NCBI RefSeq assembly: GCF_000305935.1
Contig: NC_018870.1
Location: forward strand, 1,257,942-1,321,941
Source: Thermacetogenium phaeum DSM 12270
Lineage (GTDB): Bacteria > Bacillota > DSM-12270 > Thermacetogeniales > Thermacetogeniaceae
Reading direction: 5' to 3'
DNA: 64,000 nucleotides
The position numbers were made by a program, and so were the translations under genes. This document shows, one piece after another, positions 1 through 64,000 of the stretch. Position 1 is the stretch's first letter; the number at the start of each line of letters is the position of its first letter. The notes under the pieces are model-generated. The model worked only from the letters and a program-made list of their open reading frames with translations. It searched no databases and was not told the DNA's origin.

Positions 1-1
1 G

Positions 2-949
2 GTCGCCTCGAGATCTTATGCCCTCTCCCTTAAGGGGCGCAACCCCTGGTTTGATGTGGGAACCGACACCGCCACCCAGGTTTATGGGGGTTATACCGCA
101 GAGATAGCTTATGGGATGAACGGCAATAATCCCGTTGTGGAGGCGGTCGACAGAACAAGGGGAGAGGTTCTCACCTACGACGGAAAACTCGTCAATGCTG
201 TTTATCATTCCAATGCGGGGGGGCATACGGAGGACAGCGAGAATGTCTGGAATGATCCCCTTCCCTATCTGAGGGCGGTGCCCAGCCCTACAGATGCCTA
301 TGCCGATGAAGTTGGGGGATGGGCGGCGGAGACCTATCGCTGGGTGAAGACCTTTGACAAAAGCGAGCTGGAGGCAATCCTGGGGGTCGGTGAAATCAAA
401 GAAATCCGCCTCTCCAGAGAACGCACGAGGGTTACCAGAAACCCCGTCACCGGGAAGGTGGTGAGAAGTTTCATCCCGGGTACGACTACGGCCTCCGGGA
501 GGGTGACTGCGCTTACCGTTGTCGGCACCAAAGGGACAAAGAGCTATTACCGCGACCAGATACGGGCACCTTTTGGCCTAAAAAGCACCCTCTTCGATAT
601 CGATTGGGGGGGACGTCAAATATACGTTATGAGGAATGACGGACAGGTGCAAGAGCTTGCAGGCGAAAATTTCTGGGTTCTGGGAGGAGCCGCCCGTATG
701 TCCACGCTGAACCTGAGGGAGATGAGGCCGTATGTTGCCGGGAGCGGAAACAGGGTGGTTTCCTGGGATGCCTTTTCTGATAAAATTGTTTTTATCGGGA
801 AGGGCTATGGGCATGGATTGGGCATGAGTCAGTGGGGTGCCAGAGGACTGGCCGCCCAAGGGTATAATTATCGAGAGATTCTGGAAATTTACTATAATCA
901 GGGAAAACGTGACGGAAAACTGAAAATAAATGCCAACTACGGACGATAA
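2..949 (+). CDS. SpoIID/LytB-domain protein, 5' end missing
   Basis: The frame is open to the left edge, so the N-terminus lies outside the window; 315 codons are visible. The start reads VASRSYAL, the usual SpoIID core (family form AARTYAL), followed by YHSNAGG and the C-terminal block GYGHGLGMSQWGARG. SpoIID proteins are membrane-anchored lytic transglycosylases that cut peptidoglycan during engulfment; LytB relatives modify amidases in vegetative cells. The position directly before queA-tgt matches the ruvB-spoIID-queA-tgt order of many Clostridia, which suggests a housekeeping-locus paralogue rather than the canonical spoIID next to spoIIIC/D. A GTG at 56 is internal, not the start. Family assignment is secure; the exact role is not. 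Confidence 0.85.
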   Translation, partial: VASRSYALSLKGRNPWFDVGTDTATQVYGGYTAEIAYGMNGNNPVVEAVDRTRGEVLTYDGKLVNAVYHSNAGGHTEDSENVWNDPLPYLRAVPSPTDAYADEVGGWAAETYRWVKTFDKSELEAILGVGEIKEIRLSRERTRVTRNPVTGKVVRSFIPGTTTASGRVTALTVVGTKGTKSYYRDQIRAPFGLKSTLFDIDWGGRQIYVMRNDGQVQELAGENFWVLGGAARMSTLNLREMRPYVAGSGNRVVSWDAFSDKIVFIGKGYGHGLGMSQWGARGLAAQGYNYREILEIYYNQGKRDGKLKINANYGR

Positions 950-969
950 CGGAAGGATCAGGAAAGCTT

Positions 970-2007
970 ATGCACATCAGTGACTTCGATTATTATCTGC
1001 CGGATGAGTTGATTGCTCAGTATCCTGCAGCCCGTCGAGAAGGTTCCAGGCTCCTTGTGCTCCCCAAAAAGGGGGGCGCAATTATCCATACGAGCTTTAG
1101 CGAAATCGGCGATTTTCTGGTGCCGGGAGACCTCCTGGTTTTAAACGAGACCAAGGTTTTCCCGGCACGGCTGTTGGGAGCGAGGGAAAGAACCGGTGGC
1201 CAGGTAGAATTATTACTGTTAGAGGAAAAGGCTTCTTTAGTCTGGGAGGCGCTGGTTAGACCCGGCAAAAAGGCCAGGATAGGGGAAACCCTAATTTTCG
1301 GCAACGGATCTCTGAGTTGTGTGATCGAGGGGAAAACTCCGGATGGGGGAAGATTGGTCAGGTTCACCGGAGTATCGGAACAGGAATTCTGGGATGAGGT
1401 GTTTAAGATCGGCAAGGTGCCTCTGCCTCCTTATATTAAACGGGATGAAGAGCAGATCGACAGAGAGCGCTATCAGACCGTTTATGCCCGAATTCCGGGA
1501 TCGGCAGCTGCCCCCACGGCCGGGCTTCATTTTACAGAGGAAATATTGCGGAGATTGCAGGAAAAGGGTGTGCGGATTGCCTTTGTCCTGCTGCATGTCG
1601 GGTTGGGGACCTTCCGTCCGGTTCGTGTTGCCGATGTGGAAAAGCATCAAATGCACGCTGAATACTGGAAACTGGAACCGGTTGCTGCCGATTTGATCAA
1701 CAGAACAAAACAGGAGGGAGGGCGTGTTGTTGCCGTCGGAACCACGACTGTAAGGGTGCTTTAGAGCGCCCCCTTTGATGGCGGCAGGATCCTTCCCGGT
1801 GAGGGATGGACAAGGCTTTTCATCTACCCTGGCTTTTCCTTCCGGGTCATCGATGGTCTCCTCACCAACTTCCACCTTCCCCGCTCCACTTTGCTGATGC
1901 TGGTTTGTGCCTTTGCCGGACGGGAGCGCGTCCTTAGTGCCTACAGGGAAGCGGTGGAGAAGCGCTACCGTTTTTTCAGCTACGGAGATGCAATGCTGAT
2001 TATCTAA
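970..2007 (+). pseudogene. queA: queA, SAM:tRNA ribosyltransferase-isomerase, interrupted by in-frame TAG
   Basis: QueA transfers the ribosyl part of SAM to preQ1 in tRNA (wobble G34), making epoxyqueuosine. The first 264 codons carry family features such as GLGTFRPVR and VGTTTVRVL. Codon 265 (1762-1764) is TAG where the family has Glu (VGTTSVRTLE), one base from GAG. The same frame continues without a shift through [35 protein letters not shown] and [12 protein letters not shown] to TAA at 2005-2007, giving 345 codons in total, the normal family length. The truncated product would lack about 80 conserved residues. TAG ends many intact genes here (ftsW, murC, mraY, murD, ymxH), so general amber recoding is unlikely. 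It could be a recent nonsense mutation or a base-call error. tgt follows after 15 bp. Confidence 0.85.
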
Positions 2008-3147
<1,140 letters not shown>

Positions 3148-3222
3148 TTGAGACAAAAGCCGCGGCAGGAAAGAGATCCCTTGATGTCCAAATAGTGGTA
3201 AGAGTACTGAACTAAATGGGAG

Positions 3223-3435
3223 ATGATCGCAAAAGTGAAAATAGGTGGGCTGATATCGAGGGTTATACCGGAGGCTTTCCTGGGTTTGATCGGCCGACTG
3301 CAATTAAGAAAGCGGCTGCAGATGGAATACCTTCTCGTTAGCAGGGTTGTTGAAAATCTACCCCGTTGCTGGGAGGAGAAGGAAAATATGCTTCTGGAAC
3401 GGGTTGCCAAAGATGTCGGGGAGGGATGGTGGTGA
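3223..3435 (+). CDS. Small basic protein, possible antitoxin partner
   Basis: A 70-residue ORF with a basic, hydrophobic N-terminal half (Ile/Leu/Arg rich) and an acidic C-terminal part ending GEGWW. I do not recognise its family, and it does not resemble the Bacillus MazE-type antitoxin EndoAI. Support for it being real is positional: its stop TGA (3433-3435) overlaps the probable GTG start of the MazF-like gene (3432) as GTGA, the classic signature of translational coupling. The ribosome site before ATG 3223 is weak (GGGAG nearly touching the start), so the start is uncertain. Antitoxin is an inference from this arrangement only. Confidence 0.45.
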   Translation: MIAKVKIGGLISRVIPEAFLGLIGRLQLRKRLQMEYLLVSRVVENLPRCWEEKENMLLERVAKDVGEGWW

Positions 3436-3893
3436 TTGTCGAAGGAAATGGCTTTACAATTGAGCGTGGGGATATCTACCTGATTGAACTTAACGGAGCG
3501 GCAGGTGAAAAAATCAGGCAGCCGGTTCTCGTTATTCAGAATGATGTTGGTAACCGCTTTTGCCAGTCGGTTATTGTCGTTCCCTTATTCCCCAACCTCC
3601 GCCTAAAGCACCTTTTGCTGGGGGTGATGATCAAGGCAGGAGGAGGCAACGGGCTGGCGACCGACCACATTGCCCTGTTTACTCAGATCCGGACTATTGA
3701 TAAATCCTTTTTCCATAGGGATAATTATTTAGGGCAGTTGGATAGAATGGTGATGCGGCGAGTTGATGAGGCTATCAAGTTGAGCCTGGGTTTAAGCACG
3801 GTACAGCGCCTTCAGACCAAACAGCAGTTGTCGAAAAAGTGGAGAATGTTGACAAATCCGGAAGGAAAGTCTCCAGAAAGAAGATCCATCTAG
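3432..3893 (+). CDS. MazF/PemK-like endoribonuclease toxin
   Basis: MazF/PemK proteins cut single-stranded RNA at short sequences. The protein matches the Bacillus EndoA pattern in order: RGDIYLIEL near residue 12, RQPVLVIQNDVGNRF (including the family's catalytic Arg region), then TQIRTIDK and VDEAIKLSLGL. About 30 extra residues, rich in Lys/Arg/Gln, follow the usual end of the fold. GTG 3432 is chosen because GGGGAGGG (3418-3425) sits 6 bp upstream and it overlaps the upstream stop as GTGA; ATG 3426 and GTG 3429 are alternatives. The gene lies between tgt and secD, where yajC is usually found. Confidence 0.85.
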   Translation: MIVEGNGFTIERGDIYLIELNGAAGEKIRQPVLVIQNDVGNRFCQSVIVVPLFPNLRLKHLLLGVMIKAGGGNGLATDHIALFTQIRTIDKSFFHRDNYLGQLDRMVMRRVDEAIKLSLGLSTVQRLQTKQQLSKKWRMLTNPEGKSPERRSI

Positions 3894-3917
3894 GAGGAAT
3901 CTAAGAAAGGGCAGCGA

Positions 3918-4628
3918 ATGTATATAGGATTGAGAAAAGGTGAAGGAAGCGGGCAAGTGCAGAAGCAGGCGATCACCCTGGAATTAATTAAGAAAAACCC
4001 TATAGTAGATACCCTGATCAGGGTCGGCAATGACAACCTCAGAGTGATGGGATTTACAGAGCACGGCTACCGTCATCTGAATCTGGTTTCCAGCATTGCT
4101 TGTAATGTGCTCAAGATGCTGGGCTATCCCAGAAGGGAGGCAGAGCTGGCTGCTATTGCCGGCTACCTCCATGACATCGGCAATGTGATTAACCGCAACG
4201 GTCATCATCTCTCAGGAGGGGTGCTTGCCTATTACATATTAGACCAGATGGGCATGTGCCCCGATGAGATTTTTACTATCGTAGCGGCTATCGGAAACCA
4301 TGATGAAGCGACCGGACAACCTGTCAACAACGTGGCTGCAGCCTTGATTCTTGCCGATAAGGCGGATGTGCACCGCAGCCGGGTAAGGAATAAGGAGCAG
4401 TCGAAGTTCGATATCCACGACCGGGTTAATTATGCGGTGGAGCGTTCCTTTCTGAGGGTCGATGCCGGAAAGCGCAGCATCATCCTGGAACTGGAGATCG
4501 ATCCGGCCATTAGTCCGGTGATGGATTATTTTGAAATTTTTTTGACCCGAATGCTGATGTGCAGAAGAGCAGCCGGTTTTCTGCGATGCAGCTTTGGCAT
4601 GGAGATAAACGGGAATAAGCTGGTTTAA
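3918..4628 (+). CDS. HD-domain metal-dependent phosphohydrolase
   Basis: A 236-residue protein with the HD superfamily metal ligands in order: EHGYRH, LHDIGN, a histidine in GNHD, and ILADKADVHR. Such proteins hydrolyse phosphate bonds in nucleotides or RNA; the substrate here cannot be read from sequence. Similar HD proteins sit just upstream of secD in several Clostridia (from memory). AAAGGG lies 6 bp before ATG 3918; TTG 3930 or GTG 3957 are possible later starts. The gene is followed after 24 bp by secD, so it is probably in the same transcript. Confidence 0.85.
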   Translation: MYIGLRKGEGSGQVQKQAITLELIKKNPIVDTLIRVGNDNLRVMGFTEHGYRHLNLVSSIACNVLKMLGYPRREAELAAIAGYLHDIGNVINRNGHHLSGGVLAYYILDQMGMCPDEIFTIVAAIGNHDEATGQPVNNVAAALILADKADVHRSRVRNKEQSKFDIHDRVNYAVERSFLRVDAGKRSIILELEIDPAISPVMDYFEIFLTRMLMCRRAAGFLRCSFGMEINGNKLV

Positions 4629-4652
4629 ATTCCCTGGGAAGGAGTTAGATTG

Positions 4653-5957
4653 ATGTCTAAAAAGGAAAGACAAAAGAAAAAGATCGCAGAGAAGCAGCAG
4701 GCAGTTTCCGTAACAGGAAAAAAGGAGAAGAATGCCGGAATCAACTGGGGGGTGTCAACGCTTTTTTTTCTGCTTGTAGGAGCGATTTTGTGCGTCGCTG
4801 TCTTTTCAATCAAGCCCCTTGCCGGGCAACTGCAGAAACACCTGGGGCTTGACCTGCGCGGTGGTGTGCATGTCGTTTATCAGGCAGTCCCGACCAAAGA
4901 GGCGCCGGTTACCGCTGACTCGATTGATAGGCTGATCGCCATTTTTAACAATAGGGTCAATGCTTACGGGCTGACAGAACCCCTGATCCAGAAGCAGGGC
5001 AGCGACAGGGTGATTGTCGAGTTGCCCGGCGTCAAAGATCCGGAAGAAGCTGTGGAGATGCTCGGCCGAATGGCCAAGCTGGAATTCAAGACAGAGGATG
5101 GAAAGACAGTCCTGACCGGAAGATACCTGAGCGATGCCCGTGCTCAGTTAAACCCTAATAATAACGAACCGGAAGTTGTTTTGAAATTCGATAAGGAAGG
5201 TGCCAGGATTTTTAGTGAGGTGACGACCGCCAATGTGGGCAGGAGGATTGCCATCTACCTGGATGAAAGGCTTTTGACCGCCCCGGTGGTGAGGGATCCC
5301 ATTCCTGATGGTAATGCCGTCATCAGCGGCGGGTACGAGACACTGGAGGAGGCTCAGAAGGAAGCCATTTTGCTGCGCTCCGGAGCCCTTCCCGTTAATG
5401 TGAAGCTTTTGGAAAAGAGGAGCGTCGGCCCGACCCTGGGGAAGGAATCCCTGGAGCGGAGCCTGAAGGCCGGAATCATCGGCGTTGCTTTGATATTCAT
5501 CTTTATGATTTTGTACTACCGCTGGCCGGGCGTAATTGCCAACCTTTCCCTGATCGTTTATGGATTGATCGTCATCTCTGTTTTTCTCCTGTTCAAAGCG
5601 ACTTTAACCTTGCCGGGCATTGCCGGTTTCATTCTCTCCATCGGAATGGCGGTTGACTCCAACATTATTATTTACGAAAGGTTAAAGGAGGAGTTGCGGG
5701 CCGGAAAAACCCTGCGTTCTGCCATCGATGCGGGCTTCTATAATGCCTTCCGGGCGATTTTGGATGCCAATGTGACGACATTGATTGCTGCAGGAGTCCT
5801 TTATTACCTGGGGAGCGGTCCCATCAGAGGATTTGCGATAACTTTGAGCATCGGTATCCTGGTGAGCATGTTTACTGCGATCACCTTTACCCGATTCGTA
5901 CTGCATCTGGTGGCGCGGTCGCGGTTGGTAGTTAATCCGAAGGCCTATGGGGTTTAA
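4653..5957 (+). CDS. secD: Protein translocase subunit SecD
   Basis: SecD forms, with SecF, the RND-type membrane complex that uses the proton motive force to help SecYEG pull proteins across the membrane. The protein has a charged cytoplasmic N-terminus, a first membrane span near residues 30-50, the LGLDLRGGVHV motif, an external P1 domain, and RSVGPTLGKE before five further membrane spans in the C-terminal third. ATG 4653 has GGAAGGAG 8 bp upstream; the TTG at 4650 is less well placed. secF follows after 17 bp. yajC, often immediately upstream of secD, is absent from this location. Confidence 0.97.
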   Translation: MSKKERQKKKIAEKQQAVSVTGKKEKNAGINWGVSTLFFLLVGAILCVAVFSIKPLAGQLQKHLGLDLRGGVHVVYQAVPTKEAPVTADSIDRLIAIFNNRVNAYGLTEPLIQKQGSDRVIVELPGVKDPEEAVEMLGRMAKLEFKTEDGKTVLTGRYLSDARAQLNPNNNEPEVVLKFDKEGARIFSEVTTANVGRRIAIYLDERLLTAPVVRDPIPDGNAVISGGYETLEEAQKEAILLRSGALPVNVKLLEKRSVGPTLGKESLERSLKAGIIGVALIFIFMILYYRWPGVIANLSLIVYGLIVISVFLLFKATLTLPGIAGFILSIGMAVDSNIIIYERLKEELRAGKTLRSAIDAGFYNAFRAILDANVTTLIAAGVLYYLGSGPIRGFAITLSIGILVSMFTAITFTRFVLHLVARSRLVVNPKAYGV

Positions 5958-5974
5958 AGGAGGAGGGCTTTGAA

Positions 5975-6832
5975 GTGAATCTGATCAAGTTGAGGAAGTA
6001 CTGGTATCTGATATCGCTGTTGGTTATCGTACCCGGTTTGATCTCCTTAGCCGTAAAAGGCCTCAACCTGGGGATTGATTTTCGAGGAGGCAGTTATATC
6101 GAACTCAAATTTAAAAAGGCGGTGGAGTCAGGGGATGTCCTTCCGGTTTTAGAGGACGTTGGCGTTGAGAAGGCGAATGTGCAGACTGCCGCCGGGAATA
6201 TCATCATTATCCGAGCCCGGGACCTCTCTCAGAAGGAGAGCGGTTCTCTCTTGCAGGCTCTTCGAGAAAAGTTCGGCAGTTACGAGCTGCTGCGCAACGA
6301 GAATGTGGGGCCGACCATCGGAAAGGAATTGCGCAACAAAGCCCTTTTAGCTCTCGCCATAGCTTTCGCTCTGATGATCGTTTACATTACCATCCGCTTT
6401 GAGTTCCTGTCGGGGCTGGCAGCTGTTTCTGCTCTTTTTCATGATATCCTGGTGACGGTGGGATTAACAAGTATTCTGGGATTAGAGGTTGACGGGTCGT
6501 TTATCGCTGCTCTGTTGACGATTGTTGGGTATTCGATTAACGATACCATAGTCGTTTTTGACCGTATCCGCGAGAACCTGAAGAAACGCAAGAAAGGGGA
6601 GCTTCTGGATGAGATTTTTCATAAAAGCATCATTCAGACCTTGGCCCGATCGATCAACACCGTCCTGGCTGTGCTTTTCTGTCTGGTGGCTCTGATTTTC
6701 TTCGGGGGAGTGACCATCAGAACCTTTATGATTGTCCTGCTGATCGGGGTGACGGCCGGGTGTTATTCATCGATCTTTGTAGCCAGCCCGCTCTGGTATG
6801 ACTACCGGCGCTTAAGGGGAGAAGGTGTTTGA
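5975..6832 (+). CDS. secF: Protein translocase subunit SecF
   Basis: Partner of SecD in the accessory translocase complex. The 285-residue protein begins NLIKLRKYWY, has a first membrane span, then GLNLGIDFRGGSYIEL, NVGPTIGKEL and a C-terminal block of membrane segments with VGYSINDTIVVFDRIREN, the SecF signature. GTG 5975 is preceded by AAAGGAGGAGGG. The gene closes the queA-tgt-secDF group; an eight-T run (6833-6840) follows the stop but no clear hairpin precedes it. Confidence 0.97.
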   Translation: MNLIKLRKYWYLISLLVIVPGLISLAVKGLNLGIDFRGGSYIELKFKKAVESGDVLPVLEDVGVEKANVQTAAGNIIIIRARDLSQKESGSLLQALREKFGSYELLRNENVGPTIGKELRNKALLALAIAFALMIVYITIRFEFLSGLAAVSALFHDILVTVGLTSILGLEVDGSFIAALLTIVGYSINDTIVVFDRIRENLKKRKKGELLDEIFHKSIIQTLARSINTVLAVLFCLVALIFFGGVTIRTFMIVLLIGVTAGCYSSIFVASPLWYDYRRLRGEGV

Positions 6833-6844
6833 TTTTTTTTGTTC

Positions 6845-6873
6845 TTGAATTATCTGTTAAACATCGGTATAAT
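6845..6873 (+). promoter_or_regulatory. SigA-type promoter of the cobT leader
   Basis: TTGAAT (6845-6850), a 17-bp spacer, then a perfect TATAAT (6868-6873). Transcription should start near 6880, just before the cobalamin riboswitch. Confidence 0.7.
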
Positions 6874-6899
6874 TGACACGAACGGTGACAATTAAATCA

Positions 6900-7080
6900 G
6901 TTTTTACGTTGGCAGGTGCCCGTGTTACGGGAGAATAGGGAATCAGGTGTAAGTCCTGAGCGGACCCGCCACTGTAACCAGGGACAGGCCGCGGGAGGCC
7001 ACTGCCACGGAACACCGGGGCGGGAAGGCGCGGTTGATGGATGACCTGGAGCCAGGAGACCTGCCTGCCGACAGGGCTCT
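6900..7080 (+). promoter_or_regulatory. Cobalamin (B12) riboswitch
   Basis: The aptamer is recognised from its conserved segments in order: GGCAGGTGCC at its 5' side, GGGAGAATAGGGAA, GGTGTAAGTCCTGAGC, CCCGCCACTGTAA, and the B12 box AGCCAGGAGACCTGCCTGCC at 7050-7069. These are hallmark elements of the adenosylcobalamin-binding RNA. It precedes an intrinsic terminator and then cobT, so ligand binding should favour termination and reduce cobT expression. The mechanism is inferred from the layout. Confidence 0.95.
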
Positions 7081-7095
7081 CTGAGGGATGATGGT

Positions 7096-7129
7096 AAAGT
7101 CCCCAGCCATTAGTGGCTGGGGACTTTTT
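7096..7129 (+). terminator. Intrinsic terminator of the cobalamin riboswitch
   Basis: A 14-bp perfect stem (7096-7109 with 7114-7127), loop TTAG, followed by T residues. It lies 27 bases after the B12 box and is the likely expression platform. Confidence 0.85.
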
Positions 7130-7130
7130 G

Positions 7131-7250
7131 GTGTGCGCCCGGCATGTTTGCCGGCCTGTGGGTTGAAATACCATGCCGACCAGCCTCTGTGAAGACAACT
7201 CGCAGGCAAGGTCGTCACCGGTAACGGAGGGGTAAGAGATACATTATCAC
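7131..7250 (+). mobile_element. Probable group IIC intron remnant (5' domain I only)
   Basis: Directly after the T-run of the riboswitch terminator the sequence starts GTGTGCGCCCGGCATG, which resembles the 5' end of group IIC introns (the Oceanobacillus intron begins GUGUGCCCGGCAUG). Further resemblances follow in the right order: GGGTTGAAATACC, CTGTGAAG, GGCAAGG and CACCGGTAACGG. Group IIC introns characteristically insert just 3' of terminator hairpins, which is the position seen. No reverse transcriptase ORF and no domain V were found before cobT, so it would be a truncated remnant; its 3' limit is approximate. The comparison is from memory. Confidence 0.55.
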
Positions 7251-7315
7251 CGGCCGCTAATCCGTGCTACCGGAAGCACGGTAATGAATATAAAAATGTA
7301 GGGGGTCTGATCGAA

Positions 7316-8371
7316 TTGTTGTTTGAAGAAACAATTGCAAAAATTGGGGAGCTTGATAAGGAGGCTCAGGCAAGGGCGCGTCGGCGCCAGGATGCCTTGA
7401 TTAAGCCTATGGGCAGCCTGGGAATGCTGGAAGATGTGGCGATTAAAATAGCCGGCATCACCGGGGAAACAATGCCCTGGTTGGAGAAAAAGGCGGTGAT
7501 AACCATGGCGGGGGATCACGGGATAGCCAGAGAGGGAGTCAGCGCTGCTTCCCAGGAGGTAACACCGCAAATGGTGAGGGGCTTCCTTAACGGAGGGGCT
7601 GCCATTAATGTGTTAACAAGGCATGCCGGTGCCCGGGTGGTTTGTGTCGATATGGGAATGGCCAAAGTTGTCGACGACCCGCGCCTGGTCGTACGACGCA
7701 TTGGGCCCGGTACAAATAATATCGCTGAGGGGCCTGCTATGACCAGAGAGCAGGCGCGTGCCGCTGTAGAGGCGGGGATCGAAATTGCCACAGAGGAGAT
7801 CAGGGGGGGCACCCAGCTGCTGGCCACGGGGGATATGGGTATCGGCAATACGACGCCGAGCACCGCCATCCTGGCGGCATTTACAGGTTTCCCCGTGCCT
7901 CTTCTGACGGGGAAGGGAACGGGTCTGAATCCCGAAGGTGTGCAGCGCAAGGCCCAGTTGATAGAGAAGGCGCTTGCAGTGAACACTCCGGATCCCCGGG
8001 ACGGCTTGGATGTGCTGGCGAAGGTGGGCGGCTTTGAGATCGGCGGCCTGGCCGGGGTGATCCTCGGGGCTGCCGCTTCCCGGGTTCCGGTCGTGATCGA
8101 CGGTTTCATCTCCGGTGCTGCTGCCATGATCGCCCGTTCATTGGCGCCCCGGGCGGTGGATTATATGATCGCCTCTCACCTATCCGAGGAACCAGGGCAC
8201 AGAATCATGCTTACCTGGCTTGGAGTCGAGCCCATGCTTCATATGAGAATGAGGCTCGGAGAAGGAACGGGAGCCGCCCTCGCCTTTACTATAATTGACG
8301 CCGCCTTGAAGATCGTCAGAGAAATGGCCACATTCGAAGAAGCGGGGGTTAGCGACGAGGGTTTGCATTGA
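7316..8371 (+). CDS. cobT: Nicotinate-nucleotide:dimethylbenzimidazole phosphoribosyltransferase
   Basis: CobT makes alpha-ribazole phosphate, the lower-ligand nucleotide of cobalamin, from nicotinate mononucleotide and dimethylbenzimidazole. The 351 residues carry EGVSAASQEVTPQMV, LATGDMGIGNTTPST, GGFEIGGLAGVILGAA and SEEPGHRIML, all CobT signatures, with family-typical length. The start is TTG 7316 with GGGGG upstream; a second TTG follows at once. No other cobalamin gene is adjacent, so cobT appears to stand alone under the riboswitch. Confidence 0.95.
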   Translation: MLFEETIAKIGELDKEAQARARRRQDALIKPMGSLGMLEDVAIKIAGITGETMPWLEKKAVITMAGDHGIAREGVSAASQEVTPQMVRGFLNGGAAINVLTRHAGARVVCVDMGMAKVVDDPRLVVRRIGPGTNNIAEGPAMTREQARAAVEAGIEIATEEIRGGTQLLATGDMGIGNTTPSTAILAAFTGFPVPLLTGKGTGLNPEGVQRKAQLIEKALAVNTPDPRDGLDVLAKVGGFEIGGLAGVILGAAASRVPVVIDGFISGAAAMIARSLAPRAVDYMIASHLSEEPGHRIMLTWLGVEPMLHMRMRLGEGTGAALAFTIIDAALKIVREMATFEEAGVSDEGLH

Positions 8372-8393
8372 GCTGGATATAGAGAGTTATCTT

Positions 8394-8408
8394 TGATATC
8401 AATTATCA
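8394..8408. promoter_or_regulatory. Fur-box-like palindrome
   Basis: TGATATCAATTATCA matches the 7-1-7 Fur consensus TGATAATNATTATCA at 12 of 14 defined positions. A second half site, TGATAAT, follows near 8435. It lies about 200 bp upstream of the cation efflux gene. Regulator identity is a guess from the motif alone. Confidence 0.35.
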
Positions 8409-8517
8409 TTTAATTGCCTGCTGTTGCCCGTTATGATAATATCTTTATGACAATGTCAGGCTGGGCCGTTGCCTGTGCCGGGTCTTTACGGACAGCGGGT
8501 TCGCACAGATATCCCGT

Positions 8518-8558
8518 GGGACTTCATCAAGTTAAAAACCCTGGTGAAGTTCCTTTTT
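8518..8558 (+). terminator. Intrinsic terminator in the leader of the CDF gene
   Basis: A 12-bp stem (8518-8529 with 8542-8553, two G-T pairs) around a 12-base loop, followed by TTTTTATTATT. It ends about 45 bp before the start of the cation diffusion facilitator. It could simply terminate cobT transcription or act as an attenuator; the 100 bases before it can also form hairpins. Confidence 0.7.
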
Positions 8559-8603
8559 ATTATTATATAAACGCATATATAAACGACCGGGAGGTACTGA
8601 CAA

Positions 8604-9551
8604 TTGAAAAAAGTAGAGGTAGCCAGGCTTTCGGTTCTTTCGAACACCGTCCTTGTAGTCTTCAAGTTGGCTGTAGGGGTGGCTATAAACTCTGTCAGTG
8701 TTCTTTCCGAGGCGATCCATTCCGGACTGGATTTAATAGCAGCAGTAATCGCTTTTTTCGCAGTTAGCAAAAGCAGCAAACCGCCTGATGCCGAGCACCG
8801 GTACGGACACGGGAAAATTGAGAACGTTTCCGGTGTAATTGAAGCCATTTTGATCTTTATGGCGGCTGCATGGATTATCAGGGAAGCGGTTATCAAGCTG
8901 ATCACAGGGGCCAGAGTGGCAGCGCCTTTTTGGGGCCTAATTGTTATGGGTTTTTCTGCTGTTATCAATTGGGTTATATCTTCACTCCTGATGAAAACTG
9001 CTCAGGAGTCCGACTCTGTTGCTCTGGAGGCCGATGCCTGGCACTTGAGAACAGATGTTTATACGTCGGTGGGTGTGGCCGGGGGATTGCTGCTGCTATG
9101 GGTCACAGGTCTTCAACTGTTCGATCCCCTGATTGCCATTGGTGTCGGCTTGTTGATTATTAAGGCGGCTTATGATCTGACGAGAAAAGCCTTTTTACCG
9201 TTGCTGGATACCAGCCTGCCGTCGCAAGAAGAGAAAAGGATCATGGAGATAATAGCCGCTTACGGGGCAAATTTTGTCGGCTATCATGAGCTGAGAACGC
9301 GCAAGGCGGGGTCGGAGCGCTTTATTGATTTGCATTTGGTGATGCCGCAGCATTTTAATGTTTCGGAGAGTCATATGATTTGTGATGCCATTGAAGAGAA
9401 GATTCGGGAGGCTTATCCCGGCTCCCATGTGCTGATTCACGTAGAGCCCTGCCGGATCGGCTATGACTGTTCCGATTGCACACAAACAGAGTGCATGCTG
9501 TCACTGAAGGGGGAAAAAGATGGGAGGAATTCGGCTTCAGAGGGAGAATAA
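8604..9551 (+). CDS. Cation diffusion facilitator (metal/proton antiporter)
   Basis: CDF proteins export divalent metals (Zn, Fe, Mn, Co, Ni or Cd) in exchange for protons. The 315 residues show six membrane spans, the metal-site block SEAIHSGLDL in span 2, HRYGHGKIEN after it, and EADAWHLRTDVYTSVGV in span 5. A cytoplasmic dimerisation domain follows, and then an unusual Cys-rich tail (GYDCSDCTQTECM) near residues 290-302. Start is TTG 8604 with GGGAGGT upstream. The leader holds a Fur-like site and a terminator hairpin, suggesting metal control. The metal transported cannot be told from the sequence. Confidence 0.93.
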   Translation: MKKVEVARLSVLSNTVLVVFKLAVGVAINSVSVLSEAIHSGLDLIAAVIAFFAVSKSSKPPDAEHRYGHGKIENVSGVIEAILIFMAAAWIIREAVIKLITGARVAAPFWGLIVMGFSAVINWVISSLLMKTAQESDSVALEADAWHLRTDVYTSVGVAGGLLLLWVTGLQLFDPLIAIGVGLLIIKAAYDLTRKAFLPLLDTSLPSQEEKRIMEIIAAYGANFVGYHELRTRKAGSERFIDLHLVMPQHFNVSESHMICDAIEEKIREAYPGSHVLIHVEPCRIGYDCSDCTQTECMLSLKGEKDGRNSASEGE

Positions 9552-9595
9552 TCTCAGATGAAGGTGAAATTATTCGGGTTTGGAGGACGGAGATC

Positions 9596-9817
9596 ATGCC
9601 TGGCTTTTTTTTGGGTATTTTTGCCTTCGCTATTCTCATTGCGGTTTTTGCCGTGCAGAATGCGGGACCTGTGGCCATCAGATTCTTTTTTTGGACAATA
9701 CCGGAAATGCCTCTGGTGTTGGTGATTTTTGGAACGGTTCTGATCGGGCTTGTGATGGGAATTTTCATCGGGTGTTACGGAAACAAGAAGAGTAGGCCCC
9801 CTTTGCGCCCCAAATAG
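9596..9817 (+). CDS. LapA-family (DUF1049) small membrane protein
   Basis: 73 residues with two membrane spans: residues 2-20 (GFFLGIFAFAILIAVFAV) and about 38-58. Between them lie VQNAGPVAIRFFFW and a short turn, the pattern of DUF1049/LapA proteins, which in enterobacteria help lipopolysaccharide assembly; the role in Firmicutes is unknown. ATG 9596 is preceded by GGAGG. The longer frame starting upstream has no good ribosome site and overlaps the CDF gene. Confidence 0.75.
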   Translation: MPGFFLGIFAFAILIAVFAVQNAGPVAIRFFFWTIPEMPLVLVIFGTVLIGLVMGIFIGCYGNKKSRPPLRPK

Positions 9818-9824
9818 CCGCCAC

Positions 9825-9854
9825 TTGACTGGTTCATCTTGTCTAACATACGAT
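9825..9854 (+). promoter_or_regulatory. Probable SigA promoter of relA
   Basis: TTGACT (9825-9830), 18-bp spacer, TACGAT (9849-9854), placed 28 bp before the relA start. Confidence 0.5.
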
Positions 9855-9881
9855 ATTATCTAGTAGACAGGGGGTTAACAG

Positions 9882-12062
9882 ATGAGTTTGGCGCGCTTAT
9901 TAGCTAAAATTGAACAATACTACCCGAATTTTGATAGAGAACTGGTGGAGCGCGCCTATCTCTTTGCCAAAGAAGCCCATCGAGGGCAGTTTCGCAATTC
10001 CGGCGAGGCTTTTATCGAGCATCCGTTGCAAGTTGCTTGCATTCTGGCAGATCTGCAGCTGGATATAACCTCTATTGTAGCCGGTTTGCTGCACGATGTT
10101 GTGGAGGATACCAATACATCTTTGCAGGATATTGAGACAGATTTTGGACCAGAGGTGCGCTTCCTTGTAGCCGGAGTGACCAAACTGGGAAAGATCGAAT
10201 ACAAGTCGAAGGAAGACCGGCATGCGGAGAATTTGCGCAAGATGTTCCTGGCAATGGCGCGTGACATCCGGGTGATACTGATAAAACTGGCTGACCGCCT
10301 GCATAATTTGCGCACCCTGGGAGCCCATGAGGTTCCCAAGCAGCGGGAAATAGCGCGGGAAACACTGGAGATCTTCGCTCCTGTTGCTCACCGCCTGGGC
10401 ATTTACAAGATTAAGTGGGAGATGGAGGATCTGGCTTTTCGCTACCTGGAGCCGGATAAATACTATGAGCTGGCAGATAGGATCGCTAAAAAGCGCAAAG
10501 AGCGAGAGGATTATATCAATTTGGTGATCACAAAGCTCCGCGAAAAGCTGACGGAAGCGGGTATTAAGGCGGAAATCTCCGGCCGTCCCAAGAATTTTTA
10601 CAGCATCTACAGGAAAATGGTCGATCAGGGGAAGGACCTCTCAGAGATCTACGATCTGGTGGCCGTCAGGGTGATCGTCGAGACGGTTAAGGAGTGTTAC
10701 GCAACCCTGGGTATAGTGCATACCATGTGGAAGCCTATTCCGGGGCGATTTAAGGATTACATCGCCATGCCCAAGCAGAACATGTACCAGTCGCTGCATA
10801 CCACTTTGGTGGGACCCCTCGGTGAGCCCTTTGAATTGCAGATCAGGACATTCGAAATGCACCGCACCGCCGAGTACGGAATCGCCGCCCATTGGCGATA
10901 TAAGGAGGGGGGTCGGCTGAACGACCCCGAATTCGAAAAAAAGCTTTCCTGGCTCCGGCAGATTCTGGAATGGCAGCATGAACTAAGGGACGCCAGGGAA
11001 TTTATGGAGTCCTTGAAAATTGACCTTTTTTCCGATGTCGTGTTTGTTTTTACCCCCAAAGGGGATGTTGTCGAGTTGCCGTCCGGTTCAGTTCCCATTG
11101 ATTTTGCCTACCGCATCCATACGGAAGTAGGTCATCGCTGCATCGGAGCGAAGGTCAACGGCAGGATTGTACCGCTTGATTATCGGTTAAAAAATGGGGA
11201 CATCGTAGAAATCCTGACGTCCAAGCAGAGCGGCGGCCCGAGTCGGGACTGGCTTTCAATCGTTAAGACGTCCCAGGCTAAGAACCGCATCAGGCAGTGG
11301 TACAAAAAGGAGAAAAAAGAGGATAACATCCTGCGGGGCAGAGAACTGCTGGAGAAGGAGCTGCGCAGACAGGGGTACGACTCGTCCAGCTTTTATAAAC
11401 TGGAAGGTAAAGATGCCATCTGTCAGCGGCTTGGCTTTCAGACCGAAAACGATCTCTATGCCGGGATCGGCGATGGGACGATTTCACCATTGAGCGTAAT
11501 CGCCAAGGTACGGGATGAGCTCCGGAAAAAAGAAGAGCCTCCTGAGCTCCCCGCCGCAGAAAAAGAACCCGGCTTTTTGGTCAAGGTCCCGGAAAAGCGG
11601 GCACCGGTATCAACAGGGGTGCGCGTCCGGGGGGTAAAAAATCTTGCTGTACATCTTTCCCACTGCTGCAATCCCTTGCCCGGTGACCAGATTATCGGGT
11701 ATATTACCAGGGGAAGAGGGGTATCCGTCCACAGGGTGGATTGCCCGAATATAGCTTACCACTTTCAAGGGGAAAGGGAGAGAATGATCGATGTGAGCTG
11801 GGAGGAAGATGTCCCGACGACGTACCAGGTGGAAATTGAAGTCAAGGCACTCGACAGGCCGCATTTGACTACTGACATCATGAACACCATTGCTGATACC
11901 AGGACCGTCATCAATGCCGTCAATGCCAGGGCCAAGAAGAACAAAATGGCCCTCGTCAACCTGAAACTGGAGATACGTGATATAGAACACCTTTACACTG
12001 TTATGCAAAAAGTGAGCCGTGTCAGTGATGTGCTAGAGGTTCACAGGGTTGTTCCTAAATAA
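9882..12062 (+). CDS. relA: Bifunctional (p)ppGpp synthetase/hydrolase
   Basis: Makes and degrades the stringent-response alarmones. Domains in order: HD hydrolase with HDVVEDT at residues 71-77; synthetase with RFKDYIAMPK and YQSLHTT near residues 290-310 and the downstream EYGIAAHW; TGS domain (FVFTPKGDVVELP) around 390-450; zinc-finger-like region with LSHCCNPLPGD; C-terminal ACT domain. An intact HD motif and the RFKD loop indicate the bifunctional Rel type rather than a synthetase-only RelA. 726 residues is normal. dtd follows 12 bp later, the same order as relA-dtd in Bacillus. Confidence 0.97.
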   Translation: MSLARLLAKIEQYYPNFDRELVERAYLFAKEAHRGQFRNSGEAFIEHPLQVACILADLQLDITSIVAGLLHDVVEDTNTSLQDIETDFGPEVRFLVAGVTKLGKIEYKSKEDRHAENLRKMFLAMARDIRVILIKLADRLHNLRTLGAHEVPKQREIARETLEIFAPVAHRLGIYKIKWEMEDLAFRYLEPDKYYELADRIAKKRKEREDYINLVITKLREKLTEAGIKAEISGRPKNFYSIYRKMVDQGKDLSEIYDLVAVRVIVETVKECYATLGIVHTMWKPIPGRFKDYIAMPKQNMYQSLHTTLVGPLGEPFELQIRTFEMHRTAEYGIAAHWRYKEGGRLNDPEFEKKLSWLRQILEWQHELRDAREFMESLKIDLFSDVVFVFTPKGDVVELPSGSVPIDFAYRIHTEVGHRCIGAKVNGRIVPLDYRLKNGDIVEILTSKQSGGPSRDWLSIVKTSQAKNRIRQWYKKEKKEDNILRGRELLEKELRRQGYDSSSFYKLEGKDAICQRLGFQTENDLYAGIGDGTISPLSVIAKVRDELRKKEEPPELPAAEKEPGFLVKVPEKRAPVSTGVRVRGVKNLAVHLSHCCNPLPGDQIIGYITRGRGVSVHRVDCPNIAYHFQGERERMIDVSWEEDVPTTYQVEIEVKALDRPHLTTDIMNTIADTRTVINAVNARAKKNKMALVNLKLEIRDIEHLYTVMQKVSRVSDVLEVHRVVPK

Positions 12063-12074
12063 GGAGTGTTTGTC

Positions 12075-12524
12075 GTGCGAGCTGTGGTCCAAAGGGTGAG
12101 CAGAGGTTGGGTGCAGATAGAGGGTAAAGAGAGGCGTTCGATTGGCACCGGTCTTGTCATCCTGGTGGGGGTAGGGAAAGATGACAGCAGTGAGGATGCC
12201 CGTTACCTCGCCGAGAAGATTTTAAATCTGCGGATATTTCCCGATGGTGAGGGAAAATTCAATTATTCGGTCTGCGATATGGGTGGGGATCTTCTGGTGG
12301 TATCGCAGTTTACCCTTTACGGTGATTGTCGCAAGGGGAGGCGGCCGAGTTTTACGGAGGCAGCCGCACCGGAGGAGGCCAGCCCTTTGTTGGAGATGCT
12401 TTTAAGGTATCTGGGAGAGAGTGGGCTTAACCTGGTTACCGGTGAGTTCCGAACGAAGATGGAGGTCGGAATCATCAACGATGGTCCCGTAACCATCCTG
12501 TTGGACAGCAAGAAGAGATTTTAA
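12075..12524 (+). CDS. dtd: D-aminoacyl-tRNA deacylase
   Basis: Removes D-amino acids, and mis-charged glycine, from tRNA. The 149-residue product begins [12 protein letters not shown], has the active-site block [18 protein letters not shown], and ends with the NDGPVTI motif. GTG 12075 is chosen because AAGGAG lies 8 bp upstream; the GTG at 12066 falls inside that ribosome site. The relA stop is 12 bp before it. Confidence 0.95.
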
Positions 12525-12551
12525 TAAATGCAGGGAGGTAAGCAAAATAAG

Positions 12552-13169
12552 ATGCTGGTAAAGTGCCTGGCAGTGGGTGCCCTGGCGGCCAACTGCTTTC
12601 TTGTTTGGTGTGAAGAAACGAAGGAGGGAGTGGTGATCGATCCCGGTGGGGAAGGGGAGCGCATCCTGGCGGAGATCGGCAGGGAGGGCCTGCAGGTAAA
12701 GTACATTATCAATACCCACGGGCACATCGATCACACCGCGGCGAACGAGCAGGTCAGGGAAGGCACCGGTGCCAGGCTTGCCATCCACGTCGACGATGCT
12801 CCCATGCTCTCTGATCCCGCTTTAAATTTATCCCGCTATTTGGGAATGAATTACCGGTGCTCACCTCCAGATTTGACATTGCGGGATGGTGATGAGATCG
12901 CTGTAGGGAATGATAAGCTGACGGTTCTCCATACGCCCGGGCATACCAAAGGTGGAATTTCTCTCCAGGCGCCGGGGATGATCTTCACAGGGGACACACT
13001 ATTTGCGGGATCGGTTGGAAGAACCGACTTTCCGGGCGGTTCTTTCAGCGAGTTGATTGCTTCCATCAAGAACAAAATCCTTGTATGTGGAGACGATTGC
13101 ATCGTCTATCCTGGGCATGGTCCGGCGACCACGATTGGGCACGAGCGCGTGAACAATCCGTTTCTCTAA
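12552..13169 (+). CDS. Metallo-beta-lactamase-fold hydrolase (glyoxalase II-like)
   Basis: 205 residues with the THGHIDH zinc motif, a later His in HTPGHTKGG, the bridging Asp in FTGDTLF, and PGHGPATTIGHE at the C-terminus. This is the single-domain hydrolase that often follows relA-dtd in Clostridia. Relatives hydrolyse thioesters such as S-lactoylglutathione-like compounds, but the substrate here is unknown. ATG 12552 gives the usual family N-terminus (MLVKCLAVGALAANCF); GGGAGG is 13 bp upstream, somewhat far. ATG 12528 would add eight residues with no ribosome site. Confidence 0.9.
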   Translation: MLVKCLAVGALAANCFLVWCEETKEGVVIDPGGEGERILAEIGREGLQVKYIINTHGHIDHTAANEQVREGTGARLAIHVDDAPMLSDPALNLSRYLGMNYRCSPPDLTLRDGDEIAVGNDKLTVLHTPGHTKGGISLQAPGMIFTGDTLFAGSVGRTDFPGGSFSELIASIKNKILVCGDDCIVYPGHGPATTIGHERVNNPFL

Positions 13170-13225
13170 AATTGGGCTGCGGAATGCCCTCTCTTGACTG
13201 AAGTTGAGTAAAGGAGTTGGTAGAA

Positions 13226-14512
13226 TTGATCAAGGCACCTCGGGGTACCAGGGATCTGTTGCCAGGTGAAATTGAAAAGTGGCATTATATTGAGGCGGTG
13301 GCGCGAGAGATCAGCGCTATCTACGGATACCAGGAGATCCGGACACCGATTTTCGAGCATACTGAGCTGTTTCTGCGAGGCATCGGGGATACCACCGATG
13401 TTGTGCAGAAGGAGATGTATACCTTTGAGGACCGGGGAGGAAGGAGCATTACGCTGCGCCCTGAAGGGACGGCAGCTGTAGTAAGGGCTTACCTGGAGCA
13501 TCATCTGCAGAATCAACCGCAACCGGTGAAGCTCTATTATCTCGGGCCGATGTTTCGCTACGACCGACCTCAAGCCGGGCGAATGAGGCAGTTCCATCAG
13601 GTCGGCATTGAGGCTTTTGGAAGCAATGACCCATCTCTGGACGCCGAGGTCGTTTGCTATACGTGGGATTTTTTATCCAGGCTCGGTCTGAAAGGTCTGC
13701 GGGTGGAGGTGAACAGTGTCGGCTGCCCGGAGTGCCGGCCTGTTTTTGGAAGGGATCTTCGAGAGTTCATGAATGAGCATCGGGAGTCTCTCTGTGAGTA
13801 CTGCCGGGACAGGATCGAGCGCAATCCCCTGCGTCTGCTCGACTGCAAAGAGCAGCGTTGCCAAGATCTCCTGAAGGATGCACCGGGAATCCACCAGTAC
13901 CTCTGTCCCGAGTGCCGGGGACACTTTCAGAAAGTGCGGGAGTTGCTTCGGGTTGCCGGTATTTCCTTTAGAGTTAATGAAAGGCTGGTGCGCGGCCTGG
14001 ATTATTATACTCAGACTGCTTTTGAGGTGTCACTGGAGGGGATGGGTGCCCAAAGCTCTGTTGCCGGAGGAGGGCGCTACAATAACCTCGTTGAAACCTG
14101 TGGGGGTTCTCCGGTGCCCGGCATCGGGGTGGCTATTGGGCTGGAGCGGGTACTCATCGCACTGGAAAAACTAGGAGTCGAGCTCCCCATCAAGCGGCCG
14201 GAGTATATTTTTGTGGCCACGGCAGGAGAGGATCCTTCAGGGGAGCTGGAAAAAGAAGCAATGTCCCTTCTGGTGAAGTTGAGACGTGCCGGTTATCCTG
14301 CGGAAAAGGATTTCTTGTCGCGGAGCCTTAAAGCGCAGATGAAGCAGGCAGGAAGGCTTGGTTCCCGCTTCGTTGTCATCCTGGGAACGGAGGAAATGAA
14401 AGAGGGGAAAGTTACTCTAAGGGACATGGAGAGAGGAAGTCAAATAAACGTGACTCAGCAGGAACTGTTCCGGTTTCTTGAAAACAGGAAAAGTGGGGAG
14501 GCAGAATTGTGA
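13226..14512 (+). CDS. hisS: Histidyl-tRNA synthetase
   Basis: Class II synthetase charging tRNA-His. The product starts IKAPRGTRDLLP, has motif 2 around MFRYDRPQAGRMRQFHQ, the histidine-A block LVRGLDYYTQTAFEV, motif 3 GIGVAIGLERV and a C-terminal anticodon-binding domain; 428 residues. Start TTG 13226 has AAGGAG 9 bp upstream; an earlier TTG at 13217 touches that site and is unlikely. Its TGA overlaps the aspS GTG (GTGA), so the two synthetases are translationally coupled. Confidence 0.97.
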   Translation: MIKAPRGTRDLLPGEIEKWHYIEAVAREISAIYGYQEIRTPIFEHTELFLRGIGDTTDVVQKEMYTFEDRGGRSITLRPEGTAAVVRAYLEHHLQNQPQPVKLYYLGPMFRYDRPQAGRMRQFHQVGIEAFGSNDPSLDAEVVCYTWDFLSRLGLKGLRVEVNSVGCPECRPVFGRDLREFMNEHRESLCEYCRDRIERNPLRLLDCKEQRCQDLLKDAPGIHQYLCPECRGHFQKVRELLRVAGISFRVNERLVRGLDYYTQTAFEVSLEGMGAQSSVAGGGRYNNLVETCGGSPVPGIGVAIGLERVLIALEKLGVELPIKRPEYIFVATAGEDPSGELEKEAMSLLVKLRRAGYPAEKDFLSRSLKAQMKQAGRLGSRFVVILGTEEMKEGKVTLRDMERGSQINVTQQELFRFLENRKSGEAEL

Positions 14513-16329
14513 GAAACGGCGGATGTTTAAAACGAACTCACGGATGCGGTGAACTGTCTCTTTCCCTTGCCGGCTTGGAAGTTGTTCTCATGGGGTGGGT
14601 CCACAAAAGACGGGATCACGGGGGGATAATCTTCGTTGACCTTCGTGACCGCACGGGCATAGTTCAGGTTGTGTTTAGTCCGGATATTGATGAAGTGGCC
14701 TTCGTCAGGGCAGAACCGGTGCGTGCCGAGTATGTACTTGCCATTAGAGGTGTTGTAAGAAAACGCCCTGAGGGAACGGAGAACCCCAATATGGCCACCG
14801 GTGAGATCGAAGTAGCTGCCCGGGAAATCGTAATCCTCAACGTCGCTAGGGCCTTGCCCTTTTATCCAACAGAGGCCGCCAATGTCGATGAGGCTCTGAG
14901 ATTGCGCTATCGCTACATCGATCTGCGGCGCCCTGCCAGCTGGAGGGTCTTTTCCCTGCGGCATCAAGCTGCCCTCGTCATCAGGAAATTTCTTACCACT
15001 CATGACTTTCTGGAAGTGGAAACACCTCTCCTCACGAGAAGCACTCCGGAAGGTGCCAGGGATTATCTGGTACCGAGCCGGGTCAATCCAGGCAGTTTTT
15101 ATGCCCTGCCGCAGTCACCGCAGCTGTTCAAGCAGCTTCTGATGATCGCCGGTTTTGAGCGTTATTTTCAGTTTGCCAGGTGTTTCCGGGATGAAGACCT
15201 GAGAGCCGACCGCCAGCCGGAGTTTACCCAACTGGATATAGAGATGTCCTTCGTGGAGGAAAGGGATATCCGGAATCTCACCGAAGAGATGTTGGTGGAC
15301 CTTTTTAGGGAAGTGCTCGGTGTCGAGCTAAAGAGGCCCTTCCCTTGCCTTACATATGCTGAGGCAAGGAAACGATACGGAACCGACAAACCTGATTTGC
15401 GCTTTAATATGGAGCTCGTGGATGTATCGTCACTGGCCGGGAAGAGCTCCTGTCGCGTTTTTGCCGATGCAGTTGAGCGAGGTGGGGTTGTGAAGGGGAT
15501 AAGGGTACCGGAGGCCGGTTCTTTTAGCCGCAAGATGCTGGATGAATTGTCTAAGCTGGCTGTTAGTTGGGGCGCTCGCGGCCTTGCCTGGTTTGCCCTG
15601 GAGGAAAATGGAGTTAGGTCTCCCCTGGCAAAACTCTTCCGCCCGCCAGAGCTGGAGACTCTGATCGGCATGATGGGCGGGCGCACAGGGGATCTTCTTC
15701 TGTTTATTGCCGACCGGCAGGAGGTAGCCGAAGAGGTGCTCGGCCGGTTGCGGTTGCAACTGGCAGACCGGCTTGGTCTGGTTGATAATAGGCAATTTTC
15801 CTTTGTATGGATAACAGAATTTCCTCTCCTCGAATACAATGAAGACGAGAAAAGATACGAAGCTGTGCATCATCCTTTTACTTCTCCCAGAGATGAGGAT
15901 CTGCACCTTCTGGAGTCTCATCCTGAAAGAGTAAGAGCAAAGGCTTATGATCTGGTTTTAAACGGAACGGAGATCGGCGGTGGAAGCATCAGGAATCACC
16001 GCCGCGATTTGCAGGAGCAACTTTTTCAAGTTATCGGATTGCCAAAGGAGGAGGCCGAGGAGAAGTTTGGGTTTTTACTGGATGCCCTGGACTACGGGGC
16101 ACCGCCGCACGGCGGCATTGCCTTTGGTTTCGACAGGCTTTTGATGCTGATGCTGCATTTAGAAACAATCAGAGATGTGATCGCCTTTCCGAAGACGCAG
16201 AGTGCTACCTGCCTGATGACAGAGGCACCGGCTCCAGTAGCGCCGAAACAGCTACAGGAGTTGCATATTAAGTGCCTGCCGGCGTTGACCGATCAGAGCG
16301 TCAAGAGCTGCCGACAACTGGATTCTTGA
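14509..16329 (+). CDS. aspS: Aspartyl-tRNA synthetase
   Basis: Class II synthetase of 606 residues. An N-terminal OB-fold anticodon domain is followed by the catalytic core with motif 2 FRDEDLRADRQPEFTQLD, the bacterial insertion domain, and motif 3 GGIAFGFDRLLMLM. The C-terminus ends FPKTQSATCLMTEAPAPV, typical of bacterial AspRS. Whether it also charges tRNA-Asn cannot be decided here. GTG 14509 overlaps the hisS stop and has GGGGAGG upstream. The 3' end overlaps the promoter of the 6S RNA. Confidence 0.97.
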   Translation: MRNGGCLKRTHGCGELSLSLAGLEVVLMGWVHKRRDHGGIIFVDLRDRTGIVQVVFSPDIDEVAFVRAEPVRAEYVLAIRGVVRKRPEGTENPNMATGEIEVAAREIVILNVARALPFYPTEAANVDEALRLRYRYIDLRRPASWRVFSLRHQAALVIRKFLTTHDFLEVETPLLTRSTPEGARDYLVPSRVNPGSFYALPQSPQLFKQLLMIAGFERYFQFARCFRDEDLRADRQPEFTQLDIEMSFVEERDIRNLTEEMLVDLFREVLGVELKRPFPCLTYAEARKRYGTDKPDLRFNMELVDVSSLAGKSSCRVFADAVERGGVVKGIRVPEAGSFSRKMLDELSKLAVSWGARGLAWFALEENGVRSPLAKLFRPPELETLIGMMGGRTGDLLLFIADRQEVAEEVLGRLRLQLADRLGLVDNRQFSFVWITEFPLLEYNEDEKRYEAVHHPFTSPRDEDLHLLESHPERVRAKAYDLVLNGTEIGGGSIRNHRRDLQEQLFQVIGLPKEEAEEKFGFLLDALDYGAPPHGGIAFGFDRLLMLMLHLETIRDVIAFPKTQSATCLMTEAPAPVAPKQLQELHIKCLPALTDQSVKSCRQLDS

Positions 16330-16354
16330 AAAACGCCAATACGTGTGTTATGAT
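16326..16354 (+). promoter_or_regulatory. Strong SigA promoter of 6S RNA
   Basis: TTGAAA (16326-16331), exactly 17 bp, TATGAT (16349-16354). The -35 box overlaps the last codons of aspS; predicted start is the G at about 16361. Confidence 0.8.
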
Positions 16355-16360
16355 CTAACT

Positions 16361-16560
16361 GCAAAAAAAGTCAGGCAAAACCCTGCGATGCGCGTGGAAT
16401 CCCAGGAGTTTTGAGCCAACACCAAAACAATTGGAGCCTGGACTCTGGTTGTGGCTTGTAGGCCCCTCTTTTCGGGGTAACAAAAAGCAACCAGGAGGGC
16501 ACCACAGTGCTTGAGCCAGGTTCACAAACCCGGGTAACCACGGCATTTGTGGGGTTTTTA
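16361..16560 (+). ncRNA. ssrS: 6S RNA (RNA polymerase regulator)
   Basis: The roughly 200-nt transcript would be closed by a long stem pairing 16377-16397 with 16538-16558; I find about 20 pairs (some G-U), with only single-base bulges at 16392 and 16548. Inside, an asymmetric purine-rich bubble flanks a second helix (CTGGTTG near 16445 with CAACCAG near 16490) and a terminal hairpin CCCC/GGGG. Size, long closing stem, open centre and strong own promoter fit 6S RNA, which binds SigA holoenzyme as a promoter mimic. As I recall, Bacillus 6S-1 (bsrA) also lies by aspS. No protein-coding frame fits. Confidence 0.8.
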
Positions 16561-16568
16561 GTTTTCTG

Positions 16569-16597
16569 TTGACATCCATTTACAGATACCTTAACAT
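16569..16597 (+). promoter_or_regulatory. SigA-type promoter of the paaK-like gene
   Basis: Perfect TTGACA (16569-16574), 17-bp spacer, TAACAT (16592-16597), 33 bp before the TTG start. Confidence 0.6.
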
Positions 16598-16630
16598 TGT
16601 TGTAATAAAAGTGGGCGAGGAGGATGATTC

Positions 16631-17932
16631 TTGACGTACTGGAATGAGAGGTATGAGTGCATGCCTCGCTCAGAGCTGCATGCCCTGCAAGAAGAACGAC
16701 TGCGTGCGACTGTAAGCCGCGTTTATCACGAAGTTCCTTTCTATCGCCACGCATTCCAAAAGCTGGGGCTTATGCCCGGCGATATTCAGACCCTTGGCGA
16801 TCTTGTTAAGCTTCCTTTTACCACGAAAAACGACCTGCGTGATAACTACCCCTATGGCCTGTTCGCCGTTCCCATGAGTGAGGTGGTGCGCCTCCATGCC
16901 TCATCAGGAACAACGGGGAAACCGACTGTCGTCGGTTATACACGCCATGACCTGGATGTCTGGGCGGAAGTGATGGCGCGTTCCCTGACCTGCTGCGGAG
17001 CCGGTAAGCACTCCAAGATTCAGAACGCTTACGGCTACGGGCTTTTTACAGGAGGGCTGGGTGTCCACTATGGAGCAGAGCGGATCGGCGCTTCGGTGAT
17101 TCCCGTTTCCGGCGGGCACACCAAGCGGCAGATTATGATCATGAAGGATTTCGGCAGCACCATCCTCACCTGTACCCCTTCGTATGCCCTCTATCTGGCG
17201 GAAGTTATGGAGGAGATGGGGGTTTCCAAGGACGATTTGAGCCTCGAAGGAGGCCTGTTTGGAGCGGAGCCATGGTCGGAAAACCTTAGGAAACAAATCG
17301 AGGGGCGCCTCGGTATTCTTGCTCTTGATGTCTACGGGCTTAGTGAGATCATAGGTCCGGGGGTAGCTGTGGAGTGTCCGGTCAAGGAGGGGTTGCACGT
17401 CTGGGAAGACCACTTCCTGGTAGAGATTGTTGACCCGGAAACGGGGGAACAACTTCCTCCGGGAAAATACGGCGAATTAGTAATAACTACCCTAACAAAA
17501 GAAGCGCTTCCACTACTGCGCTACCGGACGCGGGATATTACCAGAATCATCCAAGAGCCCTGTTCCTGTGGACGTACCCATATCAAGATCGACCGCTTCC
17601 AGGGTCGAACCGACGATATGCTAGTCATCAGAGGTGTCAATGTCTTTCCCTCCCAGATTGAAGAGGTTCTCTTCCGTATCAGCCATACAGAGCCTTTTTA
17701 TCAGATCATTGTCGATCGTAAAGGCCAGCTTGATGAGCTGGAGGTCTGGGTGGAAATATCGGAAGATGTCTTCTCCGACGAGATCAGAAAATTGGAAAAG
17801 CTGGAGGAGGAAATTCGGCGCGAAATTGAAGCCGTTTTAGGCATCAGCGTTAAGGTGAAGCTGGTTGAGCCGAAAACTATCGAGCGCTCAGAGGGTAAGG
17901 CGACGCGGGTCATCGACCGCCGTCAACTTTAA
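16631..17932 (+). CDS. paaK: Phenylacetate-CoA ligase-like AMP-forming enzyme
   Basis: Activates an aryl acid (phenylacetate or an indole/aryl acetate) to its CoA thioester with ATP. The 433-residue protein has the adenylate loop [16 protein letters not shown] near residue 90, the [15 protein letters not shown] block, [12 protein letters not shown], and [11 protein letters not shown] in the C-terminal lid domain, all of the PaaK subfamily. In Clostridia this gene, paired with an ACT protein as here, often accompanies indolepyruvate oxidoreductase and acts in aromatic amino acid fermentation, but no such gene is adjacent in this window. TTG 16631 has GAGGAGG upstream. Confidence 0.9.
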
Positions 17933-17949
17933 AGAAAGGGGGAACCCTT

Positions 17950-18381
17950 TTGCCTGTCAAGCAGATAACCGTTTTTTTGGAGAACAAGTGCGGTAGGCTG
18001 GCAAGTGTAACCAGGGTCATCGGCGATCAGGGAATTAATATTCGGGCCTTCTCCGTGGCGGATACGACAGATTTTGGGATCCTGCGCCTGATCGTCAACG
18101 AACCGGACAGGGCCTACGAGGCCCTCCGAAAAGCAAATTTTACCGTGAGAATGACCGAGGTGATTGCCGTACAGATCCCCGACAGGCCGGGAGGCCTGGC
18201 AGATGTCCTTGATTTGATGCAGGAAGCCGGGATCAATATAGAATATATGTATGCGTTTGTCGCCCAGGTGTCCGGGGACGCCCTGGCGGTGTTCCGGGTG
18301 GAGAACACCCGGGTTGCCGAACAGTTAATGTTGGGAAAGGGAATAAAGGTGTTGAGCGGAGAGGAGGTCTACAACCTTTAA
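17950..18381 (+). CDS. Double ACT-domain protein, partner of the CoA ligase
   Basis: 143 residues made of two ACT domains: residues about 3-68 (KQITVFLENKCGRLASVTRV) and 70-140 (AVQIPDRPGGLADVLDLMQ). ACT domains bind amino acids and act as sensors. The stand-alone pair next to paaK is a conserved arrangement in anaerobes; it probably senses an aromatic or branched amino acid, but its direct target is not known. The TTG start lies 17 bp after paaK. Confidence 0.88.
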   Translation: MPVKQITVFLENKCGRLASVTRVIGDQGINIRAFSVADTTDFGILRLIVNEPDRAYEALRKANFTVRMTEVIAVQIPDRPGGLADVLDLMQEAGINIEYMYAFVAQVSGDALAVFRVENTRVAEQLMLGKGIKVLSGEEVYNL

Positions 18382-18393
18382 TGACGGCTATAG

Positions 18394-18531
18394 GCCGAAG
18401 AGCTGCGCAGGGCCTATGAAACTTTTATTGATAAGGGTTTTGTTTTAACAGCTGCCGGTTGCTCTGAGCGGGATAGTTATGATGATTCTGAAGAAACTGG
18501 AAGCATAGAACATGGAAGGGAAAAAATTTAA
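18394..18531 (+). other. Start-less open frame, possible gene remnant
   Basis: The 130 bp between the ACT gene and the M28 peptidase hold a frame with coding-like composition (EELRRAYETFIDKGFVL and onward) that begins after a TAG and has no start codon. I do not recognise it. It may be the decayed end of a gene, or chance. Confidence 0.2.
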
Positions 18532-19528
18532 CAAAAGAAAGCTGTTGAACCTCGTTATTTTTCTTGTGCTGGGGGCAGTGCTGCTGGCGGCGGTTCCTCG
18601 CTGGCTGACAGCGCTCCCTGGAGTGAAGGAGTCTGCAACAGGGAAAGTTGCCCCATCGGGTGAATTAGCTTTCTTTCATGTTCGGAAACTGGCAGCTCCC
18701 GAGTTTCAAGGAAGAGCTCCCGGAAGCAGGGGGGCCGACTATGCGGCACGATATATTGCCTCGCAGCTCCGGAGAAGCGGGTGCAGGCCTGCAGGGGAGG
18801 CAGGTACCTTCTTCCAGAGCTTACGAATACCCTGCTTTACCCTGTTGAAGAGGGGTTTGCGCTGGAAGCCAGTTGTCCGGGAGGAGGAGTTTCTGTTAAG
18901 CGATAACGTCTTGGCTGCGATCGGCCCCGCAGAAGGGGGATCGGTTCCCCAAACGGTAATCATTTCGGCTCATTATGATCACCTCGGTGCCTATGGACCC
19001 GGTTATTTTCCCGGTGCCAATGACAACGCATCAGGGGTCGCTGTACTGCTGGAGGCGGCACGAGTGCTAACTGCAGAGGAGGAAGCCTTGCCCTTCCCGG
19101 TGATCTTCGCGGCATGGACCGGTGAGGAGGAGGGCATGTACGGATCACGGCACTTTGCCTCCCGCTTTTCACCTGAGAGGATAAAGGCAGTCATCAACCT
19201 TGATTCTTTGGGTACGGGTAGCCCGGTGAGCTTCCTCGTCTGGACAAAAGACCGAAAGAACCGGTTGCTGCCTATAGTGGAGGAAGCTGCCCGGGAAGTC
19301 GGCGTTGCTGTTGACGTCAGGGTTTTGTCTTCGAGTTCCGGTTATAACAGCGATCATTGGGCGTTTGCTGAAGATGGTATCCCGGCGGTAACCATTCTCT
19401 CTCCGGACTGGCTCGAAAAAAACCACACCTTTGAGGACATCCCGGAGCGAATCGTTCCCAGTAAACTGGAAAATGGGGTTAGACTGGTTGTGAAGATGGT
19501 TGAAAAACTGGCTGAAAGGGAGAGATAG
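18512..19528 (+). CDS. M28-family aminopeptidase, membrane-anchored or secreted
   Basis: A zinc-dependent exopeptidase of 338 residues. Residues 12-30 form a signal or anchor segment (LVIFLVLGAVLLAAV), so it probably acts outside the membrane. The M28 metal ligands are all present in order: His in SAHYDHLG, Asp in GANDNASG, Glu pair in WTGEEEGMYGS, Asp in INLDSLG and a final His in KNHTFEDIPE. Substrate is unknown; family members release N-terminal amino acids from peptides. ATG 18512 is preceded by GGAAG. Confidence 0.92.
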   Translation: MEGKKFNKRKLLNLVIFLVLGAVLLAAVPRWLTALPGVKESATGKVAPSGELAFFHVRKLAAPEFQGRAPGSRGADYAARYIASQLRRSGCRPAGEAGTFFQSLRIPCFTLLKRGLRWKPVVREEEFLLSDNVLAAIGPAEGGSVPQTVIISAHYDHLGAYGPGYFPGANDNASGVAVLLEAARVLTAEEEALPFPVIFAAWTGEEEGMYGSRHFASRFSPERIKAVINLDSLGTGSPVSFLVWTKDRKNRLLPIVEEAAREVGVAVDVRVLSSSSGYNSDHWAFAEDGIPAVTILSPDWLEKNHTFEDIPERIVPSKLENGVRLVVKMVEKLAERER

Positions 19529-19529
19529 G

Positions 19530-20609
19530 ATGAAATTCTCACCTTGCGGTCTGGCGACTGGGATCGGCAGCTTGCCGCATACCGATCCGGCTGCAGCAGT
19601 ATCCATTGTCAAAAAATTTTTTCCTGTAATCCCCCACTGGCCGCAGCTCCCCAAATTGTCGGCTAAGGAATTTTACTACACTCAGTTTCTTCAGGTGTTA
19701 TTGGACTTGGGGCTGCTGAAGGTGGAAAAGGGGACGCGTGCTTGCTTCCTCGATGAGGAACCGGACTGGCCTGAGCGCCTAGCCGGTTTCTATGACCTCT
19801 ACCTCCGGGCTACCGAAGGGGATGAGGCAGCACTGCGCAGATTTGCTTTTTCTCCGGGAGCTGCTGAGGGATTTTATCATTTCTGCCGAGAACTGCAGCG
19901 CTCTGGTCTGGAAACTGCCAGATATTTGAAAGGGCAGGTGGTAGGCCTGCTCACAGCCGCCTTCCAGATTACCGATCAGAAAGGAGTGCCGTCCTACTAT
20001 AACCCGATGCTGCGAGATGTTATTCTCAAGCAGCTCTCTCTGCAGGCGCTCTGGCAGGTTAGGACCCTGAGTAGTTTCGGTCTTCCCGTTATGATCTTCA
20101 TGGACGACCCCGTCATCGACAGCTACGGGAGATATGATCGGATCGGCGTCGATAGAGGGGATGTGCAGGATGTACTGGCGGAATTCGCATCCTGCGTACG
20201 CGGCGCCGGGGGTCTTGCGGGGGTGCATTCCTGTTCCGATCTGGACTGGTCGCTGCTACTGGAGGCCGACGTTGATGTCATCAGCTTTGATACCTATCAG
20301 TTTGCAGACAGCTTTTTGCTTTTTCCGGACCTGATCAGGGGTTTTATGGAAAGAGGGGGAGTGATAGCCTGGGGTATTGTTCCTACCGATGGGAATGCCC
20401 TTTCCTGTGAGGATACCGCTTCTTTGCGAGGACGGATGCACAGGTTGTTGCAGGATCTGATTGACAAAGGGGTCACAGCTCGACTGCTCTATACGCAGAG
20501 CTTGATCACTCCTGCCTGTGGGGCAGGAACGCTGACGGAACCCCAGGCAGAGCGCATTTACAGCTTGACTGCAGAGCTGTCAAATGAGTGGAAAGCCATC
20601 ATTGATTGA
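19530..20609 (+). CDS. MetE/uroporphyrinogen decarboxylase-fold protein
   Basis: 359 residues beginning KFSPCGLATGIGSLPHTDP, a motif of the cobalamin-independent methionine synthase C-terminal fold and UROD relatives found in anaerobes. Later SCSDLDWSLLL, DVISFDTYQF and WGIVPT resemble metal- and substrate-loop blocks of that fold. Such proteins move methyl groups; whether this one is a corrinoid methyltransferase or something else is unclear. ATG 19530 follows the M28 stop by one base and has GGGAGA upstream. A strong terminator follows at 20661. Confidence 0.75.
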   Translation: MKFSPCGLATGIGSLPHTDPAAAVSIVKKFFPVIPHWPQLPKLSAKEFYYTQFLQVLLDLGLLKVEKGTRACFLDEEPDWPERLAGFYDLYLRATEGDEAALRRFAFSPGAAEGFYHFCRELQRSGLETARYLKGQVVGLLTAAFQITDQKGVPSYYNPMLRDVILKQLSLQALWQVRTLSSFGLPVMIFMDDPVIDSYGRYDRIGVDRGDVQDVLAEFASCVRGAGGLAGVHSCSDLDWSLLLEADVDVISFDTYQFADSFLLFPDLIRGFMERGGVIAWGIVPTDGNALSCEDTASLRGRMHRLLQDLIDKGVTARLLYTQSLITPACGAGTLTEPQAERIYSLTAELSNEWKAIID

Positions 20610-20660
20610 TGTTAGTTATATTTTGATAATGCCATTCGGCCGCGTGACTGCGAATCCGTA

Positions 20661-20688
20661 CCGGGCTTTAGGAAAAGCCCGGTTTTTT
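20661..20688 (+). terminator. Intrinsic terminator
   Basis: Perfect 9-bp stem (20661-20669 with 20674-20682), loop AGGA, then six T. It separates the upstream genes from the dcw cluster. Confidence 0.92.
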
Positions 20689-20690
20689 AT

Positions 20691-20924
20691 CGTTGTTCTC
20701 ACCTCTTTTTTCAACTCTTCCGTCAACCTATCCAATTTTATTTGGCGAAACTTCTTTGATGTGTATTGCTCTGGCTATAGTTCCTAAAATTGTCCGGCGT
20801 CGTCAAGACGGAATTTGTTATGGGGGAGTGCATTCAAAGTGCTTTGAACGGGATTGACGTCCTAAAAATTTATACAGTTTTTTTATTAGGAAGAGCAGGA
20901 ATTTGCTTATCGATCAAGAATAAT
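20691..20924. other. Intergenic region before the dcw cluster
   Basis: AT-rich DNA between the terminator and the MraZ operator. It probably holds the cluster promoter, but no -35/-10 pair with normal spacing is convincing (TTGACG near 20854 lacks a well placed -10). The short frames here have no ribosome sites and one runs through the terminator. Confidence 0.4.
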
Positions 20925-20952
20925 GTGGTGGTGGAAAGTGGTGCAAAGTGGG
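20925..20952 (+). promoter_or_regulatory. MraZ operator: three 10-bp-spaced GTGG repeats
   Basis: GTGG cores at 20928-20931, 20938-20941 and 20948-20951 are exactly 10 bp apart; the last two are AAAGTGG boxes. MraZ is known to bind tandem TGGG/AAAGTG-type repeats, one helical turn apart, upstream of its own operon and to repress it. The position 28 bp before the mraZ start fits autorepression. Confidence 0.75.
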
Positions 20953-20979
20953 TTAATTATTTAACGGGGTGGGGCAGCG

Positions 20980-21420
20980 TTGTTCATAGGGGAATACCAC
21001 CACAATCTTGACAGCAAAGGGCGTGTGATTCTCCCGGCGAAATTCAGGGCCTGCCTGGGAGAACGCTGCATCACCACGCGCGGTCTGGATCACTGTCTTT
21101 TCGTATTCCCCATGGAAGAATGGCGGCAGCTGGAGCAGAAGCTGAAGTCTCTACCCCTTACTCGTCCCGAAGCCAGAGCTTTCTCCCGCTTCTTTTTCTC
21201 CGGTGCCACTGAGTGCGAACTGGACGCTCAGGGGCGCGTCCTGATTCCTCCCTCACTTCGGGAATATGCGTCAATAACCAGGGAGGTTGCCATTATTGGG
21301 GTTTCCTCCAGAATCGAGATCTGGGCGGCGGACCGCTGGTCCGAATACTGTGCCGGTGCCGAGGAAACATATGAAGAACTGGCAGAAAAAATGGGAGAAG
21401 GCGGTGCTTTTGGTGGCTGA
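20980..21420 (+). CDS. mraZ: Transcriptional regulator MraZ
   Basis: 146 residues with two SpoVT/AbrB-like halves: residues 1-55 (FIGEYHHNLDSKGRVILPAKF) and about 75-125 (ATECELDAQGRVLIPPSLREYA). MraZ forms a ring and represses the dcw operon by binding repeats like those just upstream. The start is TTG 20980. Its 3' end overlaps the start of rsmH by 17 bp. Confidence 0.95.
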   Translation: MFIGEYHHNLDSKGRVILPAKFRACLGERCITTRGLDHCLFVFPMEEWRQLEQKLKSLPLTRPEARAFSRFFFSGATECELDAQGRVLIPPSLREYASITREVAIIGVSSRIEIWAADRWSEYCAGAEETYEELAEKMGEGGAFGG

Positions 21421-22318
21421 GGTAGAGCACATTCCGGTGATGCTGGAAACAGCCCTTGATCTGCTGGCGCTCAAGGAAGGATGCACTTATGTTGACTGCA
21501 CTCTCGGCGGCGGCGGGCACGCCGGGGAAATACTCCGCCGTATCGGTCCTCGAGGGCGTCTGATCGGTTTTGATAAGGACGGCAAGGCACTTGAACGCAT
21601 AAAGGATGTGCTCGCTCCTTACCTGGACAGGGTTACCCTTGTTAAGTGTGATTTCCGCCACCTTGCGGTGGTTCTGAAAAAGCTCGGGGTTATTCAGGTA
21701 GACGGCATTTTATTTGATCTGGGAGTATCCGCCTATCAGCTACTCGATCCGGAACGGGGATTTAGCTACAACTACGATGCACCGCTGGACATGAGAATGG
21801 ATGAGGGCTCTCAGACCACGGCAAAGGACCTGGTAAATTCCCTCTCGGAAAGGGAACTAGCCGACATCATTTTTCGTTACGGGGAGGAAAAATGGGCGCG
21901 CCGGATCGCCCGTTTTATCGTCGAGCGGAGAGAGAGCGCGCCTATTACGACGACCCACCAGTTGGTCGAGATCATTAAGGATGCCATACCTGCGGCAGCT
22001 CGCCGCAAAGGCCCCCATCCCGCCCGGCGCACTTTTCAAGCCCTGCGCATTGCAGTCAATGACGAACTTGCCGGGATTGAAGAAGGGATCCGGGCGGGTA
22101 TACCTTTTTTATCTGCCGGGGGAAGAATTGTTGTGATAACTTTTCACTCCCTGGAGGACCGGATAGTCAAGAATATTTTCAGGGAGTACGCCGGTGCTTC
22201 CATTTTACAAATTATCACCAAAAAGCCCCTGGTGCCCTCCCCAGCAGAGTGCAGGCAGAACCCGAGAGCGCGCAGTGCTAAGTTGCGGGCTGCCGAAAAG
22301 TTGCCGTCCATTATGTAA
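21404..22318 (+). CDS. rsmH: 16S rRNA (cytosine-1402-N4) methyltransferase
   Basis: SAM-dependent enzyme (MraW) of 304 residues: N-terminal HIPVMLETAL, SAM loop DCTLGGGGHAGEIL, FDLGVSAYQLLDPERGFSY, and the C-terminal FHSLEDRIVKNIFRE. GTG 21404 is taken as the start because GGGAGAAGG lies just upstream inside mraZ; the long upstream extension of the frame belongs to mraZ. It is the second gene of the dcw cluster, as usual. Confidence 0.95.
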   Translation: MLLVAEVEHIPVMLETALDLLALKEGCTYVDCTLGGGGHAGEILRRIGPRGRLIGFDKDGKALERIKDVLAPYLDRVTLVKCDFRHLAVVLKKLGVIQVDGILFDLGVSAYQLLDPERGFSYNYDAPLDMRMDEGSQTTAKDLVNSLSERELADIIFRYGEEKWARRIARFIVERRESAPITTTHQLVEIIKDAIPAAARRKGPHPARRTFQALRIAVNDELAGIEEGIRAGIPFLSAGGRIVVITFHSLEDRIVKNIFREYAGASILQIITKKPLVPSPAECRQNPRARSAKLRAAEKLPSIM

Positions 22319-22343
22319 TATCAGGAGAGCGAGGTGAATAGAT

Positions 22344-22832
22344 TTGGTATTGGCAGAAAAGAGACAATCCCTTCGGCATTCTCACCTCTGGACACAGACG
22401 AGACCGCTGAGTAGGCCGCGAGCACGGCTGAAGGCTGTTGTCTACATAAAGATTGTCGGCGTTATCCTTTTTGGCTTTGCCTTTGGACTTTTTTACATAT
22501 ACAAGCACAGCCAGGTAGCGGCGATCGGATACCAGATTGAGTCGACAAAACAGAGTATTGCTGCTTTGCAAAGAGAAAACAAGCGTTTAGAATTAATGGT
22601 GGCGGAGCTTCAAAGCCCGGAACGGGTAGAGGAGATCGCCAGATCGAAACTGGGGATGAAAGAACCGGCAGATGTAGTGCTCGCCGCTCTACCGGCGGAG
22701 GCATCTCTTCTATCTGAGAGCGAGGAAGCTGAGAGCAAAGAAGCTCAATTAGAGCAGGACAAGGAACGGGCTAATGCCTTGACCCGGGTGGCCGAGCAAT
22801 TGATAGGCAGAGCCGAAGCTTCGCCGCGCTGA
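22344..22832 (+). CDS. ftsL: Cell division protein FtsL/DivIC-type
   Basis: 162 residues: a basic cytoplasmic N-terminus, one membrane span near residues 35-55 (IVGVILFGFAFGLFYIY), then a heptad-rich coiled coil (STKQSIAALQRENKRLELMVAELQ) and the KLGMKEPAD segment common to septum-formation initiators. FtsL pairs with DivIC/FtsB and FtsQ to activate septal synthesis. The 50-residue acidic tail rich in Glu/Ala is longer than usual. Start TTG 22344. Identity rests on topology and on position between rsmH and the penicillin-binding protein. Confidence 0.85.
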   Translation: MVLAEKRQSLRHSHLWTQTRPLSRPRARLKAVVYIKIVGVILFGFAFGLFYIYKHSQVAAIGYQIESTKQSIAALQRENKRLELMVAELQSPERVEEIARSKLGMKEPADVVLAALPAEASLLSESEEAESKEAQLEQDKERANALTRVAEQLIGRAEASPR

Positions 22833-22846
22833 CGGGGTGCATCTGA

Positions 22847-24981
22847 TTGGCGGCCAGAAATGTTGATGTTCGCAAGAGGATAACAGCTCTTTTTTTTCTT
22901 CTTTTTTTGTTTTCTTGCTGTTGAACGTGCGCCTTTTCTGGCTGCAGCTGGTTAGAGGCAGTTGGTATCAGCAGCAGGCGCTCCAAAACCGGATTCGGGA
23001 GATCGTGGTCGAACCCAAGCGGGGAGTAATCTACGATCGCAACGGTAATGAGCTGGCGGTAAGTATCAGCACTGAGGCCTGCTATGCCGTGCCTGCCGAA
23101 GTCGCAAAGTCGGGCAAGACGGCTTATGTGGCCCGGGAGTTATCGCGGATCCTTGAAATGAAAGAAGAAGACGTCTATGAACTTCTTACCCGAAAACAGC
23201 ATTCTGTCTGGATTAAGTTTAAACTCACCCAGGAACAGGCTAAGGAAATAAGGGAGAAAAAACTCCCTGGCATAGGGATAATTCCAAAACCCCAACGCTA
23301 TTATCCAAAGAAGAATCTGGCATGTCATGTCCTGGGGATTGCCGGAGACTACAACCAGGGGCTGGAAGGGATCGAAGTGGCCTACGACAAGGAGTTATCC
23401 GGCTTGGAGGGGCGTCTGTTGGTGGAGTACGACGCCGCCGGCCATGAAATCCCTGAGTCCACCCATCAGTTTATCGAACCTGAGCAAGGTCTGAGTGTTG
23501 TTCTTACTATCGACCAGACCATCCAGTATATTGCAGAGCGGGAACTGGATAAAATCTTTCAGGAACGCAGCCCAAAAAGTGCTACAATTATTGTGATGGA
23601 CCCGCATACCGGGGAAATCCTTGCTATGGCTAACAGGCCGGATTTCGATCCCAATAACTATCAAAAGTACTCCAATCAGGCGCGCCGCAATAAGGCCATT
23701 GCCGACAGCTATGAACCGGGTTCTACTTTTAAAATTGTTACACTGGCTGCTGCTCTGGAGGAGAAGGTGGCCGACAGAAATGACCGCTTTTTTGATCCCG
23801 GTAGCATCAGGGTTAACGGAGAGGTAATCCACTGCTGGCTTCCGGAAGGGCATGGGAGCCAGACCCTGGCCGAGGTAGTTCAAAACTCCTGTAACCCCGG
23901 ATTTATCACTCTGGGACTCCGCCTCGGTGTCCAGAAGTTATATAAGTACATCAAGGCCTTCGGCTTCGGGAGTTGTCTCGGTATCGATCTGCCGGGGGAA
24001 GCAACGGGTATCATTATTCCCGAGAATCAGGTCAAGCCTGTCGACCTGGCAACCATCTCGATAGGGCAGGCCAACAGCGTTACCCCCCTGCAGATGGTAA
24101 CCGCCCTTTCTGCAGTGGTTAATGGAGGCAAATTGATGAAGCCTTATCTGGTTAAAGAGCTGCGGAACAGCGAGGGGAAAGTGGTTAAGCGGTTTCGGCC
24201 TCAGGTCCTGCGCCAGGTGATTTCCCCTGAGACATCGCGATTGGAGAGGGAGTTGCTGGAATCGGTAGTCACCAAGGGGTCGGGGCGCAATGCTTACATT
24301 GAAGGGTATTCGGTGGGTGGAAAGACCGGGACGGCTCAAAAGCCGCTACCCGGAGGGGGTTATTCAACTACCGATTATATAGCCTCTTTTCTCGGCTTTG
24401 CACCTGTTGATGATCCCCGACTCGTTGCTCTGGTGGTAGTTGATTCTCCGCAAGGTTATCCTTATTACGGGGGTACGGTGGCAGCACCTGTTTTCCGGGA
24501 AGTTGTTAGGGACAGCCTGCGGTACTTGGGGGTTCCGATGCGCTATCGCCCCGAGGAGAAGTCGGCCGGGGAGAATATGACAGTTGTGCCGCCTGTTGTC
24601 AATCTGCCGCTTCAAGAGGCTGAAAAAATATTGAAGGAAGCGGGGTTGGAGTGCAGCCGGGTAGGAAACGGAGAGATTGTTTACGGGCAGATTCCCCCCG
24701 ACGGTGTCGAGGTGAGGAGGGGGAGCAAGGTGCTCCTCGACCTGCGCCCTCCTGAATCCACTGCCAATGGCAAGCGGGAAGTCCCCAATCTCCAGGGAAA
24801 GACCCTGCGGGATGCGGCAGAGCTGCTGGGGATGATGGGTCTTGTGCTTGTCCCTGAAGGGGACGACTTGCCGACGGGGATCGCCGTAGAGCAGGACCCG
24901 CAACCCGGCACATCTCTTCCGGCAGGGGGGCGTGTCAGGGTCAAATTCCGCCCTCCACCCAACATCGAAGTTGAGCCATGA
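22847..24981 (+). CDS. ftsI: FtsI/SpoVD-type penicillin-binding protein with -1 frame break at its 5' end
   Basis: Class B transpeptidase with two C-terminal PASTA domains. Counting from TTG 22915, the Ser of SxxK (STFK) is residue 270, SCN begins at 325 and KTG at 470; PASTA domains follow after about 545. The best start, TTG 22847 with GGGGTG 8 bp upstream, gives AARNVDVRKRITALFFLLF but runs into TGA at 22922. The catalytic frame lacks any ATG/GTG/TTG before 22915 and is closed upstream by TGA 22864. The two frames join by a -1 shift within runs of eight T (22890-22897) or seven T (22902-22908), restoring the membrane anchor. This is a homopolymer error, a mutation or slippage. Confidence 0.9.
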
Positions 24982-25032
24982 TACTAGGAAATGGATTCCT
25001 GGATAAAATAGCCATTGAAAGGATGGTGTCAA

Positions 25033-26520
25033 ATGGCAATACCATTCCATTATTTGCTGCACGGAGTCGATATTGTAGCGGCCAGGGGATTGCATGTTCC
25101 CGTAGCAGGAGTCCATTATGATTCCCGCCAGGTGCGGCCGGGGTATATCTTTGTTTGTATAGTAGGTTATCGCACCGATGGCCATCTCTACATCCAGGAT
25201 GCCATTGCCCGGGGAGCGGCCGGTTTCGTCATCGAAAAGGACGTTCCTCTGCCTCCGGGTGTACCTTATGCCAGGGTCAGAAGTTCTCGCCGGGCACTGG
25301 CAGTGATAGGGGCGAACTACTACGGTCAACCGAGCCGGTCACTCACCGTGATCGGGGTTACCGGTACCAATGGCAAAACTACGACCTCTCATTTGATAGA
25401 AGCGGTATTACGTGCCCGGGGGGAGCACACCGGACTGATTGGAACGATTTGGATTAAGATGGGTGATGATAAGCAACCGGTGGAGCGGACGACTCCGGAA
25501 TCTTTAGACCTGCAGCGGATTCTCCGGGAGATGGTTAACTCCGGTATCAGTGCTGTTACCATGGAGGTTTCCTCCCATGCCCTCTATCTCGATCGGGTGG
25601 CAGAGTGTGAATTCGACATCGGGGTTTTTACAAATTTAACACAGGACCATCTCGATTTTCACGGAAATCTTAAAGATTACCTGGCTGCAAAAATGCGTCT
25701 TTTTCAGGGGCTGGGAGAGAAGAGGACGAAAAAACGCCCTTCTTATGCTGTTGTTAATTGCGATGACCCAGCCGGAAGGGCGATAGTGCAGAATACTAAG
25801 GTGCCGGTTATCACGTATGGAATCCGGGAAGAAGCGGATGTCAGAGCCAGGGATGTGCGGCTCACAGGGGAGGGAAGCGATTTTATTGTTTCCTGCAGAG
25901 AGGGTGACATTCCCTTTAAGGTTTCTCTCCCCGGAGAGTTCAATGTTTTTAACAGCCTTGCCGCCATCTGTGTGGGGCTGAGAGAGGGTGTGCCCGTTCC
26001 TCTCCTGCAGGATGTTCTGCGGGAGATAAAGGGTGTTCCCGGGCGCTTTCAGCGGGTTGATGAGGGGCAGAATTTTACTGTGATTGTGGATTATGCGCAT
26101 ACCCCTGACGGCCTTGAAAATGTTCTAAGAACCGCCCGCCGGATCGCACCCGGTCGATTAATAACCGTCTTCGGGTGCGGAGGGGACCGGGATGCCGGCA
26201 AGCGCCCCTTGATGGGAAGGATTTCCGGGGAGTTGAGCGACTATTCTGTGCTCACCTCCGATAACCCCCGAACCGAGGATGCTGAAAGCATCATCCGGAT
26301 GATCGAGAAAGGGATCAAAGAGGTTAACAACGCTTCTTACACGGTCATCCTGGAGCGCTATGAGGGGATCCGGCATGCCCTCCACTACGCCAGAGAAGGG
26401 GATATCGTTGTTATAGCCGGAAAGGGGCATGAAAATTATCAAATAATTGGGGATCAGGTGATCCCCTTCGATGATTATCAGGTTGCTAAGGAGATACTGC
26501 AAAAGGAGATCGTAAGCTGA
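25033..26520 (+). CDS. murE: UDP-MurNAc-tripeptide synthetase MurE (meso-DAP type)
   Basis: Adds the third amino acid of the peptidoglycan stem. The 495 residues carry the ATP loop GVTGTNGKTTTSH, the central ligase block TNLTQDHLDFHG, and the specificity motif SDNPRTED; DNPR marks enzymes adding meso-diaminopimelate. ATG 25033 has AAAGGA 9 bp upstream; the in-frame TTG 25015 does not. It follows ftsI by 51 bp. Confidence 0.97.
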   Translation: MAIPFHYLLHGVDIVAARGLHVPVAGVHYDSRQVRPGYIFVCIVGYRTDGHLYIQDAIARGAAGFVIEKDVPLPPGVPYARVRSSRRALAVIGANYYGQPSRSLTVIGVTGTNGKTTTSHLIEAVLRARGEHTGLIGTIWIKMGDDKQPVERTTPESLDLQRILREMVNSGISAVTMEVSSHALYLDRVAECEFDIGVFTNLTQDHLDFHGNLKDYLAAKMRLFQGLGEKRTKKRPSYAVVNCDDPAGRAIVQNTKVPVITYGIREEADVRARDVRLTGEGSDFIVSCREGDIPFKVSLPGEFNVFNSLAAICVGLREGVPVPLLQDVLREIKGVPGRFQRVDEGQNFTVIVDYAHTPDGLENVLRTARRIAPGRLITVFGCGGDRDAGKRPLMGRISGELSDYSVLTSDNPRTEDAESIIRMIEKGIKEVNNASYTVILERYEGIRHALHYAREGDIVVIAGKGHENYQIIGDQVIPFDDYQVAKEILQKEIVS

Positions 26521-26523
26521 GTT

Positions 26524-27912
26524 ATGGAGCCGTTAACATTAGAAGAGATTGTTAAAGCCGTACAAGGAAGGCTAGTTCATGGAGGAAGAGAGGAAAAAAT
26601 AACAGGTGTCAGCATTGACAGCAGGAAGGTGCGGCGGGGGGATCTCTTTTTTGCTTTTCCTGGGGCACGCAATGACGGCCATGATTTTGTCGGTCAGGCT
26701 CTGAAAGCTGGAGCGGCAGCAGCAGTTGTTACTCGTCCGGTCAAGGATGCAAAAGAAAAGCCACTGATTCTGGTAAGCGATCCGCTGGAGGCGCTCCAGG
26801 GGCTGGCGCGTTATTACCGCCGTCTCTTCAATATTCCTGTTGTTGGGATTACGGGAAGCACGGGGAAGACCACAACGAAGGACATCATCGCTGGCGTTCT
26901 CGGAAAGAGGTGGCGCGTTTTAAAAAATGAGGGGAATTACAACAACGAGATCGGCCTTCCGTTGACTTTGCTCAGGATGGAACGCAGCCACCAGGTAGCG
27001 GTACTGGAAATGGCGATGCGCGGGAGGGGTGAAATTGCGGCCCTTTGCGAGATCGGACAGCCGCAGGTAGGGGTGATCACCAACATAGGGAAAACGCACC
27101 TGGAGCTTCTAGGTTCCCAGGAGGCCATTGCGGAGGCCAAGGGAGAGCTCTTGGAGGCGCTGCCGCCGGACGGCTGTGCCGTCTTAAATGCAGAGGATCC
27201 CTGGCAGTTGCGCCTGGCTTCCAGGGTGCGCGGAGAGGTGATCTTTTATGGAATGGAAGAAAACTGCGCCGTCAGGGTATCCGACATCACCTTACAGGAG
27301 CTGGATGGGGTCAAATTTCTGCTGCGGACCCCTAGCGGGGAGGTCCCATGTTTTCTGCCCATTCCGGGGCGGCATAATGTCTACAACGCCTTGGCTGCTG
27401 CAGCGGTCGGGCATTATTTTGGGTTAACCCCTGAGGAAATAGCCTCCGGCCTGGGCTCCCCCTCCCGGACGGGGATGCGCCTGGAGATCAAGGACGGAAT
27501 GAATGGTGTCAGGGTTATCGATGACTCCTATAACGCCAGCCCTGCCTCCGTCAAGGCCGCCCTGGAACTGTTGGCAGCAGCCCGCGGCAGAAGAAAGATA
27601 GCCGTTTTGGGTGATATGTATGAACTGGGGACCGAAAGCTTATCCGGCCACCGGGAGGTGGGAGAAAAGGCGGCTCTTCTTCATGTTGATTGCCTGTGCA
27701 CTGTCGGTGAACTGGCACAGGAAACCGCCGCGGGAGCAGCCCAAGCGGGATTGCCGCCGGAGCGCATCCATGTTTTTCGGAGAAAGGATGAAGCAGCAGC
27801 ATTTTTGCAGTCCTTTCTGTCGGAAGGGGATGTTGTGCTCATCAAGGGTTCCCGGGGGATGAGGATGGAGGAGATCGCGGAGTTCCTCACAAAGAGGAGT
27901 GATGTCCGTTGA
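26524..27912 (+). CDS. murF: UDP-MurNAc-tripeptide:D-Ala-D-Ala ligase
   Basis: Completes the pentapeptide by adding D-Ala-D-Ala. 462 residues with the ATP loop GITGSTGKTTTKD, NNEIGLPLTLL, and IDDSYNASPASVKAAL in the C-terminal domain. It starts 3 bp after murE, with AAGGAG inside the end of murE. Its stop overlaps the mraY start (TTGA). Confidence 0.97.
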   Translation: MEPLTLEEIVKAVQGRLVHGGREEKITGVSIDSRKVRRGDLFFAFPGARNDGHDFVGQALKAGAAAAVVTRPVKDAKEKPLILVSDPLEALQGLARYYRRLFNIPVVGITGSTGKTTTKDIIAGVLGKRWRVLKNEGNYNNEIGLPLTLLRMERSHQVAVLEMAMRGRGEIAALCEIGQPQVGVITNIGKTHLELLGSQEAIAEAKGELLEALPPDGCAVLNAEDPWQLRLASRVRGEVIFYGMEENCAVRVSDITLQELDGVKFLLRTPSGEVPCFLPIPGRHNVYNALAAAAVGHYFGLTPEEIASGLGSPSRTGMRLEIKDGMNGVRVIDDSYNASPASVKAALELLAAARGRRKIAVLGDMYELGTESLSGHREVGEKAALLHVDCLCTVGELAQETAAGAAQAGLPPERIHVFRRKDEAAAFLQSFLSEGDVVLIKGSRGMRMEEIAEFLTKRSDVR

Positions 27913-28877
27913 GCGCAGTTAAAATGTCGATCCTGGCAGGGGGAATAGGTTTAGCAACCGTCCTCCTGCTGGGCCCGCTGGTTATTCCCCTGCTGTACAG
28001 GTTGAAGTTCGGGCAGGAAATCAGAGATGACGGCCCGCGTGCCCACCTCAAGAAGCGGGGGACGGCAACGATGGGTGGGATCATGATTCTGGCAGGAACC
28101 GCTTTGGCCAGCTTTCTTGTGAACGGCGCCTCTCCAGAAAACCTGTTCCTGTTTGCCGTCATGCTGGGCTGCGGCCTGCTGGGGTTTGCGGATGATTACC
28201 TCAAAATAGTCTTCAGGCGCCCTCTAGGTCTGCGGGCGCGGGCGAAGATGCTAGGCTTGCTTATCGTCGGGGCATTTCTGGCTTGGAGTGCCTATATTCT
28301 CCAGCGGGGCACCTTAATTGCCATTCCCTTTACAGAATTGAAGATTCAGGTGGGCTTGTTTTATTATTTATTTGTGGTGCTGGTTCTGATAGCTACGGCG
28401 AATGCCGTTAACCTGACGGATGGACTCGACGGTCTCGCCGGCGGGCTGACCGCAATCGTCGGGATTGCTTATGTTTTTATTTCCCTGCTGACGGGGCATG
28501 AGGCTGCTGCGGTCTTTGCCGCTGCTGTGTCCGGGAGCTGCCTTGGTTTTCTTAAGTTTAATCATTATCCAGCAAGGGTATTTATGGGTGACACCGGTTC
28601 TCTCGCTCTGGGGGGTGCACTGGCGGGGATTGCGGTTTTAACTGTTTCGGAACTGACCCTGGTCATCTTGGGAGGAGTTTTTGTTCTAGAGGTGATATCT
28701 GTGGTGATTCAAGTGATATCTTTCCAGATGAGCGGGAAGCGCGTCTTCCGGATGAGCCCCCTGCACCATCATTTTGAATTGTCCGGATGGCCGGAAGTCC
28801 GTGTTGTCTATTTTTTCTGGTTGATCGGCTGCTGTCTGGCGGTATTGGGGATTCTGTCGCTGAGGGGAATGGGATAG
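27909..28877 (+). CDS. mraY: Phospho-MurNAc-pentapeptide transferase
   Basis: Integral membrane enzyme making lipid I on undecaprenyl phosphate. 322 residues, about ten membrane spans, with the catalytic Asp motifs FADDYLKI and VNLTDGLDGLAGG and the HHHFELSGW loop. The TTG start at 27909 overlaps the murF stop by four bases, indicating coupled translation. Confidence 0.97.
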   Translation: MSAVKMSILAGGIGLATVLLLGPLVIPLLYRLKFGQEIRDDGPRAHLKKRGTATMGGIMILAGTALASFLVNGASPENLFLFAVMLGCGLLGFADDYLKIVFRRPLGLRARAKMLGLLIVGAFLAWSAYILQRGTLIAIPFTELKIQVGLFYYLFVVLVLIATANAVNLTDGLDGLAGGLTAIVGIAYVFISLLTGHEAAAVFAAAVSGSCLGFLKFNHYPARVFMGDTGSLALGGALAGIAVLTVSELTLVILGGVFVLEVISVVIQVISFQMSGKRVFRMSPLHHHFELSGWPEVRVVYFFWLIGCCLAVLGILSLRGMG

Positions 28878-28889
28878 GAGATGTGGGCA

Positions 28890-30257
28890 TTGTCTGACTT
28901 GAGAGGGAAAAAGGTGCTCGTAATTGGTTTAGCCCGCAGCGGACAGGCGGCGGTCCGCTTTCTGTGGGAACAAGGCGCCCAGGTTACCGGTGCCGATCAG
29001 AAAAAGGAAAGTGAATTGGGTACTGAATTCCAGAAATTGAAGGAAATCCCGGCCACTTTTATTACCGGCGGCTACCCGAAGATAAAACCTGAGGATTGGG
29101 ATCTGATCATCGTCAGCCCCGGTGTTCCCCAAACCATTCCGCCGGTTCGGGAGGCAGAGAGGTACGGGATTCCTATCTGGAGCGAACTGGAGCTGGCGAG
29201 CCGTTTGATCGGAGAACCGATCATCGCCATTACCGGTACCAATGGAAAAACCACTACCACGGCGCTGCTGGGGTATATTTTCGAAAAGGCAGGGATACCG
29301 GCAGCAGTAGCAGGAAATATCGGGATACCGCTGATCCGGGAGGTGGATCGGGTTTTGCACGGGGGGCGTAAAGTCCACTACTGGGTTGTTGAGGTCAGTT
29401 CCTTTCAGCTGGAGCGTATTGACAGATTTCGCCCTCATATTGCCGTTTTTCTCAACCTTACCCCCGACCATATCGACAGGCATGGGGATCTGGAGAGCTA
29501 CGGCAAAATCAAGTCCCGTATTTTTGCCAATCAAGGGGCGGATGACTGGGCTGTGGTTAACCTGGATGACTCCTGGCTGGCGTCAAATATGCCGGCAGTT
29601 ACCAGTCGGGTCTACGGTTTTTCCCGCCGAAGGCTGCCTGCGGAGGGGATTGGAGTGCAGGGTGGTGAGATCTGCTATCACCTAAAAGGGAAAAGGGAGA
29701 GGCTGTGTGCTGCGGATACCGTCAAGATGCCTGGGCCTCATAACCTGGAGAATGCTCTGGCGGCGGCAGCAGCAGCACTCCTGGCAGGTGTGGATAGAGA
29801 GAGCGTAGCCGGTGCTCTGGCCACTTTCCCCGGTGTTCCGCATCGCCTGGAGGAGGTGCGGGTGCTGAAAGGGGTAAAGTATGTAAATGATTCCAAAGGG
29901 ACCAACCCGGAGTCCGTTTCCCGGGCTCTTGACTCCTTTACAAATCCGGTGATCCTCATCGCCGGGGGCAGACATAAGGGGAGCGATTTTGAGGAACTGG
30001 CCCGGAAAGTCAAAGAAAAGGCGAAGGCCCTGATTCTCATTGGTGAGGCCGCCGGTATTATACGCCAGGCCGTTTCCGGCACCGGTTTTAAGAATATCTA
30101 TGATGCCGCTTCCTTAGCGGAGGGAGTGCAGATCGCTTCTCGTCTCGCCGAGCCGGGTGATGTGGTATTGCTTTCTCCCGCCTGCGCCAGCTGGGATATG
30201 TTTCGGGATTACGAGGAGCGGGGGGAGTGTTTCAAAAAGCTGGTCAACCAATTATAG
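28890..30257 (+). CDS. murD: UDP-MurNAc-alanine:D-glutamate ligase
   Basis: Adds D-glutamate to UDP-MurNAc-L-Ala. 455 residues: a Rossmann-like N-terminus (GKKVLVIGLARSG), ATP loop ITGTNGKTTTTALLG, the central domain with NLTPDHIDRHG, and NDSKGTNPESVSRAL in the C-terminal domain. TTG 28890 is preferred because AGGAG (28876-28880) is 9 bp upstream and the N-terminus then matches the family; ATG 28881 touches the ribosome site and would add three residues. Confidence 0.96.
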   Translation: MSDLRGKKVLVIGLARSGQAAVRFLWEQGAQVTGADQKKESELGTEFQKLKEIPATFITGGYPKIKPEDWDLIIVSPGVPQTIPPVREAERYGIPIWSELELASRLIGEPIIAITGTNGKTTTTALLGYIFEKAGIPAAVAGNIGIPLIREVDRVLHGGRKVHYWVVEVSSFQLERIDRFRPHIAVFLNLTPDHIDRHGDLESYGKIKSRIFANQGADDWAVVNLDDSWLASNMPAVTSRVYGFSRRRLPAEGIGVQGGEICYHLKGKRERLCAADTVKMPGPHNLENALAAAAAALLAGVDRESVAGALATFPGVPHRLEEVRVLKGVKYVNDSKGTNPESVSRALDSFTNPVILIAGGRHKGSDFEELARKVKEKAKALILIGEAAGIIRQAVSGTGFKNIYDAASLAEGVQIASRLAEPGDVVLLSPACASWDMFRDYEERGECFKKLVNQL

Positions 30258-30269
30258 GGGGGAGGCCGA

Positions 30270-31367
30270 ATGAAAGGGCGCAGTGCCCCTGATTTCTTCC
30301 TCTTTATCATCGTCCTCTTGCTGTTGACGGTGGGAATAATCATGGTCTTTAGCTCCAGTTATGTGTTTGCCCAGGCAACCTATGCCGATGGCGCTCACTT
30401 TCTCAAACACCAGCTTGTCTGGGCACTGCTGGGAATCACCGGGATGACCGTGGTTATGAAGATCGATTACCATCACTTTAAAAAGTGGGCGAACCTCTTT
30501 TTTGGCAGTGCTCTGGTTCTGTTGATTTTGGTTTTGGTTCCGGGTGTGGGAATTACAATTAAAGGCGCTACTCGCTGGATAGGTCTAGGATTTCTTACCT
30601 TTCAGCCGTCGGAGCTTGCCAAGCTCGCCCTGGTTGTTTTTTTGGCCAAAAACCTGGCCGCAAAGCAGAACCAGATTAAACACTTTGCAAAGGGCTTGCT
30701 CCCCTCCCTCCTGGCGGCAGGGGTGGTCTGCGGGTTGATTCTCCTACAGCCGGACTTGGGAACCGCAGTCGCCATTGCCTGCACAACTTACCTGATTTTA
30801 GCGGCAGCAGGGGCGCGAGGAAGTCATCTGGCGGGATTAGCGCTGCTCGGTTTGGGTCTGGTGGCCCTGGCTATTCGTCTGGAACCCTATAGAATGTCGC
30901 GCTTTCTGGCCTTTCTGGATCCCTGGGCGGATCCCCTGGGAGATGGTTTTCAAACGATCCAGGCTCTCTACGCAGTCGGTTCGGGTGGAATCTTCGGGCT
31001 CGGTCTCGGTGAAGGAAGGCAGAAGTTCTTCTACCTGCCCGAGCAGCACACCGATTTTATCTTCGCCGTTTTGGCCGAAGAGCTGGGATTCATCGGGACG
31101 ACTTTCGTGCTCCTTCTCTTCTTTGCGTTTATGTGGAGGGGTATGAAAATAGCCATGAAGGCGCCAGATCTTTTCGGTTCGCTGCTCGCAGCCGGGATTA
31201 CCATTATGGTTGTCATCCAGGCCGTTCTCAATATCGGAGTGGTTACCGGTTGCCTCCCGGTGACCGGTATTACCCTTCCCTTCATCAGTTACGGAGGTTC
31301 CTCCCTGACCTTGAATCTTTTAGGAATTGGAATCCTCTTAAATATTTCGCACTTTGTGGAAGAATAG
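30270..31367 (+). CDS. ftsW: SEDS glycan polymerase FtsW/SpoVE
   Basis: Membrane glycosyltransferase that polymerises lipid II at the septum together with the class B penicillin-binding protein. 365 residues, about ten spans, with KGATRWIGLGFLTFQPSE, GLGLGEGRQKFFYLPEQHTD and SYGGSSL, all SEDS signatures. The position between murD and murG fits FtsW or the sporulation paralogue SpoVE; the sequence alone does not separate them. Preceded by GGGGGGAGG. Confidence 0.95.
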   Translation: MKGRSAPDFFLFIIVLLLLTVGIIMVFSSSYVFAQATYADGAHFLKHQLVWALLGITGMTVVMKIDYHHFKKWANLFFGSALVLLILVLVPGVGITIKGATRWIGLGFLTFQPSELAKLALVVFLAKNLAAKQNQIKHFAKGLLPSLLAAGVVCGLILLQPDLGTAVAIACTTYLILAAAGARGSHLAGLALLGLGLVALAIRLEPYRMSRFLAFLDPWADPLGDGFQTIQALYAVGSGGIFGLGLGEGRQKFFYLPEQHTDFIFAVLAEELGFIGTTFVLLLFFAFMWRGMKIAMKAPDLFGSLLAAGITIMVVIQAVLNIGVVTGCLPVTGITLPFISYGGSSLTLNLLGIGILLNISHFVEE

Positions 31368-31380
31368 GGGTTTTCAGAAG

Positions 31381-32508
31381 ATGCGTGTGCTCATTACCGG
31401 AGGGGGAACAGGAGGACATCTTTACCCTGCCCTGGCCGTTGCCGGCTTGCTGAAAGAATATGTTCCTTCTGGTGAGATTCTCTTTGTAGGCACAGGTGAG
31501 GGGTTGGAAAGCACTGTGGTGCCCGCTGCAGGCTATTCCTTTAGGCGGATAGGCGCTGTCAAGTGGCCGCGTCGGCTTTCCCTCAAGATGCCTGGCGTTT
31601 TTTGGGGATTGGGTAAGGGCTACCTGCAGGGAATAAAAATCATCAAAGAGTTCCGCCCTGATGCCGTTTTTGCTACAGGGGGCTATGTTTCTGTACCTGT
31701 TGGGCTGGCGGCGGTCAGAAGGGGGGTTCCCCTGTTCCTTCATGAACAGAACGCAATTCCCGGTATGGCCAACCGACTGCTGGCACGCTGGGCGAAGGTA
31801 ACATTTACCACCTTCCCATTGCGGAAGGAAACCTTTCCGCGAAAAGCGAATTCAATCCATTCAGGACTGCCTGTTCGCAAAGAGATCCTCAGGACGGAGC
31901 GTCGGGACGGGTTGCGCTATTTCGGGTTTGACGACGATTGCTTTACCTTGCTGGTGACCGGAGGCAGTCGAGGAGCGCGGAGCATTAACATTGTGATGCA
32001 GGAAATATATCTGAAGATTTGTGCCGGAGAAGCATTCCTTCCCGGTCTGCAGGTGATTCATCTCACCGGCATGGATGAGTATCAAGCATACTGCCGTAAG
32101 CTGTCAGCGAAGGGAATATATGGTTCAAAAATAGGCAAACTAGTTATTAGACCTTACCTGGATAAAATGGAATACGCTCTGGCTGCTGCAGATCTGGTGA
32201 TCAGTCGGGCTGGAGCGGCGACCCTTGCCGAATTAACGGCGCGCGGCCTGCCGGCGGTCTTGGTGCCGTACCCCTATGCGACAGGAGACCATCAATATCA
32301 TAATGCCCGTTATTTGGAAGAAGCGGGTGCCGCTGTTTTAATTCGGGAAGAGGACCTCACAGCCGAGAGGTTGCTTCGAGAGATCGGCAGGATTGTCGGC
32401 GACCGTCAGTTGCGCCAGAAAATGGCGGAACAGTCCCACAGGCTTGGGCGGCCGGAGGCGGGAGAAGTTATCGTACGCACCATAATACAGAAGATAACAA
32501 GCAAGTAA
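31381..32508 (+). CDS. murG: Lipid II-forming GlcNAc transferase
   Basis: Adds GlcNAc to lipid I at the inner membrane face. 375 residues beginning RVLITGGGTGGHLYPALA, with HEQNAIPGMANRLLA, VTGGSRGARSIN and the donor-site block SRAGAATLAELTARGLPAVLVPYP. ATG 31381 has TAGGGG 9 bp upstream; the longer frame would overlap ftsW. An 83-bp gap separates it from murC. Confidence 0.97.
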   Translation: MRVLITGGGTGGHLYPALAVAGLLKEYVPSGEILFVGTGEGLESTVVPAAGYSFRRIGAVKWPRRLSLKMPGVFWGLGKGYLQGIKIIKEFRPDAVFATGGYVSVPVGLAAVRRGVPLFLHEQNAIPGMANRLLARWAKVTFTTFPLRKETFPRKANSIHSGLPVRKEILRTERRDGLRYFGFDDDCFTLLVTGGSRGARSINIVMQEIYLKICAGEAFLPGLQVIHLTGMDEYQAYCRKLSAKGIYGSKIGKLVIRPYLDKMEYALAAADLVISRAGAATLAELTARGLPAVLVPYPYATGDHQYHNARYLEEAGAAVLIREEDLTAERLLREIGRIVGDRQLRQKMAEQSHRLGRPEAGEVIVRTIIQKITSK

Positions 32509-32591
32509 CCTTCCCAAAAAGTATTACATACACTGTTGTTGTAACACGTACACGCTGGGGAGGCTTTTGTGCAGAGAGGAGAAGGTTCAAG

Positions 32592-33968
32592 GTGGATGTT
32601 CGATGGTATCACTTTATCGGTATCGGCGGTGTGGGCATGAGCGGCCTCGCCCGGGTTCTGCTTGACAGAGGAATGAAGGTTAGCGGCTCTGATCTGGCCG
32701 CTTCACCCATAATAGATAAACTGCGGCAGCTGGGCGCTCATGTAGCCATTGGACACGCAGCAGAAAACATAGTTGAGGGTATTGATGAAGTTGTTGTTTC
32801 CTCTGCCGTTCATCCCTCTAACATTGAGCTCAGCACAGCCAGGCAAAAAGGTATACCGGTAATAACCCGCGGCGGCTTACTTGCTCGGGTAATGGATGAT
32901 TATAAAAGCATTGCGGTTACAGGAGCCCATGGCAAGACAACGACGAGCGCTATGATTGCCCTCGTCCTGAAGAAGAATGGTTTGGATCCAACCTACCTGA
33001 TCGGCGGCCAGGTTAGTGAACTGGGAGGCAACGCCGGTTCAGGGAGAGGGGAATACCTCGTTGCCGAATCCGATGAGAGCGACGGATCTTTCCTCAAACA
33101 GGAACCGTATGCCGCTGTTATTACAAATATAGACGATGATCACCTGGATTATTACAAAAGTCTTGACGGAATTTTGCAGGCTTTTCAGGATTTCCTGGCC
33201 CGCCTCCAAAGGACCGGGTTTGCCGTTCTTTGCACCGACAATGAAAATGTGCAAAAGTTGGATACATCTTCAGTGGAGGCTGTTACCTACGGCTTGAACG
33301 GAAGTCCAAATTTTCAAGCGAAGAATGTTGTTTGCAAAGGGTTCGCCTCAGAGTCGGAAGTTTTTCAGGATGGTCGTTTGCTGGGAAAACTGAGCCTCTC
33401 TGTACCAGGCCTCCATAACGTGCAAAACGCTCTGGCGGCAATCGCCGTGGGGATGCGCTTAGGGCTTGATTTTTCAAGTATTGCAAGGGCATTGTCTTGT
33501 TTTCGGGGAGTAGAACGTCGTTTCCAGCTGGTTGCTCAGTATGACGGGGTCTGGATCGTTGATGACTATGCCCATCATCCTTCGGAGATCAGGGAACTGG
33601 TAAAGACAGGTCTGGGGATCAAGCGGGGCAGAATGATCGTCGTTTTCCAGCCGCACCGGTACACCAGAACGAAGCTCCTCAAAGAGGGTTTTGGGAGGTC
33701 CTTCCGCGGTAGCGACCTGGTCATTATCACGGATATCTATTCCGCCGGAGAACCCCCTTTAAATGGGGTTTCCGCAGACCTGATCGTGAAGGAACTAAGG
33801 AAGAACGGTCAGGATGTCATCTTCATCAAGGATCTCGACGGTGTGGTGAAGTACCTTTTGCGGGAGCTGCGGTCCGGAGACCTGATCCTGACGGTTGGTG
33901 CAGGCAATGTCTGGACGGTGGGAAGAAATCTGGCCCTCAACTTGACGCGGCGGTCCGCAGAAAAATAG
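32592..33968 (+). CDS. murC: UDP-MurNAc:L-alanine ligase
   Basis: First amino-acid ligase of the pathway. 458 residues: N-terminal FIGIGGVGMSGLARVL, ATP loop VTGAHGKTTTSAM, the AESDESDGSF block, and DDYAHHPSEI in the C-terminal domain. GTG 32592 is preceded by GAGAGGAGAAGG. The TAG stop lies 16 bp before murB. Confidence 0.97.
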   Translation: MDVRWYHFIGIGGVGMSGLARVLLDRGMKVSGSDLAASPIIDKLRQLGAHVAIGHAAENIVEGIDEVVVSSAVHPSNIELSTARQKGIPVITRGGLLARVMDDYKSIAVTGAHGKTTTSAMIALVLKKNGLDPTYLIGGQVSELGGNAGSGRGEYLVAESDESDGSFLKQEPYAAVITNIDDDHLDYYKSLDGILQAFQDFLARLQRTGFAVLCTDNENVQKLDTSSVEAVTYGLNGSPNFQAKNVVCKGFASESEVFQDGRLLGKLSLSVPGLHNVQNALAAIAVGMRLGLDFSSIARALSCFRGVERRFQLVAQYDGVWIVDDYAHHPSEIRELVKTGLGIKRGRMIVVFQPHRYTRTKLLKEGFGRSFRGSDLVIITDIYSAGEPPLNGVSADLIVKELRKNGQDVIFIKDLDGVVKYLLRELRSGDLILTVGAGNVWTVGRNLALNLTRRSAEK

Positions 33969-33984
33969 TGCCTTGGGTGTCATT

Positions 33985-34899
33985 ATGAACTGGCAAGAAC
34001 TGGCACAAAAACTGGAGTCGAGGATTGAAGGCCGAGTTCTGGCGCAGGCCCCGCTGAAGAATTATACTACATGGCGCGTCGGGGGGCCTGCAGATCTGCT
34101 CGTCATCCCACGCAATAAGAGTGATGTCCGGGAAGCCTTAGGCTTTGCTCGGAATCACTGCCTGCCTGTAACCGTCATCGGCAACGGTTCGAATCTTTTG
34201 GTACTCGACGGCGGTATCCGCGGTTTGGCATTAAAGATCGGCAATGGTCTCAATTCTCTCTGGATTAAAGGGGATTATCTGATAGCAGAAGCGGGAGCAC
34301 TGCTGCCGGCTCTGGCCAGGCAGGCGGGCAAGGCAGGTTTAAGCGGGATGGAATTTGCCGTAGGGATACCTGCTACGCTGGGAGGCGCTGTAGTTATGAA
34401 TGCCGGCGCTTTCGGTGAGGACATCGGATCTCTTGTCCGGGAGATAGAGGCCATCCGGATTGACGGGACCGAGATTAAATGGCGTCGTGAAGAACTGTCC
34501 TTCGGTTACCGCTCATCCAACCTGCAAGGTCGGGAGTTGGTTGTGCTCAAGGCAAAACTGCAGTTGGTACCAGCTCCTAAAGAGGAGATTAACGCCAGGA
34601 TGGAAAGTAATATTACCTCTAGGAGGATGACCCAACCCCTGGAACTCCCTACGGCGGGCAGCGTTTTTCGCAATCCCCCCGGTCATCATGCCGGAAGGCT
34701 AATTGAAGCTGTGGGGCTCAAAGGGTACTGCCTAGGGGATGCCCAGGTATCCATGAAACACGCCAATTTCATTATCAACCGCGGCAATGCCACAGGGCGG
34801 GATATTCGAGCCTTAATAGAATTAATTCAACAGCGCGTCTTTCAGGAGTGGGGGATTTTTCTGGTTCCTGAAGTAATGATTGTCGGGGAGGAAGGGTGA
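33985..34899 (+). CDS. murB: UDP-N-acetylenolpyruvoylglucosamine reductase
   Basis: FAD/NADPH enzyme producing UDP-MurNAc. 304 residues with KNYTTWRVGGPADLL, the FAD block GNGSNLLVLDGGI, GIPATLGGAVVMNAGAFG and the active-site serine region GSVFRNPPGHHAGRLIE, ending PEVMIVG with the catalytic Glu. This is the shorter murB type found in Firmicutes. ATG 33985 has GGGTG upstream; the in-frame TTG 33973 is poorer. Confidence 0.96.
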   Translation: MNWQELAQKLESRIEGRVLAQAPLKNYTTWRVGGPADLLVIPRNKSDVREALGFARNHCLPVTVIGNGSNLLVLDGGIRGLALKIGNGLNSLWIKGDYLIAEAGALLPALARQAGKAGLSGMEFAVGIPATLGGAVVMNAGAFGEDIGSLVREIEAIRIDGTEIKWRREELSFGYRSSNLQGRELVVLKAKLQLVPAPKEEINARMESNITSRRMTQPLELPTAGSVFRNPPGHHAGRLIEAVGLKGYCLGDAQVSMKHANFIINRGNATGRDIRALIELIQQRVFQEWGIFLVPEVMIVGEEG

Positions 34900-34900
34900 A

Positions 34901-36163
34901 TTGGGGATGGAGAGGCTGGTTGTTACCGGGGGCGTCCCTCTCAAGGGGTCGATAACGGTGAGCGGAGCGAAAAACGCCATTTTACCGCTTCTTGCAGCCT
35001 GTCTGCTAAGTAAAAACCGCGTTGTTCTCGAGGGAGTACCCTGTTTAAATGATGTCAGAACGATGAAAGAGGTCCTAGAGTCCCTTGGAGCTAAGATCAA
35101 ATGGACAGGGAGTGTGATGGAAGTAGACCCCTCGTCCATCACTTCTGTGGGAGTGCATCCCGATTTGATGCGCAAGATGCGGGCTTCCAACTTGGTGATG
35201 GGGCCCCTCCTGAGCCGCTTTGGGAGAGTGAAGGCCTCTTACCCCGGGGGGTGCACCATTGGTTCCCGACCCATCGATCTGCACCTGAAGGGTTTTATTG
35301 CCCTAGGTGCGAGGATCGCCGAAGACCACGGCTTTATCGAGGCGGAAGCGTTTAAGCTCCGGGGAACTGAAATCCACCTGGATTTTCCCAGCGTTGGGGC
35401 GACCGAAAACATCATGATGGCTGCATCCCTTGCTGAGGGGACCACTATCATCAGAAATGCGGCACGGGAACCGGAGATTATCGACCTTCAAAACTTCCTC
35501 AATAAGTTAGGGGCGAGAATCAGAGGGGCAGGTCTGGACACGATCCGCATTGACGGAGCCCGGAGGCTCGGAAAGGAGATTTCTTATCGGGTAATTCCCG
35601 ACCGGATCGAGACTGGCACCTTCATGGTGGCTGCTGCTCTGACTCAGGGGGAGGTGCTCATTAAAAACACCATTCCCGAGCATGTGGAGGCTGTTACCGC
35701 GAAACTGCGGGAGGCAGGCATTAAGATTAGAGAGGAGGAGGACCGCATTATTGTTTCCGGGCAGCCCGGTTGGAATGCCCTTGACATCAGAACCCTTCCT
35801 TTTCCTGGGTTTCCTACTGATATGCAGCCCCAAATGATGATCTTCCTCAGCCTGGCTCAAGGAACAAGCATTATTACCGAAAATATTTTTGAGAACCGCT
35901 TTCAGCATGTTGGGGAATTCCGGCGCATGGGCGCTCAGATCCAGGTAGAGGGAAGAAGCGCGGTGATCAGGGGTGTGTCGCGGTTGACCGGGGCAGTTGT
36001 CCAGGCGACGGATCTCCGGGCCGGTGCGGCTCTGGTTCTCGGAGGGCTGGCGGCCGAAAACACCACCATTATTGAGGGAGTGCACCATATCGACCGGGGG
36101 TATGAAAATCTGGAAACAAGGCTTCAGATGTTGGGAGCAAAGATTTGCCGAACTTCGGATTAG
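34901..36163 (+). CDS. murA: UDP-GlcNAc 1-carboxyvinyltransferase
   Basis: Transfers enolpyruvate from PEP to UDP-GlcNAc, the first committed step of peptidoglycan synthesis. About 420 residues with [18 protein letters not shown] and the active-site loop [14 protein letters not shown]; the fosfomycin-target Cys is present. Start: TTG 34901 has AGGAAGGG 6 bp upstream; ATG 34907 is the alternative. It lies one base after the murB stop. Confidence 0.96.
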
Positions 36164-36202
36164 TATTTATTTCTTTATTTTTTCGTTAGGGGTGGACAGG
36201 TT

Positions 36203-36988
36203 GTGGTCGATGGGGTAGAGCCCAGAAGAAAAGCGGGGAAAAGATTTGCCCGGCGGAAGTTCTTTCGCCTGGTTAAGAATGTATCGGTTTTATCCCTCTG
36301 TGTGCTCTCTCTTTATTATTTCAGCCAGTCTCAGTTCTTTGCTCTGAAGAGGATCGATGTCAGGGGACTGGCAAAACAAAACAGGGATGAGGTTGTTCGT
36401 GTAAGCGGATTGAGCCTCGGTATGAATTACTTTCGTCTCGATATTCAGCAGGCGGAAGAGCGCCTGCGTTCTCTTCCGCTGATTGAGCAGGTAGAAGTGC
36501 GAAAGAGTTTTCCTAACACGGTGATCATTGATATCAAAGAGCGGGAACCCCATGCCCTTCTCTGCGTTAATGGGGGCTTTTGGGTTATCGATAAAAAGGG
36601 TTACTGCCTGGAGAGGTTGTCGGGAACGCTCGGCCTCCCTGTGATCACCGGCTTGGTACCGGATTCACTTACTCCGGGGCAGCGTGTCAGCAGAAAACAA
36701 CTGCTAAAAGCGGTTTTGGCTGCTCTCGATGGTGAGGTACAGTATTATCTTTCGGAGATAAATATGAATTCTGAAGACAACCTAATAGCGTACAGCCGAG
36801 GTGGGGTTCCTATTTTGCTGGGAACGGCGGAGAGGTTGCCGGATAAACTGAGGTTAAGCGTATCTTTTATCAAAACGATGGGGGAGGCGAAAATTGATTA
36901 TATTGATATCAGGGCGGTCGAAGCCCCGGCAGTTAAATACCATGATTCGGAATTTAAGGATGGTGAAAAAATCTTTTCCGTCCCTTAA
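36203..36988 (+). CDS. ftsQ: Cell division protein FtsQ/DivIB
   Basis: 261 residues: basic cytoplasmic N-terminus, one membrane span near residues 28-46 (VSVLSLCVLSLYYFSQS), then a POTRA domain (FFALKRIDVRGLAKQNRDEV) and a beta domain ending in a short hydrophilic tail. It recruits and regulates FtsL-FtsB/DivIC at the septum. GTG 36203 has AGGGGTGG 7 bp upstream. Position between murA and ftsA is classical. Confidence 0.92.
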   Translation: MVDGVEPRRKAGKRFARRKFFRLVKNVSVLSLCVLSLYYFSQSQFFALKRIDVRGLAKQNRDEVVRVSGLSLGMNYFRLDIQQAEERLRSLPLIEQVEVRKSFPNTVIIDIKEREPHALLCVNGGFWVIDKKGYCLERLSGTLGLPVITGLVPDSLTPGQRVSRKQLLKAVLAALDGEVQYYLSEINMNSEDNLIAYSRGGVPILLGTAERLPDKLRLSVSFIKTMGEAKIDYIDIRAVEAPAVKYHDSEFKDGEKIFSVP

Positions 36989-37010
36989 ATAAAAAGGAAA
37001 ACATTGAACT

Positions 37011-38285
37011 GTGTTGAATTTTTACTATGAAAGTAACCGGGTGGGGGTGCAGCGGTTGGCCCGGGGAAATACACTGGTCGGGCTTGATGTAGGAAGTTCC
37101 AAAGTAGCTGTTATTGTCGGCGAAATGGGCTTGGATGGACAAATTCAGGTTGTAGGTTTTGGTTCCGTGTATTCAGCAGGTATCAGGAAGGGTAATGTGG
37201 TTGATATCGAAAACACGGTCCGGGCGATTGAAGCAGCCATCGAAAAGGCGGAACAGATGAGTGGACGACCTATCGATGGCGGCTATGTAAGTATTACCGG
37301 GACGAGTATTTCATCTCTCAACAATAGAGGGGTTGTAGCCGTTGCCAATCCTGAGCAGGAGATTGTGCCTGAGGATGTGGAGAGGGTACTTCAAGCTGCA
37401 CGGGTGATAGCCCTTCCTCATGATCGGAGAATCATTCATGTTATACCCCGACAGTATATTGTGGATGGAAATGACAGCATCCTGGATCCGGTCGGAATGA
37501 TGGGCTCAAGGCTGGAAGTGGAAACCCATATTGTCACAATCACCAATGCTGCGGTGGTAAATTTGTTAAAGTGCTGTGAGAAGGCGGGTTTCCATCCTCA
37601 AGAGCTGGTTTTGAACGCTTATGCATCGGGAGAAGCGGTCCTCTTTCCGGCCGAAAAGGAGCTGGGCGTGGTGGTTGTCGATATCGGGGGTGGCACGACC
37701 GATATCGCCATATTCGAACAGGGAACTCTGTGGTATACTTCTGTTCTGCCTGTAGGTGGTGATTATATCACCAGCGATCTAGCCGTCGGCTTGAGAACTC
37801 CTTTGACTCAAGCGGAAATCATTAAGAAGGAGTTCGGAGGAACCCTACCTGAAAACACTTCAGACAGTGAGATGGTAGAGGTTCCTAGTGTGGGCGGAAG
37901 GGACACCTTCAGGGTTTCCAGGAAAATGATCGCCAGTATTATTGAGCCACGCGTGCAGGAAATCCTCGGCCTTATCAAGAATAAATTGGATAGCTCCGGT
38001 TATCAGGGGGTGCTTCCGGGGGGAGTTGTTCTGACCGGAGGAACAGCTTTAACAGAAGGTATAGCCGAACTGGCGGCGAAAATTTTGCAAAAGCCAGTGA
38101 GAATCGGCTACCCGGAAGGGGTGGGCGGCCTTGCCGATGTGATCCACAGCCCGGTCTATGCGACGGGGGTAGGATTGCTGTTATACGGAGCAAAGCGTTC
38201 CCAAGATGTAAGTGATCATGATGAGGGGTTATCTTTAAAGGGTGTGGTTGGAAAGGTTAGAAAATGGATTCAAGATCTTTTTTAA
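37011..38285 (+). CDS. ftsA: Cell division protein FtsA
   Basis: Actin-fold ATPase that tethers FtsZ to the membrane. 424 residues with the phosphate loop VGLDVGSSKVAVIVGE, the SHS2 (1C) domain around 90-170, VVDIGGGTTDIAIFEQG, and VLTGGTALTEGI; the basic, aromatic C-terminus (VGKVRKWIQDLF) is the membrane-targeting amphipathic helix. The GTG 37011 start is not firm: GGAAAA is about 10 bp upstream and GTG 37047 is possible. Confidence 0.95.
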   Translation: MLNFYYESNRVGVQRLARGNTLVGLDVGSSKVAVIVGEMGLDGQIQVVGFGSVYSAGIRKGNVVDIENTVRAIEAAIEKAEQMSGRPIDGGYVSITGTSISSLNNRGVVAVANPEQEIVPEDVERVLQAARVIALPHDRRIIHVIPRQYIVDGNDSILDPVGMMGSRLEVETHIVTITNAAVVNLLKCCEKAGFHPQELVLNAYASGEAVLFPAEKELGVVVVDIGGGTTDIAIFEQGTLWYTSVLPVGGDYITSDLAVGLRTPLTQAEIIKKEFGGTLPENTSDSEMVEVPSVGGRDTFRVSRKMIASIIEPRVQEILGLIKNKLDSSGYQGVLPGGVVLTGGTALTEGIAELAAKILQKPVRIGYPEGVGGLADVIHSPVYATGVGLLLYGAKRSQDVSDHDEGLSLKGVVGKVRKWIQDLF

Positions 38286-38305
38286 AGTGAGGGATCGACA
38301 GGGAG

Positions 38306-39349
38306 ATGTTGGAATTGGAAGTTGATACAAATCAGTTTGCCGATATCAAGGTGATTGGTGTTGGTGGCGGTGGGAGCAACGCCGTCAACAGAATGATCCA
38401 GTCCGACTTAAAGGGTGTGCATTTCATTACTGTAAACACCGATGCCCAGGCATTAAACCTTTCTCTGGCAGAACACAAGATTCAAATTGGCGCCAAGCTT
38501 ACCAAAGGTCTGGGGGCAGGTGCCGATCCCGAGATCGGGAAAAAAGCTGCCGAGGAAAGCCGTGAAGAGTTAGTGCAGGCCTTGCGAGGAGCCGATATGG
38601 TTTTTGTCACTGCTGGTATGGGCGGAGGTACGGGAACCGGTGGTGCTCCCGTCGTCGCCGAAGTTGCCCGGGAAGTCGGCGCTTTGACGGTAGGTGTGGT
38701 TACCCGTCCTTTTGTCTTCGAGGGAAAAAAGAGGGCTGTTCAGGCAGAGCGCGGCATCCAGGAGTTGAGAACGAAGGTCGACACTTTGATTACAATTCCC
38801 AATGACCGGCTTCTCCAGGTAGTTGATAAGACTACCTCTATTAATGAGGCCTTTCGCATAGCCGATGATGTTTTGCGGCAGGGCGTACAGGGCATTTCCG
38901 ATCTGATTGCCGTACCAGGGCTGATCAACCTGGATTTTGCCGACGTTAAGACGATTATGGCGGAGACGGGCTCCGCTTTGATGGGGATCGGGAGTGCACG
39001 CGGTGAAAACAGAGCAGTAGAAGCTGCACGTATTGCAATTTCCAGCCCCCTGTTGGAGACATCTATTGAAGGGGCAAGAGGAGTTCTTCTCAATATTACG
39101 GGTGGCCCAGATCTGGGACTTTTTGAGGTGAATGAAGCGGCTGAGATTATTTCTCAGGCAGCGGATCCCGAAGCCAATATTATCTTTGGGGCGGTTATTG
39201 ACGAAAACCTCGAGGATGAGGTGAGGGTTACCGTTATAGCAACCGGTTTTGATTCCAAACCGAATGCCGAAAAGGAGAGTACGGTTGTCGATTTGCGTTC
39301 GTTCACCTCTGATGATCTGGATATCCCGGCTTTCCTGCGCAAGAGATAA
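38306..39349 (+). CDS. ftsZ: Cell division GTPase FtsZ
   Basis: Tubulin-like GTPase forming the division ring. 347 residues with [14 protein letters not shown], the GTP loop [18 protein letters not shown], the T7 loop region [11 protein letters not shown], and the conserved C-terminal peptide [12 protein letters not shown] that binds FtsA and SepF. The linker before it is short. Preceded by AGGGAG; followed by a terminator that closes the dcw cluster. Confidence 0.98.
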
Positions 39350-39380
39350 AATACAGTATTATAATTATCATCTATAACCG

Positions 39381-39409
39381 GCCGGAAGTCGTAACTTTCG
39401 GCATTTTTA
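39381..39409 (+). terminator. Intrinsic terminator after ftsZ
   Basis: A 9-bp stem (39381-39389 with 39394-39402, one G-T pair), loop CGTA, followed by ATTTTTATT. It ends the dcw transcript before the sporulation promoter. Confidence 0.8.
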
Positions 39410-39428
39410 TTAAGTGCATTCTGCCATA

Positions 39429-39463
39429 TTTTGACATATTGTAACTGATGGATCTATTATAAT
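39429..39463 (+). promoter_or_regulatory. spoIIG-type promoter, 21-bp spacer, with Spo0A-like box
   Basis: Perfect TTGACA (39431-39436) and perfect TATAAT (39458-39463) are separated by 21 bp instead of 17. In Bacillus subtilis the spoIIG promoter also has over-spaced consensus boxes (22 bp) and needs Spo0A~P. The reverse complement across the -35 box reads TGTCAAAA, matching the 0A-box core TGTCRAA, as in Bacillus where a 0A box overlaps this -35. Start predicted near 39470. Confidence 0.75.
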
Positions 39464-39550
39464 TAACCTGGCATGGATGGGGAATGTTAGGCATATATTT
39501 AGTAAACGAAAAACATCTTCAATGGCCATATTACACTTGAGGTGGAAACG

Positions 39551-40462
39551 ATGCCCGGGGACACCACCGTCTATGTTGACATGCTTTTTCTTGTTAATTT
39601 TCTGCTAGATTTTATTGTTCTCTGGGCAACGGCGCGGCTGGCGCAGATCCGTGTTTCACCCTGGCGCCTGGCTGGTGGAGCATGCATGGGAGCTCTGTAC
39701 AGTGTGCTCGTTCTCCTTCCCAGTCTTGAGCGGCTGTCCACCTTTGAACTGAAATTTCTTGTCTCCCTGGTGATGCTGCTGTCAGTTTTTGCGCCTGTCT
39801 CCTGGAAGAAGTTCGGGCAGGCTCTGCTCTTTTTTTATCTCGTAGCTTTTACTATGGGAGGAGCGGTATTTGGATTCGCCTATTTCATAACCGGCAGCAA
39901 TATTTCTAAGGCACTGGGCAGTTTTACCATGGACTATTTGTGGTTGATCGTGGCAGTAATAACTGCGGGGTTATTGGGCAAGTACGGAATGCCTTATTTA
40001 AAAAAGTCGTTATTACAGGATTTGTTAAAGGTGCCTCTTGAGATAACCGTTCAGGGCCGGCAGTTAAAGATTTACGGTTTGGTGGATACGGGAAATCAGC
40101 TCGTCGATCCTGTTACGGGGATGCCCGTTATCATCGTTGAATATGGTGTTTTAAGCCCTCTGTTGCCGCCTCAACTTAAGGAACTTGTCAGTGGTGGAGG
40201 GGAATTCAATCTGTCCAAGTTGGCGGATGTGGTTCCCGAAGAGGGAACTGTTCCTCCTTTTCGCCTAATACCATTTACGACTATTGGTAAGCGTCACGGC
40301 TTGTTGATCGGCTTTCGACCTGACGAAGTAACGGTCTATGTTGGGGACAGAAAGATACGTAAAAGGGACGTTATTATCGGCATTTACAATATGCGATTGT
40401 CCCCTCGGGGCACCTACAGGGCGCTGTTGCATCCTGACCTGTTACAGGCGGCGGCTAATTAA
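39551..40462 (+). CDS. spoIIGA: Sporulation pro-SigE processing protease
   Basis: Membrane aspartic protease that removes the pro-sequence of SigE in the mother cell. 303 residues: five hydrophobic spans in the first ~150 residues, then a cytoplasmic protease half with the active-site block GLVDTGNQLVDP; it acts as a dimer, one Asp from each subunit. ATG 39551 has TTGAGGTGG upstream; GTG 39542 is the longer alternative. sigE follows after 23 bp. Confidence 0.93.
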   Translation: MPGDTTVYVDMLFLVNFLLDFIVLWATARLAQIRVSPWRLAGGACMGALYSVLVLLPSLERLSTFELKFLVSLVMLLSVFAPVSWKKFGQALLFFYLVAFTMGGAVFGFAYFITGSNISKALGSFTMDYLWLIVAVITAGLLGKYGMPYLKKSLLQDLLKVPLEITVQGRQLKIYGLVDTGNQLVDPVTGMPVIIVEYGVLSPLLPPQLKELVSGGGEFNLSKLADVVPEEGTVPPFRLIPFTTIGKRHGLLIGFRPDEVTVYVGDRKIRKRDVIIGIYNMRLSPRGTYRALLHPDLLQAAAN

Positions 40463-40485
40463 TTAATCCGTAAGGAGGGGGTTTG

Positions 40486-41211
40486 ATGAGGGCTGTTGTC
40501 AACTGGTGTTGGGTTCTCCGGCTTCGTTTGATCGGAATTTTAAAGAGAATAAGGTGTTCTGCCCACATTTATTACTTGGGGAATCATGAAGCACTACCGC
40601 CTCCTTTGACCAGTGCTGAGGAGATGACGCTGATAAACAAGCTGGAAACTGGTGATATTAATGTGAGAAATGCCCTCATTGAGAGGAACCTCAGGTTGGT
40701 TGTTTACATTGCGCGGAAGTTTGAAAACACCGGGATAGGTATTGAAGATCTCGTTTCTATCGGAACAATTGGTTTGATTAAGGCCGTCAATACCTTTAAT
40801 CCGCAGCGCAAGATTAAACTGGCCACTTATGCATCGCGCTGTATAGAGAATGAGATTCTGATGCACCTGAGGCGCAACAACAGAACGAAGGCCGAGGTTT
40901 CCTTCGACGAACCTCTCAATATCGATTGGGACGGTAATGAGCTGCTGCTCTCGGACGTGTTGGGGACGGATAATGACGTGATTTACCGTCATCTAGAGGA
41001 GGAGGTCGACCGCAACCTCCTGCACACTGCCGTGAGCAAGCTGTCGCCGCGGGAGCGCAAGATCATGGAACTCCGCTTCGGGTTGCGAGGAGCCAGGGAA
41101 AAGACACAAAAGGAGGTTGCCGATCTGTTGGGAATTTCTCAGTCGTATATTTCCAGGCTGGAAAAGCGCATCATCAGGCGTTTGCGTAAGGAGATTTGTA
41201 ATTACGAATGA
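40486..41211 (+). CDS. sigE: RNA polymerase sigma-E, mother-cell sigma factor (pro-form)
   Basis: 241 residues. A hydrophobic and basic N-terminal pro-sequence of about 25-30 residues ([21 protein letters not shown]) precedes sigma region 2 ([21 protein letters not shown]), the -10 recognition helix, and region 4 with the helix-turn-helix [21 protein letters not shown]. The pro-sequence is the SpoIIGA substrate. ATG 40486 follows AAGGAGGGGG. Confidence 0.96.
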
Positions 41212-41290
41212 AAAGAAACGGGAAGAGGCCTCAATGTCAGATGACTAGGGGGCTTCTGAAGGCATCTCCTGAAATGAAGTTTTTCGTTAG

Positions 41291-41328
41291 ATCTGGGAAT
41301 GACGGTTGGTCTTCCCGGATTTTATTTT
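41291..41328 (+). terminator. Intrinsic terminator after sigE
   Basis: A 9-bp stem (41291-41299 with 41312-41320, one T-G pair), 12-base loop, then TTTATTTT. It should separate the spoIIGA-sigE transcript from sigG; a TATAAT at 41367-41372 lies between but I see no matching -35 box. Confidence 0.65.
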
Positions 41329-41434
41329 GCCGTTCTTATCCCCTGTCTGTCTTGGTGTAAGCACGGTATAATTTGATACTTCCCCGGTAATAATGAAAAA
41401 CGACCAAACGATCCTTGGGGAGGATGCGGGCGGA

Positions 41435-42205
41435 ATGGTTAACAAAGTAGAGATCTGCGGTGTGAATACGGCCAAGCTTCCAGTACTGAGCAGCCAGCAG
41501 ATGGAGGAATTGTTTCGCCAGGTGAAAGCCGGTGATAAAACCGCCCGGGAAAAGCTTATTAAGGGAAATTTGCGCCTGGTTCTCAGCGTTATCCAGCGTT
41601 TTACCAATCGCGGCGAATATGTAGATGACCTCTTTCAAGTGGGGTGTGTTGGTCTTATCAAAGCCATCGATAACTTTGACTTAAGCCAGAATGTAAAGTT
41701 TTCTACCTACGCCGTGCCTATGATCATCGGGGAAATTCGCCGCTATCTTCGGGATAACAACCCGATTCGGGTGAGCCGTTCGTTAAGGGATATTGCCTAT
41801 AAGGCAATCCAGGTTAGGGAGGTGCTGCTCAACAAGCATTCCCGGGAGCCGTCTCTCAACGAAATCGCAGATGAACTCAACCTGCCTCGCGAAGAGGTTA
41901 TTTTTGCGATGGATGCCATCCAGGAACCGGTCAGTCTTTTTGAACCTATTTATCACGACGGGGGAGACCCCATTTACGTGATGGACCAGATCGGGGATGA
42001 AAAGAACCAGGACAGCAACTGGTTGGAGAAGATTTCTATCAGAGAGGCGCTCCGCAAGTTAAACAACAGGGAGAAGATGATTCTCACCATGCGCTTTTTT
42101 GAAGGGAAGACGCAGATGGAGGTGGCCGAAGAGATCGGTATTTCGCAGGCCCAGGTTTCCCGGCTGGAGAAAGCGGCCCTGAATCACATGCGGAAATACA
42201 TCTGA
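41435..42205 (+). CDS. sigG: RNA polymerase sigma-G, late forespore sigma factor
   Basis: 256 residues beginning VNKVEICGVNTAKLPVL, almost the Bacillus SigG N-terminus, then GNLRLVLSVIQRFTNRGEYVDD-type region 2, STYAVPMIIGEIRRYLRDN, and region 4 EVAEEIGISQAQVSRLEKAA. It directs late forespore transcription. ATG 41435 is chosen by family match, with GGGCGGA just upstream and GGGGAGG further off; ATG 41393 would add 14 unsupported residues. Confidence 0.96.
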   Translation: MVNKVEICGVNTAKLPVLSSQQMEELFRQVKAGDKTAREKLIKGNLRLVLSVIQRFTNRGEYVDDLFQVGCVGLIKAIDNFDLSQNVKFSTYAVPMIIGEIRRYLRDNNPIRVSRSLRDIAYKAIQVREVLLNKHSREPSLNEIADELNLPREEVIFAMDAIQEPVSLFEPIYHDGGDPIYVMDQIGDEKNQDSNWLEKISIREALRKLNNREKMILTMRFFEGKTQMEVAEEIGISQAQVSRLEKAALNHMRKYI

Positions 42206-42219
42206 CAGGAGAGGTTGTT

Positions 42220-42876
42220 ATGATGAGGCGCGAGATCGGGATTTTGCTCTTACTAGGATTTTTGGGAATGGGTGCACTGTTTAAGTACCTCGATTGGGTT
42301 CAGGTGACAAAGGCATTTACGGCCAACAACCTGATCAGGCTGCATGTTATTGCCAACAGCGATGAGCGAAAGGATCAGGAAATAAAACATCTGGTTCGCG
42401 ATCGGATTGTTGAGGCCTTGCGAGATCAGTTGTGTCGGGTGAACAGCTACAGTGAAGCGCGCGATGTTGTAAGAAGGAGCCTTTCTTCTCTGTCTGATAT
42501 AGCTCGAGAAGTGGTTACAGCAGAGGGCTGCTCCTACCCGGTGCGGGTTGAATGGGGACGTTTTCCCTTTCCTGCAAAGTCCTACGGAAATCTCACGCTG
42601 CCGGAAGGGGAATATGAAGCAGTAAGGTTGGTGTTGGGTGAGGGAGAAGGCTCTAACTGGTGGTGTGTGCTTTTCCCTCCCCTGTGCTTTGTGGACATTT
42701 CCGGAGAGACATCGGAATTTGAAGAAACGGCTGTTGAGACTTTGACCCAGGATACGAGGCAAGGGGATGGGGAACGAAAGGACAACACTAATAAACCGGG
42801 CTTGAAGTTTCGCTTTTTCGAATATCTCCAGCGTGACGATGGGTATCTGGCAAGGATCATGAAATTTGGAGAGTGA
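42220..42876 (+). CDS. spoIIR: Stage II sporulation protein R
   Basis: Forespore-made signalling protein, secreted into the intermembrane space, that activates SpoIIGA. 218 residues: signal or anchor span near residues 6-22, then LIRLHVIANSDERKDQEIKHLVRD, the SpoIIR signature, and WWCVLFPPLCFVD. Starts at ATG 42220 (or 42223) after AGGAGAGG, 14 bp behind sigG, so it likely shares the sigG transcript. SpoIIR synthesis under a forespore sigma factor is known in Bacillus. Confidence 0.93.
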   Translation: MMRREIGILLLLGFLGMGALFKYLDWVQVTKAFTANNLIRLHVIANSDERKDQEIKHLVRDRIVEALRDQLCRVNSYSEARDVVRRSLSSLSDIAREVVTAEGCSYPVRVEWGRFPFPAKSYGNLTLPEGEYEAVRLVLGEGEGSNWWCVLFPPLCFVDISGETSEFEETAVETLTQDTRQGDGERKDNTNKPGLKFRFFEYLQRDDGYLARIMKFGE

Positions 42877-42933
42877 AATGTTAAGCACAAACTGCAACCT
42901 CCTTTCATATATTATTTGAGGGAGGTGGCAGCG

Positions 42934-43191
42934 GTGATTAAAATATCAGAACTGCGACTGCACGATGTGATTAATATTACCGATGGCAAGAGATTGGGAA
43001 TGATCAAGGATATCGATATTGACGTGGAGACAGGCCGTATCAAAGCCTTTATTTTGCCCGGTGCAACGAAATTATTTAGCTTCTTGAGTAAGAGCGAGGA
43101 GATCGTAGTACCGTGGGAGAAAATCGTTAGAATCGGGGTGGATGTAATTCTGATAGAGCTTTCATCTGGGGGGCAGCCGGCCGCTAAATAG
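42934..43191 (+). CDS. ymxH: YlmC/YmxH-family PRC-barrel sporulation protein
   Basis: 85 residues forming one PRC-barrel (IKISELRLHDVINITDGKRLG, ILPGATKLFSFL, IVVPWEKIVRIG). Members of this small family are linked to sporulation; the function is unknown. GTG 42934 has GGGAGGTGG about 7 bp upstream; the earlier TTG 42916 overlaps the ribosome site. Bacillus has ylmC in the same neighbourhood after sigG. Confidence 0.85.
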   Translation: MIKISELRLHDVINITDGKRLGMIKDIDIDVETGRIKAFILPGATKLFSFLSKSEEIVVPWEKIVRIGVDVILIELSSGGQPAAK

Positions 43192-43216
43192 AGTGGATAT
43201 GGAGCGAGCGCAATCT

Positions 43217-43240
43217 AGGTGTTGATAACACCTGTTTTTT
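43217..43240 (+). terminator. Intrinsic terminator after ymxH
   Basis: Perfect 7-bp stem (43217-43223 with 43227-43233), loop GAT, then GTTTTTT. Closes the sporulation group. Confidence 0.8.
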
Positions 43241-43357
43241 GTTTTGTGGGGTCAGTGATAGAAAAATGCTGCAATGCTATTTCCGAAAGGTATATTTTTA
43301 AGCTCTTGTCCAAAAGACAATTGAGACCCCCAAAATCGGAACTTTAGCAGGATATCT

Positions 43358-43404
43358 CCACTATATGTTGTGTGATATAATTTAATTGACTCTATATATG
43401 GAAT
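43358..43404. promoter_or_regulatory. Two NrdR boxes over an extended -10 promoter
   Basis: Box 1 (43358-43373, CCACTATATGTTGTGT) and box 2 (43389-43404, ACTCTATATATGGAAT) match the NrdR consensus ACACTATATATAGTGT at about 13 and 12 of 16 positions. Their centres are 31 bp apart, three helical turns, the spacing typical of NrdR-controlled promoters. TGATATAAT (extended -10, 43373-43381) lies at the end of box 1, so NrdR binding would block the nrdR-nrdD promoter. Confidence 0.75.
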
Positions 43405-43439
43405 TGTTTGGTTGGATTTGTGTGAAAGAGAGGGTGGCA

Positions 43440-43901
43440 ATGCGCTGTCCGTTTTGTAAGACGGGAGAATCGCGAGTTGTGGATTCCCGTTCATTGGACA
43501 ATGGTTCTACCATCAGGAGGAGAAGGGAATGTTTTTCCTGCGGAAGGAGATTTACGACCTATGAGCGCCTTGAAGAGATACCGCTTTGGGTGATCAAAAA
43601 GGACGGAAGGAGAGAGCTGTTCAGCCGGGATAAGATCCTGACCGGTATCATGAAAGCCTGTGAAAAAAGGCCTACGGCCTTGGAAACCCTATCCGATATG
43701 GTCGATGAAATTGAACGGGAGCTTAGAGAACAACCCGAAACAGAAGTCTCCAGCAAGGTCATCGGACAGATGGTTATGGATCGGCTGTTACAGCTGGACA
43801 AGGTGGCCTATGTAAGGTTTGCTTCTGTTTACCGGGAATTCAAAGATGTGGGAGAAATCCTTGACTGCCTGGAAGAGTTAGGGGTCAAGGAGGGTAATTA
43901 A
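43440..43901 (+). CDS. nrdR: Ribonucleotide reductase regulator NrdR
   Basis: 153-residue repressor: zinc ribbon CPFC..CFSC at residues 3-34, then an ATP-cone ([19 protein letters not shown]) that senses ATP/dATP. ATG 43440 follows GAGAGGGTGG; the upstream extension of the frame runs into the NrdR boxes. nrdD follows after 20 bp, so the regulator heads the operon it probably controls. Confidence 0.97.
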
Positions 43902-43921
43902 TAAGAGAGAGGAGATTCACC

Positions 43922-45937
43922 TTGTTTACTAAGATCAGAAAAAGGGATGGAAGAGAAGTACCATTCGATGACACCAAAATCACCGATGCCATCTTTAAAG
44001 CAGCACGTGCCGTTGGAGGGGAGGACAGGGAGACCGCGGTTTCCCTTACCCTGGATGTCCTGCGGATGCTGAAAGAAAAATACAACGGTCAGGTCTTTAG
44101 CGTAGAAGACGTCCAGGACGTTGTGGAAAAGGTGCTGATCGAGAGGGGACATGCCCGCACCGCCAAGGCTTATATACTTTACAGGGATAAGCGCACGCGC
44201 ATTCGCGAGGCTAAGACAGAACTGATGGATGTGGTTGAAGAGATCATTAAGGAAACCGATCGAGACAACGCCAATGTGGGCAATTCTCCTTCGGCTAAGA
44301 TGCTGCAGATCGCCAGTGCCGCCAGCAAGAACTACTACCTGAACAGGCTGCTTGATGAAGACTTTTCCCTAGCCCACAGGCGGGGGGATATCCATATTCA
44401 CGATTTGGACTTCTACGCAACAACCCTTAATTGTCTGCAGATTCCTCTCGATGTTCTGTTGAAGAATGGGTTTGATAACGGACATGGCTATATCAGGCCG
44501 CCAAAGCGTCCTTCCTCGGCAACGGCTCTGGCAGCAATTATTCTGCAAAGCTCCCAGAACGACATGTACGGGGGACAGTCCTTCCCTTTCTTCGATCGGC
44601 AGATGGCACCTTTTGTTGAAGGTGCTGATGACGATGAGGTTTATCAGGCAATGGAAGCCCTCGTGTATAACCTGAATTCGATGCACAGCAGAGCAGGCTC
44701 GCAGGTGCCGTTTTCATCCTTAAATCTGGGTACGGATACTTCAGAGGCAGGGCGCAAGGTAACCCGTAACCTTTTGCTGGCTTACGAGGCTGGTTTGGGG
44801 CATGGAGAAAATCCCATTTTTCCCAATGTGATCTTTCGGTTGAAGAAGGGCGTTAACTTTGAGAATGGAGATCCCAACTACGATCTCTTTCAGCTGGCTG
44901 TGCGCGTGGCCAGCAAAAGGCTGAATCCGACGTTCAGTTTTATGGACTCTTCCTTCAACAGAAAGTACGGAGACCAGGTGGCTTATATGGGCTGTCGCAC
45001 CAGGGTGATGGCCAACCGCCGGGGGCCGGAGGAGACTGCCAGGAGAGGAAACCTCTCCTTCACAACGATAAACCTGCCGAGGCTGGCAATCAAAGCTGAG
45101 CGCAATATGAAGCTCTTTTATTCTCTGTTGGACGAGATGGTGGAACTCGCCATCAGACAGCTCTACCATCGCTTTAAAGTGCAGTGCAGATTGCGGGTTA
45201 AGGACATTCCCTTTGTCATGGGGCAGAGGCTCTACATGGGATCTGAAGATTTAAAACCTGAGGACTCTATAGAGCCGGCCATCGTCAATGGAACGCTTTC
45301 CGTGGGAATAATCGGTCTGGCGGAGACCCTGGTGTCCCTTACAGGCTACCATCACGGCCAGAGCGAGGAGTCCCAGGCGGTAGGGCTGGAAATCGTGAAG
45401 CACATCCGTGAAAAGGTGAACGAAGCCTGTGAGCGTTTTGACTTAAATTATACCTTCCTGGCCACACCTGCGGAGGGGTTATGCGGGAGGTTTATAGCGT
45501 TGGACAGGAAAGAATTCGGGATCATCCCCGGTGTTACTGATAAGGAGTACTATACGAATTCGTTCCACATCCCCGTCAACTATCCCATCAGCATTTTCGA
45601 TAAGATCAGGATAGAGGGGGAGTATCACAAGTACTTCGATGCCGGCCACATCAGCTATGTGGAGCTGGCCTCCCCTCCGCAGCATAACCAGCAGGCGGTG
45701 GAGGCTATCATCAGGCACATGGCGGATTGTGACATGGGTTACGCAGGGATCAACTACCCGGTGGATTTTTGCTGTGGATGTAATTTGCTCGGTGTTATCA
45801 ACGAGTCTGTTTGCCCGCGCTGCGGTTCTTCTGAGATTCGCCGCGTGCGCCGGATCACCGGTTACTTGAGTACTGTTGATCGCTTCAATGACGGCAAGCT
45901 GGCGGAGTTGCGCGACCGGATAACACATTTTCAATAA
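43922..45937 (+). CDS. nrdD: Anaerobic (class III) ribonucleoside-triphosphate reductase
   Basis: Glycyl-radical enzyme reducing NTPs to dNTPs without oxygen. 671 residues: ATP-cone at the N-terminus (IRKRDGREVPFDDTKI), barrel domain from about residue 110, a four-Cys zinc site (CCGCNLLG...CPRCGS) near 618-640 and the radical motif RRITGYLS with Gly at residue 647. TTG 43922 is preceded by GAGAGGAG. The activase gene nrdG is not adjacent but follows a DNA methyltransferase gene. Confidence 0.96.
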   Translation: MFTKIRKRDGREVPFDDTKITDAIFKAARAVGGEDRETAVSLTLDVLRMLKEKYNGQVFSVEDVQDVVEKVLIERGHARTAKAYILYRDKRTRIREAKTELMDVVEEIIKETDRDNANVGNSPSAKMLQIASAASKNYYLNRLLDEDFSLAHRRGDIHIHDLDFYATTLNCLQIPLDVLLKNGFDNGHGYIRPPKRPSSATALAAIILQSSQNDMYGGQSFPFFDRQMAPFVEGADDDEVYQAMEALVYNLNSMHSRAGSQVPFSSLNLGTDTSEAGRKVTRNLLLAYEAGLGHGENPIFPNVIFRLKKGVNFENGDPNYDLFQLAVRVASKRLNPTFSFMDSSFNRKYGDQVAYMGCRTRVMANRRGPEETARRGNLSFTTINLPRLAIKAERNMKLFYSLLDEMVELAIRQLYHRFKVQCRLRVKDIPFVMGQRLYMGSEDLKPEDSIEPAIVNGTLSVGIIGLAETLVSLTGYHHGQSEESQAVGLEIVKHIREKVNEACERFDLNYTFLATPAEGLCGRFIALDRKEFGIIPGVTDKEYYTNSFHIPVNYPISIFDKIRIEGEYHKYFDAGHISYVELASPPQHNQQAVEAIIRHMADCDMGYAGINYPVDFCCGCNLLGVINESVCPRCGSSEIRRVRRITGYLSTVDRFNDGKLAELRDRITHFQ

Positions 45938-45957
45938 ACAAGTTCTGGTGATCTTGG

Positions 45958-47829
45958 GTGACCTCTTCCTTGATCGAACGACTCCCACAGATTGTCGTTG
46001 CCGGTAGGCAAGAGGCGGAAGAAGTTCTGGCGAGGGTGTCCGCATCCAGGGGGGCCTCCTTGCAGATAGATGAAGTTGTGGTCCCCGCGCTGGGGTGCGG
46101 GGTGCTCGGGGGGAAAGGAGAGGGGGAAGGACTGCCCTGGTACAACCGCCTGCTTTATGGTGACAATCTGATCATTATCGAAGCGCTCCTAGCCGGTGAC
46201 CCGCCGACAGGTCTTCCCTCGCTCCGCGGGAAAGTCGATTTGATTTATATCGATCCCCCATTTGCCACCAACGCGGGTTACCGGGTTTGTCGCACTTTAC
46301 CGGGCTTCGGCGAAGGGAAGCCTTTTCTCCTGGAAATGAGGGCTTATAGCGATTGCTGGGAGGACGGCCTGGCCGGATATCTGCGGATGCTCTGTCCCAG
46401 GCTTTTCTTGATGAGAGAACTGCTGAGTGAGAACGGTTCCCTGATCATCCACCTGGACTGGCATGCTGTTCATTATGTCAAGGTCATGCTGGATGAGATC
46501 TTCGGGCAAGAGAATTTTCGCAATGAGATCGCCTGGTGCTACGGAGGTGGAGGAGCGCCCCGGAGAACCTATCCTAAAAAACATGACCTGATATTGTGGT
46601 ACACTAAAGGATCGAACTGGACGTTCAACAGGCAGTACCGCCCTTACACGAAGGGTACCCTGGAGCGGGGTTTAACGGCCGTCAAAGGTAATAAATATGA
46701 ATTGAGAGCGCAGGGAGCAGGGTTGGACGACTGGTGGGCGGGAAGTGAGGTGCAGAAGATCTTAAGCCCAACAGCGGTTGAGAACTTAAAATTTAGCACA
46801 CAGAAGCCGGAGGGACTGTTGAAAAGGATTATTGTGGGGCATTCCAATGAGGGCGATCTGGTGGCGGATTTTTTCTCCGGGACAGGCACCACTGCTGCGG
46901 TTGCTGGAAGGCTTGGGCGGCGCTGGATCGCAGTGGACATCAGCAAACAGGCGCTGATGATTTCTTATAAGCGCTTGGTGGCTGAGGAAAGCGGTCCCTT
47001 CATTTGCCAGTCGGTAAGGAACCACTCCGGAGCGTTCTTACAGAAGGCTTCTGTCCGGGGGGCTGGAGAGAAGGATCTCGTCCTTTTGGTATTGAACATA
47101 TTTGGTGCCGTTCCTTTTCCCGGATGGCATCACAGTGAGGATGCCCTTGGGTATCTCGAAAACGGCGAGAGCCTGGTGCTGGTTGCCTCACCCTCCCGGC
47201 GAATTGACCGCCTCTTCCTGAAGAAGGCCTGCGAGCTCAAAAAGTCGCTGCCGGGAGAGTGGGAGAAGATCGTCGTCCTGGGGTGGGGTTTGGATGATGA
47301 GGCTCTCGACTTTCTGGAGGAGCACAAAAGGGAAACTCTGGAGGTTCTGATCATCGCACCGGAGCTTCTTAATGAAGGGAGATTCTGCCCAAAAGAAAGA
47401 AATTTGCTTCAGAGAAGGGGGTTATACTTTCTACCGCCAGCTCGTCTCACCCTGAAGGAGCCATTTGTCAAAAGATATTCTCATGATCACGAAGAGATTA
47501 TCATCGAGCTGGATGATTATCGCTTGCTGGCCTCTGATTATCTGCCGGTGAGCGGTGAAGCAGAGGAGAAGGTACGACGGCTCCTGGAGAAAGATCCGCT
47601 CGCCCTGATCGAATACTGGAGCGTTGATCCCGATTACGATGGTAATTATTTCTGCAGCAGATGGCAAAACTGGCGCAAAGGCAAGGAGCGCCGGATTCGG
47701 TCGGAGGCTCGGCTGATTGTTCCCAGGGTTGAAGGAATCAGGAGGATAGGGGTCAAAGCGGTGGATGTCTTCGGTTATGAGAGCAGGGCGTATTCTCTAG
47801 TGTGTTCTAGTGAGCAAAAAATAACATGA
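45958..47829 (+). CDS. Site-specific DNA methyltransferase (amino-methylating, DPPF type)
   Basis: 623 residues. After about 90 N-terminal residues comes NRLLYGDNLIIIEALL, the catalytic motif IYIDPPFATN (motif IV), and, C-terminal to it, the SAM motif ADFFSGTGTTAAVAGRLGR (motif I) near residues 300-320. This order marks the beta class, methylating adenine N6 or cytosine N4. About 280 further residues follow, with WSVDPDYDGNYF and a beta-rich end (RRIGVKAVDVFGYES); from memory such tails occur in methylases paired with helicases. No restriction or helicase partner is in the window. It sits 20 bp after nrdD and 48 bp before nrdG, all on one strand. GTG 45958 has a weak ribosome site. Confidence 0.9.
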   Translation: MTSSLIERLPQIVVAGRQEAEEVLARVSASRGASLQIDEVVVPALGCGVLGGKGEGEGLPWYNRLLYGDNLIIIEALLAGDPPTGLPSLRGKVDLIYIDPPFATNAGYRVCRTLPGFGEGKPFLLEMRAYSDCWEDGLAGYLRMLCPRLFLMRELLSENGSLIIHLDWHAVHYVKVMLDEIFGQENFRNEIAWCYGGGGAPRRTYPKKHDLILWYTKGSNWTFNRQYRPYTKGTLERGLTAVKGNKYELRAQGAGLDDWWAGSEVQKILSPTAVENLKFSTQKPEGLLKRIIVGHSNEGDLVADFFSGTGTTAAVAGRLGRRWIAVDISKQALMISYKRLVAEESGPFICQSVRNHSGAFLQKASVRGAGEKDLVLLVLNIFGAVPFPGWHHSEDALGYLENGESLVLVASPSRRIDRLFLKKACELKKSLPGEWEKIVVLGWGLDDEALDFLEEHKRETLEVLIIAPELLNEGRFCPKERNLLQRRGLYFLPPARLTLKEPFVKRYSHDHEEIIIELDDYRLLASDYLPVSGEAEEKVRRLLEKDPLALIEYWSVDPDYDGNYFCSRWQNWRKGKERRIRSEARLIVPRVEGIRRIGVKAVDVFGYESRAYSLVCSSEQKIT

Positions 47830-47877
47830 GAGCGGTGGGCTGCATCTGGCCCGCAGCCGTGGGGTAGGAGATGTGAA

Positions 47878-48381
47878 ATGAAGCTGCGAATTGCGGGTTA
47901 TGAACGGGAAAGTGTGGTCGACGGGCCGGGGATCAGATTCGTTATCTTTGCTCAGGGTTGTCCTCACCGCTGCAAGGGGTGTCATAATCCGGAGACATGG
48001 GATTTTTCCGGAGGGCGGGAGGTGACCGAGGAAGAACTCCTTTCGATAATAAAAGCGACCAAACTCTTGAGGGGGGTTACCTTCTCCGGAGGGGAGCCAT
48101 TTGCTCAGGCGCAGGCCTTCGCCTCCTTGGCGGAAAAGGTCAAAGGACTGGGGTTGGATATCGTTACCTATACGGGATATACTTTTGAAGAAATCTTAGA
48201 GATGGCTCAACATGACCCGGATAAAAAAAGGCTTCTGGAGCTGAGCGATCTCCTCGTAGACGGCCCTTACATTGAAAAAGAAAGGGACATATCCCTGCCC
48301 TTTCGGGGCTCCCGGAATCAGAGATTGATTGCTGTAAAAGACTCCCTGGCTTTGGGAAGGGCCGTTGTTACAAGTATATAA
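47878..48381 (+). CDS. nrdG: Anaerobic ribonucleotide reductase activating protein
   Basis: Radical SAM enzyme that generates the glycyl radical on NrdD. 167 residues with the iron-sulfur motif C28-PHR-C32-KG-C35 and GVTFSGGEPF, the typical SAM-binding block. ATG 47878 has GTAGGAG upstream. Separated from nrdD by 1.9 kb of methyltransferase gene. Confidence 0.96.
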   Translation: MKLRIAGYERESVVDGPGIRFVIFAQGCPHRCKGCHNPETWDFSGGREVTEEELLSIIKATKLLRGVTFSGGEPFAQAQAFASLAEKVKGLGLDIVTYTGYTFEEILEMAQHDPDKKRLLELSDLLVDGPYIEKERDISLPFRGSRNQRLIAVKDSLALGRAVVTSI

Positions 48382-48433
48382 CATTATCCATTCCCAAGGG
48401 TTGTTGGTGTCATAAAATTTTTAAAATAACCAG

Positions 48434-49309
48434 ATGGAGGAACAAGGCAAAGGAAAAGCCACGGATAGTCAAGGCATTCCTAGCGGAAAACCGTGGCCCT
48501 GTGATGAAATGGGATTCCGGTTGTGTAAACAAGAGCAGCTCTCTTACTTGATCGTTTCGGAATTCGAAAAAAGAGGGGCTCTGGCAGTATTTACCACACG
48601 GCATGGCGGTGTCAGCGAGGGACCCTATAAGTCTTTGAATCTGGGGCTGCACACAGGTGATGCATCCCAGATTGTGGCCACCAACAGAAGGCTACTCTAT
48701 GCTGCCCTGGGAATACGGGAGAGCAGGGTTTTTACACTCAACCAGGTGCACAGTGACAGAGTGGTGGTAATCTGGGATGAGGATGACCTGCAGCAGAAAA
48801 AAGGCTCCGCTGCCGATGCAGCGGTCACGCATCTCGAGGGTGTCGTCCTGGTCTGCTTTTTTGCCGACTGTCAGGGGATCTATGTTTTTGATCCGGTAAA
48901 CAGGGTTATCGCTCTGGCACATGCGGGCTGGCGCGGAACAGTTGCAAGGATTGCGGAGAAGTGCCTGCAGATGATGAACCGGACTTACGGGAGCAGGCCC
49001 GGCGACTGTCTGGCAGCCCTTTCACCTGCGGCTGGGATTTGCTGCTATGAAGTGGGGGATGATGTCTGTTCGGCGATAAAAGAAGCGTTTCCGGGGGAGT
49101 GGAAGAGACTTCTGGCTAGGAATAGGAACGGGCGCCTGCATTTTGGCATTACTAAGGCCAATCTCCTGGTTCTCCAGGAAGCAGGTGTCCTCAGGAATAA
49201 CATTATCGATGGCGGTTTGTGTACCATTTGCCGCCAGGATCTCTTTTTTTCGCATAGGGGGAGCGGTGGTACGACCGGAAGAATGGCTGCGTTGCTGAGT
49301 TTAATGTAA
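48434..49309 (+). CDS. pgeF: YlmD/YfiH-family purine nucleoside phosphorylase (laccase-domain)
   Basis: Family members phosphorolyse adenosine and related purine nucleosides; earlier annotations call them polyphenol oxidases. 291 residues with the metal-site motifs NQVHSD, FFADCQG and AHAGWRGTVARI, and a C-terminal DLFFSHRG. The first ~35 residues are not part of the usual fold and ATG 48434 lacks an upstream ribosome site, so the true start may be later (ATG 48509). Neighbours match ylmD in the Bacillus ylm cluster. Confidence 0.9.
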   Translation: MEEQGKGKATDSQGIPSGKPWPCDEMGFRLCKQEQLSYLIVSEFEKRGALAVFTTRHGGVSEGPYKSLNLGLHTGDASQIVATNRRLLYAALGIRESRVFTLNQVHSDRVVVIWDEDDLQQKKGSAADAAVTHLEGVVLVCFFADCQGIYVFDPVNRVIALAHAGWRGTVARIAEKCLQMMNRTYGSRPGDCLAALSPAAGICCYEVGDDVCSAIKEAFPGEWKRLLARNRNGRLHFGITKANLLVLQEAGVLRNNIIDGGLCTICRQDLFFSHRGSGGTTGRMAALLSLM

Positions 49310-49322
49310 AGGAGGGATAGAG

Positions 49323-49571
49323 GTGAGTTGTCGCTGTTGCGGCGGAGAGGGTTTGGATCGTCCCCGGAAGGCCGTACTGAAAGTTACCGGGATGAGCTGC
49401 AACCACTGCAAAAAAGCGGTGGAAGGTGCTCTTCGAAAGCTGGATGGCGTTCAAGATGTCCAGGTGAAACTGGAAGAGGACTTGGTTGTCATAAAGTATA
49501 ATCCACTGGAGGTGGGTCTTCCAGAATTTCGCGAGGCCATAGAAGAAGCCGGTTATGAGGTGCAGGAGTAA
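49323..49571 (+). CDS. Heavy-metal-associated (HMA) domain protein
   Basis: 82 residues. A short N-terminal CRCCGG segment precedes a ferredoxin-like HMA domain with the metal motif GMSCNHCKKAVEGAL, as in CopZ copper chaperones. The extra Cys cluster (C3, C5, C6) is unusual. GTG 49323 has AAAGGAGGG upstream. No copper ATPase or regulator is adjacent, so its partner is unknown. Confidence 0.88.
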   Translation: MSCRCCGGEGLDRPRKAVLKVTGMSCNHCKKAVEGALRKLDGVQDVQVKLEEDLVVIKYNPLEVGLPEFREAIEEAGYEVQE

Positions 49572-50558
49572 ATGGCGGGACATCCTGTTGGCCTGCGCAG
49601 GGTGAGGCAGAGGAGGAAGGCTGTTAAAAAAAAGGTGGCCAGCCTGACGGGACGCTTCCTTATTTTCTTATTAGTTGGGGTGTCGTTATTCTGGTTTGGA
49701 AAGCAGCTGTATGGATTCTGTATCTTTCAGATCATCAGTACCGTTCAGGCAGAAAGAGGTGTGCTCGAGGACACCTATGGAGCGCAGGGACTGCTACTGC
49801 TTCAGGAAACAGTTGTCAGGGCTCCTGCAGCGGGGAAGGTTGTTCCGCTGGTGAAGGAGGGCGATCGGGTTCCAACTGGAAAGGCGGTTGTCCGCCTGGA
49901 TCCGCATCCGGACCTGGCTGCGGAAAGCAGGAGCAGGGAGCTGACAAGCCCCTGTCCTGGAATTGTCAGCTTTCACTTTGACGGCTGGGAAGGCGCCTTA
50001 GACAGGAATGACTGGGAAAGCTACGATCCTCTACAGCTTTTCGAAAGCCTCGATAAGCAGGATGGCAGGCTCCAACAAAAGGATGAGGTGCGCTGCACAG
50101 GAGAGCCGGTTTTTAAAATTATCGACAATCTGGTAAACCCCTACATGTTTCTCAGGTTAGAATCCGGCTCTCGACTCTCTTTTGAAGAAGGCGATTTGTT
50201 GAGGCTGGAATGGGGAGATTCGGGGAAAGGCCGGATGAAGGTGCTTTCTCTGATCCGCAGAGGTGGAGCTTATTATGCCGGAGGGGAATTGCTGGCTGCG
50301 AGGCCTTTTCCTGTAACCCGTCGAATGACGTTTAGGGTCATTTCCAATAGCTTCGAAGGGGTTGTGCTCCCTACCTCAACCCTAGTTAAAAACGGAGGTG
50401 TTACAGGGGTTATTACCAAATCTCCTCTGGGCTTATCCTTCAAGAAGGTTGATGTGGTTGGGGTTGTTGGCGACCGCGTGGTTGTGAAGGGGATTGCTCC
50501 GGGAGTAAATGTGGTTACCAATCCGCGACTTGCTTCAATGATGATGGGAGAAATTTAA
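49572..50558 (+). CDS. HlyD-like membrane-anchored protein
   Basis: 328 residues: very basic N-terminus, one membrane span near residues 30-48 (FLIFLLVGVSLFWFG), then a lipoyl/barrel-sandwich pattern (VVRAPAAGKVVPLVKEGDRVPTGK) and a beta-rich extracytoplasmic C-terminal half. It resembles periplasmic adaptor proteins but lacks a long coiled coil, and no ABC or RND transporter is near. Comparable proteins occur between ylmD and ylmE in other Clostridia (from memory), suggesting a cell-envelope role. ATG 49572 starts immediately after the HMA stop. Confidence 0.75.
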   Translation: MAGHPVGLRRVRQRRKAVKKKVASLTGRFLIFLLVGVSLFWFGKQLYGFCIFQIISTVQAERGVLEDTYGAQGLLLLQETVVRAPAAGKVVPLVKEGDRVPTGKAVVRLDPHPDLAAESRSRELTSPCPGIVSFHFDGWEGALDRNDWESYDPLQLFESLDKQDGRLQQKDEVRCTGEPVFKIIDNLVNPYMFLRLESGSRLSFEEGDLLRLEWGDSGKGRMKVLSLIRRGGAYYAGGELLAARPFPVTRRMTFRVISNSFEGVVLPTSTLVKNGGVTGVITKSPLGLSFKKVDVVGVVGDRVVVKGIAPGVNVVTNPRLASMMMGEI

Positions 50559-50614
50559 ACTGCAACGGAAGGGATCGGCGGATAAATGCCGAATTGGGAA
50601 AAGGAGGCATTAAC

Positions 50615-51307
50615 TTGACTGGTACTCTGAAAGAGAGGATAGCGAAAGTTCACCAGAGAATTGTCGCAGCCTGCAGAAGGGCGGGACGGGACCCATCTGA
50701 AGTCAAGGTAGTAGCCGTCACCAAGATGGTTGCTGCCGAACATTTAACAGATGCTTTAAACTGCGGCCTTACCGTTTTTGGTGAAAACCGGGTTCAGGAA
50801 TTTTTAAAGAAATATGAGGCCATCGGGAAGGCGGCGGAGTGGCATTTGATCGGCCACCTCCAGAGCAACAAGGCCAAGTATCTGGTCGGGAAGGTGGCCC
50901 TCATTCATTCTCTGGACAGTCTGAAGCTGGCCAAACTGCTGGATAAGCTGAGCGTTGCCCATGGGGCTCCCTGGAGGGTGCTGGTGCAGGTTAATGTTTC
51001 CGGTGAAAAAACAAAGTTTGGCCTTTCTCCCGAGGAAGTTCCCGGTTTCTTGGATGCGGTTCAGGATTTGCCTGGGATAGAGATTTGCGGTTTAATGACT
51101 ATGGCCCCTTACGAAGAGGACCCGGAGAGGACGCGTCCGGTATTTCGCAGCCTGCGCCAGCTGCGGGATGAAATGGCCAGATCGAGACACTATTTGAACC
51201 TGGAGCATCTTTCGATGGGTATGACCAACGATTTCGAAGTTGCAGTGGAAGAGGGAGCAACAATGGTCAGGATCGGTAGCGCCCTGTTCAGTGATTATTA
51301 TAATTGA
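50615..51307 (+). CDS. ylmE: PLP homeostasis protein YlmE/YggS
   Basis: 230-residue PLP-binding alanine-racemase-fold protein without known catalytic activity, needed for vitamin B6 balance. Motifs: KVVAVTKMVAAEHL (PLP lysine), FGENRVQEFLKKYE, WHLIGHLQSNKAK, and LSMGMTNDFEVAVEEG. TTG 50615 has AAAAGGAGG 8 bp upstream. Upstream of sepF as in Bacillus. Confidence 0.95.
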   Translation: MTGTLKERIAKVHQRIVAACRRAGRDPSEVKVVAVTKMVAAEHLTDALNCGLTVFGENRVQEFLKKYEAIGKAAEWHLIGHLQSNKAKYLVGKVALIHSLDSLKLAKLLDKLSVAHGAPWRVLVQVNVSGEKTKFGLSPEEVPGFLDAVQDLPGIEICGLMTMAPYEEDPERTRPVFRSLRQLRDEMARSRHYLNLEHLSMGMTNDFEVAVEEGATMVRIGSALFSDYYN

Positions 51308-51325
51308 TTAAGGAGGGAGCCTTTT

Positions 51326-51751
51326 TTGAGCAGCTGGTATGAAAAACTCCTGGATCTTTTAGGGCTTTCCGATAAGGATGATGGAGACCTGGATACCTCC
51401 CCTCAGGACTTTGAAGAAGAGTTCAGAGGGCATAAGCGGGCACCTGTTGTGAGCATTCACACTTCCCCGGAGGTCAAAATTGTTGTTGTAGCGCCTGCAA
51501 GTTTTGAGGAGGCGGAAAAACTGGCGGGACATTTGAAGAGCCGTAAACCGCTGGTTGTTAATTTTGCCAATGCCTCGCGAGAGATCGCCCAGCGCCTTTT
51601 GGACTTTTTAAGCGGAACCGTCTACGCTTTAAATGGTAATATGCAAAGGATCGATAAGGAGACCTTTCTCTTTGTGCCTAGCAATATCATTGTGTGCTCC
51701 GAGGGTGTCGGGAGCAACCTGCGTGAGCAATTACATGTCAAGATTGATTGA
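51326..51751 (+). CDS. sepF: Cell division protein SepF
   Basis: 141 residues: N-terminal amphipathic helix (SSWYEKLLDLLGL) for membrane binding, an acidic linker, and the C-terminal SepF domain with RKPLVVNFANASREIAQRLLDFLSG. SepF bundles FtsZ and can substitute for FtsA as anchor. Start TTG 51326 after AGGAGGG. Confidence 0.94.
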   Translation: MSSWYEKLLDLLGLSDKDDGDLDTSPQDFEEEFRGHKRAPVVSIHTSPEVKIVVVAPASFEEAEKLAGHLKSRKPLVVNFANASREIAQRLLDFLSGTVYALNGNMQRIDKETFLFVPSNIIVCSEGVGSNLREQLHVKID

Positions 51752-51776
51752 GGGGGAATGAAAGATCGCTAGTCAA

Positions 51777-52577
51777 ATGAAAGTAGCTGTCATCGGAGCG
51801 GGAGCAATGGGAAGTGCCCTGGTGACGGGATTTCTCGAAACAGGGCTTGTACAGCCAGGCGATTTGTTTGTAAGCGATCCTGACGGGGGCGCCCTTGCCG
51901 CCCTTGGGCAGAAACATCCAATTAACACGGGGACTGATAACAAAGAAGCGGTGCGCTTTGCGGATGTAGTTATACTTGCCGTTAAACCGGCCGTTGTCAA
52001 ACCTGTTCTGAAAGAAGTCGCGCCCTTTATTACAACAGAGCATTTAATTGTATCCATAGCCGCAGGGGTTAGCCTGTCCGTTTTAGAAGAGAGCGTTCCT
52101 GCGGAAGTTCCCGTAGTCAGGGTCATGCCCAACATCCCTGCACTGATAGGAGAAGGGATGGCTGCTATTGCCCTGGGCAAAAATGCAGGGGCAAGCGAAA
52201 GAAAAACAGTGGAGACCTTATTCGCTGCCGTCGGCAAAGTAGTCACCCTGTCGGAAAAGGATCTGGATGCCGCAACGGGACTGAGCGGCTGCGGTCCGGC
52301 ATTTTTGGCCATTATTCTGGAAGCTCTGGCAGACGGGGGAGTCAAGATGGGGCTGTCCCGGCAGCTGGCCATGGAACTGGCTGCCCAGACGATGATCGGT
52401 ACTGCCAGGATGATCCAGGTCACCGGAGAGCACCCTGCGGTTTTAAAAGACCGTGTTTGTTCTCCGGGAGGGAGTACCATCTGTGGGGTGCACGTCCTGG
52501 AGGAGGGCGGGCTGAGGGGGATCTTGATGGGTGCCGTCGAGGCAGCAGTGAAGCGTTCCGGCAAATTATGTAAGTAA
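51777..52577 (+). CDS. proC: Pyrroline-5-carboxylate reductase
   Basis: Last step of proline synthesis, using NAD(P)H. 266 residues: Rossmann motif VIGAGAMGSALVTG, AVKPAVVKPVL, RVMPNIPALIGEG, and the C-terminal LSGCGPAF and SPGGSTICG blocks. The only good ribosome site (GGGGGAA) is about 19 bp before ATG 51777, an unusual distance. Inserted between sepF and yggT. Confidence 0.96.
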   Translation: MKVAVIGAGAMGSALVTGFLETGLVQPGDLFVSDPDGGALAALGQKHPINTGTDNKEAVRFADVVILAVKPAVVKPVLKEVAPFITTEHLIVSIAAGVSLSVLEESVPAEVPVVRVMPNIPALIGEGMAAIALGKNAGASERKTVETLFAAVGKVVTLSEKDLDAATGLSGCGPAFLAIILEALADGGVKMGLSRQLAMELAAQTMIGTARMIQVTGEHPAVLKDRVCSPGGSTICGVHVLEEGGLRGILMGAVEAAVKRSGKLCK

Positions 52578-52592
52578 AGGAAGTTCGAACCT

Positions 52593-52862
52593 ATGGATGG
52601 CAATTTTGTTATTGGTATTATTTCTATTGCAGTTGAAATATATATCTGGTTGATTGTAGGGCGTGTGCTGCTGTCCTTTTTGCGGCCACGCACCTATCAT
52701 CCTATATTCCGTTTTATCTATGAAATTACCGAACCTGTTCTTGCCCCTCTCCGGAGAATTCTGCCTCCTGCTATGAATATCGATTTCTCTCCGTTGGTGG
52801 CTATTATCATCCTGGAGATCGTTAAGGCGCTGTTGATCTCGCTGTTGCGCAATTTTATCTAG
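52593..52862 (+). CDS. ylmG: YggT/YlmG-family membrane protein
   Basis: 89 residues with two membrane spans (about 8-28 and 66-86) and the conserved RPRTYHPIFRFIYEITEPVL loop. Family proteins have roles in envelope or membrane organisation. Position after sepF matches Bacillus ylmG. Confidence 0.9.
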   Translation: MDGNFVIGIISIAVEIYIWLIVGRVLLSFLRPRTYHPIFRFIYEITEPVLAPLRRILPPAMNIDFSPLVAIIILEIVKALLISLLRNFI

Positions 52863-52873
52863 GAGTGAGTAGG

Positions 52874-53179
52874 ATGTCGTGGCTTTCTTCTTATGGCTGT
52901 GGTGTGAGGATTCAGGTCAAGGTGCAGCCGCGTGCCTCCTGTAACGAGGTAGTCGGAATTACAGAAGAATATCTGCGGATCAGGTTAACTGCCCCTCCTG
53001 TCGACGGGAAGGCAAACAAGCAGCTGGTTAAATTTTTGGGGCAGCTCTTCCGCTGTGGAGCCGGAAAAGTGAGAATCCTACACGGTACGAGCGGGCGCTG
53101 CAAGCTGGTGGAAATTGATGGGATATCTGAAGATGACGCCAGGAGGCTGGTAAAAAACTGTTTCCGAACCGAGGTATAA
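52874..53179 (+). CDS. DUF167/YggU-family protein
   Basis: 101 residues with VQPRASCNEVVG, RLTAPPVDGKANKQLVKFLG and LLH-type GTSGRCK segments, all DUF167 signatures. Function is unknown. ATG 52874 has AGGAG 8 bp upstream. Follows ylmG by 11 bp. Confidence 0.9.
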   Translation: MSWLSSYGCGVRIQVKVQPRASCNEVVGITEEYLRIRLTAPPVDGKANKQLVKFLGQLFRCGAGKVRILHGTSGRCKLVEIDGISEDDARRLVKNCFRTEV

Positions 53180-53235
53180 CCGGTTGCCGTCCATCCAATA
53201 ATAAAAATAAATAATTTCGCCAAGGAGTGGGATGG

Positions 53236-53388
53236 ATGGCAGCCAAAAATAGGAAAGGAAGAAGAACAGGCAAGGCAGGGGAAGAGGTCAAAACCCGGAC
53301 AGCGGATATCGAAACGGCTTCTGAGTATGTCACGATCAACGATTTAAAAAAAATGGCCGAAATCGACGAGAAAGACAGAACGGTATAA
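53236..53388 (+). CDS. Small charged hypothetical protein (50 residues)
   Basis: ATG 53236 has a perfect AAGGAG 8 bp upstream and opens 50 codons to TAA. The product is very basic in its first 20 residues (AAKNRKGRRTGKAG) and mixed-charge later (YVTINDLKKMAEIDEKDRTV). I do not recognise it. The place between DUF167 and the ileS T-box is where divIVA or ylmH-like genes lie in other Firmicutes, but it resembles neither. Confidence 0.55.
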   Translation: MAAKNRKGRRTGKAGEEVKTRTADIETASEYVTINDLKKMAEIDEKDRTV

Positions 53389-53490
53389 CCAGAAGGGTAT
53401 TTTCCAGCGTGCTTTTTTAGGCGCTCCCAGAATACGGTGTGCCTTTTCTTTTTATCATTATCTCGTGTGTCTGCGGCTGATAGGGTATTC

Positions 53491-53520
53491 TTGACAGGAG
53501 TGTTCAATATTCTTTATAAT
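53491..53520 (+). promoter_or_regulatory. SigA promoter of the ileS T-box transcript
   Basis: Perfect TTGACA (53491-53496), 18-bp spacer, perfect TATAAT (53515-53520); start near 53527. Confidence 0.85.
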
Positions 53521-53526
53521 TACTTC

Positions 53527-53787
53527 AATCACAGGCACAATACAAGATTGATAAAGTGATGACCGGGACGAGTATGCTGTTTTCGGAATCAAGCAGCGAG
53601 CTGGGATAGTGAGAGCCGGTGTTTCCGTACTGCAGAAAATCACCCGGGAGCGCCTAACCGAAAACCGCATGGTAAGTAGGTCTGGCCGTTTTAGGAACGT
53701 TAACCCCTAATTCTTAATTCTCTGAAGAAGGAAATAGGGTGGTACCGCGGGAACCTCTCGCCCCTGTTGGTGAGAGGTTTTATTATT
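53527..53787 (+). promoter_or_regulatory. Isoleucine T-box riboswitch with terminator
   Basis: The conserved T-box AGGGTGGTACCGCGG is at 53736-53750 and is followed by an intrinsic terminator (8-bp stem 53752-53759 with 53772-53779, then TTATTATT). Upstream lies a long stem I beginning near GACCGGGAC (53560). On its 3' side the codon ATC (Ile) is at 53639-53641, followed by A, as expected for a specifier. Uncharged tRNA-Ile should pair with specifier and T-box and prevent termination, switching on ileS. Fold details are inferred. Confidence 0.93.
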
Positions 53788-53813
53788 AAATGTCTGTCAT
53801 GAAAATAGACCGC

Positions 53814-54066
53814 ATACCCTGCCGGTCTACCGCTCGACTCCCGATTCCAGGCCGGACAGGACGATGGCTCTTTTCGGGACAGCTCTGGGATGCTGCGTAA
53901 CAAGTTGCGAACTGCTTCTGTCAAACGCAGCGTTTGGCCTCGCTACAAATCCATTCCATCGAAACTCATTAGGTGTCTGTACTTGCATCCCGACCTGTCA
54001 TCCTCGCTTCGCCTGTCCTGTTACCCGGCCTTCCATAGGTCGCTCGCCGGCAGACCCGTCGGGTAT
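53814..54066. repeat. 253-bp imperfect palindrome in the ileS leader
   Basis: The left arm (about 53814-53893, from ATACCC to GGGATGC) is similar to the reverse complement of the right arm (about 53985-54066, from GCATCCC to GGGTAT), with shared blocks GGTCT, AGGCCGG, ACAGGAC and GACAG in the same order. The ~91-base loop contains its own hairpin (GCTGCGT 53892-53898 with ACGCAGC 53925-53931). No credible gene lies in it. It resembles a miniature inverted-repeat element or a large RNA hairpin, situated between the T-box terminator and ileS. Confidence 0.6.
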
Positions 54067-54418
54067 TTTAATACTCTGTTGGTGCTGCCGGAGGCGGCGT
54101 GAGGGTCTCCCATGAAATACGTTCCGGTTTATCCTTACGCTTGCTCCCGGATCTTTTTGGTTTTAGATTTGACGATAGATAAGCAGCAGACCGGCTCCCA
54201 TGACGGCATCTGCGGCATCCCTGTTGCAGAGCCGCCTATCTCGACATCCAGTCTCGATTCGGCTGCCGTTTGCTGCTCCTTCGTCAAGGGCGAAGCAAAC
54301 AACCTCCGTCAGGTCGCTGCGCCGACAAGGATGAACCCTTTTTTTGTTCCTTTGTTTGTGCCGCCGATGGTGGCATGGTAGTCTACCATAAAATAATCAT
54401 CATTTGATGAGGTGAAAG
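54067..54418 (+). other. Rest of the long ileS leader, no gene, structured
   Basis: About 350 bp with no credible ORF. An imperfect inverted repeat pairs AGCAGCAGACCGGC (54182-54195) with GCCGTTTGCTGCT (54265-54277), enclosing a smaller hairpin (TCTGC with GCAGA). A seven-T run at 54339-54345 has no strong stem before it. The ileS ribosome site GATGAGGTG lies at the end. Confidence 0.4.
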
Positions 54419-57226
54419 GTGTTGGAGTATAAAGCAACTTTGAATCTACCACAGACGGATTTCCCCATGCGTGCCAATTTACCGCAGAGGGAACCCGAAA
54501 TTCTGCGCTATTGGGAGAAAATCGGGCTTTATAAAAGGATTCAAGAGCAATCAAAGGGGAAACCGAAGTATATTCTGCACGATGGCCCCCCTTACGCCAA
54601 CGGCAATATTCACTTGGGACACACACTGAACAAAACCCTGAAAGACATTGTTGTGAAGTACAAGACAATGGCTGGATATGACGCTCCTTATGTTCCAGGG
54701 TGGGATACTCACGGTCTTCCTATCGAACAGCAGGCCATCAAAACGCTGGGAGTAGACCGTCACCGGGTTGCTCCCGCCGAATTCCGCCGCATCTGCAGGG
54801 AGTATGCTTTGAAGTATGTTGACATCCAGCGGGAGGAATTCAAGCGGCTGGGGGTCCAGGGTGACTGGGATCATCCTTATCTTACTCTGCACCCGACTTA
54901 TGAGGCCGTGCAAATCGGCATATTCGGCGAAATGGCCAAGCGCGGCTACATCTATAAAGGCATGAAGCCTGTGTATTGGTGCACGGACTGTGAAACCGCC
55001 CTGGCGGAAGCGGAGGTGGAATACCAGGAGGACGAAAGCGATTCCATCTATGTTCTCTTCCCGATCAGGGACGGAAAAGAGCTCATTAATGTCGATGAAA
55101 AAACCTATGTTTTAATCTGGACGACTACCCCCTGGACGATCCCTGGAAACCAGGCCATCTCCCTTCATCCCGACTATCGGTACGTGCTGGCAGAGGTGGA
55201 TGGGAGAAGGGTAATCGTTGCCGAAGAGCTCCTTCGCCAGGTGGCGGAAATCAAGGGGGAGACTCATCCGCCCATTCTCGGTGCCTGGCAGGGGCGTGAG
55301 TTGGAAGGGATTCGCTGTGCTCACCCCTTCTATGATAGGGACTCTTTGTTGATTCTGGGAGAGCATGTGACACTAGAGCAGGGAACCGGGGCGGTTCATA
55401 CTGCACCTGCCCATGGTACGGAGGACTTTGAGGTCTGCCAGAAATACGGCATCCCCGTCCTTTCTCTAGTTGACGGGAGCGGTAGGTATCTTCCCGAAGC
55501 GGGAATTTTTGCAGGAGAGGTTATCTGGGAGAGCAATCAAAAGGTTATAGCTGAACTGGAGAGGCGCGGCCTTCTCTACCATAAGAGCAAGATTGTGCAT
55601 CAGTACCCCCACTGCTGGAGGTGCAAAGAGCCCCTGATGTTTCGGGCTACTGAGCAGTGGTTTGCCTCCATTGATGGTTTTAGAAAAGAGGCTCTCAAGG
55701 CCATTGAAGGGGTGCGGTGGATACCTGCCTGGGGAGAGGAGCGGATCCGCAGCATGGTGGCGGAACGCGGTGACTGGTGCATCTCCCGGCAGAGAGTGTG
55801 GGGGGTACCCATCCCCATCTTCTATTGTGAAGACTGCCAGGCCACGATCATCAATGACGAAACGATCGGTTGGCTTCAGAAGCTTTTTGCGGAGCATGGA
55901 TCTGATGTCTGGTTTGAACGCTCCGCTTACGATCTCCTGCCGGCCGGTTTTAAGTGTCCATCATGCGGAAGGGCTAACTTCCGCAAGGAAACGGATACGA
56001 TGGATGTCTGGTTTGACTCCGGCTCCAGCCATATGGCCGTGCTGGAACAGCGCCCGGAACTCAAATGGCCTGCCGACCTCTACCTGGAAGGCAGTGACCA
56101 GCACCGGGGATGGTTTAACTCATCGCTCTGTACTTCTGTGGCTGTGCGGGGGGTAGCTCCTTATAAGGCGGTGTTAACTCACGGTTTTGTGGTTGACGAA
56201 GAAGGACGAAAGATGTCGAAATCTTTAGGAAACGTCATTTACCCCCAAGATCTGATCAACAAGTACGGAGCGGATGTTTTAAGGCTTTGGGTAACCTCCG
56301 CAGACTACAGGAATGATATGGCCGTTTCTTTGAACATTATGAAGCAGCTGGCAGAAGCCTACAGAAAGATCCGCAACACCTTCCGTTTCCTGCTGGGAAA
56401 CCTTTATGATTTCGATCCGGAGAAGGATTCTCTGCCCTATGAGCAGTTAAGCCTGTTGGATAAATGGATCCTCTTCAGGTTGCATCAGTTGATCCAAAGG
56501 GTAACCCGGGCTTATGAAGACAGTGAGTTTCATATTGTTTACCACGCCATTTCTACCTTCTGCGTGGTAGACATGAGCTCTTTTTACCTGGACATTACCA
56601 AGGATATCCTCTACTGTGGAGCGGCCGAAAGCAGGGAGCGCCGCGGCATTCAGACGGTGCTGTATGAGGCAGCGAATGTTTTGGTAAGACTGCTGGCACC
56701 CGTTCTTTGCTTCACCGCCGAGGAGATTTGGAGCTTCCTGCCGGGGGCCAGGGAAAGAGCGGTAAGCGTCCATCTTGCCGAGTGGCCGCAGGTGAATCGG
56801 CGTTACCTGGATCCGGAGCTAGAGAAAACTTGGGGTAAGATTCTTTCCTTGCGGGACCAGGTGAGCAGGGCATTGGAGCTGGCGCGCCAGGAAAAACTTA
56901 TCGGCCCCTCGACAGAGGCGGAAGTCTCCCTTTATCCTGAGGAAGAGGAAACGCTTCGGTTTTTGCGCCGGGTTGAACAGGATTTGCCGGCTCTATTTAT
57001 CGTCTCTGCAGTAAAGGTGCACGAGGTTTGGGAAGCTGCACCGGCAGGAGCTGTACCGGCAGAAGACGACTGGTCGCTGAAAATCGTTATTAGAAAAGCT
57101 CCCGGTAAGAAGTGTGTCCGGTGTTGGCTCTACAGAGAATCTGTAGGCGAATTCAGCGATCATCCAGATCTCTGCGAACGCTGCTATGAAGTTGTCCGCC
57201 AGCAGCCGGGGGGAGGGCCGGATTAA
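54419..57226 (+). CDS. ileS: Isoleucyl-tRNA synthetase
   Basis: Class I synthetase of 935 residues. HIGH-type motif HLGH in PYANGNIHLGHTLNKT near residue 60, the CP1 editing domain (TTPWTIPGNQAIS), KMSKS in GRKMSKSLGN near 600, and a C-terminal four-Cys zinc finger (CVRCWLY...CERCYEVV), the bacterial type. GTG 54419 or TTG 54422 is the start. Expression is probably set by the T-box 630 bp upstream. Confidence 0.97.
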   Translation: MLEYKATLNLPQTDFPMRANLPQREPEILRYWEKIGLYKRIQEQSKGKPKYILHDGPPYANGNIHLGHTLNKTLKDIVVKYKTMAGYDAPYVPGWDTHGLPIEQQAIKTLGVDRHRVAPAEFRRICREYALKYVDIQREEFKRLGVQGDWDHPYLTLHPTYEAVQIGIFGEMAKRGYIYKGMKPVYWCTDCETALAEAEVEYQEDESDSIYVLFPIRDGKELINVDEKTYVLIWTTTPWTIPGNQAISLHPDYRYVLAEVDGRRVIVAEELLRQVAEIKGETHPPILGAWQGRELEGIRCAHPFYDRDSLLILGEHVTLEQGTGAVHTAPAHGTEDFEVCQKYGIPVLSLVDGSGRYLPEAGIFAGEVIWESNQKVIAELERRGLLYHKSKIVHQYPHCWRCKEPLMFRATEQWFASIDGFRKEALKAIEGVRWIPAWGEERIRSMVAERGDWCISRQRVWGVPIPIFYCEDCQATIINDETIGWLQKLFAEHGSDVWFERSAYDLLPAGFKCPSCGRANFRKETDTMDVWFDSGSSHMAVLEQRPELKWPADLYLEGSDQHRGWFNSSLCTSVAVRGVAPYKAVLTHGFVVDEEGRKMSKSLGNVIYPQDLINKYGADVLRLWVTSADYRNDMAVSLNIMKQLAEAYRKIRNTFRFLLGNLYDFDPEKDSLPYEQLSLLDKWILFRLHQLIQRVTRAYEDSEFHIVYHAISTFCVVDMSSFYLDITKDILYCGAAESRERRGIQTVLYEAANVLVRLLAPVLCFTAEEIWSFLPGARERAVSVHLAEWPQVNRRYLDPELEKTWGKILSLRDQVSRALELARQEKLIGPSTEAEVSLYPEEEETLRFLRRVEQDLPALFIVSAVKVHEVWEAAPAGAVPAEDDWSLKIVIRKAPGKKCVRCWLYRESVGEFSDHPDLCERCYEVVRQQPGGGPD

Positions 57227-57251
57227 TAACGAGGCTAGGAGGTGTTAAGGA

Positions 57252-57710
57252 ATGCGAGAAGTGGTGACTAGGGCAAAAATAGCGGAACTGCCGGACCGGG
57301 CGGAATTGAAGGTCGCGGCAGGAACCATTTTTACTAGAGCAGCCAGGGAACTGATCAAGGAGAAGGGGATTGTCTTGCGTTTTATTGAAGAAGGGGTTTT
57401 AACACCGCAACAAAAACCGCAGCAGGCAGATGGTGAGATTGAACGAGGCATTGTCACCGTGATCGGACATGACAGGGTGGGAATTATCGCTCAGATTGCC
57501 GGGATTTTGGCCGAGGCCAATGTAAATATACTCGATATCAGCCAGACCGTACTGCAGGGATTTTTTGCCATGATTATGATTGTCGATCTCAGCAGTTCGC
57601 GAGTGGGGTTTACAGAGCTGCGGCAGAAGCTGGAGGAGACGGGAGAGAAGATGAGCTTAAAGATTGGCCTTCAGCATGAGGATGCCTTTAAGTATATGCA
57701 CCGTCTTTAG
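57252..57710 (+). CDS. ACT-domain protein (UPF0237-like) with N-terminal extension
   Basis: 152 residues. The C-terminal part from about residue 64 (GIVTVIGHDRVGIIAQIAGIL, NILDISQTVLQGFFAM) is the stand-alone ACT domain known as UPF0237. The first ~60 residues (VVTRAKIAELPDRAELKVAAGTIFTRAARELIKEKGI) form an extra segment that recalls N-terminal pieces of EutT/EutQ-type proteins; usual UPF0237 proteins are about 90 residues. It is followed by the UPF0210 gene, its standard partner. ATG 57252 has GGAGGTG upstream. Confidence 0.85.
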   Translation: MREVVTRAKIAELPDRAELKVAAGTIFTRAARELIKEKGIVLRFIEEGVLTPQQKPQQADGEIERGIVTVIGHDRVGIIAQIAGILAEANVNILDISQTVLQGFFAMIMIVDLSSSRVGFTELRQKLEETGEKMSLKIGLQHEDAFKYMHRL

Positions 57711-57732
57711 GTGTTAACAGGGGGTGGCTTCG

Positions 57733-59100
57733 GTGCCGTTTTCTTATACACCTGAAGAGATCTTTGAAACCATTCGCATGGTGGAACTGGAAAACCTCGA
57801 CATCAGAACCATTACCATGGGAATTAGCCTGCGGGATTGTGCCGACCCCGACGCCCGGGCTGCGGGCAAAAAAATATACGAAAAAATAGTCCGGCAGGCA
57901 GGCAACCTGGTGGAGATAGGTGAAGAGTTGGAGCGCACATTCGGCATTCCGATTATCAATAAACGAGTTGCCGTCACCCCCATAGCGCTGGTTGCGGAGA
58001 GCTGCTCATTGGATGATTACGCCTACCTGGGCAGGGTCCTGGATGAAGCTGCCGGGGAAATCGGGATCAATTTTATCGGTGGTTATGCTGCCCTGGTGCA
58101 TAAGGGTTTTACAGAGGGTGATCGCAAGCTAATCGCCTCCATTCCCCAGGTGCTGTCGGAAACGGAGCGAGTCTGTGCGGCGGTGAACGTAGGGACAACA
58201 AAAGCTGGTATTAACATGGATGCCGTTTACCTGATGGGGCAGATTATTAAAGAAACTGCCGAAAAAACGGCGTCTGAGGATGGCATCGGTTGTACCAAGT
58301 TGGTTGTTTTTTGCAACGCTCCTGAGGATAACCCCTTTATGGCAGGAGCATTTCATGGTATCGGCGAGCCGGACTGTGTTATTAATATAGGGGTGAGCGG
58401 CCCAGGGGTGATTCTCAACGTTGTCAGGCACCATCCCGATGCCGATTTCGGCACCCTGGCATCGATAATTAAACAGACCGCCTTCAAGATCACACGGATG
58501 GGTGAGTTGATAGGGCGCACTGCGTCCCGGAGACTGGGTGTTCCCTTTGGTGTGGTTGACCTTTCCCTGGCTCCTACTCCGGCAGTGGGGGATAGTGTAG
58601 CCGAGATTCTGGAGGCGATGGGGCTTGAAAAATGCGGGGCACCCGGGAGCACCGCCGCTCTGGCCGTACTAAATGATGCCGTGAAAAAGGGCGGAGCGAT
58701 GGCCTCTTCCTATGTAGGAGGCTTAAGCGGTGCCTTTATCCCGGTGAGCGAAGATGAGGGGATGGCACGGGCTGCTGCCGCAGGGGCGTTGACTGTAGAA
58801 AAGCTGGAAGCAATGACCTGTATCTGTTCGGTAGGCCTGGATATGATCGTTCTTCCTGGGGATACTTCGGCAGAGACCATTGCTGCCATTATCGCCGATG
58901 AAGCGGCAATAGGGATGATTAACAAGAAGACGACAGGTGTGCGCTTGATTCCTGCTCCCGGCAAGCGGCCGGGGGATTATGTGGAGTTCGGAGGGCTGCT
59001 GGGAAGAGCTCCGGTGATGGCTGTCAACAGGTACCGCCCTGATGCTTTTGTGAAGCGCGGTGGAAGGATACCCGCCCCCCTCCAGGCCCTGACCAATTAA
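57733..59100 (+). CDS. UPF0210 (DUF711, PFL-like) protein
   Basis: 455 residues beginning [16 protein letters not shown], with [22 protein letters not shown], and the C-terminal [21 protein letters not shown] and [16 protein letters not shown], all typical of this widespread family with a pyruvate-formate-lyase-like fold and no known reaction. It always seems to accompany a UPF0237 ACT protein, as here, which suggests amino acid sensing. GTG 57733 has GGGGGTGG upstream; GTG 57724 lies inside that site. Confidence 0.92.
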
Positions 59101-59153
59101 GGGGCTGTCATGGATCAGTATCTTTTGGGGAAGAATTAAATCAGGGGAATCCG

Positions 59154-59459
59154 ATGCGAGAAATCACCGGGGATCTCATTGAAGCCTTAAAACAAAAAGT
59201 TGATGAATTATCGCTAAACCTGGAGCGCATGAAGCTTGCCGAATATGTGGAACTGCTTAACAAGCCGAAGCGCCTTTTGCTAATCAATTTTATTTCCGGG
59301 GTGGCCAGGGGACTGGGAATTGCCGTCGGTTTCACATTGCTGGGGGCTCTTGTTTTGTTTATCCTGCAGCGCCTGGTGGTTCTCAATCTTCCTGTAGTCA
59401 GCGATTTTATCGCTACGCTGGTGCGTCTGGTGCAGCTTCAGCTGGAGGGAAAGATCTGA
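59154..59459 (+). CDS. DUF5665-type membrane protein
   Basis: 101 residues: amphipathic helical N-terminus (LIEALKQKVDELSLNLERMKLAEYVELL), then one or two membrane spans between about 45 and 75 (ISGVARGLGIAVGFTLLGALVLFIL). The pattern matches a small Clostridial family (DUF5665) without known function. ATG 59154 after AGGGGAA. Confidence 0.8.
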   Translation: MREITGDLIEALKQKVDELSLNLERMKLAEYVELLNKPKRLLLINFISGVARGLGIAVGFTLLGALVLFILQRLVVLNLPVVSDFIATLVRLVQLQLEGKI

Positions 59460-59567
59460 TTTGCCGCTCGATTGCCCGGAGGGGCAGCTTCAAGCCCGGG
59501 TGGTGCAGTTGCGGTGATGATTGATGTAATTCGAAAAAAGAACATTGTAAAAATGGAGGATACCGAA

Positions 59568-60227
59568 TTGGATCAAGAAAAAATCGCTCACTATCGGCAA
59601 CTCTTGGAGCAACAAAAAAAGGAGGCGCTGAAAAGCATTTCTACTTTCAAGGAGGCAGAAGAGATCGGCGGTCTCAAGGATACCCTTCAGGAGCTGTCCA
59701 TGTATGATAACCACCCCGCGGATATCGGTACGGAAACATTCGAACGCAGCAAGGATATCGGCCTTCGCGACGTGGCCCAGCAGCAATTAAAAAAGATCAA
59801 CGACGCTTTGGAAAGAATGGCTGAAGGGAAATACGGAATATGTGAGGAATGCGGGAAAGAGATCTCTGAGAAGAGACTGGAAGCGATGCCGGAGACGACC
59901 CTCTGCTACGAGTGCCGCCGAAAGCAGGATGATCGGGTAAGCTCCTCTCGCCGCCCTATTGAGGAAGGTGTGATCATGCCGCCCTTTGGCGGGTTTGCCG
60001 AGGATCGGCTGGATAATGAGCAGAGGGTACAGTTTGACGGTGAAGATGCCTGGCAGACTGTGGAGCACTTTGGGACCTCATCCGATTTTGAAAGCAGGGA
60101 TGAGGAAGGAGGAGCGGTTGAGGATGTCGAAGGAATAGCCGTCTACCACGACACTGACGGAATGTATTATCAGGATTTCCGCGGGAAGGACGATGAGGGA
60201 AAGGCGAGGGACCTGGATGAGCCATGA
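59568..60227 (+). CDS. YlyA/YteA-type TraR/DksA zinc-finger protein
   Basis: 219 residues: N-terminal coiled coil (KIAHYRQLLEQQKKEALKSI), then DIGTETFERSKDIG, and the four-Cys zinc finger CEECGKEIS...CYECRRKQ at about residues 97-122, followed by a long acidic tail. Family members bind RNA polymerase; in Bacillus, ylyA lies between ileS and lspA and modulates forespore transcription. TTG 59568 has GGAGG 7 bp upstream; earlier in-frame starts lack one. Its TGA overlaps the next ATG (ATGA). Confidence 0.87.
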   Translation: MDQEKIAHYRQLLEQQKKEALKSISTFKEAEEIGGLKDTLQELSMYDNHPADIGTETFERSKDIGLRDVAQQQLKKINDALERMAEGKYGICEECGKEISEKRLEAMPETTLCYECRRKQDDRVSSSRRPIEEGVIMPPFGGFAEDRLDNEQRVQFDGEDAWQTVEHFGTSSDFESRDEEGGAVEDVEGIAVYHDTDGMYYQDFRGKDDEGKARDLDEP

Positions 60228-61402
60228 AAATCGGTGTTTTTACGGATAGCTACCGCCCCTATGTGAGTGGTGTTGTTCGCTCTATCGAAACCTTCTCCCG
60301 TGAATTAAGGCGTCTCGGCCATGAGATATATCTCTTCGCCCCTCATTACCCCCAGACGAAGGGGGAAAAAGAGGTTAATGTTTTTCGTTTTCCTTCTTTT
60401 AATACCCCATTTAATCCGGAATTTTACATTGCTCTACCCTTTCCCCGCCGGGTGGTGAGGTATGCCTCTGGACTTGGCCTTGATGTAATTCATGTTCATT
60501 CCCCTTTTATGCTCGGACAGGCAGGGGCACGCCTGGCGCGCTCTCTCGATCTACCGCTCGTTTTTACTTATCATACTCTCTACGATCAGTATTTGCACTA
60601 TGCTCCTTTGGCAGGGAAACTGGCCAAAAGAGGTATAATCGCTTATGCCCGCAATTTTTGCAATCGCTGTGACCTGGTAATCACCCCAACCGGTGTAATC
60701 AGGGAAATGCTCTTCGGGTATGGGGTGCAGAAGCCCGTCGTGGCCATTCCGACCGGTATTTATCCGGAGCGCTTCCGGGATGGCGACCCCGATTTTCTCA
60801 ATAAAAATTTCGGCGTACCACCTGATAAAAGGGTTTTGCTGTTTGTGGGGAGAATTGGTAAGGAAAAGAACCTGGCCTTTCTCATGCGCGCCTTTGCGTT
60901 GGTTTCCAGGCAAGTCGATGATGCCGTGCTTGTTCTTGTCGGCAGCGGGCCGGAGGAAGCTGCTTTGCGGCGCATGGCCTATACCCTAGGGGTCGGCGAC
61001 AGGGTTGTGTTTACCGGTCGGCTACCGCCGGAGGTTGTTGCAGGAGCCTATGCCGGCGCCTATCTTTTCGCTTTTCCTTCGGTAACTGAAACCCAGGGCC
61101 TTGTCCTGGCGGAGGCGATGGCTGCCGGATTGCCGGTGGTTGCCCAGGCGGCCTTTGGGTCCCTGGCAATGGTGCAGGATGGGGTTACCGGCTATCTCTG
61201 CCGAGGAGGAGAAGAGGAGTTCGCCGGGAAGGTCCTGGAGCTTCTTAACGATTCCGATTTGCACAGGCGGATGGCTGAGGCCGCAGCTCAATTGGCCTGG
61301 AAGCTGTCCGCCGAGAAAATGGCCTTGCGCATGGAAAAAGCCTACCTAGCCCTGGTGCATGGTGATCATGATCGACTGCTGCAAATGGGGGAGGAATGGT
61401 GA
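60224..61402 (+). CDS. GT4-family glycosyltransferase (glycolipid type)
   Basis: 392 residues: N-terminal KIGVFTDSYRPYVSGVVRSIE, the VIHVHSPFMLG block, and the C-terminal donor site with FVGRIGKEKNL and ETQGLVLAEAMAAGLPVVA (EX7E). The N-terminus is closest to diacylglycerol glucosyltransferases, but the acceptor is not certain. It overlaps the upstream gene by four bases and lspA by seven, so it is within the ylyA-lspA-rluD transcript; it is absent from that place in Bacillus. Confidence 0.85.
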   Translation: MKIGVFTDSYRPYVSGVVRSIETFSRELRRLGHEIYLFAPHYPQTKGEKEVNVFRFPSFNTPFNPEFYIALPFPRRVVRYASGLGLDVIHVHSPFMLGQAGARLARSLDLPLVFTYHTLYDQYLHYAPLAGKLAKRGIIAYARNFCNRCDLVITPTGVIREMLFGYGVQKPVVAIPTGIYPERFRDGDPDFLNKNFGVPPDKRVLLFVGRIGKEKNLAFLMRAFALVSRQVDDAVLVLVGSGPEEAALRRMAYTLGVGDRVVFTGRLPPEVVAGAYAGAYLFAFPSVTETQGLVLAEAMAAGLPVVAQAAFGSLAMVQDGVTGYLCRGGEEEFAGKVLELLNDSDLHRRMAEAAAQLAWKLSAEKMALRMEKAYLALVHGDHDRLLQMGEEW

Positions 61403-61857
61403 AAAAAGAAATAATAAACCTGGCCATGTTCATTACGGTAACTTTTGCGGCTCTAACCGTCGACCAGGTCTCCAAGGTTTTTGTTGTCAAACAGCTGCGG
61501 GTAGGGGAATCATTAGTGGTGCTTCCTCAATTCTTTCACCTCACTTACATTAAGAACCCCGGAGGAGCCTTTGGCATTCTCCCCTACCGTACGGAAATCT
61601 TTATTTTTCTGGCCTTTCTTTTTATCATTATGGTGCTGCTGATAACCACATTTTATCATGACAATAACTGGATGCTATCCGCCTGTCTGGGCCTGATCAC
61701 TGGCGGAGTCATGGGCAATTTAATAGATAGGATCCGCCTTGGCTATGTTATCGACTTCCTGGACTTCCGGGTCTGGCCGATATTTAACGCAGCTGATGTC
61801 TTTATTACAGGAGGAGCCTTGCTGTTGTTCCTTTTACTATTGCAAAGTAAAGGTTGA
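61396..61857 (+). CDS. lspA: Lipoprotein signal peptidase
   Basis: Cuts the signal peptide of diacylglyceryl-modified prolipoproteins. 153 residues, four membrane spans, with KNPGGAFGIL, the first catalytic Asp in GNLIDRIRLGYVIDFLD and the second in FNAADVFI. ATG 61396 (or GTG 61399) follows GGGGGAGG and overlaps the glycosyltransferase stop. Confidence 0.96.
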   Translation: MVKKEIINLAMFITVTFAALTVDQVSKVFVVKQLRVGESLVVLPQFFHLTYIKNPGGAFGILPYRTEIFIFLAFLFIIMVLLITTFYHDNNWMLSACLGLITGGVMGNLIDRIRLGYVIDFLDFRVWPIFNAADVFITGGALLLFLLLLQSKG

Positions 61858-61908
61858 AGTAGATCGGTTGCCGCCATAAGCCCGGAGCGTTTTGGAGGGA
61901 AATAATTT

Positions 61909-62850
61909 ATGGAGCAGGAAAAGCGCTATCTCTATGAGGTAACCCCGGATGCAGCGGGCAAACGCCTCGATCACTTCCTTGCGGCCCAACCCCCTTTATT
62001 AAGCCGGAGCCAGATACAGCGTCTGATTGAGCGGGGGTTTGTCCTAGTAAATTCCAGCAGGACCCGCTCCAGCTACAAGGTGCGGTGCGGTGATGTGGTA
62101 ACAATGCGGGTACCACCGCCAGAAGAGATCACCTTAAAGCCGGAAGAGATACCTCTCGATATTATTTATGAGGATGAAGATCTGCTGGTAATCAATAAAC
62201 CGCAAGGGCTTGTTGTACATCCGGCAGCAGGACATAAAAGCGGCACCCTGGTTAATGCTGTGCTTAACCATTGCCCGAAGCTTTCGGGGATCGGGGGCTA
62301 CCTGCGTCCGGGGATCGTTCATAGATTGGATAAGGATACATCAGGCCTGATTCTGGTAAGCAAGAGCGACCTTGCCCATCAGGAGCTAACGCGGCAATTG
62401 AAGGAGCGCAGCATCAAGAGGGAATACCTGGCTCTGGTGCATGGAGAGGTCAAAGAGGACAAAGGTGTTATTGACGCCCCGGTGGGGAGGGACCCCCGGA
62501 ACCGCAAAAAAATGGCCGTTCTGCCGGAAGGGGCTCCGGGAGCCAAGAGCGCACGCACCAGTTATCGGGTTCGCGAGAGATTCGCAGGGTATACCCTGCT
62601 GGGAGTTTCTCTGGAGACCGGGCGTACCCACCAGATCAGGACACATATGTCCTTCTTGGGCCATCCGGTTGCAGGGGATCCGGTTTATGGACCCCGGCGC
62701 AATCCTTTGGGGTTGCCTGGGCAGGCCCTGCATGCGGGAAAGATTTCCTTCCAACATCCCCGGACGGGAGAGGCTCTTACCTTTACGGCTCCGCCTCCGC
62801 CGGTTTTTTTACAGGCACTGGAGAAGCTGCGTGCCCAAACCGGCCGGTAG
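61909..62850 (+). CDS. rluD: RluD-family 23S rRNA pseudouridine synthase
   Basis: 313 residues: S4 RNA-binding domain at the N-terminus (LDHFLAAQPPLLSRSQIQRLI), then the catalytic domain with the Asp motif HRLDKDTSGLILVSK and RTHQIRTHM. It is the Bacillus YlyB equivalent, next to lspA. The exact uridines modified are not determined. ATG 61909 follows GGAGGG. Confidence 0.94.
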   Translation: MEQEKRYLYEVTPDAAGKRLDHFLAAQPPLLSRSQIQRLIERGFVLVNSSRTRSSYKVRCGDVVTMRVPPPEEITLKPEEIPLDIIYEDEDLLVINKPQGLVVHPAAGHKSGTLVNAVLNHCPKLSGIGGYLRPGIVHRLDKDTSGLILVSKSDLAHQELTRQLKERSIKREYLALVHGEVKEDKGVIDAPVGRDPRNRKKMAVLPEGAPGAKSARTSYRVRERFAGYTLLGVSLETGRTHQIRTHMSFLGHPVAGDPVYGPRRNPLGLPGQALHAGKISFQHPRTGEALTFTAPPPPVFLQALEKLRAQTGR

Positions 62851-62876
62851 GGCAGCTTTGCCGGGTGCTCTTCACT

Positions 62877-64000
62877 CTAATAAAGGTTCATGTACTTCTT
62901 GATTTCCCAGTCGTGAACTTCTTTGTTGTAAAGATCCCATTCGTGCTCCTTCAAGAGAATGTATTTTCGATAGATGTGCTCGCCGAGGACGTCGCGCATA
63001 AAGGCGCTCTCTTTAAAGATTTCGATGGCCTCGCCCAGGGTACGCGGGAGCGTCTTGATGTTTAACTTGTTTCTTTCTTCTGGTGAAATTAGGTAAAGGT
63101 TCTCTTCTATCAGCGGTGGTGCTGCAATGTTGCCGGAAACTCCCTCCAGGCCGGACTTGATAACGGCTGCTAGAGCCAGATAGGGGTTGCAAATGGGATC
63201 TGGACTGCGCAGTTCAACCCTGGTGTCGCTGCCTCTAGCGACGGGAACCCTTACCAGAGAACTGCGGTTGCCTTTTGCCCAGGCTACATAGAGCGGTGCT
63301 TCGTGCCCCGGTACCAGGCGTTTGTAGGAATTGACTGTGGGATTTGTTACGGCCGTGAACTCGAGCGCCCGCTCCAGGATACCGCCGATAAAAGACAAGC
63401 ATAACGGGGTTAATTCCATGGGCGCCTGGGGATCGTAAAAGAGGTTTTCATCCCTGTGGAAGATAGAAAAATTCAGGTGCATCCCAGAACCGCTTTGGTC
63501 GGAGAAGGGTTTCGGCATAAAAGTTGCTTTTAAACCGTGTCTGAATGCTATCACTTTGACGACGGTCCTGAATGTGGTAATGAGGTCGGCAGCAGCTAAG
63601 GCGGGGAGGTATTTCAGGTCTACTTCATGCTGGCCCGGGGCTTCTTCATGATGCGACGCCTCCACAGAGTAGCCCATTTCCTTTAAGGTTATAACAACCT
63701 CACGGCGGGCATCTTCACCCAGGTCTGCAGGGGCGAGATCAAAATAACCGGCGCTGTCATGTGTCTGCAGTGTATGGCTGTTATTTTCATCGTTATGAAA
63801 AAGGAAAAACTCTATTTCAGGACCAACTTGCACGGTATAACCCTTTTTTTCGGCCTCTGCTAGGACATTTTTGAGAACCTGGCGTGGGCACCCCGGAAAA
63901 GGTGAACCGTCGGGGAGAACAATATCGCAGATTAATCTGGCTACCCCGCCCGCCCGAGGGCGCCACGGGAATACCGTAAATGTGGCGGGATCGGGACGGA
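62877..64000 (-). CDS. glnA: Glutamine synthetase type I, 5' end missing
   Basis: ATP-dependent synthesis of glutamine from glutamate and ammonia. The gene is on the - strand and open to the window edge; 373 codons are visible, missing roughly the first 70 residues. Motifs in order: PDPATFTVFPWRP, GPEIEFFLF, the metal/ATP block SHHEEAPGQHEVDL, GSGMHLNFS, and NRSSLVRVP. No adenylylation-site tyrosine motif is evident, as in GSI-alpha of Firmicutes. It converges with the rluD-type gene, with 26 bp between stops. Confidence 0.95.
   Translation of the reverse strand, partial: RPDPATFTVFPWRPRAGGVARLICDIVLPDGSPFPGCPRQVLKNVLAEAEKKGYTVQVGPEIEFFLFHNDENNSHTLQTHDSAGYFDLAPADLGEDARREVVITLKEMGYSVEASHHEEAPGQHEVDLKYLPALAAADLITTFRTVVKVIAFRHGLKATFMPKPFSDQSGSGMHLNFSIFHRDENLFYDPQAPMELTPLCLSFIGGILERALEFTAVTNPTVNSYKRLVPGHEAPLYVAWAKGNRSSLVRVPVARGSDTRVELRSPDPICNPYLALAAVIKSGLEGVSGNIAAPPLIEENLYLISPEERNKLNIKTLPRTLGEAIEIFKESAFMRDVLGEHIYRKYILLKEHEWDLYNKEVHDWEIKKYMNLY

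What the first reader, a model, noticed from the sequence alone, without database searches (positions are those of the whole stretch)
53788..54418. 630-bp untranslated stretch with a 253-bp palindrome between T-box and ileS
T-box terminators usually lie close to the regulated gene. Here a large imperfect palindrome (arms ~80 bp) plus a second inverted repeat are interposed. It could be a miniature mobile element or a second-layer RNA structure affecting ileS translation or decay.
Basis: partly seen in the sequence, partly recalled or inferred. Interest (0 to 1): 0.6.

Follow-up and report, generated by a model that had tools for sequence, protein, structure and literature searches.

The report
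Two IS110-ended non-coding mobile repeats
The odd stretch before the ileS gene is two small non-coding hitchhiking DNA elements inserted side by side; they carry the ends of the genome's own IS110 jumping genes, a family whose movement is steered by a guide ("bridge") RNA, so this looks like a natural case of a tiny element borrowing an RNA-guided recombinase.

Summary
The genome is Thermacetogenium phaeum. The block 53794-54384 is two abutting repeat units, A (315 bp) and B (278 bp), each bounded by a CT dinucleotide. The hairpin end of these units occurs 57 times in the chromosome (control 0). The units have no terminal inverted repeats and no target duplication beyond the CT. Two A units interrupt CRISPR repeats that remain intact in about 108 neighbouring copies, which shows clean insertion. 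An intact IS110-family element (DEDD recombinase, 405 aa, 3 copies) has the same two ends and sits in the same position of the same CRISPR repeat. Its leader RNA carries short stretches matching its own two ends (donor guides) and AAATACCT; AAATAC ranks 2nd of 4096 6-mers as the motif left of A/B insertion sites. Best reading: MITE-like non-autonomous elements mobilised in trans by an IS110 recombinase and bridge RNA. In relatives ileS has no insert. The B core is a covarying structure shared by the bacterial family, and its G-U pairs favour the strand opposite ileS. I found no report of natural IS110-driven miniature elements in the open literature searched. Movement itself was not observed.

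The parts
53491..53520 (+). sigma-70-type promoter (TTGACA-18-TATAAT) of the ileS T-box transcript
   Evidence: 12/12 consensus match
53550..53768 (+). T-box leader of ileS
   Evidence: Rfam RF00230, 100.6 bits, E 5e-21
53794..54108 (-). Unit A: non-autonomous IS110-ended repeat, including CT at both edges; strand given in the sense of the IS110 recombinase
   Evidence: 24 A-type units delimited by both ends, 5 of them ~211-bp internal-deletion forms, 86-95% identical
53794..53807 (.). Unit A end CTGTCATGAAAATA (IS110 right end in recombinase sense)
   Evidence: end pattern; IS110 copies L198/L199 have CTGCCCTGAAAATT
53818..54061 (.). imperfect palindrome of unit A (approximate extent)
   Evidence: consensus hairpin; fold z -2.84
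54081..54108 (.). Unit A hairpin end GGTGCTGCCGGAGGCGGCGTGAGGGTCT (IS110 left end in recombinase sense)
   Evidence: pattern found 57 times in the genome, control 0
54107..54108 (.). CT core dinucleotide shared by A and B
   Evidence: sequence; tandem junctions at other loci
54107..54384 (-). Unit B: second non-autonomous IS110-ended repeat, different interior, same ends
   Evidence: B-type copies 71-87% identical to this one; 14 further units with both ends
54127..54340 (-). Core of unit B: structured element with compensatory base changes, found across the bacterial family
   Evidence: 20 of 71 pairs with changes on both sides, 0/500 shuffles
54357..54384 (.). Unit B hairpin end TGTGCCGCCGATGGTGGCATGGTAGTCT
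54419..57226 (+). ileS; GAGGTG Shine-Dalgarno at about 54409-54414 lies outside the units
   Evidence: 73% identical orthologues

Best explanation
The block is a tandem insertion of two MITE-like non-autonomous elements, A and B. They have no transposase of their own. They keep only the two short ends of an IS110-family insertion sequence: a hairpin end with a conserved CACCAACAGAG stretch, and the end CTGCCCTGAAAATA, both bordering a CT core. An IS110 recombinase and its leader-encoded bridge RNA, supplied in trans by a full-length IS110 element of the same genome or a lost close relative, would recognise the ends as donor, circularise the unit and recombine it at CT in targets resembling AAATAC|CT. 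Shown here: multi-copy status, exact ends, clean insertion without duplication beyond CT, shared ends and shared CRISPR insertion site with IS110, absence from ileS leaders of relatives. Inferred: trans-mobilisation, and that the leader is a working bridge RNA with the guides I name. In the window, B probably inserted first between the T-box terminator and the ileS ribosome-binding site, then A inserted at B's end.
For: Multi-copy: hairpin-end pattern 57 places, 29 on + and 28 on -, control 0; 42 units with both ends in one scan, 40-346 bp long, with diverse interiors. Internal-deletion forms (~211 bp) and 58-100 bp minis keep the ends. Empty sites: two A copies split GTTTTCAGCGTACCTATGAGGAATTGAAAC after GCGTAC, in arrays with 47 and 61 intact repeats in the stretches fetched. 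IS110 elements L197-L199 share both ends, and L199 sits in the same CRISPR repeat; the 405- and 406-aa proteins of L199 and L195 are PF01548 + PF02371. L199 leader holds TGATTGT and CAGGGCAG, matching left and right halves of its own donor junction, plus AAATACCT; L195 holds CAGGGTAG, matching its CTACCCTG end. Left flanks of 61 non-tandem insertions: AAATAC is 2nd of 4096 6-mers, z 6.7 against local CT sites. Published precedent: a 22-bp donor works with bridge RNA in trans (PMC11208160); cargo between IS1111-family ends moves with transposase and RNA in trans, and the families make no target duplication (PMC11187229). Relatives' ileS leaders lack the block.
Against: No movement was observed; everything is comparative. 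The left donor half of the units (ATGGTGGT or GTGAGGGT) does not match the left donor guide of L199 (TGATTGT) or L195, so the exact partner may be extinct or tolerate mismatches. L195's guides also fit its own left end poorly. The target motif is weak: 8 of 61 have TAC|CT, though background is 1.5%. AATACCT also occurs in the leader of an unrelated IS110 (L196), so that 7-mer alone is weak evidence, and I chose it knowing the target. A and B hold no recognisable donor guides.
Confidence: 0.78

Rival explanations
1. The units are PATE-like elements moved by an IS200/IS605 Y1 transposase: hairpin near the end, no TIR, no target duplication, insertion after TTAC.
For: The genome has IS605 elements inserted after TTAC (L191/L192), and AATTAC is the top-ranked left-flank motif.
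Against: The IS605 ends share nothing with the units' ends, whereas IS110 ends match at both sides and share the CRISPR insertion site. The smallest forms keep a single hairpin, whereas IS200/605 elements have one at each end (own knowledge).
Confidence: 0.07
2. The block is a second regulatory RNA layer of ileS below the T-box.
For: Location between T-box and ribosome-binding site; strong folding; covariation in the B core.
Against: Absent from ileS leaders of relatives; dozens of copies elsewhere; the B core's nearly invariant G-U pairs and better energy favour the antisense strand; unit orientation is mixed genome-wide (29/28).
Confidence: 0.06
3. The B core is itself a functional non-coding RNA or a separate palindromic mobile element that became cargo between IS110 ends.
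For: In four genomes of another genus the core is multi-copy without the IS110-type ends, often about 206-208 bp with its own inverted repeat GGTTTATCCCTGC...GCAGGGATAAACC; compensatory changes. Compatible with the main explanation.
Against: No known RNA family matches; no transcript data; symmetric changes in palindromes can also arise by templated repair of quasi-palindromes.
Confidence: 0.3

Closest known systems
IS110-family insertion sequences with bridge RNA (IS621; PMC11208160)
   Same: CT core, no TIR, no duplication beyond the core, non-coding leader with target and donor loops; the units carry the same ends as IS110 elements of this genome.
   Different: Units A and B lack the recombinase gene and lack recognisable guide loops, and are far more numerous than the full elements.
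Prokaryotic MITEs (review PMC10969869; MITECca01, PMC9769881)
   Same: Short, non-coding, multi-copy, internally deleted forms, ends like those of a resident IS.
   Different: No terminal inverted repeats; the proposed partner is an RNA-guided DEDD recombinase. The 2024 review does not contain the term IS110.
Engineered in-trans IS1111/IS110 donors (seekRNA paper, PMC11187229)
   Same: Ends plus cargo moved by transposase and RNA supplied in trans.
   Different: Laboratory constructs; here apparently a natural, amplified family.
REP/BIME elements with RAYT transposases (PMC2817692)
   Same: Intergenic palindromic repeats proposed to be moved in trans.
   Different: Y1 rather than DEDD enzymes; much shorter repeats; ends unrelated here.

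Membership tests
MITE (broad sense: non-autonomous miniature element) | short, multi-copy, no transposase gene | tested here: met
   ORF list one search shows no transposase in the block
MITE (broad sense: non-autonomous miniature element) | ends shared with an autonomous element | tested here: met
MITE (strict sense) | terminal inverted repeats and target-site duplication | tested here: not met
   ends are not inverted repeats of each other; only CT is common to both sides
IS110 family | DEDD recombinase (PF01548 + PF02371) | tested here: not met
   absent from A and B; present in partners L195, L199. The units are filed as IS110-ended, not as IS110
IS110 family | insertion at a core dinucleotide without further duplication | tested here: met
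   CRISPR empty sites
IS110 family | bridge RNA with target and donor guides | tested here: not met
   no donor guides inside A or B; candidate guides in L199/L195 leaders
IS200/IS605-derived PATE | ends shared with a resident Y1 element | tested here: not met
T-box accessory RNA / ileS leader | conserved in orthologous leaders | tested here: not met
trans-mobilisation by IS110 | excision or integration in the presence of the recombinase | not testable with these tools
   needs an experiment

The most novel reading that the evidence does not exclude
A natural, diversified class of miniature elements parasitises an RNA-guided IS110 recombinase: only about 15-45 bp of end sequence is needed, so unrelated structured interiors (A, B, a 348-bp form) are shuffled as cargo, and at least one cargo (the B core) is a conserved structured RNA with its own function.
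Probability: 0.2. Interest if true: 0.8.

Novelty: new variant of a known kind. Interest (0 to 1): 0.58.

Why it matters
IS110 bridge-RNA recombinases are recent genome-engineering tools. Naturally amplified miniature donors would show that trans-mobilisation happens in the wild, with how little end sequence, how target choice behaves over many insertions, and how cargo is exchanged. IS110 lacks TIRs, so inverted-repeat searches would tend to miss such elements; they may be common. For annotators it also explains a misleading ileS leader.

Tried and rejected
ileS second-layer regulation: rejected on relatives and copy number. Rfam: only sub-threshold chance hits in the block. IS605 TnpA as mover: ends differ. 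Search for donor guides inside A and B: only self-matches of the terminus and 5-6-nt chance matches. Plasmid collection: no match. L196 as partner: its AATACCT lies in an unrelated leader and its recombinase is only 23-28% identical. The 8-copy IS110-type element L203: no matching guides or ends. Covariation inside A is thin, 3 of 74 pairs.

Full report
Identity and observation. The window lies in a 2,939,057-bp single-contig genome, the size published for Thermacetogenium phaeum, CP003732 (PMC3551663). The T-box is at 53550-53768, preceded by a perfect promoter at 53491-53520, and ileS starts at about 54419. The stretch between is non-coding, and two strong folds fill it.

It is repeated DNA. 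Searching the block against its own genome gives 44 matches and splits it into unit A (53794-54108) and unit B (54107-54384). The scorer capped at 40 candidates, so I searched the shared ends as patterns. The hairpin end GGTGCCGCCnnnGGCGGCRTGnnGGTCT occurs 57 times with 0 control hits. Pairing the two ends gives 42 units of 40-346 bp: 313-bp A types, ~270-bp B types, ~210-bp forms of A with one shared internal deletion, a 346-bp form, and minis.

Insertion mechanics. Two A units lie in CRISPR arrays. The stretches fetched hold 48 and 62 repeats; all but one in each array are intact GTTTTCAGCGTACCTATGAGGAATTGAAAC, and the exception reads GTTTTCAGCGTAC-CTGCCCTGAAAATA...GGTGGT-CTATGAGGAATTGAAAC. 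The insertion is therefore clean, with a CT on both sides and no other duplication. The ends are not inverted repeats. Tandem units share one CT, as A and B do in the window.

The partner. The ends do not match the genome's IS605 elements. They match an IS110-family element: L197-L199, about 1,560 bp, 99.7% identical copies, with ends CTGCCCTGAAAATT and GGTGTCACCGGAGGTGACATGATTGTCT, one copy in the same position of the same CRISPR repeat. A cousin, L195, has CTACCCTGAAAATA, the end found on several units. The conserved CACCAACAGAG after the hairpin is shared by A, B, L195 and L199. The L199 and L195 proteins are 405 and 406 aa with both IS110 domains. In recombinase sense the units read on the strand opposite ileS.

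Guides. IS110 elements encode a bridge RNA in the leader (PMC11208160, PMC11187229). In L199 the leader has TGATTGT at 149 and CAGGGCAG at 177, which match the two halves of its own donor junction; in L195 the second has changed to CAGGGTAG with its end CTACCCTG. Upstream lies AAATACCT or TAATACCT. The left flanks of 61 non-tandem A/B insertions prefer AATTAC or AAATAC before CT: AAATAC is 2nd of 4096 six-mers, z 6.7 against local CT sites; TAC|CT 8/61 against 1.5% background, P 4e-6. In single-base shuffles of the leaders, a target-like and a donor-like guide occur together in 3-4 of 5000. Caveats: I chose AAATACCT after seeing the target, and its inner 7-mer AATACCT also occurs by chance in the unrelated L196 leader. 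A and B themselves show no donor guides, so any bridge RNA must act in trans. Published work shows that a 22-bp donor plus trans bridge RNA suffices and that cargo between ends moves in trans.

The ileS locus. In relatives the T-box motif lies 61-80 nt before ileS in six cases (111 and 238 in two more) against 670 here. Removing the two units leaves about 80. The closest orthologues (L048, L049, L064; 73% ileS identity) carry, in the two printed (L048, L049), a homologous terminator hairpin followed directly by the ribosome-binding site. The block is therefore a lineage-specific insertion.

The B core. A and B sequences occur in other genomes of the same family and in none of the 41 genomes sampled from other families. 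In one other genus (G006, G012, G017, G019) the B core is multi-copy without the IS110 ends, often about 206-208 bp with its own inverted repeat. An alignment of 30 cores shows 20 of 71 pairs with changes on both sides, 84 such cells against 31.6 in shuffles, 0 of 500 reaching it, and far more than slid controls. Nearly invariant G-U pairs in helix 2 and the better energy on this strand suggest an RNA of the strand opposite ileS. Templated repair of quasi-palindromes could also create such changes, so RNA function is not proven.

Literature. My open-access searches found no description of natural non-autonomous IS110 elements; subscription papers and preprints were not covered. I therefore call it a new variant of a known kind.

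Noticed in passing
L048, L049, L064, about 2850-3000: The closest ileS orthologues give no Rfam T-box hit and lack the GGTGGTACCGCG motif, although L048 and L049 keep a promoter-like site and a terminator hairpin homologous to the T-box terminator: apparent loss of the T-box body.
   Followed up: partly
L030, L031, L199: CRISPR arrays of T. phaeum are insertion targets of both IS110 and its miniature derivatives, at the same base of the repeat.
   Followed up: yes
L228-L240, L253: In another genus of the family the B core is a palindromic repeat, often about 206-208 bp and often next to CTGATCGGTC-containing repeats.
   Followed up: partly
L037:4743-4800: A 58-bp mini-unit consisting almost only of the two ends.
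   Followed up: no
53700-53924 (minus strand): An ORF of 74 aa runs out of unit A; A copies differ by one-base indels near that end. Whether it is coding was not tested.
   Followed up: no
RE-flank table: Units ending in GTGAGGGT are mostly followed by CTGCC, those ending in ATGGTGGT mostly by CTA: two insertion-site programmes may coexist.
   Followed up: partly
6897-7082 and 16377-16559: Cobalamin riboswitch and 6S RNA in the window (Rfam).
   Followed up: no
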